Positions 1 through 38,579 of a DNA stretch of 38,579 bases are shown here, piece by piece. Position 1 is the stretch's first letter. Each line of letters starts with the position of its first letter. Both the position numbers and the translations under genes were made by a program. The stretch covers positions 1 to 38,579 of the IMG/VR virus record IMGVR_UViG_3300046010_001358; one strand, given 5' to 3'. The DNA comes from a virus. The notes under the pieces were generated by a model. That model made no database searches. It worked only from the letters and a program-made list of their open reading frames with translations, and was not told the DNA's origin.

Positions 1-3000
1 GGAATGTCGCAGGAGTTCTTTGGAAACGAACTGAACTTCCTTGAAACCGGAATGGACACGGACAGCGGTTCTTACAGCCAGAATCTTGCTGAAAAAATTA
101 AATCCGATATTGCTGCTAGAAATCAATCACAGCAAGCTCAGCAGTCACAACAAGCGCAGCGGGCGCAGCAGGCGGCAGCTCCGCTTGAGCAGGCCGCCAT
201 CTCCAGCATGGACGCCGACTACCTCGCGGCGGTCGAGCGCGGCGACACAGCGACCGCGCAACGGATGGTTGACGAAGCGGCAAGAGCGGCTGGATATAAC
301 ATTGGCCCTCTTTACCATGGCGGAATCACTCGCATTGATGTTCCGCGTGGTGTTCGTGGCGTGGCTGCATCAGCAAGTTTCAATCGTGATATCGCACAAC
401 AATATGCAGATCAGATGCAGAAGGCGTATTCCGAAGGCAATGCGGTTCTGCCAGAAAGCGCACAGATCGTTGGCCCGACAGTTTCTCGGTGGTATGCAAA
501 GGGAGAAATTTTCGATCCACGCAATCAATCACATATTGAAAAGGCAGGTCTGAAAGACCGGGATCTTGCATTCACGTGGGAAGATTATGAAATTGGTTGG
601 GAAGGAGGCTTGTCTGATGTTGCGAGGGCAATTCGCAATGCTGGGTTTGCCGGATACTTGGAACGAGAAGATGCAACTGATGCTTTTGAAAATGTAAGTT
701 TTTTCAAGCCAGAAGCAATTAAGTCCGCCGACCCTGTCGCCCGCGACGAGGCTGGCAACGTCGTCCCGCTGTCGCGCCGGTTCGACATCACCAGACCCAA
801 GGTGTTTGAGCAGGCGGCGATGTTTGAGCAGGCTCCCGTCAGCCTTGGCTTCTACTCGGCGCTCGCCAAGGCGGTCGATGCCATCGACGCCAAGAGCATC
901 GCGCCGTCCGGTTGGAAGGAGCGGATCAAGGGGCTTGTAAACAAGGGCGAGGTCAAGCAGGACGAGGTGGACTGGAGCGGCCTGACGGACTGGCTCGACA
1001 TGCAGGATGGAAAGGTCACGAAGGAGGCGGTGGCCGAGTTCCTCAAGAACAACGGCGTTCGCGTGGAGCGTGTGCAGCTTGGGCAGGATGTGTCGCGCAT
1101 CAATTATGCAAGCCCATACGCCATTCCAGAGGTTCTTCGCTACGCGCAAGAAAATCAAGGAAACGCTCCAGAAGCACTGTTGCTTGCCATTGAAAATGAC
1201 GGCGATGTTTACCGCGCACTTGCTCGGAAATTTCCGGAATTGGTCGAGGATGAAGATTGGGCGCGAGTCGTTGTCAACGACGTTTTCCGTGGTGGTGAAA
1301 ATGTTCAGCAAGGCAAGTTCTCCAAGTACGCCCTCCCGGGCGGCAAGAACTACCGCGAAGTTTTGGTAACGCTGCCCACAAAGAACACAAAATACACATC
1401 GGAAAATGTTGCAATAGACGCCGAAGAAACCGCCATGCGCGGCAAGGCTGACAATGACTTGTTCTGGTTCGTTCGCACTCCTGACAATCTATTTCAAATC
1501 TCCAAGAGCCGTCACCCAACGGCGCAATCTGCTATCGATTATGTGATCCGAGAGAAAGAACCAACGTTTGATGCTGGCGCGTTCACGTCATCGCATTGGG
1601 ACCAGCCGAATGTTCTCGTCCACTTCCGTCTGAACGACCGCGTTGATGCGGACGGCAAGCGCGTGCTGTTCGTTGAAGAAGTGCAGAGCGATTGGGGACA
1701 GGCTGGAAGGAAGACCGGGTTTGCTCCTACTGCTGCTCGTAGGCAAGCAATTACTGACGAATATAACGCGTCGAAAGCTGCGCTTGATGCTGCCGTTCCC
1801 GGCAGCGCTGAGGCTGAAGCGGCATATGAGCGTTTTGAACGCAATGCGGAGGCGTACAACAACGAAATCAACGACGCTTCCATTCCACGCGCACCGTTTG
1901 TTGAAACCACTGATGGCTGGTTGAACCTCGGCCTCAAGCAGATCATGCTTGAAGCGATCAAGGGAAACTACGACCGCGTCGCGTTCGTAAACGGCAGGCA
2001 GAGTGCAGATCGGTATGACCTGAGCAAGCAGGTGCGCGAGATTTCGTGGACCGGATACGACTCGCGTGGCGCGGCCAAGTTGGTCACCATCACGCCGCTT
2101 CAGGGGAATCTCATTGAGATTCCGATTGATGATCGTGGCGTTGCTATTTCCACGGGCAGCCAGTTCGACGGCAAGCCGCTGGACGAGATTATCCCGAAAG
2201 AGATTGCCGACCAGGTCATGGCCGAGCGCAGCGGCGACATTAGCGGCGATGGCCTGAAGGTTGGCGGAAAGGGAATGATCGACTTCTACGACAAGATCGT
2301 GCCTGCGGCTGTCAACAAGCTGCTCAAGAAGTACGGCGGGGGGAAGCTTCGAACGGTTGAGATTGACCTAAGAACACCGGAAAGCGAAGCGTGGTATCGG
2401 GAACCGACTGCGGAAGAATTGCCAGCGCAGCCCGGATTCCCCGTCACGCCCGAGATGGTCAAGAAACTGGAGTCCGGTCTACCGTTGTTCCAGGCTATGC
2501 CATCTCCCGGCCCAGCCCGAGGTGGATATGACCCTGCGCGGCTGAAGATTCTGTTTGGTCCGGGCGCTGACTTTACGACCGGAGCGCACGAACTCACGCA
2601 TTTCTACGTCGATTACTACACCAGGCAGGCGATGGCCGGCACGGCTACGCCGCAGATGCTTGCGGATTTGGATGCCATGTTCAAGTTCATGGGCGTTGCT
2701 GGAGATACGCCAGAGGCACGAATGGCGGCGTTCAACGCAATGCCGTTTGAAACCTCTAGGCCGTTGATTGAAACGATCACCTACAACGCGGAGATCTATC
2801 TGTTTGAGGGCAAGGCTCCGAGTCTTGAACTGGCCGGCGTGTTTGACCGCATGCTTGCGTTCTTCCGCAGGGCGTATAAGAGCATTGCCGACTTCATCAC
2901 GCAGCAGCAGGCCATCTACCGCCGAGAGTTTGGCCGCGAACTTCCTGTCCTAAATGACGAACTGCGGGCGGTCTTTGACCGGATGCTAGCAGACGAGCAG

Positions 3001-6000
3001 CAGATCAAGCAGGCCCAGGCCGTGGCACAAATGCGGGGCCAGTTCACCGTCAAGCCCGAGGGCATGGACGATGCTGAGTGGGCGGCATATCAGGAGATGG
3101 CTGGCGAAGCCACGAATGCGGCCATCGCGGATATGACCAAGGCCAGTCTGCGGCAGATGGAATGGCTGTCGCGGGCGCGTAGCCGGATCATCAAGGACAT
3201 GCAGGCGCGGCACACCGCCCAGCGCAAGGAAGTCCGAGAGCGTGTCCAGCGCGAGGTGCAGCAGGATCCTTTGTACCGGGCAATGGCGTTCCTGAAGCGG
3301 GCGCAAATCGTGGCCCCGGACGGTGCCACTACGAAGGCCGAGGGAGTACACAGGATTGACAAGGTGCTGGCGGCAGAGTTTGCCCCAACCGTAGACCTGG
3401 CGCGCCTTGGTGGTCGTTTTGGCGTCCTACAGGACGATGGGCTGCATCCTGATGTCGTGGCCGAGATGTTTGGCTATCCGTCTGGCGCAAGCCTCCTACA
3501 GGCTTTGGCTGACGCTAAACCGATGCGGGAGGTTGTGGAGGACCGGACTGACGCGGAGATGTTGCGCCTGTACGGGGAGATGAACACACCAGAGGCCCGT
3601 GAGCAGGAGATCCAAAAGGCGCTTCACAACGAGGCTAGGGCGCGGCTGGTGGGTGTTGAGTTGCGTTTTATGGGCAAGATTCGGCAGCCAGTACGGGTGC
3701 TGATGGAAGCCGCTCGCCAGGCAGCCCAACAGGTCATCGACCGCAAGCGCGTGGGAGAACTGCGTCCAAGCGAGTTCATCGCGGCAGAGGCCAAGGCATC
3801 CCGAGAGGCCACGGATGCGATGCAGGACAACAAGCCTGATATGGCGGTACGCGCCAAGCGGGCGCAGCTCCTGAACAACCAACTGGCAAAGACTGCGCTT
3901 GAGGTTCGCGACGAAATCGACGATGGAGTTCGGTATTTGCGCAGGGTGTTGCGTGATAGCAATCGCCAGCGTATGGGCGCGGACGTTGCAGACCAAATCG
4001 CCGGTCTGCTGGATCGGTTCAACATCGCGCCGATGACGGCAGATGAGGCCAACCGAGTCCGAACGCTATCAGAGTTCTTGGCATCGCTCGAGGATCGTGG
4101 CCTGGTCCCAGACATTGCCGAAGCCATAGGAATGCGTGACACGCGCATCCCGTACAAGAACATGAACATCGCGGACTTCCGCGATCTTGTCGATGCAATC
4201 AAACAACTTGAATACATTGGAAAGAACGAACGCAAGATTCTGTTGGCAAAGGAAAAAACAGAGTTTCAGGCGGTTCGGGATGAGATCGTAAAGAGCGTTG
4301 TAGCTAACGCTGGCGACCGCAAGGCCAACGCCAGAACGGCGACTACCAACATCGGCAGGGCCGTCACGGCCATGAAGGGATTCGCGGCGGCGCACCTGAA
4401 GGCCGCATCAATTGTCCGCATCATGGATGGTGGTAAGGATGGCGGGCCGTTGTGGAACTATCTGATCCGGTCTGCAAACAAAGCCGGAGATACAGAAACC
4501 ACCATGAGGGCAGAAGCAACCGCTGACCTGACCAAGATCCTTGAACCAGTATTCCGCGCTGGCAAGCTAGGTGGAAAGGGCATTTTCTTCCCGACGATCA
4601 ACCGAGCAATGAATCGCGAGGCACGCCTAGTTGTGGCCCTAAACATGGGCAACGCTGGCAACATGCAGCGCCTACTGGATGGCGAGGGTTGGAGCATTGA
4701 ATCCGTCCTTCCTGTTCTGCAATCGCTGACCGAGGACGAACTAAATACGGTCCAGCAGATTTGGGACTACTTTGAGAAGTACCGCCCAATGATTGGACAG
4801 AAGGAACGCCGCCTGTACGGCAAGGAGCCGGCATGGGTTGAGCCTCAGCCGCTTGTGGTTCAGTCTGCGGACGGAAAGACCGTCACGCTTCGTGGTGGCT
4901 ATTACCCGATCAAGTACGATCCTCGCGCATCACAACGGGCCGAAACGATGTCTGAGGCCGATGAGGCCAAGCGCGATTTGGCTGGTTCATACACAACCGC
5001 AACGACGCGACGCAGTTTCGTGAAATCGCGTGTTCGCAAGGTTGAAGATCAGCCGCTGCTGTACACACTGGCTGGCATGTATAGCGGAATCAATGATGTG
5101 ATCCACGATCTGACATGGCACGAGTGGCTGATCCAGGCGAACCGTCTGATGCGATCCAAGTCGTTCGATGAGGCTGTGCGAAACCGATACGGACCAGAAT
5201 ATGTGGCGCAGCTCAAGAACTGGATCAAGGATGTCGCTGCCGGCGAGCGTGGCGTGCAGAACGAAGCCGAGATGGCGCTGAACTTCCTGCGGCAGGGCAT
5301 TAGTTCTGCTGGCCTAGGTTTCAACATCGTGAGTGCGGCCATGCAGATCACTGGTTTCAACCAGTCCATTGTGCGCGTCGGCGCAAGGTGGATCGGTCGC
5401 GGCATTGCATATGTCGCGCAGAATCCGATGATTGCAATGCGAGAGGTAAATGAGAAGTCAGAGTTTATGCGGAACAGAAGCCGCACCCAATTCCGAGAAC
5501 TAAATGAGATCCGGAACATGGTGCAAGGCCAAAGTGTCGCCATGCGCCGCGTGCAGATGGGCACCTACTTCCTGATGATGCGGATGCAGCGCATGGTCGA
5601 TGTACCGACGTGGCATGGTGCATACGAGAAGGCCATGTACGAAGGACGCGATGAGGAGACTGCTATTGCGCTTGCGGACCAGGCGGTTATTGACTCACAG
5701 GGCGGAGGCATGGTCAAGGATCTTGCTCGCGTTGAGCGTGGCGGTCCTGCGGTCAAGTTGTTCACGGTGTTTTATGGGTACATGAACACGGTCTACAACA
5801 TGGCTGCCGTGCAGACGATGACGAACAAGAACAAGGGCCGTTTGGCAGCCGATTACGTTATGTTGTTCGTGGTTCCAGTTGTTCTGTCCTACATGCTGAA
5901 GCAGGCGCTTATCCCACGAAAGGGAGGCGAGGACGAGGAGTGGGATATGAGCAAGATTGGACGAGAGCTTGCCGCAGAGCAGTTGTCTTACCTGATGGGA

Positions 6001-6303
6001 ACGATGGTCATTGCTCGTGAGTTTGGAGAGGTCGGAAAGATGATCTTTGGCGTCGAAGGACCGCGCATGGGCTATGGCGGTCCAGCCGGATTGAGAGCGG
6101 TCGGTGAGACATACCAGTTTGCAACACAGGCATCGCAGGGTGAATTTGATACCGCGTTCCGCAAGTCGGCAGTCAACATGATCGGCGCGTTTACTGGTCT
6201 TCCAAGCGCCCAGGTGAACCGCACGCTTGATGGCCTTGAGGCGCTGTATGAGGGTGAAACAAAGAATGTTCTGGCACCACTAACTGGAGCAAAGATTCGA
6301 TGA
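1..6303 (+). CDS. Giant polyvalent ejection protein, C-terminal 2100 residues (continues from 36351-38579)
   Basis: The frame is open from base 1 and continues in frame from the right edge, so the ATG at 4 is internal, being residue 745 of 2843. Counting from the true start: a Gln/Ala-rich linker lies at about 784-800. An ADP-ribosyltransferase-like domain at about 840-1010 has YHG with His849, a candidate catalytic Glu973 (ENVSFF) and the IKSADP tail typical of polyvalent proteins. A conserved block with HWDQPN and FVEEVQSDW sits at about 1275-1420. A zincin motif HELTH occupies 1606-1610. A long helical region follows. A C-terminal region resembling LPD38 lies around 2500-2720 (DSQGGGMVKDLA), with a hydrophobic helix at about 2695-2714. 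Such proteins are known to be packaged and ejected with the DNA; role in the infected cell is inferred. It is the last gene of the tail/internal-protein operon. Confidence 0.85.
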   Translation, partial: GMSQEFFGNELNFLETGMDTDSGSYSQNLAEKIKSDIAARNQSQQAQQSQQAQRAQQAAAPLEQAAISSMDADYLAAVERGDTATAQRMVDEAARAAGYNIGPLYHGGITRIDVPRGVRGVAASASFNRDIAQQYADQMQKAYSEGNAVLPESAQIVGPTVSRWYAKGEIFDPRNQSHIEKAGLKDRDLAFTWEDYEIGWEGGLSDVARAIRNAGFAGYLEREDATDAFENVSFFKPEAIKSADPVARDEAGNVVPLSRRFDITRPKVFEQAAMFEQAPVSLGFYSALAKAVDAIDAKSIAPSGWKERIKGLVNKGEVKQDEVDWSGLTDWLDMQDGKVTKEAVAEFLKNNGVRVERVQLGQDVSRINYASPYAIPEVLRYAQENQGNAPEALLLAIENDGDVYRALARKFPELVEDEDWARVVVNDVFRGGENVQQGKFSKYALPGGKNYREVLVTLPTKNTKYTSENVAIDAEETAMRGKADNDLFWFVRTPDNLFQISKSRHPTAQSAIDYVIREKEPTFDAGAFTSSHWDQPNVLVHFRLNDRVDADGKRVLFVEEVQSDWGQAGRKTGFAPTAARRQAITDEYNASKAALDAAVPGSAEAEAAYERFERNAEAYNNEINDASIPRAPFVETTDGWLNLGLKQIMLEAIKGNYDRVAFVNGRQSADRYDLSKQVREISWTGYDSRGAAKLVTITPLQGNLIEIPIDDRGVAISTGSQFDGKPLDEIIPKEIADQVMAERSGDISGDGLKVGGKGMIDFYDKIVPAAVNKLLKKYGGGKLRTVEIDLRTPESEAWYREPTAEELPAQPGFPVTPEMVKKLESGLPLFQAMPSPGPARGGYDPARLKILFGPGADFTTGAHELTHFYVDYYTRQAMAGTATPQMLADLDAMFKFMGVAGDTPEARMAAFNAMPFETSRPLIETITYNAEIYLFEGKAPSLELAGVFDRMLAFFRRAYKSIADFITQQQAIYRREFGRELPVLNDELRAVFDRMLADEQQIKQAQAVAQMRGQFTVKPEGMDDAEWAAYQEMAGEATNAAIADMTKASLRQMEWLSRARSRIIKDMQARHTAQRKEVRERVQREVQQDPLYRAMAFLKRAQIVAPDGATTKAEGVHRIDKVLAAEFAPTVDLARLGGRFGVLQDDGLHPDVVAEMFGYPSGASLLQALADAKPMREVVEDRTDAEMLRLYGEMNTPEAREQEIQKALHNEARARLVGVELRFMGKIRQPVRVLMEAARQAAQQVIDRKRVGELRPSEFIAAEAKASREATDAMQDNKPDMAVRAKRAQLLNNQLAKTALEVRDEIDDGVRYLRRVLRDSNRQRMGADVADQIAGLLDRFNIAPMTADEANRVRTLSEFLASLEDRGLVPDIAEAIGMRDTRIPYKNMNIADFRDLVDAIKQLEYIGKNERKILLAKEKTEFQAVRDEIVKSVVANAGDRKANARTATTNIGRAVTAMKGFAAAHLKAASIVRIMDGGKDGGPLWNYLIRSANKAGDTETTMRAEATADLTKILEPVFRAGKLGGKGIFFPTINRAMNREARLVVALNMGNAGNMQRLLDGEGWSIESVLPVLQSLTEDELNTVQQIWDYFEKYRPMIGQKERRLYGKEPAWVEPQPLVVQSADGKTVTLRGGYYPIKYDPRASQRAETMSEADEAKRDLAGSYTTATTRRSFVKSRVRKVEDQPLLYTLAGMYSGINDVIHDLTWHEWLIQANRLMRSKSFDEAVRNRYGPEYVAQLKNWIKDVAAGERGVQNEAEMALNFLRQGISSAGLGFNIVSAAMQITGFNQSIVRVGARWIGRGIAYVAQNPMIAMREVNEKSEFMRNRSRTQFRELNEIRNMVQGQSVAMRRVQMGTYFLMMRMQRMVDVPTWHGAYEKAMYEGRDEETAIALADQAVIDSQGGGMVKDLARVERGGPAVKLFTVFYGYMNTVYNMAAVQTMTNKNKGRLAADYVMLFVVPVVLSYMLKQALIPRKGGEDEEWDMSKIGRELAAEQLSYLMGTMVIAREFGEVGKMIFGVEGPRMGYGGPAGLRAVGETYQFATQASQGEFDTAFRKSAVNMIGAFTGLPSAQVNRTLDGLEALYEGETKNVLAPLTGAKIR

Positions 6304-6304
6304 T

Positions 6305-6333
6305 GGTGCCCGTATTCGTGACCGATATCAATA
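6305..6333 (+). promoter_or_regulatory. Intergenic motif copy A: GGTGCCCGTA-N12-ATCAATA
   Basis: GGTGCCCGTA starts two bases after the stop of the giant gene and is followed, 12 bases later, by ATCAATA. The same two blocks with the same spacing recur at 24237-24265, and the first block recurs at 27102-27111. The function is unknown; a promoter, RNA-processing site or protein-binding site are all possible. Confidence 0.45.
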
Positions 6334-6364
6334 GGTTTGCACCGACTTCACAGGAGTCCTGACC

Positions 6365-8395
6365 TTGACAATTAGCAGCACAACGCGCATTGCCGGCCCG
6401 TTTGTTGGAACTGGATCTGCCAGCGTCTTTCCATTTACCTTCAAGGTATTCGCGGCGTCTGATCTGGACGTGATCCGCCTGAACAGTTCAACTGGCGTTG
6501 AAACAACGCTAGTGCTGACGACGGATTACACGGTCACACTGAACGGCAATCAAAACACGAATCCTGGCGGAAGCGTCACGCTGGTCGCTGGCGCACTCGC
6601 GAGCGGATTCACGCTGACGATTACTTCCGACATCGCGAACCTTCAGCCAACCGACCTGACGAACCAGGGTGGGTTCTACCCCGAGGTCATCACGGACTCG
6701 CTGGATCGGGCCACGATCCAGATCCAGCAGATGTCGGAGGACGTTGGGCGCAGCCTGAAGGGTCCGATTTCGGACGGCAACCTAAACATGGAGCTGCCGA
6801 CGGCGGCGGTCCGTGCTAGCAAATACTTGGTTTTCGATGCCAACGGGTTGCCGATTCCATCAGCAGGTAGCGGGACTGATAGTGCGCTCCGTACTGACTT
6901 GGCAAATACTGAAGTCACGACAGCAGGTGCCGGACTTGTCGGATTCCGAACTGCCGATGCAACATCGGTTGGACGGACGGTCTTGTCCAAGCTCCGCGAT
7001 GTCGTGAGCGTCAAGGACTTTGGAAATGATATTGCAACAGCAGTCAATGCTATTGGTGCAACAGTGGCTGAACTTGTTATTGATGCGCCTGTGACGGTGG
7101 CAGCAAATCTGACTATTCCAACCACGCTGTCTGTTCGTGTGATTCGCGGTGGTGGCATTACCATCAACAACGGAATTACTCTAACCGTCAATGGCTTGTT
7201 CGATGCGCCAATCGCATCTGTATTTACATTGGTTGGTACTGGATCAGTTGTATTTGGTACTAGCGCAATTGAAGCGGCGTTTCCACAATGGTGGGGCGCA
7301 ATTGGAGATGGAACAACAAATTGCACGACAAGTATTCAGGCCGCAATGGATGCGTATAAAGTGGTGCAGTTGATTCCTGGAACGTATGCCACCACGGCAG
7401 CGTTGCAATTCAAGGGCGATGGCATTCAGATCAACGGTTCTGGTATGGGCGGCGCAACAACCATTTCCAGATCGGGATCTGGAAGTGTGTTTGAGAACAG
7501 CGCCAAAGCAACCGTAACGCGACTGTTCTGCGGCATTGCCAACATGCGAATCATTTCCAGTGCTGCGGGGGCAAACGCTGTTGTTGATTGGCGCTCAATG
7601 CAGTTTGGACGTATTACTAATGTGTGGATCACTGGTCAAAGCACAGCTGGATGCTCATGCATTCGCATGGATGTGGCAACCTTTGGCGTTACCGAAGCCA
7701 CCTACAACATTGTGTCTGGTTGCTATTTCGGATTATGTGCGTACGGCATCTATATCGGTGATGGCGGCAATAGCAACCTAATCATCGGCAACCGAATGCA
7801 AACCAGTTTTGCGGGCGGATATGGAGTGTTTTTGGAAGGCACAACGGCTGGTGCAGTTTCAAACAACTCGATTATCTCAAACGGGTTTGAATATCCCGGA
7901 GCAATTAATACTGGAATTCTGGTGTCTCAAAATACCGATGGCACGTTGATTTCCGGAAATAGGTTTGAATCGTTGTCAAACGGCATTTCTGTCGGTGCAA
8001 CTAGCAACAAGAATGTCAACGCAGCCTTTTCGGCCAACTATTTCAGCGGTTGCACAAACAACATCAATCTGACCAGCACGCCAACCGCAAGTGGTAATAC
8101 GTATTCGATTCGCGCATCTGCATCCATTTCCGGCACGGGCGCAGTTGGCCCGCTTGTTTTCAATGATGTTCAGTTCAACATGGGCGGATCTAAAACCGCA
8201 ACTGGTACATACGCAGTGACGTTTGTTGATGGCAATTTGCCGTCAACTGGATATGTAATCAACGCAACAACTGATCAGCCAAACGTCGTGGTTTCTGCGA
8301 AGTCCGCATCTGGATTCACGTTGGAAACCAGGAACTCGTCATACGTGTTGACAGATGCAACACGTCTTGATGTTGTTGTAATGCACAATAGGTGA
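6365..8395 (+). CDS. Tail spike / tail fibre with beta-helix domain
   Basis: The 676-residue product is the likely receptor-binding tail spike. The first ~160 residues resemble T7-fibre-type N-terminal tail-attachment domains (FPFTFKVF, then TTDYTVTLNG). From about residue 308 the pattern FPQWWGAIGDG followed by SIQAAMDA is the entry of pectate-lyase-type right-handed beta-helices. The remainder is rich in the short G/N/S/I repeats of such helices. This fold in tail spikes binds or cleaves surface polysaccharide; I see no identifiable active site. The start is TTG at 6365 with AGGAG 8 bases upstream; no in-frame ATG lies close. From about 7000 the gene is visibly more AT-rich than its neighbours, suggesting that the receptor-binding part was exchanged separately. 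It is the first gene of the adsorption/lysis block. Confidence 0.85.
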   Translation: MTISSTTRIAGPFVGTGSASVFPFTFKVFAASDLDVIRLNSSTGVETTLVLTTDYTVTLNGNQNTNPGGSVTLVAGALASGFTLTITSDIANLQPTDLTNQGGFYPEVITDSLDRATIQIQQMSEDVGRSLKGPISDGNLNMELPTAAVRASKYLVFDANGLPIPSAGSGTDSALRTDLANTEVTTAGAGLVGFRTADATSVGRTVLSKLRDVVSVKDFGNDIATAVNAIGATVAELVIDAPVTVAANLTIPTTLSVRVIRGGGITINNGITLTVNGLFDAPIASVFTLVGTGSVVFGTSAIEAAFPQWWGAIGDGTTNCTTSIQAAMDAYKVVQLIPGTYATTAALQFKGDGIQINGSGMGGATTISRSGSGSVFENSAKATVTRLFCGIANMRIISSAAGANAVVDWRSMQFGRITNVWITGQSTAGCSCIRMDVATFGVTEATYNIVSGCYFGLCAYGIYIGDGGNSNLIIGNRMQTSFAGGYGVFLEGTTAGAVSNNSIISNGFEYPGAINTGILVSQNTDGTLISGNRFESLSNGISVGATSNKNVNAAFSANYFSGCTNNINLTSTPTASGNTYSIRASASISGTGAVGPLVFNDVQFNMGGSKTATGTYAVTFVDGNLPSTGYVINATTDQPNVVVSAKSASGFTLETRNSSYVLTDATRLDVVVMHNR

Positions 8396-8398
8396 TCC

Positions 8399-8623
8399 AT
8401 GACCTCCACCCACCACGAAGAACTGTTCCTCGCCATCGGCCGCCTAGAAGGCAAGGTTGATTCCCTGATTGCCATGCAGAGCCACCAGCAGGATCAGCTC
8501 AAGGAACATGACACACGCATCCGCTCGCTCGAGCATTCACGTGGCTACATGCTTGGAACCGCAGCCGCCATCGGCGCGAGCATGAGCCTTGTATCCAACT
8601 ACCTCATCCGCGCATTCACCTAA
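8399..8623 (+). CDS. Small coiled-coil membrane protein, holin-like (XhlA-type layout)
   Basis: 74 residues. The first ~48 are charged and helical with heptad-like spacing (EELFLAIGRLEGKVDSL), followed by one hydrophobic segment at about 50-70 (YMLGTAAAIGASMSLVSNYL) and a short tail. A soluble coiled coil followed by a C-terminal membrane anchor is the layout of XhlA-like haemolysin/holin accessory proteins. It begins three bases after the spike stop and lies next to other envelope-directed proteins, which fits a lysis role. A structural or membrane-anchoring role is the alternative. The family call rests on layout, not on a catalytic motif. Confidence 0.6.
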   Translation: MTSTHHEELFLAIGRLEGKVDSLIAMQSHQQDQLKEHDTRIRSLEHSRGYMLGTAAAIGASMSLVSNYLIRAFT

Positions 8624-8631
8624 GGAACCAC

Positions 8632-9798
8632 ATGCCTACCGACATCATCATCGCCACGGACAAGCCGAAGTATCAATCAAGCGGATTGGTTGCCGCAACA
8701 TCTGGATCGGCCTATACGGCGATTTCTCCGACAACCACGACGCCAACCACAAGCGGACAAAATTTCCTCGTCCCATCAAATCTTGGCGATAAGCCAAGCC
8801 TGTTTCGGGTGATGCCATTTTCAAGCGTGAATAATGCAACAGCCGTTGGAATGCGCGTGGTTGGCTGGACATCGGCGTCCGTGCCGGTTGAATACACGAA
8901 TTTGCTGACGTATAGCCAGGAGTTCGACAACGCGGCATGGCTCAAAACTAACCTTGCGGTTACTGGTGGTTCAATCAATGCCGTTACTGCGCCCGATGGC
9001 ACGCTCACCGCTGACAATGCGTTGGAAACGGGAGCAACCGTAAACCACTACATCGGACGAGATACCGGATCGCCAGGAACAGCCACGACGATTCGCACGT
9101 TCTCGGTGTTTGTGAAGGGTGGTCTCGGCCGCGACCATGTGTCGGTTTGTGCCGGCAATGGTTCTGGTGGGCCTTATTACACAATCACTGTCAATCTGAA
9201 CACCGGAGCGGTCACCCAGGCTGATCTTGTCAATACTGGTACCTGGTTCACCACCACGCCGAGCAATACCGTTACGAGTGTCGGAAACGGCTGGTATCGC
9301 ATCACGATCACGAGCCGTCTTACGCAGTATTACCTCATCAGCCCACAAAGCACGGCAACCCCGACAAGTGGATCGAATTGGGGTCTTGGGTCATATGCCA
9401 GCGATGTGACAAAGGGCGTTTCCCTGTGGGGCGCACAACTTGAGAATGGAAGCACCGTCTCTCCGTATGCGGCTACTACGACGGCGGCAGTTATTGCGGT
9501 CAACAATACGGTTCCACAGGTACAAATGTGGCTTCCGACGATCATTGGCGAGTTCGATCTTACGTACTCAACCGGGACAGTCCCAAATGCGACGACCGGC
9601 GGAAATAACTACTACTTGTTTTCTAGTGCGTCACAGGTTGGAATCAGCCCGGACGCCTCCATGTATCGACCGGCCGTATCTACAGCAACCAGAACAGAAC
9701 CAGCATCCGTCATGGTTGATCCGGTTGGCTCACAATTGATCCAGCTTCAATTCAAGGCAGACAGCGGAACAATGGGCGCATACTGGTACATGATCTAA
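8632..9798 (+). CDS. Virion protein with sugar-binding-type (jelly-roll) domain
   Basis: 388 residues. About 90 residues of N-terminal sequence are followed by a domain at about 88-285 with NLLTYSQEFDNAAW, FSVFVKGG and NGWYRITIT. This set of motifs is common in phage tail and head-fibre proteins and resembles concanavalin/CBM-like beta-sandwiches. The C-terminal ~100 residues look like another beta-rich module. There are no catalytic residues to point to, so a binding role on the virion surface is inferred. It starts 8 bases after the holin-like gene and ends in TAATG, sharing one base with the esterase gene. The two are probably translated together and may act on the same polysaccharide. Confidence 0.7.
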   Translation: MPTDIIIATDKPKYQSSGLVAATSGSAYTAISPTTTTPTTSGQNFLVPSNLGDKPSLFRVMPFSSVNNATAVGMRVVGWTSASVPVEYTNLLTYSQEFDNAAWLKTNLAVTGGSINAVTAPDGTLTADNALETGATVNHYIGRDTGSPGTATTIRTFSVFVKGGLGRDHVSVCAGNGSGGPYYTITVNLNTGAVTQADLVNTGTWFTTTPSNTVTSVGNGWYRITITSRLTQYYLISPQSTATPTSGSNWGLGSYASDVTKGVSLWGAQLENGSTVSPYAATTTAAVIAVNNTVPQVQMWLPTIIGEFDLTYSTGTVPNATTGGNNYYLFSSASQVGISPDASMYRPAVSTATRTEPASVMVDPVGSQLIQLQFKADSGTMGAYWYMI

Positions 9799-10853
9799 TG
9801 AGAAACAGACTGTCCAAAACTCCACGCAGGTTTCGCAGACCAGGAATAGAGGATTATTCAACTGGTAGTGTGACCTATTACGCGCCGAATCATGCAAACC
9901 TGACGGTCAGCGACTATTCAACGATCAGCATTCAGGATGCAACGCGGCTGCGGTTTTCCCGACCGATCACGGACGGCAATGGATTTCAGAATGCTGCCCC
10001 GGCGGCAAGGGCCAGTTTCGTCACGACATCGACGCGGCTGATCCTGACCGTTGAATACAACGGATTGGTTACTAGATCGGAAAATGCCGCAAATGTTCGT
10101 GACTTGTTCAGCGTTGGTTCCGTTACTAGTAATGGCACGGAGATTGGAACTTTTAGGTGGCCGAATCTGATGACCGATGTTGGTGTTGTCCAGGCGGTAT
10201 TTGCTCTGCCGAGCGGCAGCAAAACCGTGAGCATCGTTTGGCCGTATTGGATCGGAATGGATCTATTGCAGATCGGGCTAGACAAAGGTTCAACATTCAC
10301 GGCGGCGACTAGGCCAACAACGAAACTAGCTCTCTGCGGCGACTCAATCACGCAAGGGGCAACGGTTTCAAAGATTACCGCCGGATGGGGGTATCAACTC
10401 GCGCAGTTGAAGAACTGGCAGGTCATCAACTACGCCAATGGAGGCGCGGTTGCGAACGCGGCCCATGCAACCACGGCGCTGACTGGATCAGGAGCGAGCC
10501 GCGTGTTCTACATGATCGGATACAACAATTTCGTGGCGCAAACCGCAACGGCGACATTCCAGGCCGCCGTGGAGGGTTGGATCACGAATGCGCGAGCTGC
10601 ATTGCCATCGGCAGCAATCTACGTGGCCTCGCCCATTTACTCGCCAAACACGAACACGATCACGCTGGCACAGTATCGAACCGCAGTTCAGAATGCAGAA
10701 ACCGCGGTAGGTGATGCCAACACGTTCTACATCGATGGTCTGGCAATGATGACCAACAACAACAACAGACTGTACGAGGGTGCAAGTGGTGTTCACCCGA
10801 ACGATCTTGGTGCCGGTGAAATTGCCACATATCTATCAACGGCCATAACGTGA
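9798..10853 (+). CDS. SGNH/GDSL-type esterase, virion-associated
   Basis: 351 residues. An N-terminal beta-rich region (about 1-170) is followed by an SGNH hydrolase domain. Block I is CGDSITQG with nucleophile Ser183, block II is NYANGG around Gly215, block III is GYNN with Asn243, and block V is GVHPND with His333. The usual Asp three residues before that His is Ser330 here, so the triad may use another acid or work as a dyad. Phage SGNH proteins typically remove acetyl groups from capsular or O-antigen sugars; that substrate is inferred from the neighbouring spike and binding protein. The start shares one base with the upstream stop (TAATG). The stop overlaps the next GTG start. Confidence 0.8.
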   Translation: MRNRLSKTPRRFRRPGIEDYSTGSVTYYAPNHANLTVSDYSTISIQDATRLRFSRPITDGNGFQNAAPAARASFVTTSTRLILTVEYNGLVTRSENAANVRDLFSVGSVTSNGTEIGTFRWPNLMTDVGVVQAVFALPSGSKTVSIVWPYWIGMDLLQIGLDKGSTFTAATRPTTKLALCGDSITQGATVSKITAGWGYQLAQLKNWQVINYANGGAVANAAHATTALTGSGASRVFYMIGYNNFVAQTATATFQAAVEGWITNARAALPSAAIYVASPIYSPNTNTITLAQYRTAVQNAETAVGDANTFYIDGLAMMTNNNNRLYEGASGVHPNDLGAGEIATYLSTAIT

Positions 10854-11335
10854 GAATCCTGCTCGCGGTTTTGTTGCTCACCGCCTGCAACCCGGTTGCT
10901 CGCATCTCCGCAAACGCGACGGCGATCCGCAACGAGGCCGGCGCGCTCATCGACCACGGGAACGCCATCGGCGACCAGGTCGTGGTGCAGGGCGCGACCC
11001 GCATCGACGCGGCCGCTGCGGCCATCCACGGCGACATCCCGAACGTGCAGGCGGTCACGCCGGCGTGGCTATCCACCCTCCAGTGGTGGGGCATCGCGGT
11101 GGCGGTCGCTGGCGTGGCATTCGTCCTGTGGCAGTCTGGCATTGGCACGGCCGTCCGTATCGCCATAGGGTGGTTGCCTCGCCGAAAGGTGGCTATAGCC
11201 GACCTCGCCGCAAGTACACTAGACCCGTCTCGTCCCGAAGGGGACAGGGAACTCGTGGCTGCGCTCCGGGCGGACCCGGAAATTGATGCAGCATTTAAAC
11301 GCGCCAAAAGGCGCAAACAGAAAGGCACGGTATGA
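10850..11335 (+). CDS. Lipoprotein with a transmembrane segment, candidate spanin
   Basis: 161 residues starting at GTG in a GTGA overlap with the esterase stop. The N-terminus is a short lipoprotein signal with lipobox LLTAC and candidate lipid-carrying Cys13. An Ala-rich, probably helical stretch (about 20-72) precedes a strong membrane segment at about 77-97 (WWGIAVAVAGVAFVLW). A basic C-terminal tail follows, ending KRAKRRKQKG. One protein with both a lipid anchor and an inner-membrane helix matches the layout of unimolecular spanins such as T1 gp11, which fuse the two membranes at lysis. The connecting stretch is short and the cytoplasmic tail long for that class, so this is a candidate only. 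Confidence 0.55.
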   Translation: MRILLAVLLLTACNPVARISANATAIRNEAGALIDHGNAIGDQVVVQGATRIDAAAAAIHGDIPNVQAVTPAWLSTLQWWGIAVAVAGVAFVLWQSGIGTAVRIAIGWLPRRKVAIADLAASTLDPSRPEGDRELVAALRADPEIDAAFKRAKRRKQKGTV

Positions 11336-11445
11336 GTCAGTTTCTTGGCAGCGTTTGGTTTGGCGTGATGTTGGCGCTGGCGGGCTACATCGTCGGCAAC
11401 GTCCTTCCCATCGGCAAGTTTATGGACATGTTCAAGTCGAAGTGA
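11332..11445 (+). CDS. 37-residue single-span membrane protein
   Basis: The ATG at 11332 overlaps the upstream stop (ATGA). The product MSQFLGSVWFGVMLALAGYI continues through VGNVLPIG to a basic end, MDMFKSK, giving one membrane helix at about 7-26. It is the last gene of the late plus-strand operon. Position after the holin-like and spanin-like genes suggests a lysis accessory (small holin or antiholin), but the sequence alone does not show this. Confidence 0.6.
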   Translation: MSQFLGSVWFGVMLALAGYIVGNVLPIGKFMDMFKSK

Positions 11446-11454
11446 CCAGCCCCG

Positions 11455-11468
11455 AGGCGTTCGCGCCT
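11455..11468 (+). other. Small perfect hairpin after the late operon
   Basis: AGGCG, loop TTCG, CGCCT: a 5-bp stem beginning 10 bases after the last plus-strand late gene. No T-tract follows, so it is not a classical intrinsic terminator. It could protect the 3' end of late mRNA. Confidence 0.3.
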
Positions 11469-11519
11469 ACGGCACTGCGAGCGGGCGTGGCCTACGGGCT
11501 GCGCCTGCTGTGCCAAATG

Positions 11520-11562
11520 AAAACCCCCGCCCTTGGCTCCGTCGTGGGGCCGCGGGCGGGGG
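11520..11562 (-). terminator. Intrinsic terminator for the minus-strand regulatory operon
   Basis: On the minus strand a GC-rich stem (CCCCCGCCC paired with GGGCGGGGG, plus an inner stem GGCTCC/GGGGCC with loop GTCGT) is followed directly by TTTT. It lies just past the Gp157 remnant and between convergent operons. The hairpin could also slow plus-strand transcription leaving the late genes, but there is no T-tract on that side. Confidence 0.75.
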
Positions 11563-11580
11563 GAGGAGAGGATGGCAAGG

Positions 11581-11712
11581 TCAGCGGATTCGCAGGCTTG
11601 TGCCGCGTGGCAAGAATGCTACGCTGGGGATCGTAGCGCCCGCTGCCAGCGCCTCGCGCAGCGCGGCCTTGTCGGCCTCAACGCGCACGGCCTGGTACTG
11701 CGTGCCACCCAG
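11581..11712 (-). pseudogene. Remnant of a Gp157-family gene (C-terminal end only)
   Basis: Between an in-frame TAA (11713-11715) and TGA (11581-11583) the minus strand encodes 43 residues. It includes QYQAVRVEADKAALREALAA, then GATIP and the end GTSLRIR. This aligns with the end of the intact Gp157-like protein at 15085-15600 (EYVEQEI..DKDKIRTELESGKVLPFARL...PYLRIS): same length, same charged helix and same LRI ending. No ATG or TTG start lies in the fragment; a GTG exists without a good Shine-Dalgarno site. The N-terminal two thirds of the family are absent. It is best read as a decayed second copy at the end of the minus operon. Confidence 0.6.
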
Positions 11713-11768
11713 TTACGTTGAACAGCAGGATCCCAAATAACGCCTTCCCGTGTGGTTAGAGTCTTTGG

Positions 11769-12053
11769 TCACTTTGCTTGCATTCGACGCAGCAATCTGT
11801 CAGCAACCATTGGGTCGAGTGATGTGCCACGCCTGGCCGGCATGGAGTGTTTGATGTTCAGAATGTTTCTCAACTCATCCGCGAACAGCACATCCCCTGA
11901 AGCTGTTAGGGTCAGCATTGTTCGCAGAGCATCATGGACAGCTGCAATGTCTGTTGCAACGAGCGCGTGACCGTGTGCGTTCATTTGGCCCTGCGCGCTC
12001 AGTAGAACATCCATCAGGTTTGTTGGTCGTGTAAGTTTCGGCATCCTTGCCAT
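11769..12053 (-). CDS. Uncharacterised 94-residue protein
   Basis: I do not recognise this protein. It begins MARMPKLTRPTN, has a helical middle (LVATDIAAVHDALRTML) and a basic end, LLRRMQAK. No signal or membrane segment is visible. The start is uncertain. The frame is open to an ATG at 12113, with GGGGAGG one base upstream, but that extension would read through a terminator-like hairpin at 12067-12099. I therefore prefer ATG 12053 or ATG 12044. AT-rich sequence just upstream on the minus strand (TTTTTATATTAT) could serve as its own -10 region. It is the last intact gene of the minus-strand cluster. Confidence 0.6.
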   Translation of the reverse strand: MARMPKLTRPTNLMDVLLSAQGQMNAHGHALVATDIAAVHDALRTMLTLTASGDVLFADELRNILNIKHSMPARRGTSLDPMVADRLLRRMQAK

Positions 12054-12066
12054 GCGCGCATAATAT

Positions 12067-12099
12067 AAAAACCCCGACCTGACGGAAGCCAGGCCGGGG
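12067..12099 (-). terminator. Intrinsic terminator within the minus-strand cluster
   Basis: On the minus strand CAGGCCGGGG and CCCCGACCTG form a 10-bp stem with one mismatch around the loop GCTTCCGT, then TTTTT. It follows the 164-residue gene by about 25 bases. It would separate the 94-residue gene from the upstream genes, unless that gene starts further upstream. Confidence 0.7.
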
Positions 12100-12125
12100 C
12101 GCAGGGAGAACATACCTCCCCGAGT

Positions 12126-12620
12126 CTACAGCGAGACAGTGCGGTGGTCGCCAAAGATGTTTTGCACATCTGCGCTCAACGACCAGCGCGCAACCCATGC
12201 TCCATCTGTGGATAGCCACGTTTCGTTTCCTGAACTATCAATCCGTGCGATGGCGTACATGATTTCGCTGGCTGCTTTGCACCCACGTCCGAGCATGTCC
12301 ATTTCCAATTCAATCGACTTTGCGATGATTGGACCCAGCGGAGAATCAGCCGTCACGATGTCCCGCCGCACGGATTCGATGTCTTGCATGGACAGCGTAT
12401 GGACTGTTCCATAATCGCTCTCACCCAGCATGATCCATGCGATGTGTGTGGCCTCCCACGGAACCTCTTGGTTGTGCCACAAGATCGTGCGAGTTTGGGA
12501 AATTGAAAGCGCCTGCGAGCCTTTTGAAACAACCCGCATCTGCCCCTCTAGCCGGCGATTGAAACTGAACATCAGAATCGCCAATCCAACCAGTAGCGAA
12601 ATGATTATCCATTCAGTCAT
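12126..12620 (-). CDS. Uncharacterised membrane-anchored protein, 164 residues
   Basis: The first 20 residues form one strong membrane helix (EWIIISLLVGLAILMFSF) followed by NRR, so the C-terminal ~140 residues are probably cytoplasmic. That part is soluble, of mixed charge, with WSTDGAW-like aromatic patches near the end (LSTDGAWVARWSL). I see no known domain. The start at 12620 overlaps the end of the upstream gene by 8 bases, suggesting coupled translation. A membrane-tethered early regulator or an exclusion protein would fit the location, but nothing in the sequence proves it. Confidence 0.7.
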   Translation of the reverse strand: MTEWIIISLLVGLAILMFSFNRRLEGQMRVVSKGSQALSISQTRTILWHNQEVPWEATHIAWIMLGESDYGTVHTLSMQDIESVRRDIVTADSPLGPIIAKSIELEMDMLGRGCKAASEIMYAIARIDSSGNETWLSTDGAWVARWSLSADVQNIFGDHRTVSL

Positions 12621-12951
12621 TGTCCACCCCCAACCTGGCGTCCACAGCTGCCAATAGTTCCCTGGAATCCAACAGCATTTGCTCGCTGCGTGGATGTGGG
12701 TTTTCGCCTAGAGCTGCATCCGCATCCGCCTGCACCTGGCAACGAATCACGTGCTGGTACACGATCACCCTGCACCGTGCGAGTAGGCGATGCAGGATCT
12801 CCTCTTCAACAACGGCATTCTGGGATGCTTCGCGCAGTTGGTGAACTGTTGAGGTGCTAACAAACTGAACAGATTTGAGATCGTTTCCGGCCGCAGGAAG
12901 AGTCGACAGAATGTCGGAGACGGTTTGTGTTGGGGTCATGGCACGAGCCAT
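12613..12951 (-). CDS. Uncharacterised 112-residue helical protein
   Basis: The start is ATG 12951, chosen because AAGGAG lies 8-9 bases upstream; the longer frame to 12972 lacks such a site. The product (MARAMTPTQTVSDILSTLPA...) is mostly helical, with a charged region VVEEEILHRLLARCRV and a helical end, LLDSRELLAAVDARLGV. There is no recognisable domain. It overlaps the 44-residue gene upstream by 16 bases and the 164-residue gene downstream by 8, so the three are probably made from one message. Confidence 0.7.
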   Translation of the reverse strand: MARAMTPTQTVSDILSTLPAAGNDLKSVQFVSTSTVHQLREASQNAVVEEEILHRLLARCRVIVYQHVIRCQVQADADAALGENPHPRSEQMLLDSRELLAAVDARLGVDND

Positions 12952-13070
12952 TGTAGGAACTCCTTGCTCCATGCTCCCGCGAGGAAGCCTGCGATTGAAA
13001 GGGCACCAAAGGCATAGCCGAGGTAAAAGTCAGTCAGACTCGGCTCACGAACAGGTTGTGGCTTATTCAC
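12936..13070 (-). CDS. 44-residue single-span membrane protein
   Basis: GTG start at 13070 in a GTGA overlap with the upstream stop. GGAGG lies seven bases before the start, the best Shine-Dalgarno site in this cluster. The product is MNKPQPVREPSLTDFYLGYA, then a hydrophobic stretch (FGALSIAGFLAGAW), then SKEFLQWLVP. One membrane helix at about residues 15-34 is predicted. Function unknown. It is short enough to be missed by length-filtered gene finders. Confidence 0.6.
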   Translation of the reverse strand: MNKPQPVREPSLTDFYLGYAFGALSIAGFLAGAWSKEFLQWLVP

Positions 13071-13285
13071 TCGCGACCCTCCGGATAGAGGTCCGCAAAC
13101 ATGTTATGAAACAAACGCGATGCCTGTGGGCGCGGATTCAAATTGCGAGCGATCACGCGCTCAATTTGCGACGCCATATCGGCGGAGTCGCCAGTTTCAT
13201 TCATGCAGATCAACCGCATGCTGTCGCGAACGAACGTGGCCTCGGACTCTGTGAGATGAACAACAACAAACTTTGACTGTGACAT
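13067..13285 (-). CDS. Uncharacterised 72-residue protein
   Basis: The start MSQSKFVVVHLTESEA at 13285 is supported by AGGAG 7 bases upstream. The frame is open to 13339 but without a comparable site. The product is soluble. A beta-like start (KFVVVHLTESEATFVRDSM) is followed by a helical middle (ADMASQIERVIARNL) and a mixed end. The layout is reminiscent of small regulatory or toxin-binding proteins, but I do not recognise a family. A 17-base palindrome lies 26 bases upstream of its start. Confidence 0.65.
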   Translation of the reverse strand: MSQSKFVVVHLTESEATFVRDSMRLICMNETGDSADMASQIERVIARNLNPRPQASRLFHNMFADLYPEGRE

Positions 13286-13311
13286 GTGTGTTCTCCTGAA
13301 ACGGGTTGTGT

Positions 13312-13328
13312 GCCAGCACCGTGCTGGC
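13312..13328. repeat. 17-base palindrome in the minus-strand leader
   Basis: GCCAGCAC-C-GTGCTGGC: two perfect 8-base arms around one base, between the HTH gene and the 72-residue gene. It could be a dimeric repressor site. As RNA it would make a 6-bp stem with a 5-base loop that could affect the downstream message. Confidence 0.45.
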
Positions 13329-13342
13329 GGGGATGTCATCGG

Positions 13343-13564
13343 TCAGCTACGTGACCGACCTTTACGAAATTCGGTGCGATACCCAGACAGGGCTTCTCCG
13401 AGTTTTTGAATTGCACTTGTGTGATGAAACATCGCCTGCTCCATGGTCAAACCCATGATTTCTGCACACTCCTCCAGTGATCGGATTGGCTCCGCCGGCC
13501 GCAGGCGCATCTCTCCGTCGCGCTGCCTTCTGGCCTGGGTGTGGTCAACAATGCGAATTCTCAT
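13343..13564 (-). CDS. Sigma-70 region 4-like HTH protein, likely transcription regulator
   Basis: 73 residues from ATG 13564. Residues 27-56 ([15 protein letters not shown], then [19 protein letters not shown]) match the sigma-70 region 4 pattern: a helix, 'GLT', then a recognition helix ending in a Leu/Glu-rich turn. The ends are basic ([14 protein letters not shown] and RKGRSRS), as expected for DNA binding. There are no regions 2 or 3, so it is not a complete sigma factor. It is the first gene of the minus operon. The predicted promoter puts the transcript start on the A of this ATG, so the message may be leaderless; GTG 13588 and ATG 13579 are alternatives. It probably controls its own promoter and/or the divergent early promoter; this is inferred from position. 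Confidence 0.65.
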
Positions 13565-13566
13565 AT

Positions 13567-13583
13567 CTGCAATGTACATGGAT
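13567..13583 (-). promoter_or_regulatory. Operator-like site 1, overlapping the minus -10 box
   Basis: Minus-strand ATCCATGTACATTGCAG. It matches site 2 (13603-13619) at 14 of 17 positions and covers the -10 hexamer of the minus promoter, as expected for a repressing site. Confidence 0.5.
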
Positions 13584-13598
13584 AACACGCAATGTCAA
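13571..13598 (-). promoter_or_regulatory. Promoter of the minus-strand regulatory operon
   Basis: The -35 box is a perfect TTGACA (13593-13598), with a 16-base spacer and -10 TACATT (13571-13576). The expected transcript start, 7 bases on, falls at 13564, the A of the HTH gene's ATG. Confidence 0.6.
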
Positions 13599-13602
13599 CA
13601 TC

Positions 13603-13619
13603 ATCCATGTGCAATGCTG
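13603..13619 (+). promoter_or_regulatory. Operator-like site 2, between the divergent promoters
   Basis: ATCCATGTGCAATGCTG. It is in inverted orientation to site 1 and lies between the two predicted -35 boxes. Confidence 0.45.
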
Positions 13620-13630
13620 CGTGACACATA

Positions 13631-13658
13631 TTGGACGCATACACTTTGCATTTATAAA
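13631..13658 (+). promoter_or_regulatory. Candidate early promoter for the Bet operon
   Basis: TTGGAC (13631-13636), a 16-base spacer, then TATAAA (13653-13658). The -10 box is good and the -35 box weak. A second, weaker candidate is TTGCGC (13685-13690), 16 bases, TATTGT (13707-13712). One or both would drive the early plus-strand genes from 13756. Confidence 0.4.
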
Positions 13659-13674
13659 TCCATGCAGAATGTGT
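13658..13674 (+). promoter_or_regulatory. Operator-like site 3, next to the plus -10 box
   Basis: ATCCATGCAGAATGTGT matches site 2 at 11 of 17 positions, including the full ATCCATG core. It abuts TATAAA of the candidate plus promoter. Confidence 0.4.
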
Positions 13675-13755
13675 ACGGAACCCCTTGCGCTTGTGCCGAT
13701 ACGCTGTATTGTGATGCAGCCAAGCCGCGTCGGCGAGGCAAACCAGGAGAACACC

Positions 13756-14835
13756 ATGACAATTGCGAAGATGGATAGTGACACGTTGGGGCTGATTGCC
13801 CGCACCGTGGCGAAGGGCTGCTCTGCGGATGAGCTGTCCCTGTTTGGTCAAATTTGCCAGCGCACTGGGCTTGATCCGTTCGCCCGTCAGATTTACGCGG
13901 TGAAGCGTTGGGATAGCCGCGAGAAGCGTGAGGTCATGCAGACACAGGTCAGCATCGACGGAGCGCGATTGACGGCCCAGCGCAGCGGCGAATACGCCGG
14001 CCAGGCTGGCCCGTTCTGGTGCGGCGATGACGGGGTTTGGAAGGACGTGTGGCTGTCGCCTGTCCCGCCGGTTGCGGCGAAGGTAGGAGTCTATCGACGC
14101 GGATTCAGCGAGGCGCTTTGGGGGGTAGCTCTGTGGCGCGAGTACGCGCAGAAGGGCAAGGAAGGCCAATTGATCGGAATGTGGCCCAAGATGCCGAGCC
14201 TGATGCTGGCGAAGTGCGCCGAGATGTTGAGCCTGCGGAAGGCGTTCCCGGCGGAACTCTCGGGCCTTTACGCGGCTGAGGAGATGGGCCAGGCCGACAG
14301 CGAACTGCCGATTCCGACGCAAGCGGTTGCTACCAAGCAGCCGGCCAAGCCAGAACCAATTCTGGTTACAGTTGTTGATAACTCTAGTACAATTGCACCG
14401 AAGCCCGTTCAGGCGCAGCAGGATGCCCAACAAGACATTCCTGCTCCTAAGACTACCAAGACCCAAGCCAAGGCCACGGAACGCGCCACAGCGGCTCCTA
14501 GCGCATTTGGCGAGGTGTTGGCATCTCGGCCGCCAAAGGATTGCGCGTGGCGTGGCGGGTTGACCATCAGGCGAGTCGGACAGGGTAAGCCCACAACAAA
14601 GGGGTCGAACCGCTACCCCATCCTGCTGGATGTTGGTGGTACAGAGCAGTGGGCTTCCTGCTTCGATGACCGCGTGATGCAAGCAGCGCAGGATGCCCTG
14701 GGCGGTCAGGCCGTCTCGGGGTTCGTGCAGGAGGGCCAGTATGGCTGGACTTTGTACGGCATCCGAACCGTGTTAGAATCCATTGAACAGCAGGCCGCGC
14801 CAGTCGCGGTTGAGGAAGACCACATTCCGTTCTGA
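13756..14835 (+). CDS. bet: Bet/RecT-type single-strand annealing protein with C-terminal extension and SSB-like tip
   Basis: 359 residues from ATG 13756, with AGGAG 6 bases upstream. Residues ~5-175 match phage Bet proteins: [37 protein letters not shown], then [20 protein letters not shown]. These proteins anneal complementary single strands during phage recombination. A low-complexity linker (about 190-250) leads to a second domain at about 255-340 that is beta-rich and could be OB-like. The protein ends EEDHIPF, an acidic tip with the I-P-F ending of bacterial SSB, which recruits repair proteins. No separate SSB gene was found. It is the first gene of the early operon and is followed by a terminator-like hairpin. 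The Bet assignment is firm; the role of the extension is inferred. Confidence 0.88.
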
Positions 14836-14847
14836 CCCCCCGGAAAG

Positions 14848-14882
14848 CCCCCGGCGTGAGCGAAAGTTCCGCTGGGGGTTTT
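14848..14882 (+). terminator. Intrinsic terminator or attenuator after bet
   Basis: CCCCCGGCG and CGCTGGGGG pair over 9 bp with one G-T pair, followed by TTTT. It lies 12 bases after the bet stop, inside a run of same-strand early genes. It would make bet more abundant than the genes after it. Confidence 0.65.
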
Positions 14883-14902
14883 ACCAACACAGGAGATCAA
14901 CC

Positions 14903-15058
14903 ATGAGCAACTACCCATCCGGCGATTGGACGTTCCCAGGCGATGAAACACCAGAAGAACGCAGTGCCCGCAGGCGCAAGCAATACAAGGAATGGAAAGC
15001 CGACGAGGCCGATTATGGGCCGGAAGACAACGCGGACTGGAGCCGCGACGAGCCATGA
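14903..15058 (+). CDS. Small acidic protein, 51 residues, unknown
   Basis: ATG 14903 with AGGAG 7 bases upstream. The product starts MSNYPSGDWTFPGDETPEER, has a basic patch (SARRRKQYKEWK) and an acidic end (DNADWSRDEP). There is no membrane segment and no family I recognise. It sits between bet and the Gp157-like gene in the early operon, where small host-takeover proteins are common. Confidence 0.6.
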   Translation: MSNYPSGDWTFPGDETPEERSARRRKQYKEWKADEADYGPEDNADWSRDEP

Positions 15059-15084
15059 TTCAAAAAACGAAAGGACACAACAAC

Positions 15085-15600
15085 ATGAATCGAATGACGC
15101 GAGTGCATGATGCTACTGCCGCTGCGCAGGAGCTAGAGGAAATGCTGCTTGATAGCAGCGGCGAGTTGACAGAGGAAATGGAGGGCCAGTTTGCGATCCT
15201 CACGCAACAGGCCGAAAGTTTTTCTGCTGCAATTGATGACGTGCTGGCGCTGGTGCGCGATATTGAGATTCGGGCCGAAGCTCGCAAGGCCGAGGCCAAG
15301 CGCATCGCAGACCGCGCACGGCGTGACGAGGCCGTGGCTGCGTGGTTCAAAAACCAAGTGCTTCGCGTGATGCAGAGTGAGGGCATGAAGAAAGTGGAAA
15401 CCACGCGGTTCCGTGCAACGGTTGCGATGCCTGGTGGAAAGCCCGCACTGGAGTTGATTGGAGATGTTCCGCCGGAGTATGTGGAGCAGGAGATCATTCA
15501 TGTAACAGATAAGGACAAGATCCGCACCGAACTGGAGAGCGGAAAGGTTCTTCCCTTTGCGCGATTGGTTGAGAAGCAACCCTATTTGAGGATTTCCTGA
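15085..15600 (+). CDS. Siphovirus Gp157-family protein
   Basis: 171 residues. The start ATG 15085 has AAGGA 9 bases upstream. An in-frame ATG at 15055 overlaps the previous stop and is the alternative. The protein is helical and charged through residue ~110 (EARKAEAKRIADRARRDEAV is the typical middle). A short beta-rich C-terminal part ends RLVEKQPYLRIS. This is the Gp157 family layout, first described in Streptococcus thermophilus phages and common next to recombination genes. Its biochemical role is not settled. A decayed copy of the C-terminal part lies on the other strand at 11581-11712. Location after bet suggests a recombination accessory role. Confidence 0.75.
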   Translation: MNRMTRVHDATAAAQELEEMLLDSSGELTEEMEGQFAILTQQAESFSAAIDDVLALVRDIEIRAEARKAEAKRIADRARRDEAVAAWFKNQVLRVMQSEGMKKVETTRFRATVAMPGGKPALELIGDVPPEYVEQEIIHVTDKDKIRTELESGKVLPFARLVEKQPYLRIS

Positions 15601-15908
15601 TGTACGCCAAAGACGCAGCACTAAAGGGCATTCAAAATGCGCTGGCCGCACGAGGTTTCAAGTGGCCTGAGAAGGGCAAGAAGGACAAGGATTCCGTTGT
15701 TGCGCGCCTCATGGCATTCGACGCGCTGCACAACCTGACCGGCCTGTCGCGTAGCGCAATTTCAATGTTGGTCAGCAACAGCCCCAGCAACACCACAAAC
15801 ATGATTCAGCGCGTGGAGCGGTGTTACCGAACGCCAATTGACAGGGCGAACTGGATTGTGCAGGCCCGAGCAGCGATTGATGCTGTGCTTTCACAGGAGG
15901 CAACATGA
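15600..15908 (+). CDS. Uncharacterised 102-residue early protein
   Basis: The ATG at 15600 shares one base with the Gp157 stop (TGATG). The sequence has two helical regions, KDAALKGIQNALAARGFKW and a middle FDALHNLTGLSRSAISMLVS. The second resembles a helix-turn-helix ('LTGLSRSAISML'). The remainder is polar with an R-rich patch (MIQRVERCYRTPIDRANW). DNA binding is possible but I cannot name a family. It is coupled to both neighbours by overlapping start and stop codons. Confidence 0.65.
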   Translation: MYAKDAALKGIQNALAARGFKWPEKGKKDKDSVVARLMAFDALHNLTGLSRSAISMLVSNSPSNTTNMIQRVERCYRTPIDRANWIVQARAAIDAVLSQEAT

Positions 15909-16219
15909 ACCTTTTCGATGCAGCAGAGGCAGAGAGACTGAAGTTGCACGGCAAGGCTGTTGCAGCACAATCACGATCCGAGTTGTTGGGATTGGCGCGT
16001 GTGTATGCGTTGATGCTGGTCCGTCGCAACGGCACTGTACATGCCGACGATGTCGCTGGAGCGATGGCGAATGACGGATTGAATTACGCTGACCTTGGCA
16101 ACGCGGCCGGCAGCGTGTTTGACTGTTCATTCCAATGGACTGGTCAGGTCATTCGCAGCTTGAGACCATCCACGCACGGCAGGATTGTTCGCGTTTGGAG
16201 GTTGAAATGCGATACTTGA
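15905..16219 (+). CDS. Uncharacterised 104-residue protein, winged-helix-like
   Basis: The ATG at 15905 overlaps the previous stop by four bases, with AGGAGG just upstream. Residues ~25-100 run from a helix (ELLGLARVYALMLVRRNG) through DDVAGAMANDG and AAGSVF to WTGQVIRSLRPSTHG and RIVRVWRLK. A helix, helix, helix and beta-hairpin ending is compatible with a winged-helix DNA-binding fold, but this is a pattern guess. Related unnamed proteins are common in phage early regions. Its last 13 bases overlap the methyltransferase gene. Confidence 0.65.
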   Translation: MNLFDAAEAERLKLHGKAVAAQSRSELLGLARVYALMLVRRNGTVHADDVAGAMANDGLNYADLGNAAGSVFDCSFQWTGQVIRSLRPSTHGRIVRVWRLKCDT

Positions 16220-17103
16220 GCGTGTGCAGCGGCATCGAAGCCGCGACAGTTGCGTGGGAGCCGCTTGGGTGGAAGCCTGTCGGCTTCAGCGAGATTGAAA
16301 AGTTCCCATGCGAAGTGTTGAAGCATCACTATCCGAACATCACAAACTACGGAGACATGACGAAACATGAAGAATGGGACATCAAACCCGGAACTGTCGA
16401 TCTTCTGGCAGGTGGAACACCCTGCCAAGCGTTCAGCATGCTTGGCAAGCGAGGCGGACTTTCTGACCATCGTGGCAACTTGGCCCTTGTCTATCTCGGA
16501 ATTGCTGCACGCTTGCAGCCTCGGTGGATCGTCTGGGAAAATGTCGTGGGACTCTTGTCATCCAACGGAGGACGGGACTTTGGAGCCTTCCTGCGGTATT
16601 TGGGAGACTGTGGGTATGGGTGGTGCTACAGAGTGCTTGACGCTCGGTATTTCGGAGTCGCCCAGTCCCGAAGACGAATCTTTCTTGTGGCGTTCCGTGG
16701 AAACGGTGTTGGAGACTGGAGATATCCCGCAGCGGTTCTATGCAACGCCCAAGGCTTGCGCGGGGTTCCTGCGCCGAGACATCCGCCGGGGCATGAAATT
16801 GTTGGATGCCTTACGCGAAGGAGTCTCGCAAGTCGCTGCAACATGGCCGCAGAAGAAGGATTCTTGATCCTTGATAGAAATGGCAAACCAAGATGGGCGA
16901 TGCCGATTGAATGCGAGAGGCTGATGGGATTCCCAGATGGATATACAGACATTGAATCGGCAACCGACACGAAGCGGTATTGGTGTCTTGGCAATTCATG
17001 GTGCGTGCCTGTAGCCCGGTGGATTGGCAAGCGCATTCAGATGGTTGAGGATTTGCTGTCTGCGCGGCGCGACGGCTTGCAATTCGATCAGGATCAGGGA
17101 TGA
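16207..17103 (+). CDS. DNA (cytosine-5) methyltransferase
   Basis: 298 residues from ATG 16207, with GGAG 6 bases upstream; the longer open frame overlaps the previous gene. It transfers methyl from S-adenosylmethionine to C5 of cytosine. Motif I is SVCSGIEAATVAWEPLGW. Motif IV is GGTPCQAFS with catalytic Cys73. Motif VI is ENV at 111-113, motif VIII QSRRRIFLV at 153-161, motif IX ECERLMGFPDGYT, and motif X GNSWCVPVARWIG. All required motifs are present. The target-recognition part between VIII and IX is short, so the recognition sequence cannot be told. No matching restriction enzyme is nearby, so it probably protects phage DNA from host restriction. Confidence 0.92.
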   Translation: MRYLSVCSGIEAATVAWEPLGWKPVGFSEIEKFPCEVLKHHYPNITNYGDMTKHEEWDIKPGTVDLLAGGTPCQAFSMLGKRGGLSDHRGNLALVYLGIAARLQPRWIVWENVVGLLSSNGGRDFGAFLRYLGDCGYGWCYRVLDARYFGVAQSRRRIFLVAFRGNGVGDWRYPAAVLCNAQGLRGVPAPRHPPGHEIVGCLTRRSLASRCNMAAEEGFLILDRNGKPRWAMPIECERLMGFPDGYTDIESATDTKRYWCLGNSWCVPVARWIGKRIQMVEDLLSARRDGLQFDQDQG

Positions 17104-17115
17104 TGCAAAGCGAAA

Positions 17116-17140
17116 CGGCCCCCGTGTGTCGCGGGAGCCG
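17116..17140 (+). terminator. Terminator-like hairpin between methyltransferase and HNH genes
   Basis: CGGC-C-CCCGTG, loop TGT, CGCGGG-A-GCCG forms a stable, nearly perfect stem of about 10 bp. The following CTTCTG is a poor T-tract, so termination would be partial at best. Confidence 0.35.
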
Positions 17141-17183
17141 CTTCTGACCGTAACCGCGCCGAAACTGGCGCAGGAGGCTTCGC

Positions 17184-17738
17184 GTGAGTGTATCCAAGAA
17201 TCGGCGCACGCCAATATCAAAGAGGCGGCGTTTCGATGTGTTCAAGCGTGATGGGTTCGCATGTCAATACTGCGGACGCAAAACGCCGGAAGTTGTGCTT
17301 GAAGTCGATCACATCGTTCCCGTCGTAGATGGCGGCGAAAATGAAATCGACAATCTGACCACCGCTTGCTTTGAATGCAATCGCGGCAAGGCGCACAAGT
17401 CACTGAAGGCGATTCCGGAACCGATGAAGGAACGCGCCGCTCGGATCAAGGAAGCCGAAGCGCAACTCTCGGCCTATTCAAAGATCATGGAAGACCGCCG
17501 CGCTCGGATTGACGAGCAAGTGTGGTCGATTATTTGGGCATTGCATCCCAACCGCAACACAGTTCCCCGAACTTGGATTTCAGGAATCACGAAGTTTCTA
17601 GATCGACTCTCATACCCAGAGATCATGCAAGCCGTGGAAATCACTCGGCTGAAGGGCATTTACAGTGAAAGCAAGGAGTTTCGATATTTCTGCGGGACTT
17701 GCTGGGCCATGATCCGAGAGAGGTCGGGTCAGCAATGA
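17184..17738 (+). CDS. HNH endonuclease
   Basis: 184 residues. GTG start at 17184 with AGGAGG 6 bases upstream. The HNH core is at residues 20-75: CQYC (Cys27, Cys30), DHIVP (Asp42, His43), IDNL (Asn57), then CFECNRGK (Cys62, Cys65). Two CxxC pairs bind structural zinc and the His/Asn residues hold the catalytic metal. The ~100-residue C-terminal part is helical and basic and probably binds DNA. It may be a homing-type nuclease or a phage replication/packaging nuclease. It follows a hairpin and an 80-base gap, yet ends in an ATGA overlap with the next gene, so it is fitted into the operon on that side. Confidence 0.85.
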   Translation: MSVSKNRRTPISKRRRFDVFKRDGFACQYCGRKTPEVVLEVDHIVPVVDGGENEIDNLTTACFECNRGKAHKSLKAIPEPMKERAARIKEAEAQLSAYSKIMEDRRARIDEQVWSIIWALHPNRNTVPRTWISGITKFLDRLSYPEIMQAVEITRLKGIYSESKEFRYFCGTCWAMIRERSGQQ

Positions 17739-18532
17739 GCAGCAAAGAAACACTTGGTCGCGCACCGTGGATGCAGTTCTGGGGCGACGACTTTATGGCA
17801 GCGACACTTGGATGGTCTGCCGCCGAGCGTGGTGCGTACCTGATTCTTCTGTGGGCTGCGTGGCAGGGCGATGGTCTGCCAGCCGAGCCGGAGCGTGTGT
17901 TCCGACTCGACCAGGACATTCAATCTGCATGGCCGATCCTTGAACCCAAGTTCCCCGTTGGGCCGGACGGGCGTAGGAGAAACCAACGGCAGGAATCAGA
18001 ACGGGCCAAAGCCGACAAGTTCCTGCGTGACAAGGCCGCAGCCGGACGGGCATCGGCAGCAGCACGGCAACAGAACAGCAACAGCCGTTCAACACCTGTT
18101 GCAACAGACGCACCAACAGAACCGCAACACGACGGCAACCATTCACTGTCACTGTCACTGTCACTATCACCTTCACTGCCACAGTCAAATAACTCAATCT
18201 CGCTCAACGGCGTTGCCGTCGAGCCAGTTTCATCCGTAAATGATCCCAAGCCGAACCGACGAGCCACGATCCCGCAGGCCGCGCTGGACGCGCTTTGGCA
18301 GCGGTTCCCTCGGAAGGTGGGCCGGAAGAAAGCCATGACCCTGCTGGACAGGGCCGTGCGCGAGGTGATGGAGGACTTTGAGCATGACGAGCCGACCGAT
18401 GCCCTGATCTGGATGGAGGAGCGGATTGACGCGCTCGCCAAGCAGCACAAGCTGTCCGACCCGAAGTTCATCCCGCACCCAGCGACCTGGCTAGGCCAGG
18501 GACGATACCTTGATCCTGTGGAGACACCATGA
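17735..18532 (+). CDS. DUF1376-type replication initiation protein (phage O-like)
   Basis: 265 residues from ATG 17735 in an ATGA overlap. Residues 8-105 (APWMQFWGDDFMAATLGWSA, then ERGAYLILLWAAW) match DUF1376, found at the N-terminus of phage replication proteins that take the place of lambda O. A polar linker with a Ser-Leu hexamer repeat (about 136-150) precedes a C-terminal domain at about 175-260 containing LWQRFPRKVGRKKAM and HPATWLGQGRYLD. That end is typical of phage replication proteins. It probably recognises the replication origin and recruits host helicase. The genome has no DNA polymerase, so host machinery is assumed. Confidence 0.75.
   Translation: MSSKETLGRAPWMQFWGDDFMAATLGWSAAERGAYLILLWAAWQGDGLPAEPERVFRLDQDIQSAWPILEPKFPVGPDGRRRNQRQESERAKADKFLRDKAAAGRASAAARQQNSNSRSTPVATDAPTEPQHDGNHSLSLSLSLSPSLPQSNNSISLNGVAVEPVSSVNDPKPNRRATIPQAALDALWQRFPRKVGRKKAMTLLDRAVREVMEDFEHDEPTDALIWMEERIDALAKQHKLSDPKFIPHPATWLGQGRYLDPVETP
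18143..18178 (+). repeat. Six-unit TCACTG hexamer repeat inside the replication gene
   Basis: Six tandem units of TCACTG (four exact, two changed to TCACTA and TCACCT) encode alternating Ser-Leu in the linker between the two domains. Slippage by one unit would keep the frame and only change linker length. Confidence 0.7.
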
Positions 18533-18981
18533 GAACCGAAACCGCAGCGACGATCCTTGAACACTTCGGAGGCAGCACATGGGCCAAGCCGGACAGCAAG
18601 CGGCACGCCGAAGCCGCCAGGGTGCTGGATGAGTTCAGCCACGAGGACATCGTGCAGGCGTGCAAGACGATGCGCCTGACCCTCTCGCGCTCCAGCGTCA
18701 AGCCGGAGGAACTGGCCACGGAGATCCGGCGCAACACCAAGCGTGCGAAGGTTCACGCGCAGGCGTGGAAGGACGCGATCAATCCATATGACATCGAATG
18801 CGAGCGCAAGTTCCAACGGAACGCCGTACTCCTTGCGCCGCGAGAAGTCATCGCAGCAGCAGTCGCCAAGTGCCGGAAGATTGGCGCGCTTGACGGCACG
18901 CCGCTGTCGCCCAAGGTCGAGGAGTGGAGCGCGTATACGGTCGGCATGGTTTATGCAGCAATTGAGGAGGCACACGGATGA
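18529..18981 (+). CDS. Uncharacterised 150-residue protein, possible replication partner
   Basis: ATG 18529 in an ATGA overlap with the replication protein. The product is helical throughout with many charged residues: KRHAEAARVLDEF, DIVQACKTMRLTLSRSS and AKCRKIGALDG are representative. There is no ATP-binding P-loop, so it is not a DnaC-type loader. Position directly after the initiator suggests a helicase-loading or accessory role like lambda P, but this is inferred only from gene order. It ends in an ATGA overlap with the next gene. Confidence 0.65.
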   Translation: MRTETAATILEHFGGSTWAKPDSKRHAEAARVLDEFSHEDIVQACKTMRLTLSRSSVKPEELATEIRRNTKRAKVHAQAWKDAINPYDIECERKFQRNAVLLAPREVIAAAVAKCRKIGALDGTPLSPKVEEWSAYTVGMVYAAIEEAHG

Positions 18982-19289
18982 CAGACTCCGATCACATCAT
19001 GCAACTTCGACAGCAGGTGGCGAATCTGCATGGATTACTGGTCAAGGCTCAGGCCGAGCGCGACCAGGCGCAGTCCAAAGTCCAGCGCATCATGTCTGGG
19101 CTAGAAGGCTGCTGCATGACCTGTGAGCCTGTCGGGGTTCGCAATCAGCAGATGGAACAGCACATCAAGACTCTGCAAGCCGAGCGCGACGAGGCGAGGC
19201 GGGAGGTGTCGAAATTGATGGGTGGTAGTGCAGAGCAAAATTGGTACGCAAATCGTCGCGGCTGGGACTGCTTCAAGGAGAATCCATGA
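18978..19289 (+). CDS. Coiled-coil protein with a Cys pair, 103 residues
   Basis: Starts in an ATGA overlap at 18978. Two coiled-coil segments (about 8-40 and 55-82, both with AERDQAQSK/AERDEARRE-type heptads) flank a short loop containing GCCMTC. This matches common phage proteins of unknown role often described only as coiled coil. The Cys residues might bind a metal. The end is NRRGWDCFKENP. It is coupled to its neighbours by overlapping codons. Confidence 0.65.
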   Translation: MTDSDHIMQLRQQVANLHGLLVKAQAERDQAQSKVQRIMSGLEGCCMTCEPVGVRNQQMEQHIKTLQAERDEARREVSKLMGGSAEQNWYANRRGWDCFKENP

Positions 19290-19540
19290 CCCTTCCACGC
19301 GAACGGTTTAGAGCGATTGCAAAGACGCGCAACCTACTGAAGGCGTTGTGTGACGCGAAACGCACGCCTGGTGTACCGAAACCGCTCAGGGACGAGGCGG
19401 CAGCTTGCCTGAAGCACTTTCCAACGCCGCTTGACATGGACGAGGCCATCCACGGACTTCGATTGGCTGCACAGGTCTTCGCAGCAGTTGAACCGATCCC
19501 ACGGAAACTTCGTCGGCCGGAACGGGAAAATGATGAGTAA
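19286..19540 (+). CDS. BPSL0761-like small protein
   Basis: 84 residues from ATG 19286, with AAGGAG 5 bases upstream. The pattern PRERFRAIAKTRNLLKAL, then VPKPLRDEAAACLKHFPT and a hydrophobic/acidic middle is like small (pro)phage proteins named after Burkholderia BPSL0761. Their function is unknown. The end is basic (RKLRRPEREN). The assignment is from memory of the pattern, so it is moderate. Confidence 0.55.
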   Translation: MTLPRERFRAIAKTRNLLKALCDAKRTPGVPKPLRDEAAACLKHFPTPLDMDEAIHGLRLAAQVFAAVEPIPRKLRRPERENDE

Positions 19541-19552
19541 GATGGGGACACC

Positions 19553-20008
19553 ATGATGGGCCACCAGCCACGGACGGCTAGTGCCCGTGAGATCCTCAAG
19601 GCTTGGCAGGATGCCCTTATGCCTGACGTACTTACCGTTACCGTTGGACTACCGGCGCGCACGCTTTCCGCGAACGCAAGAGTTCATTGGGCGGTCAAAA
19701 TGAAGGCAACGAAACGGGCGCGCATTGAATCGTGGGCGAGCGCGCAGATTGCCATGCACGAGGCTGGCGAGAAGGGCGGATGGAAAGAGTCCACATGCCA
19801 GGTCCACTGGTACGCACGGGATAACCGAAGACGCGACAAGGACAATTGCCTATCAAGCCTCAAGGCAACATTCGACGGATTGGTTGATGCTGGATTACTG
19901 AAAGACGATTCTGCCCTGACGCACCTTCCGTTGTTGATTTTCGTTGACTCAAAGAATCCGAGGGTTGAGTTGTTGCTCAAGCGGTGGGAGGTCAAGGATG
20001 GCGCGTAA
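19553..20008 (+). CDS. rusA: RusA-type Holliday junction resolvase
   Basis: 151 residues. RusA enzymes cut four-way DNA junctions using a metal site of conserved Asp residues. Here RRRDKDN gives Asp95 and Asp97 with Asn98, followed by SLKATFDGLVDAGLLKDDS containing Asp118/119. This is the classical RusA signature: a D-x-DN motif, a helix, then 'D-aG-l..DD'. The N-terminal ~22 residues are extra. ATG codons at 19553 and 19556 are both possible. The stop lies 11 bases inside the next gene. In this phage it probably resolves recombination intermediates made by Bet or branched DNA before packaging. Confidence 0.88.
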   Translation: MMGHQPRTASAREILKAWQDALMPDVLTVTVGLPARTLSANARVHWAVKMKATKRARIESWASAQIAMHEAGEKGGWKESTCQVHWYARDNRRRDKDNCLSSLKATFDGLVDAGLLKDDSALTHLPLLIFVDSKNPRVELLLKRWEVKDGA

Positions 20009-20954
20009 TGAACTTGAACGTGTACTTAAGACGTTGGAAGGCCATTACTGGCGCGAGGGCGCATCGCCAGGCTCAAGGTGGACCGTTGAAAAGATGGGTC
20101 GCAACATTCACCGAGTGACCATGCTCGCCAATACTCCGCATGCGTTTGAGTGGAACGGGTTGCTGGCATCAGACAGGCACCACGATCACGCCAAGTCGGA
20201 TTGGGATTTGGAGCGCAAGCACCTCAATGAACTGATGAAGCGAAAGGGAGGAGTAATTGACTGTGGGGATCTTTTTTGCGCCATGCAGGGGCGTTGGGAT
20301 TTGAGAGCTGATCGCTCTGCATTGCGCGAGGAATATCAATCTGGTGATTACCTTGATGCTCTTGTTCGCGAGGCCACAAAGTTTTACTCGCCGTATGCGG
20401 ATCGTTTTGTCTGCATCGGAAGGGGCAACCACGAGACAGGGATTACAAAAAGACACGAGACCGACCTCACTGAGCGCCTGTGCGCTGGATTGAGTGCGAG
20501 CGCGCCCTGCCCCGTTTACTCTGGCGGCTACGGCGGCTACGTCCTGTTCCGACTGATCACAAGCAAGGGCGGCTCGTTCTCGTTCCGTGTGCGTTATTTT
20601 CACGGAGCGGGTGGCGGCGCCATGATGACGCACGGGGTGCTAGACACGCGCCGGCATGCTTCGTTTTGGCCTGACGCTGACATGGTGATTACTGGACACT
20701 CGCATCACCACTGGACTGTGCCCATCGCACGCGAGCGCCTGCGCCAGTTCAACGGGCAAGCCGAGGTGGTGATCGACGAGCAACTGCATGTGCGCATCGG
20801 TACCTACAAAGACGAACACGGTGACGGTTTTGGCGGGTGGTCTGTTGAGCGTGGCATGGCACCAAAGTCGACGGGCGCAGTATGGATGCGTCTGCACATT
20901 GCAGGCAAGCAGTCTGAGTACAGACTGGCAGCCGAGGTGACCCGTGCTACATGA
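19998..20954 (+). CDS. Calcineurin-like metallophosphoesterase
   Basis: 318 residues from ATG 19998, with GGGAGG 6 bases upstream. The metal-binding motifs are in order: DRH (Asp59, His61), GD (Asp91), GNHE (Asn144, His145), FHG (His202) and GHSHHH (His234, His236). The full set fits an active two-metal phosphoesterase. The substrate is not visible. Relatives in phages include Mre11-like nucleases and small-molecule phosphatases; no SbcC/Rad50 partner is present, so it acts alone or with a host protein. It sits between the resolvase and a small HExxH protein with overlapping ends, so a DNA-processing role is the most natural guess. Confidence 0.8.
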   Translation: MARNELERVLKTLEGHYWREGASPGSRWTVEKMGRNIHRVTMLANTPHAFEWNGLLASDRHHDHAKSDWDLERKHLNELMKRKGGVIDCGDLFCAMQGRWDLRADRSALREEYQSGDYLDALVREATKFYSPYADRFVCIGRGNHETGITKRHETDLTERLCAGLSASAPCPVYSGGYGGYVLFRLITSKGGSFSFRVRYFHGAGGGAMMTHGVLDTRRHASFWPDADMVITGHSHHHWTVPIARERLRQFNGQAEVVIDEQLHVRIGTYKDEHGDGFGGWSVERGMAPKSTGAVWMRLHIAGKQSEYRLAAEVTRAT

Positions 20955-21276
20955 GGCCAGACTCACTATCAACTCAAGGCGGTGGAGAATCAAGCTCGTC
21001 CGCGCCAAAGACCTGCCAAAGGACTGGCTAGGCGACTGCGACCACCCGCCAGGGCCGCATCCAACCATCCGTGTCCGAAGGAACCTGCCTCAGCAGCGGC
21101 TTGCATCGGTCATCGCTCACGAGGTCCTGCACGCGGCGGTGCCTTCGCTGGATGAGGCGACAGTACAGGCCGCCAGCGACGCAATCGGAAGGGCTATGTT
21201 TCTGCTACAGTTTCGCAGAATCAAACCGTCCAAGGAGGACACATGCCGACGCCAGCGAAAGGCAAGCGATTCGTAA
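20944..21276 (+). CDS. Small HExxH metalloprotease-like protein
   Basis: 110 residues from GTG 20944, overlapping the phosphoesterase by 11 bases. The middle has AHEVLHAAVPSLDE: a zincin HExxH motif with two His ligands and the catalytic Glu. A first region (RWRIKLVRAKDLPKDWLG) and a final helical, basic part complete it. Similar phage proteins are loosely related to SprT/ImmA-type zinc proteases. The target is unknown. The last 34 bases overlap the next gene in another frame. Confidence 0.65.
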   Translation: MLHEARLTINSRRWRIKLVRAKDLPKDWLGDCDHPPGPHPTIRVRRNLPQQRLASVIAHEVLHAAVPSLDEATVQAASDAIGRAMFLLQFRRIKPSKEDTCRRQRKASDS

Positions 21277-21509
21277 AGGTGGTGCGGAACCAGGCGACTG
21301 GACGAACCCGCAAGGTTTCATACGGTCAGGCCGGCAAGGCCAAGGGCGGAGGCGACCGCATCAAGCCAGGCACCGCGAAGGGGGACGCATACTGCGCCCG
21401 TAGCTTTGCGCAGTTGAAGGCGCATCCCAAAGCAGCCAAGAACCCAAACAGCCCGTTGCGGCTCTCCCGTGCGAAGTGGAAGTGCAGCGGAAAGACGAGC
21501 GGGGGCTAA
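21243..21509 (+). CDS. Small basic phage protein, 88 residues
   Basis: ATG 21243, preceded by AAGGAGG at a usable distance. The product is very basic: KGKRFVKVVRNQATGRTRKV opens it, then DRIKPGTAKGDAYCARSF and PNSPLRLSRAKWKCSG. The last two patterns recur in many phage genomes next to packaging genes, with no assigned function. RNA or DNA binding is likely from composition. The start overlaps the previous gene by 34 bases; the stop shares one base with the next start (TAATG). Confidence 0.65.
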   Translation: MPTPAKGKRFVKVVRNQATGRTRKVSYGQAGKAKGGGDRIKPGTAKGDAYCARSFAQLKAHPKAAKNPNSPLRLSRAKWKCSGKTSGG

Positions 21510-22048
21510 TGGGTAGGCACGCCAACCTTCCATTTCACCTGTATGTGAATGTCTCCAACAAGGCACTGGGTCCAGAAATGCCAAAGGGGCACACGCGAGG
21601 AATATGGCATGCCGTCTACTGTCGACCTGGGCAGGGACTTATGGCCGAATGTCTGCTTGAAAGCGGCGCGCATTGGTGCGGAATTCCAATGCAAATGCTG
21701 TTCACCACAGATGATGTTGCGAATCCGGTTCATGCCACCGAACCTTGGGGTGCGATGGGTGAACACATTGAAACATTCCATGCCCACTATCTCGAAGGGA
21801 TGCCCGTAGTTACACTACACGAGCAGGCAAAGGGTCGGCATACGGGCATCATCATCGACTGGGCAGATGGATTCAGCAGGTATCCGCAGGAACACAAGCC
21901 CCTAAATCTCATAAACCTTGATTCTGGACAGTTTGCCTTACTGCCGAACAACTACCTGCTCATGTCGGACAATCACTTCACTCGTGCAGACACAAAGCAG
22001 AACCTAAAGTTCTACAAGCGAAACGAAACCGTTTACTGGGAGCAATGA
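21509..22048 (+). CDS. Uncharacterised 179-residue protein
   Basis: Starts at ATG 21509 in TAATG. The sequence is rich in His and aromatic residues: MGRHANLPFHLYVNVSNKAL, HTRGIWHAVYCRPG, HATEPWGAMGEHIETFHAHY. It ends FYKRNETVYWEQ. No signal peptide, membrane helix or known catalytic motif is visible. It looks like a globular soluble protein between the early genes and packaging genes, and I cannot assign a function. Confidence 0.65.
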   Translation: MGRHANLPFHLYVNVSNKALGPEMPKGHTRGIWHAVYCRPGQGLMAECLLESGAHWCGIPMQMLFTTDDVANPVHATEPWGAMGEHIETFHAHYLEGMPVVTLHEQAKGRHTGIIIDWADGFSRYPQEHKPLNLINLDSGQFALLPNNYLLMSDNHFTRADTKQNLKFYKRNETVYWEQ

Positions 22049-22179
22049 TGGCAAAGAAGTCAAAGAACAGCCTGGTCGGAAACATCAACCGCAGGCGCAA
22101 GGCCGGCACCAGCCGACCAAAGTCCAAGTCAACCGTATCCAAGGCCGCCTATGCACAACTCCGAAAGGGATGGAAGTAA
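22045..22179 (+). CDS. Small very basic protein, 44 residues
   Basis: ATG 22045 (or 22048) in an ATGA overlap. The product, MMAKKSKNSLVGNINRRRKA, continues GTSRPKSKSTVSKAAYAQLR and ends KGWK. About a third of the residues are Lys or Arg. Small basic proteins of this kind commonly precede terminase genes in podoviruses and may bind DNA. The stop shares a base with the next start (TAATG). Confidence 0.65.
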   Translation: MMAKKSKNSLVGNINRRRKAGTSRPKSKSTVSKAAYAQLRKGWK

Positions 22180-22570
22180 TGCCATTCAAGTCCAAGGCCC
22201 AGCAAAAGTTCATGTACGCGCAGCACCCAAAGATCGCAGCGCGCTGGGCCAAGAAAACCAAGAGCTTCAAGAGCCTGCCAGCACGCGCAAAGAAGCGAAA
22301 GTAATCGCTCTCAACGAGCGCGGTTTCCGCATTGGCGCAACGCACCACAATGCCACGATCCCGGAAGAAACCATCCAGCGACTCCGATACCTCCACGAAG
22401 AAGAGGGAATCGGATATAGACGCCTCGCAAGAATGTTCAATATCCGGCGCGATACAGTTGTCAAAATCTGCCGGTACGAGCGACGGGGACAGGTTCCCCA
22501 TGCCTGGAAGCGGGTCAAAGAGAGTGGGAAGGCCAGCGGGCAAGATGCCCGTGCCGCAGATGGAGGCTGA
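22151..22570 (+). CDS. Helix-turn-helix protein upstream of terminase (long frame)
   Basis: 139 residues if started at ATG 22151, which has AAGG 6 bases upstream. Residues 58-122 form the conserved part: GFRIGATHHNATIPEETIQR, then GIGYRRLARMFNIRRDTVVKICRYERR, a homeodomain-like helix-turn-helix of the resolvase/recombinase type. It probably binds DNA near the packaging genes or acts as a late regulator. The first 50 residues overlap, in another frame, two well-formed small basic genes. In that stretch the only ATG is 22151. Alternatives are CTG within the overlap or ATC at 22304, which is placed like TAATC on the upstream stop. The conserved protein may therefore start near 22304. Confidence 0.6.
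   Translation: MHNSERDGSNAIQVQGPAKVHVRAAPKDRSALGQENQELQEPASTRKEAKVIALNERGFRIGATHHNATIPEETIQRLRYLHEEEGIGYRRLARMFNIRRDTVVKICRYERRGQVPHAWKRVKESGKASGQDARAADGG
22179..22304 (+). CDS. Small basic protein MPFKSKAQQKFM, 41 residues
   Basis: Starts at ATG 22179 in TAATG. MPFKSKAQQKFMYAQHPKIA continues ARWAKKTKSFKSLP and ends ARAKKRK. The MPxKSKAQQ(R/K)FM opening is one of the most recurrent small phage proteins, with unknown function. It lies entirely inside the long reading frame of the HTH gene in a different frame. Confidence 0.7.
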   Translation: MPFKSKAQQKFMYAQHPKIAARWAKKTKSFKSLPARAKKRK

Positions 22571-22919
22571 ATCGCTCATCAGGTGGATATCCGAAGGCCG
22601 GCCCCTGCGCGAGTGGTGCAGGATCGAAGGAAACCCGGAATGGCGCACTATCTACGATTGGATGGATAAGGACGCGGATTTCTCCGCACGCATCGCCCGC
22701 GCACGCGAGGACGGCTACGACGTGATTGCGGACGAATGCCAGCGTCTAGCCGACCTTGAGCCGATGGATCAGGTACAGGTCCAATGGAGGCGACTACAAA
22801 TTGAGACACGCCTCAAGCTGCTTGCCAAGTGGAATCCGAAGAAGTACGGCGACAGGGCGCAGTTGGACCACGGCGGCGGAATCGTTCTGAACGTCGTGAC
22901 CAATGTCCCACGCGACTAA
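22500..22919 (+). CDS. terS: Terminase small subunit
   Basis: 139 residues from ATG 22500; an in-frame ATG at 22545 is the alternative. A basic start (SGSKRVGRPAGKMP) is followed by a small-terminase HTH and helices: EGRPLREWCRIEGNPEWRTI, YDWMDKDADFSARIARARE, then VQWRRLQIETRLKLLAKWNP and KKYGDR. This order (DNA-binding HTH, then oligomerising helices ending in WNPKKYGDR) is typical of Sf6-like small terminases. It recognises phage DNA for packaging. It overlaps the HTH gene by 71 bases and the large subunit gene by 17 bases. Confidence 0.85.
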   Translation: MPGSGSKRVGRPAGKMPVPQMEAESLIRWISEGRPLREWCRIEGNPEWRTIYDWMDKDADFSARIARAREDGYDVIADECQRLADLEPMDQVQVQWRRLQIETRLKLLAKWNPKKYGDRAQLDHGGGIVLNVVTNVPRD

Positions 22920-24237
22920 ACTCAACGTCGAGTTCCCATACGCGCCCAGACCGTGGCAAAAGGATTGCCACAGGACCAAGGCCAGGTTCAAGGTGCTGGC
23001 TCTGCATCGCCGTGCCGGCAAGACGGAATTGGCACTGATGGAACTGTTGGACCACGCTGTCAAGTGCAAGCTGGACCTAGGGTTCTATGTGTATTTGGCC
23101 CCATTCCTCAAGCAAGCGAAAGCCATTGCGTGGGCTAGGTTGAAACAAAAACTTGATGCGTTCATGCGGGCCGGCGCTATTGACGTGAACGAGGCTGACC
23201 TGGCGGTGACATTCAAGCACAACAAGGCCACGATCCGCCTCTTCGGTGGAGACAACCCCGACGCCTTGCGTGGCGTTCGCCTGGATGGCGTGGTCATTGA
23301 TGAGGTTGCCAACATCAGGCCAGAGGTTTGGAACGACATCATCCAGCCGGCGTTGTCAGACCGTAAGGGCTGGGCGTTGTTCATCGGGACTCCGGCAGGA
23401 ATCAACCTGTTCAGCGAGTTGTTCTACCGGGCCAGCAGCCTGCCTGACTGGTACGCGACCCGCTACACAGTGCATGACACAGACGCGCTAGACCCGTCGG
23501 AGGTGTCGCGTCTTGAGCGCGATATGCCAGAGACGGCGTTCGCACGCGAGTATTTGTGTGACTTCAGCGCGGCAGGAAGCGATCAGCTCATTAGCATGTC
23601 GGACGTGGAGTCGGCGTCCAAACTGGTTTACCAAGACGGCGATGTAATCGAATCTCCGCTCGTCGTCGGCGTCGATCCTGCCCGGTTTGGTGATGACCGT
23701 AGCGTGATCGTGGTTCGCCAGGGCTTACGCATGGAAAAACCGATGATTCACCACGGTGTTGACAACATGCAACTGGCTGGACTTGTGGCGCAGGTCATTG
23801 ATGACCGCGACCCGGACGCCGTGTTTATCGACGTGGGTGGCGGTGCCGGCGTCATCGACCGCCTTCGCCAGTTGGATTACTACATTGTGGAAGTGCCATT
23901 CGGTGGCAAGGCGAACCAGCCAAACCTGTTTGTAAACCGCCGTGCCGAGATGTGGTGGCAGGTCAAGGAATGGCTTGGCAATGGCGGCAGTATCCCCAAT
24001 GACACGGCACTGAAGGCGGAACTGTCCACGCCAACCTATTGGTTTGACGCCGTTGGCAAACGATGCCTGGAGTCAAAGGATGAAATCAAGAAGCGGTTGC
24101 AGGGCGGCGGCAGCCCAGACATCGCAGATGCGTTGGCCCTGACGTTCGCGTACCCGGTGGCAAAGCAGTTGCCGCGAGAGGTGCGCGAGAAGATCGACAC
24201 CAGTCCCAAGGATTACGATCCATACGAGTCAATGTAG
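22903..24237 (+). CDS. terL: Terminase large subunit
   Basis: 444 residues. It is the ATP-driven DNA-packaging motor with a cutting domain. The N-terminal ATPase has an adenine-binding PRPWQ (15-19), Walker A HRRAGKTE (35-42), Walker B VVIDE (130-134) and an IGTP coupling motif at 161-164. The C-terminal RNase H-like nuclease has Asp258 in VGVDPARFGDD, Asp310 in VFIDVG, and Asp406/409 in SPDIADALAL. All catalytic positions are present. It starts at ATG 22903 inside the small-subunit gene. Genome-end type cannot be read from the sequence. Confidence 0.93.
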   Translation: MSHATKLNVEFPYAPRPWQKDCHRTKARFKVLALHRRAGKTELALMELLDHAVKCKLDLGFYVYLAPFLKQAKAIAWARLKQKLDAFMRAGAIDVNEADLAVTFKHNKATIRLFGGDNPDALRGVRLDGVVIDEVANIRPEVWNDIIQPALSDRKGWALFIGTPAGINLFSELFYRASSLPDWYATRYTVHDTDALDPSEVSRLERDMPETAFAREYLCDFSAAGSDQLISMSDVESASKLVYQDGDVIESPLVVGVDPARFGDDRSVIVVRQGLRMEKPMIHHGVDNMQLAGLVAQVIDDRDPDAVFIDVGGGAGVIDRLRQLDYYIVEVPFGGKANQPNLFVNRRAEMWWQVKEWLGNGGSIPNDTALKAELSTPTYWFDAVGKRCLESKDEIKKRLQGGGSPDIADALALTFAYPVAKQLPREVREKIDTSPKDYDPYESM

Positions 24238-24265
24238 GTGCCCGTAATGACTGAAAAAATCAATA
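24237..24265 (+). promoter_or_regulatory. Intergenic motif copy B: GGTGCCCGTA-N12-ATCAATA
   Basis: The first G is the last base of the terL stop TAG. Both blocks and the 12-base spacing equal copy A at 6305-6333. It lies directly before the acetyltransferase gene. A 13-codon frame (24247-24288) starts inside it and overlaps the acetyltransferase start (ATGA), possibly as a leader peptide. Confidence 0.45.
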
Positions 24266-24284
24266 CCGTTCGCCGCAGGTTTCC

Positions 24285-24734
24285 ATGATTCGTGATGCAA
24301 CAGAAGCGGACCATGATGCCATTGTGGTTATGTATCGCCAATTCATGGCGTTCACACCCTACGCGGACGTGCTAACGGCTACCGATGAAGAGATCAGCGC
24401 CACAATCCGGCACTTCATCGCGCACGCCAAGGTGTTCGTCGCAGACACCGACTGCACAATCTCCGGCCTGTTGGTCGCCGTGCTGTCGCCAGCCTGGTAC
24501 GCCCCAAGGCACACAATTGCAACGGAACTGGCATGGTGGGTGGCACCGGAACACCGCAAAGGAACGGCAGCAATCAGGCTCATTCAAGCATTTGAGCAAT
24601 GGGCGAAAGACAGTGGAGCCAGCATGATTAGCATGACAAATCTGCAAATCAATGATGGCGGTTCGGTTGAAAAAATGTTGCGCCGAATGGGCTACGCAAT
24701 GACGGAACAGGCGCACACGAAAGGACTTATCTAA
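24285..24734 (+). CDS. GNAT-family N-acetyltransferase
   Basis: 149 residues from ATG 24285. The acetyl-CoA site (motif A) is ELAWWVAPEHRKGTAAIRLI with HRKGTA at 90-95, after two beta strands (KVFVADTDCTISGLLVAVLS). The C-terminal helix and strand (VEKMLRRMGYAMTEQAHTKG) complete the fold. It would transfer an acetyl group to an amine, but the substrate cannot be read. GNAT genes occur at this place, between terminase and portal, in several podoviruses. Possible targets are host proteins, a virion protein or a toxin. It ends in TAATG, one base into the next gene. Confidence 0.8.
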   Translation: MIRDATEADHDAIVVMYRQFMAFTPYADVLTATDEEISATIRHFIAHAKVFVADTDCTISGLLVAVLSPAWYAPRHTIATELAWWVAPEHRKGTAAIRLIQAFEQWAKDSGASMISMTNLQINDGGSVEKMLRRMGYAMTEQAHTKGLI

Positions 24735-25090
24735 TGGCAATCGGAACGACAGCAGCAATCGTCGGCGCATTGGCCGCGTCCGCAGCAGCAGCAGCGGCAG
24801 GAACCGGCTACGCCATTTATGCTGGTGAGCAGGGCAAGAAGGCGCAGAAGGAAGCCATGAATCGGCAAAGCGCGATGCAGGCTCAGGCTACGCAGCAGGC
24901 GCAGCAACAGGCAACGGCATCGCAAGCTGCCATTCGTCGCAGCCAGCAGCAATCACCAGATGTTGCAAGCATCATGGCTGCGGCACAAGAAACTGGCACT
25001 GGCGGTCCTGCCTCCACAATGCTGACTGGTCCTGCTGGCATTGATCCGTCGCAGTTGACGCTCGGACGAAACACGCTTCTCGGAGGTTGA
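24734..25090 (+). CDS. Small Ala/Gln-rich virion-associated protein with membrane segment
   Basis: 118 residues from ATG 24734. It opens with an Ala-rich hydrophobic stretch (about 5-30: TAAIVGALAASAAAAAAGTG), then a Gln-rich helical region (about 45-72), and ends PASTMLTGPAGIDPSQLTLG plus RNTLLGG. That ending is widespread in proteins next to T7-like portals. A minor structural or portal-associated role is likely. The Shine-Dalgarno site of the portal gene lies in its last codons. Confidence 0.6.
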   Translation: MAIGTTAAIVGALAASAAAAAAGTGYAIYAGEQGKKAQKEAMNRQSAMQAQATQQAQQQATASQAAIRRSQQQSPDVASIMAAAQETGTGGPASTMLTGPAGIDPSQLTLGRNTLLGG

Positions 25091-25092
25091 TA

Positions 25093-26811
25093 TTGAGCGA
25101 ATACCCAGGCAATAACAGGTCGTACAACAACGCGCCACAGCGCGACAGGCTGTTTACGCGCTGGGGTCAACTCAAGAGCGAGCGTGCCTCGTGGTTCGCG
25201 CATTGGCAGGAAATCACGTCATACCTCTTGCCACGAAACGGTCGCTACTTCCGCCAGGATCGCGATAAGGGATGGCGACGACACAACAACATCTACGATA
25301 ACACCGGAACCCGTGCGCTCCGAACACTCGGTGCCGGCATGATGGCTGGTGCCACGTCTCCGGCGCGGCAGTGGTTCAGGCTCGCAACGCCGGATCCTGA
25401 ACTGAACTCATACCAGCCCGTCAAGATGTGGCTGGATGATGTGACCAAGCGAATGCAGTTGGTGTTCCAGAAGTCGAACACATACCGCAGTCTGCACATG
25501 ATGTACGAGGAGTTGGGAGCATTCGGAACCGCCGCCAGCATCGTGCTTCCAGACTTCAACAACGTCATCCACCATTACCCTCTGACCTGTGGCGAATACT
25601 GCATTTCAACAGATGCGCAGGGCCGAGTCTGCACGCTCTACCGAGAGTTTGAGATGACGGTCAGTCAGATGGTCAAGGAATTTGGTTACGACAACTGTTC
25701 TACTAGCGTGCAGAACATGTACGACACAGGCACGCTTGATACGTGGGTTCCCGTGATCCACGCTATTGAGCCGCGCATGGACCGAGACATGACCAAGCGC
25801 GATAGCAAGAACATGCCGTTCGGATCGTGGTACTTTGAGGTCGGAGGCGAGGATGGCGTGTTCCTGCGTGAGAGCGGGTTCACGTACTTCCCTGCGCTTG
25901 TGCCGCGTTGGGCTACCGCCGGCGGCGACATCTACGGAAACAGCCCTGGCATGGAGGCTCTTGGAGATGTCAAGCAGCTCCAGCACGAGCAACTTCGCAA
26001 GGCGCAGGCCATCGACTACCAGACGAAGCCGCCGCTTCAGGTTCCGACGAGCATGAAGAACCGGGACGTGGAAACGCTGCCCGGCGGCATCTCGTTCGTG
26101 GATGGCGCCAGCATGGGCATCAAGACCGCGTTTGAGGTGAATCTCAACCTGAACTACCTGCTGGCCGATATCCAAGATGTGCGCGAGCGCGTCCGTGGAT
26201 CGTTCTACGCAGATCTGTTCCTCATGCTCGCAAATGCACCTTACACCCGCATGACCGCAACCGAGGTCGCAGAGCGACATGAGGAAAAACTCCTAATGCT
26301 GGGGCCAGTCCTTGAGCGTTTGCACAATGAACTGCTGGACCCGCTGGTTGAAATTACCTTCACTCAAATGATCCAGTCTGGAGCGGTTCCACCACCTCCG
26401 GAAGAGTTGCAGGGCATGGACCTGAACGTGGAGTTCGTGTCGATGTTGGCCCAGGCACAGCGTGCCATCGGCACCAACGCCGTGGATCGGTTCGTTGGCA
26501 ACCTTGGCGCAATCGCGCAGATGAAGCCTGACATCCTTGACAAGTTCGACAGCGATCAGTGGGCCGACATTTACGCAGACATGCTTGGCGTTGATCCTTC
26601 GCTAATCATTGCAGATAAGGATGTTGCAATGGTTCGCGGTGCCCGCAACCAAGCGATGGCCGCCAAGGAACAGATGGCGGTTATGAATCAGCAGTCGCAG
26701 ACGGCCAAGAACCTGGCGCAGTCTCCGACGGGACCGGGCCAGCAGAACGGTCTGACCGATGTGATGAACATGTTCTCTGGGTACGGTTCACCATCTGCAT
26801 TGGAGCTTTGA
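25093..26811 (+). CDS. Portal protein (T7-type head-tail connector)
   Basis: 572 residues. The start is taken as TTG 25093, because GGAGG (25082-25086) is 6 bases upstream; TTG 25087 would be directly against the ribosome site. It forms the ring at one capsid vertex through which DNA enters and leaves. Matches to the head-tail connector family include WFAHWQEITSYLLPR, LRTLGAGMMAGATSPARQWF, ELGAFGTAASIV, QHEQLRKAQAIDYQTKPPL and MTATEVAERHEEKLLMLGPV. Length is in the usual range. The end is Gln-rich. It follows the small Ala-rich protein and precedes a capsid-staple-like gene with one intervening base. Confidence 0.92.
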   Translation: MSEYPGNNRSYNNAPQRDRLFTRWGQLKSERASWFAHWQEITSYLLPRNGRYFRQDRDKGWRRHNNIYDNTGTRALRTLGAGMMAGATSPARQWFRLATPDPELNSYQPVKMWLDDVTKRMQLVFQKSNTYRSLHMMYEELGAFGTAASIVLPDFNNVIHHYPLTCGEYCISTDAQGRVCTLYREFEMTVSQMVKEFGYDNCSTSVQNMYDTGTLDTWVPVIHAIEPRMDRDMTKRDSKNMPFGSWYFEVGGEDGVFLRESGFTYFPALVPRWATAGGDIYGNSPGMEALGDVKQLQHEQLRKAQAIDYQTKPPLQVPTSMKNRDVETLPGGISFVDGASMGIKTAFEVNLNLNYLLADIQDVRERVRGSFYADLFLMLANAPYTRMTATEVAERHEEKLLMLGPVLERLHNELLDPLVEITFTQMIQSGAVPPPPEELQGMDLNVEFVSMLAQAQRAIGTNAVDRFVGNLGAIAQMKPDILDKFDSDQWADIYADMLGVDPSLIIADKDVAMVRGARNQAMAAKEQMAVMNQQSQTAKNLAQSPTGPGQQNGLTDVMNMFSGYGSPSALEL

Positions 26812-26812
26812 A

Positions 26813-27100
26813 ATGGCAATGATCAACATGAAACTTGAGAAGAACGGCGAATCCGAAGAACTGTATCCAGAGGATCTCGTCATTGAACTTGGCATTGAGC
26901 AACTCAAGAAACTAGGCTTGACGGCAGGAATGCGACTCGGTTCGACCGTTACGATCACTGCACGCGCTTATGTGGCCGAAACCAGTACGACGATGGTTGA
27001 GGGCGGCATGGAGCCAAGCGTTGAATTGCAGATCACAGATCTTGAGATTGGACAGGCCGGAACAATGGATGCTGCGGCAACCATGCTCTACGGCGGATGA
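26813..27100 (+). CDS. Capsid staple-like protein
   Basis: 95 residues from ATG 26813. The pattern MINMKLEKNGE, ELGIEQLKKLGLTAGMRLG, TVTITARAYV and ELQITDLEIG agrees with small proteins found between portal and capsid genes and described as capsid staples. In those, a short beta-sandwich holds capsid subunits together. I rely on the pattern EkLGL..(m)xxGs.V.I.A.a.V and on position, so the family call is moderate. It is followed by motif copy C. Confidence 0.6.
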   Translation: MAMINMKLEKNGESEELYPEDLVIELGIEQLKKLGLTAGMRLGSTVTITARAYVAETSTTMVEGGMEPSVELQITDLEIGQAGTMDAAATMLYGG

Positions 27101-27101
27101 C

Positions 27102-27122
27102 GGTGCCCGTAGGAAATCAGTA
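27102..27122 (+). promoter_or_regulatory. Intergenic motif copy C: GGTGCCCGTA with shortened spacing
   Basis: GGTGCCCGTA begins two bases after the stop of the staple-like gene. The second block here is ATCAGTA, only 4 bases downstream, so only the first block is fully conserved. Confidence 0.4.
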
Positions 27123-27140
27123 ACTCCATAAAGTTCCGCC

Positions 27141-27488
27141 GTGAGCAATTATGATCCGCTTGACCTGCGCAGCCAGGAACGCAGCAAAGCAGAACGCGAA
27201 CTGCGCGAACGGCTGGCTCGGGAGAATGAAGAAGCGGATATCAAGTGGCTCATGGGCAACAAGCGAGGCCGTCGCATCATTTGGCGGCTTCTGGATCATG
27301 CAGGAGTGTTCCGTTCGTCGTTCAACACCAACGCGATGGCAATGTCATTCGCCGAAGGTCACAGGAACTACGGACTTCGCATTCTGTCCATGATCCATTC
27401 GCAGTGCCCCGAACTGTATCCAACCATGATGAAGGAGCAGACAGCAGATGAACGAATCAACGATGATGGAAGCCGCAACTCCAACTAA
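27141..27488 (+). CDS. Bbp19-like head protein
   Basis: 115 residues from GTG 27141. The core (ADIKWLMGNKRGRRIIWRLL, DHAGVFRSSFNTNAMAM, EGHRNYGLRILSMIHSQCPE) matches the Bbp19 family of Bordetella phage BPP-1. That gene sits in the same position between portal and capsid genes. It is a small helical protein of the head region with unclear exact role. The last 41 bases overlap the scaffold gene. Confidence 0.75.
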   Translation: MSNYDPLDLRSQERSKAERELRERLARENEEADIKWLMGNKRGRRIIWRLLDHAGVFRSSFNTNAMAMSFAEGHRNYGLRILSMIHSQCPELYPTMMKEQTADERINDDGSRNSN

Positions 27489-28122
27489 CGGCTCCCAGGC
27501 ATCTTCGGCACCTGAAAGCACCACTGCGACGGCAGAGGCGCTGTATGGTGATGGGCAGAAGGCAACTGCGTCGAAGGACTCTCCAGCCGCCGCGCCGGTC
27601 ACGGAGAACAAGGCTACGGATAACAAGACGGAACCCAAGGCCGAAGCGCCGAAGGCTCCTGAACAGTACGAATTCAAGGCGCCTGAAGGCCGCGAATTCG
27701 ACTCGGAGGTAGTGAAGAACTTCTCCGAGGTTGCCCGTGAATTGAACCTGACGCAGGATGCCGCGCAGAAGATTCTTGATCGGATGGGGCCAACGCTTGC
27801 CAGCCGTCAAGAATCGCAGGTCAAGGCCATTCGTGGCGAGTGGGTTGCATCGGCTAGGTCCGATCAGGAGTTCGGCGGCGACAAGCTTGCCGAAAACCTG
27901 TCCACCGCCAAGAAGGCTCTTGACACGTTCGGATCGTCCGAACTTCGCACGCTGCTCAACACGTCTGGCCTGGGCGATCACCCGGAAGTAATCCGGTTCA
28001 TGTACCGCGCAGGCAAGGCAATCAGTGAGGATCGGATCGTCACCGGAAGCGTCGGACAGGCCAAGAACGGCCCGAAGACATTCGGTGATCTAGCCGATGC
28101 TCTGTATCCAACCAACACCTAA
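27448..28122 (+). CDS. Scaffolding protein
   Basis: 224 residues from ATG 27448, with AGGAG 10 bases upstream. The first ~85 residues are a disordered Ala/Pro/Glu/Lys-rich stretch. Residues ~90-150 are a charged helix region (FDSEVVKNFSEVAREL, LTQDAAQKILDRMGP), and the end is helical (HPEVIRFMYRAGKAI). Disorder plus helices just before the capsid gene is the layout of podovirus scaffolds. Scaffolds guide capsid assembly and leave the head or are degraded. The last half has the 'd..fGg.kl.enl..a...ld.fg..eL...L' pattern common to T7-like relatives. Confidence 0.78.
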   Translation: MNESTMMEAATPTNGSQASSAPESTTATAEALYGDGQKATASKDSPAAAPVTENKATDNKTEPKAEAPKAPEQYEFKAPEGREFDSEVVKNFSEVARELNLTQDAAQKILDRMGPTLASRQESQVKAIRGEWVASARSDQEFGGDKLAENLSTAKKALDTFGSSELRTLLNTSGLGDHPEVIRFMYRAGKAISEDRIVTGSVGQAKNGPKTFGDLADALYPTNT

Positions 28123-28139
28123 TTCCACGAAAGGGAATT
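28121..28139 (+). other. Hairpin in the capsid gene leader
   Basis: AATTCC, loop ACGAAAG, GGAATT. The last bases of the Shine-Dalgarno AAGGG (28131-28135) fall in the 3' arm, so folding could influence capsid translation. It is short and of moderate stability. Confidence 0.3.
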
Positions 28140-28143
28140 TCCA

Positions 28144-29166
28144 ATGGCAGTGCTTACTTCCAACAACCTCACGCTGGCCGATTGGGCCAAGCGCACCGAT
28201 CCCGAGGGCCGCGTTCCGGTCATCGCGGAACTGCTGTCCCAGAGCAATGAGATCCTTGAGGACTGCGTGTTCAAGGAGGGCAACCTGCCCACCGGCGAGC
28301 GCGTCGTGATCCGCACTGGTCTGCCCGCCGTCTACTGGCGTGCGCTGAACCAGGGCATTCCGAACAGCCGTTCGACCACCGCACAGGTGGACGAGGCTTG
28401 CGGAATCCTTGAGGCTCGCAGCGAAGTGGACAAGGACCTGGCAATGCTGAACGGCAACACCGCTCAGTTCCGTCTGTCCGAAGACGTTGCCTTCCTTGAG
28501 GCCATGAATCAGACTCAGGCCACGACCATGTTCTATGGCAACCCCGCCATTGAGCCGAAGTCGTTCCTCGGTCTGGCTGCTCGTTACTCGGCGGCCCCCG
28601 GCTCGTCGGGCATCGGTCAGAACATCATCGAAGGCGGCGGCACCGGCAGCGACAACACCTCGGTGTACCTCGTTATTTGGGGCGACAACACCGTTTACTG
28701 CCCGTTCCCGAAGGGTTCGACCGCTGGCCTCATGCACGAGGATCTCGGTGAGCAGACCGTGTATGACGGCAATAACCGTCTTCAGGCGTATGCGACCCGT
28801 TACCAGTGGAAGAACGGTTTGGTCGTGAAGGATTGGCGCTACGTCGTTCGCATCGCGAACATCGACGCAAGCGACATGTCCAACGCGAGCGGAACGCAGG
28901 CTTCCAGCGCGGCCACGCAGCTCATCAAGCTGATGACCCGTTCTCTGTACCGGATTCCGAACATGGCGATGGGCCGTGCAGCTTTCTACATGAACCGCAC
29001 CGTTCACGGCGGCCTGTCCATCCAGGCGATGGACCGCGCCCAGAACGTGCTGTCTGTGCAGCAGGGTCTGTCGCAGTTCGGTACCCCCTATTCGTGGCTG
29101 TCGTTCCTCGGCGTTCCGTGCCGCCGTGTCGATGCCCTCATCAACGCAGAAGCCCGCCTTACCTAA
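28144..29166 (+). CDS. Major capsid protein
   Basis: 340 residues from ATG 28144. It is the main shell subunit, in the BPP-1/P22-like class by pattern. Recognisable stretches are TLADWAKRTDPEGRVPVIAE, LPTGERVVIRTGLPAVYWR, NGNTAQFRLSEDVAFLEAM, WKNGLVVKDWRYVVRIANID and FLGVPCRRVDALINAEA. The last is the usual C-terminal end, in which the chain finishes 'D(a)l...EA'. Codon use is visibly GC-ending and regular compared with the tail spike, as expected for the most expressed gene. A short hairpin sits in its leader. Confidence 0.88.
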   Translation: MAVLTSNNLTLADWAKRTDPEGRVPVIAELLSQSNEILEDCVFKEGNLPTGERVVIRTGLPAVYWRALNQGIPNSRSTTAQVDEACGILEARSEVDKDLAMLNGNTAQFRLSEDVAFLEAMNQTQATTMFYGNPAIEPKSFLGLAARYSAAPGSSGIGQNIIEGGGTGSDNTSVYLVIWGDNTVYCPFPKGSTAGLMHEDLGEQTVYDGNNRLQAYATRYQWKNGLVVKDWRYVVRIANIDASDMSNASGTQASSAATQLIKLMTRSLYRIPNMAMGRAAFYMNRTVHGGLSIQAMDRAQNVLSVQQGLSQFGTPYSWLSFLGVPCRRVDALINAEARLT

Positions 29167-29190
29167 TAGGTAAAGCAGAAAGGACACACA

Positions 29191-29709
29191 ATGATTCTTG
29201 ATCAGAACCTTCGCCTCGGTAATACCGGAGCGATCACTTCCGCCGCCACGTATATCACTGGTACCTCTGGTACCCCGGATGTCGTTGACCTTCAGAGCAA
29301 CACCGCTTACACCGCCACGGTGAGCGGCTCGCTCTACACGGTCGGCCAGGGCACCCAGAACCGAGACATCGGCGCTGGTAGTGACCTGTACGTCGTGTTT
29401 ACCGTTACGACCGCGCTCGCTGGCGGTACGAACGCGACGTTCCAGGTGATCGCCTCATCGTCCTCCACGCTTGCCTCTGGCAACATCGTGATCGGCGAGA
29501 CTGGCGTTATCACCACCGCGAACCTCGGCCTCGGTGCCCAGGTCGCTGTCCGCATCAACCCGCAGCAGATCGGTGCTGCTGGCCTCCGCTATCTCGGCGC
29601 ACAGGTTGTCACGACCGGCACGCACACTGCCGGTGTCATCAGTGCCGACATCGTCGAGGACATCCAGGATGGCCGCCGCATCTATGCGTCGGGCTTCACG
29701 GTGGCGTGA
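29191..29709 (+). CDS. Head cement (decoration) protein, Bbp16-like
   Basis: 172 residues from ATG 29191; an AAGGA is upstream. The beginning MILDQNLRLGNTGAITSAAT and the beta-rich body (SDLYVVFTVTTALAGG, TNATFQVIASSSSTL) agree with the cement proteins that follow the capsid gene in BPP-1-like phages (Bbp16). These decorate and stiffen the capsid. Ser/Thr/Gly-rich composition and absence of helices fit a jelly-roll. The 25-base gap after the capsid gene contains no terminator. Confidence 0.75.
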   Translation: MILDQNLRLGNTGAITSAATYITGTSGTPDVVDLQSNTAYTATVSGSLYTVGQGTQNRDIGAGSDLYVVFTVTTALAGGTNATFQVIASSSSTLASGNIVIGETGVITTANLGLGAQVAVRINPQQIGAAGLRYLGAQVVTTGTHTAGVISADIVEDIQDGRRIYASGFTVA

Positions 29710-29721
29710 TAGGAGGAACCC

Positions 29722-29928
29722 ATGCCCAAGTATCGCGCAAAGGTCAAGTGCTTCGTGGACAATGGACTGCGGGAAGTTGGCGATGTGTTTGAGTACAACG
29801 GCCCACAGAACAGAAATCTTGAGCGCGTCGGGTCTGAACCCGAACCTGTTGAGCAGGAGGATTCGGTACCGGCGCTGCGCCGGCCCGGTCGGCCTCGCAA
29901 GACGGCGATTACTGAACGCATGGACTGA
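29722..29928 (+). CDS. Small protein with AT-hook-like C-terminus
   Basis: 68 residues from ATG 29722, with AGGAGG 7 bases upstream. The N-terminal half is beta-like (PKYRAKVKCFVDNGLREVGD) and resembles short head-completion proteins. The middle is acidic (SEPEPVEQED). The C-terminal part is RRPGRPRKTAITERMD, with GRPRK like an AT-hook. Function is unknown; DNA contact inside the head is a possibility. Confidence 0.6.
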   Translation: MPKYRAKVKCFVDNGLREVGDVFEYNGPQNRNLERVGSEPEPVEQEDSVPALRRPGRPRKTAITERMD

Positions 29929-29950
29929 CGGTTACTGAACTGGTGTACAA

Positions 29951-29980
29951 GGAGGGTGGTCGGGCAACCGGCCACCCTCC
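29951..29980 (+). other. Strong hairpin with GCAA tetraloop between head and tail genes
   Basis: A 13-bp stem (GGAGGGTGGTCGG paired with CCGGCCACCCTCC, one G-T pair) closed by GCAA, a GNRA loop. No T-tract follows, so it is not a standard intrinsic terminator. Its 5' arm includes GGAGGG, and the tail gene's own ribosome site (AGGAGG at 29987) lies just beyond it. Confidence 0.6.
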
Positions 29981-29997
29981 ATCACTAGGAGGCAGGT

Positions 29998-30678
29998 ATG
30001 GCATCGGAAGTCGAAATCTGCAATTTGGCACTCGCGCACCTTGGCGATGAGGCAACAGTCGCCAGCATTGATCCGCCGGAAGGATCGGCGCAGGCAGAGC
30101 ATTGCGCACGCTTCTATCCGATTGCTCGAGATGGTTTACTCCAAATGCACCCTTGGAACTTCGCGTCCCGCCGCGTATCGCTGGCGTCCGTCACGATGCC
30201 GTACACGATGTGGCAGTACGCATACGCATGTCCTGGCGACATGATGGTTGCCGTGTCCGTGCTGCCGCCAGAGGCAGAGAACGATTACGCGGTGCGTGCG
30301 TATCCCGCCGACCGACACGGTTTCGGAGCTACGAATCCGCCCATCACTAACGCTGGTGTCTATGTGCCGCAGGAGTATCAGATTGAGACTGATACCAGCG
30401 GAAACAAGGTCATCTACACGAATCAAGAGAACGCGCTGCTTCGATATCAGGCGCTCGTGACGGACCCGACCAAGTTCGATCCGCTGTTTGTTATGTCCTT
30501 GTCATGGCACCTTGCCGGCATGCTGGCAGGTCCGGTCATCAAGGGCGGTGAGGGAGCGGCAGAAGGCAAGCGTTGCGCACAAATGATGCTTGCGTACTTG
30601 CAGCAGGCCCGTGCATCCGATGCCAACCAGCGCAACGTACGTCCCGAACACATCACGACCTGGATGAGCGGACGGTAA
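29998..30678 (+). CDS. Tail tube adaptor (T7 gp11-like)
   Basis: 226 residues from ATG 29998, with AGGAGG 6 bases upstream. The opening ASEVEICNLALAHLGDEATV, then HCARFYPIARDGLLQMHPWN and FASRRVSL, is the usual start of tail tubular protein A. It joins portal and tail. The middle has LRYQALVTDPTKFDPLFV and a helical end. Proteins of this family range around 190-250 residues, so length is normal. Three bases separate it from the nozzle gene. Confidence 0.85.
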   Translation: MASEVEICNLALAHLGDEATVASIDPPEGSAQAEHCARFYPIARDGLLQMHPWNFASRRVSLASVTMPYTMWQYAYACPGDMMVAVSVLPPEAENDYAVRAYPADRHGFGATNPPITNAGVYVPQEYQIETDTSGNKVIYTNQENALLRYQALVTDPTKFDPLFVMSLSWHLAGMLAGPVIKGGEGAAEGKRCAQMMLAYLQQARASDANQRNVRPEHITTWMSGR

Positions 30679-30681
30679 ATC

Positions 30682-33600
30682 ATGGCGTCCACGCGTATCT
30701 ACTTCCGTTCGTTTGCGGGCGGCGAGATGTCGCCAGAGATGTTTGGTCGTGTCGATGACGTGAAGTACCAAACTGGTGCAGCGCGCATGCGGAACTTCAT
30801 TGCCATGCCGCAGGGTCCGGCAGAGAACCGCCCTGGCACCAAGTTTGTACGCGAGGTGAAGGATTCAACCAAGCGCACCAGGCTGATACCGTTCACATAC
30901 AGCACAACGCAGACGATGGCGATTGAGTTGGGCGCTGGCTACACGCGATTCCATACACAGGGAGCAACGCTAACGCCAGGTTCTCCATCTGCATATGTTG
31001 CCGGCGGAACGACTGTCACGGTAACGCAATCGGCACAGGCAGCCGTAACGATGCTGCAATCGAAGTCGGCAACCGTAACGATCACAATTGCATCTCCTGC
31101 GCAGATCAATTGGACGGGACACGGATTGTCAAACGGCACAATTGTGACGTTTACAACTACTGACTCGCTGCCAAACGGAATTAACGTTGGAACAGAGTAT
31201 TTTGTCGTTAGTGCGTCCGCCAACCACTTCAATGTGTCGCTAACAAGCGGCGGTACTGCAATTGACACGACTGGCGTGCAATCTGGAACGCATAGGGCAA
31301 GCACAGGAACGCAGGTTACTTGGACTTCACACGGTTTATCAGATGGACAAGAAGTGCTGTTCAGCAGTTCCGGAAGTCTGCCGTCTGGTCTGACGCAAAA
31401 CACTTCGTACTATGTCCGAAACGCTGCTACGAATACGTTTCTGATTGCGACCATTCCTAATGGTCCTTTGGTTTTGACCACAACTGGAGGCAGTGGAGTT
31501 CAGACGGCAAGTACGCCAGCACTTATCAACTGGACATCGCACGGACTTGCAAATGGAACTGCAATCGGATTCACGACAACCGGCACGCTCCCAACAGGAA
31601 TGCTGCCTGACACCGTGTACTACGTGAAGAACGCCGCTGCGAATACATTCCAAATTTCTCTTTCAAGTGGCGGAACACCAGTAATTACCACCACTGCCGG
31701 CAGCGGAACGCATACGGCATCAATCCCATACAACGTAGGATCGCTCGTTTCGCAGGGCGGAACAAATTACTACTGCATTGCCACGGCAATCAACAAAACG
31801 CCTCCAAATGCGACGTATTGGTATCCGTTGCCATCTGGCGTCTATGAAATCCCGAACCCGTATTCCGAGGCGGACCTGTTCGACATCCACTATGTGCAGA
31901 GTGCCGATGTCCTCACGTTGGTGCATCCGAATTACGCTCCGCGTGAACTGCGAAGAAATGGCGCGACAACGTGGGTTCTGTCAACGATCAACTTCGCCGC
32001 ACCGCTATCGCCACCGAACGGACTGACGGCAATCAAGACTGGAACCGGAACCGGATATGTTTATCAGTATGTGGTCACGGCTGTTGATTCTGACCTGATT
32101 AGTGAATCGGCGCAAAGTTCATCTGTCAGTGTCAACCTAGATTTTGGAACCGCTGGAAGTTACGTGACGATCCAATGGACAGCCGTTCCTGGAGCTTCTA
32201 GGTATCGGGTTTACAAGTTGCAGGGTGGCTTGTATGGGTTCATCGGAGAAACCGATGGCACATCCATCATCGACAATAACATTGGGCCAGACATGGGCGT
32301 TACGCCGCCCATCTATGACACCGTGTTCAACAGCGCAAACAACTATCCGGGCGCAGTCAGTTATTTTGAGCAACGCCGCATCTTTGCGGGCACGAACAAT
32401 GCTCCGCAGACGATGTTGATGACGCGCAGTGGAACGGAATCTGACATGTCGTATTCGATTCCGACCGAGGAAACGGATCGAATCAAGTTCCGTGTGGCTG
32501 CGCGAGAGGCAAACACCATTCGCCACATCGTTCCGCTTACGCAGCTCTTGGCGCTTACCAGTGCCGCTGAGTGGCGCATCAGCCCGGTGAACAGCGATGT
32601 CATTACACCGACAACGATTTCGGTGCGTCCGCAGTCATACATCGGCGCAAACAATGTCCAGCCGTCGATTGTGAACAACACGGTGATCTATTGTGCTGCC
32701 CGTGGCGGGCATGTCCGCGAACTGGGATACTCGTGGCAGGCAAGCGGATTCGTTACTGGAGATTTGTCACTTCGTGCAGCGCACCTGTTCGACAGTCGTG
32801 ACATCACCGACATGTGCTACAGCAAGTCTCCGCAGCCACTCCTGTGGTTCGTATCGAACAATGGGTATCTGCTGGGCTTGACGTATGTGCCGGAGCAGCA
32901 GGTCGCTGCTTGGCATTGGCACGATACAGATGGCACCTACGAATCCTGCACGGCAATCGCTGAGGGTAACGAGGACGCGCTATACGTCATTGTGAAGCGC
33001 ACGATCAACTCGGTCACGAAGCGATATGTCGAGAGGTTTGAAACCCGACAAATTACGGACCTTGAGGACTGTTTCTTTGTGGACTGTGGTCTGTCGTATG
33101 ACGGCACGAACACAACGGCAACTACGGTCACGGTGACTGGCGGATCGACGTGGGGGCCAGCAGATACGCTAACTATCACATCCTCAAGCGGCATCTTCGT
33201 GTTCCCTGGCACGAGCGATGTGGACGATGCCATCGTGCTTACTGGCAGCGATGGAGTGCAATATCGACTCACGATCTTGTCTACTACCAGTAGCACCGTG
33301 GCTACGGCGCGAGTGGACAAGGTGATACCAGCTGCGCTTCGTAGCGTGGCTACCGCAGTTTGGGCGTTCGCACGCAACAGCGTCAGTGGTCTGTCACACC
33401 TGGAAGGCAAGACGGTCAGCATTCTGGCAGACGGGGCGGTACAGCCGCAGGAAACGGTCGTGTCTGGCAGCGTCTCGTTGGATCGTGCGTTCACCGTGAT
33501 TCATGTCGGATTGCCATACGAGAGTGACCTGCAAACTTTGCCATTGACCATCAACATTGACGGCGCTGGACAGGGGCGGCGCAAGAACATCAACAAGGCG

Positions 33601-33837
33601 ACGCTTCGCGTGTTCCAGTCGAGTGGCATCTTTGTTGGCCCGGATGCCGACAATTTGGTGGAAGCCAAGCAGCGCAGCACGGAACCGTATGGCAGTCCAC
33701 CCGCGCTCAAGAGCGATGAGGTTGATGTGGACTTGATGCCGAAGTGGGCAAATAGCGGTCAGGTATTTATTCGTCAGCTTGATCCACTGCCGTTGAGTGT
33801 GGTCGGTTTGACTCTTGAGGTTGTGATCGGAGGCTAA
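30682..33837 (+). CDS. Tail nozzle protein (T7 gp12-like) with inserted repeats
   Basis: 1051 residues from ATG 30682. It forms the tail tip through which DNA and internal proteins pass. The N-terminus (FRSFAGGEMSPEMFGRVDDV, MRNFIAMPQGPAENRPGTKF) is typical of tubular protein B. Inserted at about 141-347 are three repeats of ~70 residues, each starting xINWTxHGLxNG and ending in a G-S-G-x-x-x-A-S turn. A chitin/sugar-binding-like segment follows (YNVGSLVSQGGTNYYC), then a fibronectin-like stretch (about 450-540). The nozzle core resumes (YPGAVSYFEQRRIFAGT) to the end. The inserts probably point outward and bind the cell surface. Confidence 0.82.
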   Translation: MASTRIYFRSFAGGEMSPEMFGRVDDVKYQTGAARMRNFIAMPQGPAENRPGTKFVREVKDSTKRTRLIPFTYSTTQTMAIELGAGYTRFHTQGATLTPGSPSAYVAGGTTVTVTQSAQAAVTMLQSKSATVTITIASPAQINWTGHGLSNGTIVTFTTTDSLPNGINVGTEYFVVSASANHFNVSLTSGGTAIDTTGVQSGTHRASTGTQVTWTSHGLSDGQEVLFSSSGSLPSGLTQNTSYYVRNAATNTFLIATIPNGPLVLTTTGGSGVQTASTPALINWTSHGLANGTAIGFTTTGTLPTGMLPDTVYYVKNAAANTFQISLSSGGTPVITTTAGSGTHTASIPYNVGSLVSQGGTNYYCIATAINKTPPNATYWYPLPSGVYEIPNPYSEADLFDIHYVQSADVLTLVHPNYAPRELRRNGATTWVLSTINFAAPLSPPNGLTAIKTGTGTGYVYQYVVTAVDSDLISESAQSSSVSVNLDFGTAGSYVTIQWTAVPGASRYRVYKLQGGLYGFIGETDGTSIIDNNIGPDMGVTPPIYDTVFNSANNYPGAVSYFEQRRIFAGTNNAPQTMLMTRSGTESDMSYSIPTEETDRIKFRVAAREANTIRHIVPLTQLLALTSAAEWRISPVNSDVITPTTISVRPQSYIGANNVQPSIVNNTVIYCAARGGHVRELGYSWQASGFVTGDLSLRAAHLFDSRDITDMCYSKSPQPLLWFVSNNGYLLGLTYVPEQQVAAWHWHDTDGTYESCTAIAEGNEDALYVIVKRTINSVTKRYVERFETRQITDLEDCFFVDCGLSYDGTNTTATTVTVTGGSTWGPADTLTITSSSGIFVFPGTSDVDDAIVLTGSDGVQYRLTILSTTSSTVATARVDKVIPAALRSVATAVWAFARNSVSGLSHLEGKTVSILADGAVQPQETVVSGSVSLDRAFTVIHVGLPYESDLQTLPLTINIDGAGQGRRKNINKATLRVFQSSGIFVGPDADNLVEAKQRSTEPYGSPPALKSDEVDVDLMPKWANSGQVFIRQLDPLPLSVVGLTLEVVIGG

Positions 33838-33838
33838 T

Positions 33839-34597
33839 ATGGGATTCGTCGTAACAACGCCTGGGAAGGGATTCAGTTATCCGGGATTGGATAACACGCT
33901 ATTGACCCAATCGAAAATCCCAGAAATCGCGTCCATGCAAAACGAGGCGGCGTTGACCGCAGCGCAGAGCGGTGGTGCTGGGACCGGATTCAATATGGGT
34001 CAGTTTGCGGAGGCCATGACTGTTGCTGGCCCGATCATGGCGATTCTTGGCGCTGCCAACAGTGCCATCGGCTCGTATTACACGGCGCAGAGCCAGCAGA
34101 ACCAACTCAAGATGCAGGCGCAGAATCAGGCGTTTGCAGCCGAGATGGCGCGTGTCAATCAGGGCATGGCGCGGTTTGCTGCCGGCGGAATCATGCGCGA
34201 GGGGCAGGAGCGCGTCGGTCGCTACACAATGCAGGCGGGGCAGGCCCGTGCGTCTGCCAAGGCTGCGCTTGCGGCTCGTGGAGGCGTGTTGAGCGAAGGC
34301 GCGCCGGCAGAGATTCTTGGCAGCATGGATTTGGTCAAGGAGATCGACAAGCTTTCCATGAATGCGGCCAATGTCAGGGCAGCTGAGGCGGCCAAGTTGC
34401 AGGCGTTCAACATCGGTGTCGGTGCAACGATGGCTGACATCTCTGCGCAGAACCTTCAGGCAACTGCCAGCACGATCTATCCTGGGCTGTCGCTCAGTAC
34501 AAGTCTGCTCGGCAGCGCAACCGACATTGCTGGATCGTGGGCGCGCAATAGGCGCATTGAGGAACTTCTGGCTGGCGTTTCTACGCAGAGGATGTAA
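33839..34597 (+). CDS. Internal virion protein (T7 gp14-like)
   Basis: 252 residues from ATG 33839. After ~55 residues comes a hydrophobic segment (about 55-80: MGQFAEAMTVAGPIMAILGA), then long Ala/Gln-rich helices (about 85-200: QSQQNQLKMQAQNQAFAAEM and similar). Position right after the nozzle and this makeup (one membrane-like stretch plus long helices) match the gp14-type core protein. That protein inserts in the host outer membrane during ejection. The sequence identity of such proteins is low, so the call relies on layout and order. Confidence 0.7.
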   Translation: MGFVVTTPGKGFSYPGLDNTLLTQSKIPEIASMQNEAALTAAQSGGAGTGFNMGQFAEAMTVAGPIMAILGAANSAIGSYYTAQSQQNQLKMQAQNQAFAAEMARVNQGMARFAAGGIMREGQERVGRYTMQAGQARASAKAALAARGGVLSEGAPAEILGSMDLVKEIDKLSMNAANVRAAEAAKLQAFNIGVGATMADISAQNLQATASTIYPGLSLSTSLLGSATDIAGSWARNRRIEELLAGVSTQRM

Positions 34598-34599
34598 GC

Positions 34600-36354
34600 A
34601 TGCCGACCGTACCTACATCGTTCGTACCGCAGGTTGCTCCGCAGAGCGGTGGTGACATCGGACAGTTCCAAGCACCACAGGTTGCGGTAACAGAGAACCT
34701 TGCCGCTCCTCAGCAGGTGCGGTTCGGTGCAGCCATGACGGGTGCTGGAAATCAAGTGTTCCGTCTTGGTAGTGCTATTCAGGACGGTATTGATGAGGCA
34801 CAGACCAAGGCCGCTGATATCGCATTCCTCCAGCAAGCCAATTCCATGCTGCGTGGCGAGCAGGGATATTTGCGAACTGTTGGCAAGGACGCTGAGTCGC
34901 GGTACGCATCGACAGCAGACGCATTGACGCAGGCTGGACAATCGACGCTAGACGGACTTCAGAACGATACACAGAAGTCGATGTTCAAGAATGTACTTGC
35001 ACGGAACATGATGACGTTCCAGGCGCAAGCACTCGACCACCGCGACAAGGAAGTGAAGGTCTTTGCGGCAAATGAATCTCGCGCTCGAGCGGATCAGTAC
35101 GCAGCTCTTGCGATTCAGGACTTTGAAAATCGCGGCGAACTGTTGAGTGGTTACGAGATCAATCGTGGCGTGGCCCTAAACGAACTAAAGCAGGCTGCAT
35201 CGCTGTCCGGCATTCCAGAGGGTTCGGCGCAGTTCACGGCAATCCAGCAGCAACTTGATACGCAACTGACGACAGGGGTGGTCAATCGACTGATGCTGGA
35301 CAACCGCTACGACGAGGCTTACAAGTGGGTCGATGCCCAGCGCAAAGCTGGTAATTTGGAGCGCAGGGCGGGTGACAGCCTGATGGCATCAATTGATGCA
35401 AACCGGGATCGCTTCATAATTGATGAATATGCAACGACCATCAAGGGATATGGGCGCGTTGGAAGCCCAAATGATGAGGCCAACGACCCGCAGGAGGCTC
35501 CAGGATCGCTCAGGGACGCTTTGGACATTGCTGACGGGATCAAAGACCCGGAGATCCGCAAGGGCGTCCAGGCGGCCCTGCGGACACAATACGGGCAGGA
35601 GGAGGCATTGGCTCGGCAGGAATACAACTTCCTGATCGACCGAACAGAGCAGTTCCTTGCCATGCCTGGCAATGACGTGAACAAGATTCCTCCTTCCGCC
35701 TGGGGCCGGCTAAAGCCGACCGATCAGGCGCGATTCCTAAAGTCCCAGCGCGAGGTAGACGAGCTTGGGGTCATGGAAGAATTGGCACGAAATCCTTCGG
35801 TACTGACTCGCGAGTACTTGGAAGAAAACCGTGGTCGTATGACGCGGCAGACCTACACCAAGTTGCTCGGAGACATGAACGCTCCAGACAAGGTGATCGC
35901 GGCCACGCTTGACGCAGATCAGGTTGAGGCCACGTTCTTGGCAAATGGAATGACCAGCTTGACGAACCCGCGAACGGACTCGGAGAAGAACGAATCGCTC
36001 ACGCTCCGCAACATGTTCAAGGCGCAGATTGATGACATGCAGAGTGCGATGAAGCGACCGCTGAATCGAACCGAGAAGCAGCGCGTACTGGATCAGGTCA
36101 TCCTGCAATACAACGAAAAGGGATACGAGCCTGATTGGGTATTTGACAACGAGATGCGACTTGGTGCCATGACCGCAGAGCAGCGCCAGACCGCTTACGT
36201 TATGGTGGGGAAAAATCGCGTTACGTTGTCGAGTGTTCCGCAATCGTTTGTGTCTAACGTGGCGTTGCCGGAGTTCCGCAAGGCGGGCGTCACAAATCCA
36301 ACCATGCAGCAGATCGCCGACTATTGGCTTCGAAAGGGCAGGCCGTCCGAATGA
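34600..36354 (+). CDS. Internal virion protein (T7 gp15-like)
   Basis: 584 residues from ATG 34600. Beyond a flexible 30-residue start the chain is almost wholly helical and charged (e.g. SALQDG/SAIQDGIDEAQTKA, AQALDHRDKEVKVFAANES, DEAYKWVDAQRKAGNLERRA). No signal, membrane segment or lysozyme motif is visible. In T7-type phages gp15 forms, with gp14 and gp16, the conduit ejected through the envelope. Gene order (nozzle, gp14-like, this, giant) supports this. The stop overlaps the giant gene's ATG (ATGA). Confidence 0.7.
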   Translation: MPTVPTSFVPQVAPQSGGDIGQFQAPQVAVTENLAAPQQVRFGAAMTGAGNQVFRLGSAIQDGIDEAQTKAADIAFLQQANSMLRGEQGYLRTVGKDAESRYASTADALTQAGQSTLDGLQNDTQKSMFKNVLARNMMTFQAQALDHRDKEVKVFAANESRARADQYAALAIQDFENRGELLSGYEINRGVALNELKQAASLSGIPEGSAQFTAIQQQLDTQLTTGVVNRLMLDNRYDEAYKWVDAQRKAGNLERRAGDSLMASIDANRDRFIIDEYATTIKGYGRVGSPNDEANDPQEAPGSLRDALDIADGIKDPEIRKGVQAALRTQYGQEEALARQEYNFLIDRTEQFLAMPGNDVNKIPPSAWGRLKPTDQARFLKSQREVDELGVMEELARNPSVLTREYLEENRGRMTRQTYTKLLGDMNAPDKVIAATLDADQVEATFLANGMTSLTNPRTDSEKNESLTLRNMFKAQIDDMQSAMKRPLNRTEKQRVLDQVILQYNEKGYEPDWVFDNEMRLGAMTAEQRQTAYVMVGKNRVTLSSVPQSFVSNVALPEFRKAGVTNPTMQQIADYWLRKGRPSE

Positions 36355-38579
36355 TTCCGTTTACGCCAGACGACCGTCGAGCGCAGTTCGCACCTTCGCA
36401 GAATGTTGGAGGTGCCGTTGACCGCGACGTGCTAGACATCATCGGCGCACAACCGCAGCAGACGATGGCAGCGCAAGTCGATTACGAAGTGCCAGACATC
36501 AAGCCAGTCGATCCGGATGTTGTGGCAATCGTAAACCAGAATCAGGGTCCGCTTATGGCGTCACTGATGGGCGCATCGCAGGTGAATCCGGATCAGGCGG
36601 CGGAAGCAAAGCGCATTGGTTCACAGATCGGTATCGGACAGGACATCGCTCTGCGGAACATGGATGACGTGCGGCAGCGCGCATTCATGGCCGATGTACA
36701 GCGCCGCGACATTGCGCGTGCGAACCCGGTGCTTGCGGGCTTCTTGACCGACAGAACATTTGCGAACGAGGCGAGTGACGATATTGGAACACTCGACCGT
36801 GTTGGTTCATTCTTTGCAGACATTGGCCGTGCAGCTGCTGGTAGGCCAATGGAATACACGGCTGGCGAATTGGTTCGCGGATACATGCGCGGCCAACTTG
36901 TCGCAGAGCGTGGAGAAATTGGTACGAGGGCAATCTTGGGGGAGGCAGAGGAAACAAACTTTGCTCGCGCCAAGCAAATTCAGGCCGAGATGCGTGACCT
37001 TGCCGGCGGTGGCATTCTCGCAGCAACTGCCGAAGTCGTAGCGCAAAATGTGGCTCAGGCGCGAGAGGTGGTCGGCGCTGGTTTGGTTGGCGGCGCAGCA
37101 GGATCGGTGATTCCAGGCATTGGCACAATGACTGGATTTGCTGGCGGTTTGGGAACTGGCATTGTTTTGACAACGGCAAAAATGGAAGCCGGAAACCTGT
37201 ACTTGGACCTTCAGGAACAGGGTATTAGCGATGACACGGCAGTTCCAATTGCTGTCGGCGCTGGCTTGCTGAACGGCGTGGTCGAAGCCGTTGGCATGAA
37301 GGTCGCCGCAGCTCCGTTTCGACAATTGGCAGTGCGCGTGATGCGCGAGCAAATTGCAGAAGCAATACAGAAGCCGACGATGCGCGCCGCGCTGGCGGCA
37401 GCCGGCAAGGCTTATGTTGTCCAGGTCGGATCAGAGGCGACAGAGGAAGGTTTGCAGGAAATTGTGAACATTGCCACCGAGGAACTTGCCAAGGGCATGG
37501 AGGGCATCGACAGCGAAACGACCATGCGCGATGCGGCCAAGCGCGTGCTGGATTCGTTTGTGCAGGGAGCAATGGGCGGGTCCATTCTTGGCGGTATCGG
37601 CCCAGGCGCGAACCTGTATGTCGATTTGCGGCGGGCTAACAAGGCCACGAAGCAGACGCGGTTCTTCGATGATCTTTCAAAGAACGCCACCGAGTCAAAG
37701 CTCAAGGCGCGAGATGCTGGAGCATACGAACGGTTTGTGGCAGCAACGGCTGACGGAACCGGCGCTGATACGGTGTTTGTTGATGGCGCAACCATTCGCG
37801 ACGTGCTTACGCAGGCCGGAGTGACTGACACGCAACTTGACGCCATCATTCCTGGCATGGCGCAGCAAGTGCGTCAGGCCGTCGAACTTGGCAACGACGT
37901 GACGCTGCCAACCTCGCAGTTTGCGGCGCGTTTGGCCGGCACGAAGTTGGGAGACGCACTAATGCCGCATATGCGCCTGTCGCCAGATGCGATGAGCGCA
38001 ATGGAGGCGCAACAGTTTGAGCAGAGCCGCGAGGCGTTGGTTGAGGAGGCTCGTGCCCTGCTTGATGCCAAGACCGAGGCAGAGAGTGCATTTGTTCAGG
38101 AAGCGGATCAAATCGCATCCAGCATGCGCGACAGATTGGTGGCTGCTGGTCGTGATCCTGCAATGGCTGAAGTTGAAGCACTTGTGCATCAGGCATTCGT
38201 GGTAACGCAGGCTGCACGTCGCGGGATGACGCCGTCCCAGTTTGAGGCCGAGAGCGGACTTCGCGAGATCGTTGGTGTTCGGGGTGAAAAAACAAACGTA
38301 CAAGCAGCGCAATCTGCGGTTAAAAACGCAGAACTACAAGCGCGCAGCAAGTTGTTTGGATGGTACGCACAGCGCGAACTAGCGAAGATTGCAGAATCCG
38401 AGGGAGTTGATCTATCAACTCTGACTAGAGATCAATACGCGCAGTACGCGATTGATAATGGTCTGGCTATTGATGACGATCACCTTCGCATGGCCGCTGT
38501 ACTCCGCAACGCCAAGACGATTGAAGAATATGCGTCCATGCGAAAGTCAATGCGTGCCGCAGCGAATCCAATGCAACAG
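36351..38579 (+). CDS. Giant polyvalent ejection protein, N-terminal 743 residues (continues at base 1)
   Basis: The ATG at 36351 overlaps the upstream stop (ATGA). The frame stays open to the last base, ends on a codon boundary, and continues at base 1 as Gly744-Met745, giving 2843 residues over 8532 bases (22% of the window). The N-terminal ~230 residues are charged and helical. Residues ~241-277 are Gly-rich and hydrophobic (GAGLVGGAAGSVIPGIGTM), a membrane-insertion candidate like those of T7 gp16, which crosses the inner membrane. A second hydrophobic stretch lies around 298-320 and another near 410-425. I see no transglycosylase motif in this part. The position in the operon is that of T7 gp16. 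Confidence 0.85.
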   Translation, partial: MIPFTPDDRRAQFAPSQNVGGAVDRDVLDIIGAQPQQTMAAQVDYEVPDIKPVDPDVVAIVNQNQGPLMASLMGASQVNPDQAAEAKRIGSQIGIGQDIALRNMDDVRQRAFMADVQRRDIARANPVLAGFLTDRTFANEASDDIGTLDRVGSFFADIGRAAAGRPMEYTAGELVRGYMRGQLVAERGEIGTRAILGEAEETNFARAKQIQAEMRDLAGGGILAATAEVVAQNVAQAREVVGAGLVGGAAGSVIPGIGTMTGFAGGLGTGIVLTTAKMEAGNLYLDLQEQGISDDTAVPIAVGAGLLNGVVEAVGMKVAAAPFRQLAVRVMREQIAEAIQKPTMRAALAAAGKAYVVQVGSEATEEGLQEIVNIATEELAKGMEGIDSETTMRDAAKRVLDSFVQGAMGGSILGGIGPGANLYVDLRRANKATKQTRFFDDLSKNATESKLKARDAGAYERFVAATADGTGADTVFVDGATIRDVLTQAGVTDTQLDAIIPGMAQQVRQAVELGNDVTLPTSQFAARLAGTKLGDALMPHMRLSPDAMSAMEAQQFEQSREALVEEARALLDAKTEAESAFVQEADQIASSMRDRLVAAGRDPAMAEVEALVHQAFVVTQAARRGMTPSQFEAESGLREIVGVRGEKTNVQAAQSAVKNAELQARSKLFGWYAQRELAKIAESEGVDLSTLTRDQYAQYAIDNGLAIDDDHLRMAAVLRNAKTIEEYASMRKSMRAAANPMQQ

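What the first reader, a model, noticed from the sequence alone, without database searches (positions are those of the whole stretch)
1..6303. 2843-residue ejected protein combining ART-like fold, conserved 'HWDQPN/EVQSDW' block, HExxH zincin and LPD38-like end
One protein that enters the host may carry at least two enzymatic activities: ADP-ribosylation (His849, candidate Glu973) and proteolysis (His1606-Glu1607-His1610). These would act on host targets before phage genes are expressed. The EVQSDW block is conserved among such proteins but has no known activity. This is the best candidate in the window for an undescribed function.
Basis: partly seen in the sequence, partly recalled or inferred. 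Interest (0 to 1): 0.8.

Follow-up and report, generated by a model that had tools for sequence, protein, structure and literature searches.

The report
Phage entry protein with swappable effectors
A virus of bacteria carries one giant protein, probably fired into the host with its DNA, whose conserved ends hold a middle section that near-identical viruses swap wholesale; one swapped part is an unnamed, widespread enzyme-like family with an acetyltransferase-like fold, while the part first read as a toxin-like enzyme has lost most of its active site.

Summary
The 2843-residue ORF is real but crosses the record's ends (36351-38579 joined to 1-6303). It sits where T7-like phages encode their ejected core protein, and belongs to the family of BPP-1 Bbp10 (PHROG 9880). 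Residues 1-643 and 1577-2843, including the HExxH zincin, are the conserved core. Residues 644-1576 form an exchangeable cassette: four sibling contigs that are 93-99% identical in nearly all structural genes differ in-frame exactly there, and in the tail spike. Alternative cassettes carry ART-PolyVal, PBECR5 nuclease or DUF7178 domains. The ART-like domain is a genuine but degenerate ART-PolyVal relative: His849 is kept, the strand-2 aromatic is Ser867, the GYDG aspartate is Ala960, and dN/dS is 0.54 against 0.06-0.14 elsewhere. ADP-ribosylation is therefore unlikely. The 'HWDQPN/EVQSDW' block is a large, highly conserved family that Pfam and NCBIfam do not cover. Its AlphaFold model has a GNAT-like fold (VIA Z up to 11.7; most listed matches are GNATs), with invariant Glu1303 and Tyr1506 at GNAT catalytic positions. 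Best reading: an exchangeable acyltransferase-like effector. The 'LPD38' end was not supported. Virion presence and activity are untested.

The parts
36351..38279 (+). residues 1-643: conserved N-terminal core (LPD22 at about residues 74-161; two hydrophobic segments, 240-258 and 298-316)
   Evidence: 97-98% DNA identity to four sibling contigs; Pfam LPD22 E 4e-13; PHROG 9880; hydropathy
38280..38579 (+). residues 644-743: first part of the exchangeable cassette (no Pfam or PHROG match)
   Evidence: DNA identity to the siblings stops at residue 644 in four contigs and at 641 in a fifth
1..171 (+). residues 744-800: cassette, Q-rich linker
   Evidence: continues in frame across the record ends; not shared with siblings
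202..807 (+). residues 811-1012: degenerate ART-PolyVal-like domain with conserved bookends (His849; Ser867 and Ala960 replace active-site residues)
   Evidence: AlphaFold model poor here
808..1083 (+). residues 1013-1104: helical lead-in of the EVQSDW module, ending in the predicted first GNAT strand (1097-1102)
   Evidence: 94-96% DNA identity islands shared with two sibling cassettes; model 2
1054..2499 (+). residues 1095-1576: GNAT-like 'HWDQPN/EVQSDW' domain (E1196, H1275, R1286, E1303-V-Q-S-D1307, W1383, Y1506)
   Evidence: models pLDDT 84.6 and 64.4; VIA Z 10.0 and 11.7 to the GNAT-like domain of MtICL2; conservation; no Pfam/NCBIfam family
1594..1695 (+). residues 1275-1308: HWDQPN ... 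EVQSDW motifs (strands beta3-beta4 of the GNAT-like core)
2500..3006 (+). residues 1577-1745: zincin-like metallopeptidase core, HELTH 1606-1610, invariant E1667 and E1674
   Evidence: 39-40 of 39-40 relatives; model pLDDT mostly 82-96
3007..6303 (+). residues 1746-2843: conserved C-terminal core with a hydrophobic segment at 2696-2714; stop codon 6301-6303
   Evidence: 98% DNA identity to siblings; PHROG 9880; no LPD38 match
34600..36354 (+). upstream neighbour, 584 aa, lysozyme/endolysin-like N terminus
   Evidence: PHROG 10475 E 3e-14
6365..8395 (+). downstream neighbour, tail spike; C-terminal half also swapped between siblings

Best explanation
This is the gp16-position ejected core protein of a BPP-1-like short-tailed phage, built as a delivery chassis with an exchangeable payload. 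The conserved ends (1-643, 1577-2843, including the zincin) carry packaging, delivery and probably self-processing functions. The middle (644-1576) is an effector cassette replaced as a unit by recombination between close relatives. In this phage the payload is a degenerate, probably inactive ART-PolyVal domain plus the EVQSDW module. The module is a divergent GNAT-like acyltransferase that probably uses a CoA-linked acyl donor to modify a host molecule early in infection, in the manner of the phiKMV-like GNAT Rac. Shown: the ORF, gene order, cassette boundaries, conservation, degenerate ART positions, and the fold model. Inferred: presence in the virion, proteolytic release by the zincin, acyltransferase chemistry, and a host target.
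For: Gene order portal-protease-MCP-tail tubulars-252 aa-lysozyme-like-giant protein-tail spike. PHROG 9880 / BPP-1 Bbp10 homology covers the two ends but skips P0001 1-837, i.e. most of the cassette. Siblings are 93-99% identical in nearly all structural genes and in both ends, with sharp breaks at residue 644 and at 1552-1577. Alternative cassettes carry ART-PolyVal, PBECR5 and DUF7178. The GNAT-like fold is found in two models: top match the MtICL2 C-terminal domain (Z 10.0, 123 aa, rmsd 2.9; Z 11.7, 133 aa, rmsd 3.0), followed by KacT, AtaT, TacT and NatD, with most rows GNATs. Invariant positions not used to fetch the sequences: E1196 124/124, R1286 131/131, W1383 132/132, Y1506 130/130. 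The core of the block is under purifying selection (dN/dS 0.12-0.14 in three comparisons), unlike the ART (0.54). Precedents: polyvalent proteins contain ARTs, zincins and GNATs (PMC5512222); Rac acetylates host RNAP alpha (PMC7824862).
Against: Foldseek alone gives no significant PDB match (best E 0.36 and 0.28), and profile search finds no PDB relative, so the GNAT link rests on structural alignment of predicted models. The canonical GNAT Q/RxxGxG/A loop is not present as such: the sequence after beta4 is SDWGQAGRKTG. The domain has large insertions. The catalytic roles of E1303 and Y1506 are inferred from secondary-structure position; no coordinates were available to superpose residues. No virion proteomics was found for this phage.
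Confidence: 0.6

Rival explanations
1. The EVQSDW domain has a GNAT-like fold but is not a CoA-dependent acetyltransferase: it uses another donor (for example aminoacyl-tRNA or an adenosyl donor, as other GNAT-fold enzymes do) or another chemistry, with its invariant H-R-E-Q-S-D-W-Y set as a new active site.
For: The invariant set is unusually dense for an ordinary GNAT, and the standard pyrophosphate loop motif is not met. The stand-alone bacterial versions keep the same set.
Against: The structural neighbours include acetyl-CoA-bound GNATs. Tyr in the FYD motif of alpha4 and Glu at the end of beta4 sit where GNAT acid and base residues lie.
Confidence: 0.25
2. One reading: one protein with two working host-directed enzymes, an ART (His849/Glu973) and a zincin protease acting on host proteins.
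For: ART homology and an invariant HExxH plus Glu.
Against: Two of the three conserved ART positions are replaced (Ser867, Ala960), Glu973 lies in a non-conserved column and the domain has dN/dS 0.54. The zincin belongs to the conserved core and not to the variable effector part, which fits self-processing better than a host target (processing proposed in PMC5512222).
Confidence: 0.12
3. The variable middle is a structural or assembly part (spacer or packaging signal), and its diversity is neutral phage mosaicism rather than effector exchange.
For: Mosaic exchange is common in phages. Two neighbouring loci, the tail spike and the genes after it, are also swapped.
Against: The swapped pieces are enzyme-like domains (ART-PolyVal, PBECR5 nuclease, the GNAT-like family). 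The EVQSDW core is under purifying selection and exists as stand-alone bacterial proteins.
Confidence: 0.12
4. Assembly artefact: the ORF across the record ends, or the cassette breakpoints, come from metagenome misassembly.
For: The record is classed linear with no terminal repeats, and the join lies in a region no close relative shares.
Against: Both halves are in frame, form one ORF in many independent contigs, and the breakpoints recur at the same place in at least four contigs.
Confidence: 0.04

Closest known systems
Polyvalent proteins (Iyer et al. 2017, PMC5512222)
   Same: Huge multidomain phage protein near virion genes that joins ART-like, zincin and GNAT-like domains; LPD22 present.
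   Different: The EVQSDW family is not in Pfam or NCBIfam. The paper describes two RimI-like GNAT families, one often beside the ART; whether one of them equals this block could not be tested. Swapping at one fixed site between near-identical phages was measured here.
Bordetella phage BPP-1 Bbp10 / PHROG 9880 family
   Same: Homologous N- and C-terminal cores including the zincin (48.6% identity over P0001 837-2089).
   Different: No match to Bbp10 over P0001 1-836 (most of the cassette).
T7 gp16-type ejected core protein
   Same: Gene position directly before the tail spike, giant size, hydrophobic segments.
   Different: No detected sequence homology; the lysozyme-like domain lies in the preceding gene; ejection not shown.
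ART-PolyVal (PF18760)
   Same: Homologous core and bookends; His849 kept.
   Different: Strand-2 aromatic and GYDG aspartate lost; own sequence does not reach the Pfam model.
GNAT acyltransferases (MtICL2 C-terminal domain, KacT, AtaT, TacT, NatD; phage Rac as a functional analogue)
   Same: Predicted fold, order of strands and helices, Glu at the end of beta4, Tyr in alpha4.
   Different: No sequence match to any PDB GNAT, non-canonical CoA loop, a helical-hairpin and a beta insertion, strongly invariant H/R/E/Q/S/D/W/Y set.

Membership tests
Polyvalent protein | two or more unrelated, mostly enzymatic domains in one polypeptide | tested here: met
   ART-PolyVal homologue, GNAT-like domain, HExxH zincin, LPD22
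Polyvalent protein | encoded among virion or packaging genes | tested here: met
Polyvalent protein | delivered into the host with the DNA | not testable with these tools
   needs virion proteomics and an injection assay
ART-PolyVal | sequence homology to the family | tested here: met
   profile of 48 relatives' cores finds 838-984 at E 1.5e-9 in a one-sequence search space; 40 of 50 aligned members hit PF18760; the window's own sequence does not
ART-PolyVal | H-Y-D active site (as given in PMC5512222) | tested here: not met
   H849 present; strand-2 aromatic replaced by Ser867; the conserved GYDG Asp replaced by Ala960. Which Asp is catalytic is inferred from conservation
GNAT superfamily | GNAT fold | tested here: met
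   predicted models only: VIA Z 10.0 (123 aa) and 11.7 (133 aa), list dominated by GNATs; Foldseek not significant
GNAT superfamily | Q/RxxGxG/A acyl-CoA loop after beta4 | tested here: not met
   SDWGQAGRKTG in the window; Q1310, G1312 and G1316 conserved but the spacing differs
GNAT superfamily | acyl-CoA binding and acyl transfer | not testable with these tools
   biochemistry needed
Zincin-like metallopeptidase | HExxH plus a downstream Glu ligand in the next conserved helix | tested here: met
   H1606, E1607, H1610 39/39; E1667 and E1674 40/40 in the downstream helix
Zincin-like metallopeptidase | zincin fold | tested here: inconclusive
   model is confident but the domain was not searched alone; no profile match in PDB
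LPD38 | Pfam LPD38 profile at the C terminus | tested here: not met
   no hit in P0001 at E up to 1 or in five relatives
T7 gp16-type ejection protein | position in the late operon before the tail spike | tested here: met
T7 gp16-type ejection protein | presence in the virion and ejection | not testable with these tools
   no proteomics held; in the BPP-1 head paper the two major bands were identified by mass spectrometry as Bbp17 and Bbp16 (PMC3863775)

The most novel reading that the evidence does not exclude
The EVQSDW module is a new enzyme family on a GNAT-like fold, with its own invariant active site. It is shared by stand-alone bacterial proteins and by phage entry proteins, and phages rotate it with nucleases and ART domains at one fixed payload site of an ejected protein, as polymorphic toxins rotate their tips.
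Probability: 0.45. Interest if true: 0.8.

Novelty: new variant of a known kind. Interest (0 to 1): 0.62.

Why it matters
Phages are thought to inject proteins that disarm or reprogramme the host before any phage gene is read, but few such payloads are known in short-tailed phages. A fixed slot that near-identical phages refill would be a natural catalogue of injected effectors. A widespread family with invariant residues and no annotation gives a concrete enzyme to test.

Tried and rejected
Megablast of 1-6303 against named phages: no match. A mixed MAFFT alignment of ART, block and zincin pieces misplaced the ART pieces onto the block, so the second structure job had few ART rows and the ART model is poor (pLDDT about 30-50); no fold claim is made for it. 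Foldseek alone against PDB gave nothing significant for either model. A profile of the block or of the zincin against PDB sequences gave no credible relative. Pfam and NCBIfam hits of single block members are scattered and weak and were treated as chance. Neighbours of the stand-alone bacterial versions were read in five loci and share no obvious common context beyond the two Thiodiazotropha loci. LPD38 was looked for and not found. No zincin row appeared in the VIA list of the long model because GNATs filled it; this says nothing about the zincin.
Full report
What is there. The window is a 38,579-base virus record without end repeats. The ORF at 1-6303 is open at its left end, and the ORF at 36324-38579 is open at its right end. 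Joined, they read in frame as 2843 residues from an ATG at 36351, which overlaps the stop of the upstream gene as ATGA. The motifs are where stated: His849, Glu973, HWDQPN at 1275, EVQSDW at 1303, and a single HExxH, HELTH, at 1606.

Surroundings. The genes before it are terminase, portal, a protease, major capsid, two tail tubular proteins, a 252-aa protein and a 584-aa protein with a lysozyme-like N terminus; the tail spike follows. This is the T7 order of internal core genes (the T7 comparison is from general knowledge), with the giant protein at the gp16 position. PHROG 9880 matches the N-terminal part and P0001 838-2087 but skips the 837 residues between. The best named relatives are BPP-1-like podophages, which also match only from P0001 837 onward. 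Ejection is inferred from position and from hydrophobic segments at 240-258, 298-316 and 2696-2714. It has not been shown.

A cassette. Four sibling contigs (G001-G004) match the window at 93-99% DNA identity over nearly all structural genes; the exceptions are small genes such as those at 24285, 26813 and 29191. They are 97-98% identical over residues 1-643 and 98-99% over 1577-2843. Identity stops at residue 644 in four contigs and at 641 in a fifth, 85% identical one. It resumes at residues 1552-1577. Between these points the siblings carry other sequence: a PBECR5 nuclease domain in one, a different ART in another, a block without the ART in a third. More distant relatives carry ART-PolyVal or DUF7178 there. 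Inside the cassette, short islands of high identity (residues 809-842, 985-1104, 1271-1310) mark where modules join. The tail-spike C-terminal half and the genes up to about 11335 are the other swapped region of the late half.

The ART. A profile built from relatives' cores, without the window, finds residues 838-984 at E about 1e-9 in a one-sequence search space, so the homology is real. Forty of 50 aligned members hit Pfam ART-PolyVal; the window's own domain does not. The family's published active site is H-Y-D (PMC5512222). In the alignment the His is kept in the window (40 of 46 sequences). The strand-2 aromatic (46 of 49) is Ser867. The Asp of GYDG (36 of 46) is Ala960. The column of Glu973 is T, D, I, E, V or K in relatives. 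Between the window and its nearest homologue the domain has dN/dS 0.54, against 0.06 for the N core, 0.08 for the zincin and 0.14 for the block core (only 9 synonymous and 16 non-synonymous changes). I read it as a decaying or repurposed ART. That GYDG holds the catalytic Asp is inferred from conservation.

The EVQSDW block. Scans found 76 viral loci and 112 genome loci (80 kept) encoding relatives, and a few named phages and Pseudomonas plasmids, where one is called an LPD23-domain protein. Protein sizes run from stand-alone genes of about 540-590 aa to giants above 3000 aa. Of 132 sequences less than 80% identical to each other, E1303, Q1305, S1306 and D1307 are invariant, but the scans used that motif, so this count is biased. 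Positions not used for fetching are as strict: E1196 124/124, R1286 131/131, W1383 132/132, Y1506 130/130. No Pfam or NCBIfam family covers the block.

Its fold. AlphaFold of 1173-1574 with 60 sequences gave pLDDT 84.6. VIA-align ranked the GNAT-like C-terminal domain of M. tuberculosis ICL2 first (Z 10.0, 123 residues, rmsd 2.9). KacT, AtaT, TacT, NatD and other GNATs follow and make up most of the 50 rows. A second model of residues 800-1745 supplied a first strand at 1097-1102 and raised the match to Z 11.7 over 133 residues. Foldseek alone was not significant. The order beta2 (YREVLVTL), beta3, beta4 (VLFVEEVQS), a helix with a long hairpin insertion, beta5, an inserted beta region, a helix with GMxxFYDK, and the last strands fits a GNAT. 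Glu1303 at the end of beta4 and Tyr1506 in that helix lie where GNATs keep their base and acid; this is by position only. The usual CoA loop motif is absent.

The zincin. H1606, E1607 and H1610 are invariant in 39 of 39 relatives, and E1667 and E1674 in 40 of 40, in the downstream helix of a confident model. It lies in the conserved core, not in the cassette. Iyer and colleagues proposed that such domains process the giant protein itself (PMC5512222). That fits better than a host target, but is not tested.

Most likely mechanism. The ends package and deliver the protein; the zincin probably cuts it; the cassette is the payload; the GNAT-like module modifies a host molecule early, as the phiKMV-like GNAT Rac acetylates host RNA polymerase (PMC7824862). 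Virion presence, cleavage, activity and target are all inferred.

Novelty. Polyvalent proteins, their ARTs, zincins and two GNAT families are known (PMC5512222). What I did not find described is this unannotated family with its GNAT-like fold, and the measured swap of the whole cassette between near-identical phages. The paper library is partial, and I could not test whether the block equals one of the GNAT families in that paper.

Noticed in passing
window 7021-11335: Tail-spike C-terminal half and the genes for 388-, 351- and 161-aa proteins are replaced in sibling phages whose structural genes are 93-99% identical; with the cassette this is the other large swapped region of the late half.
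   Followed up: partly
L242:6972-8630, L237:6885-8648, L231:7089-8741, L240:7251-8906, L236:6978-8633: Stand-alone proteins of about 550-590 aa with the EVQSDW module in bacterial contigs (Thiodiazotropha, other Gammaproteobacteria, Magnetovibrio), with no Pfam name apart from a weak DUF2188 hit in one; compact versions suited to biochemistry.
   Followed up: partly
window 202-321 and 721-786: Near-invariant bookends (DADYLAAVERGDMETAQRMVDEAA and IKSADPVTYDxxGNVIPLSxRF) surround highly divergent ART cores in many phages, even where the His is an Arg; some loci share only the first bookend.
   Followed up: partly
L149:4777-8262, L133:4828-8265, L106:5410-8760: DUF7178, a domain of unknown function, occupies the same cassette in other members, so it may also be an injected effector.
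   Followed up: no
L072:5614-8661: A phage-contig protein joins the EVQSDW module to a PcfJ-like domain.
   Followed up: no
plasmid NZ_CP115292.1:77722-78717: Large Pseudomonas aeruginosa plasmids encode the EVQSDW module in a protein annotated as LPD23 domain-containing.
   Followed up: no
window 29191-29709: A structural-region gene (PHROG 427) is only 79-84% identical to the siblings while most neighbours are 93-99%.
   Followed up: no
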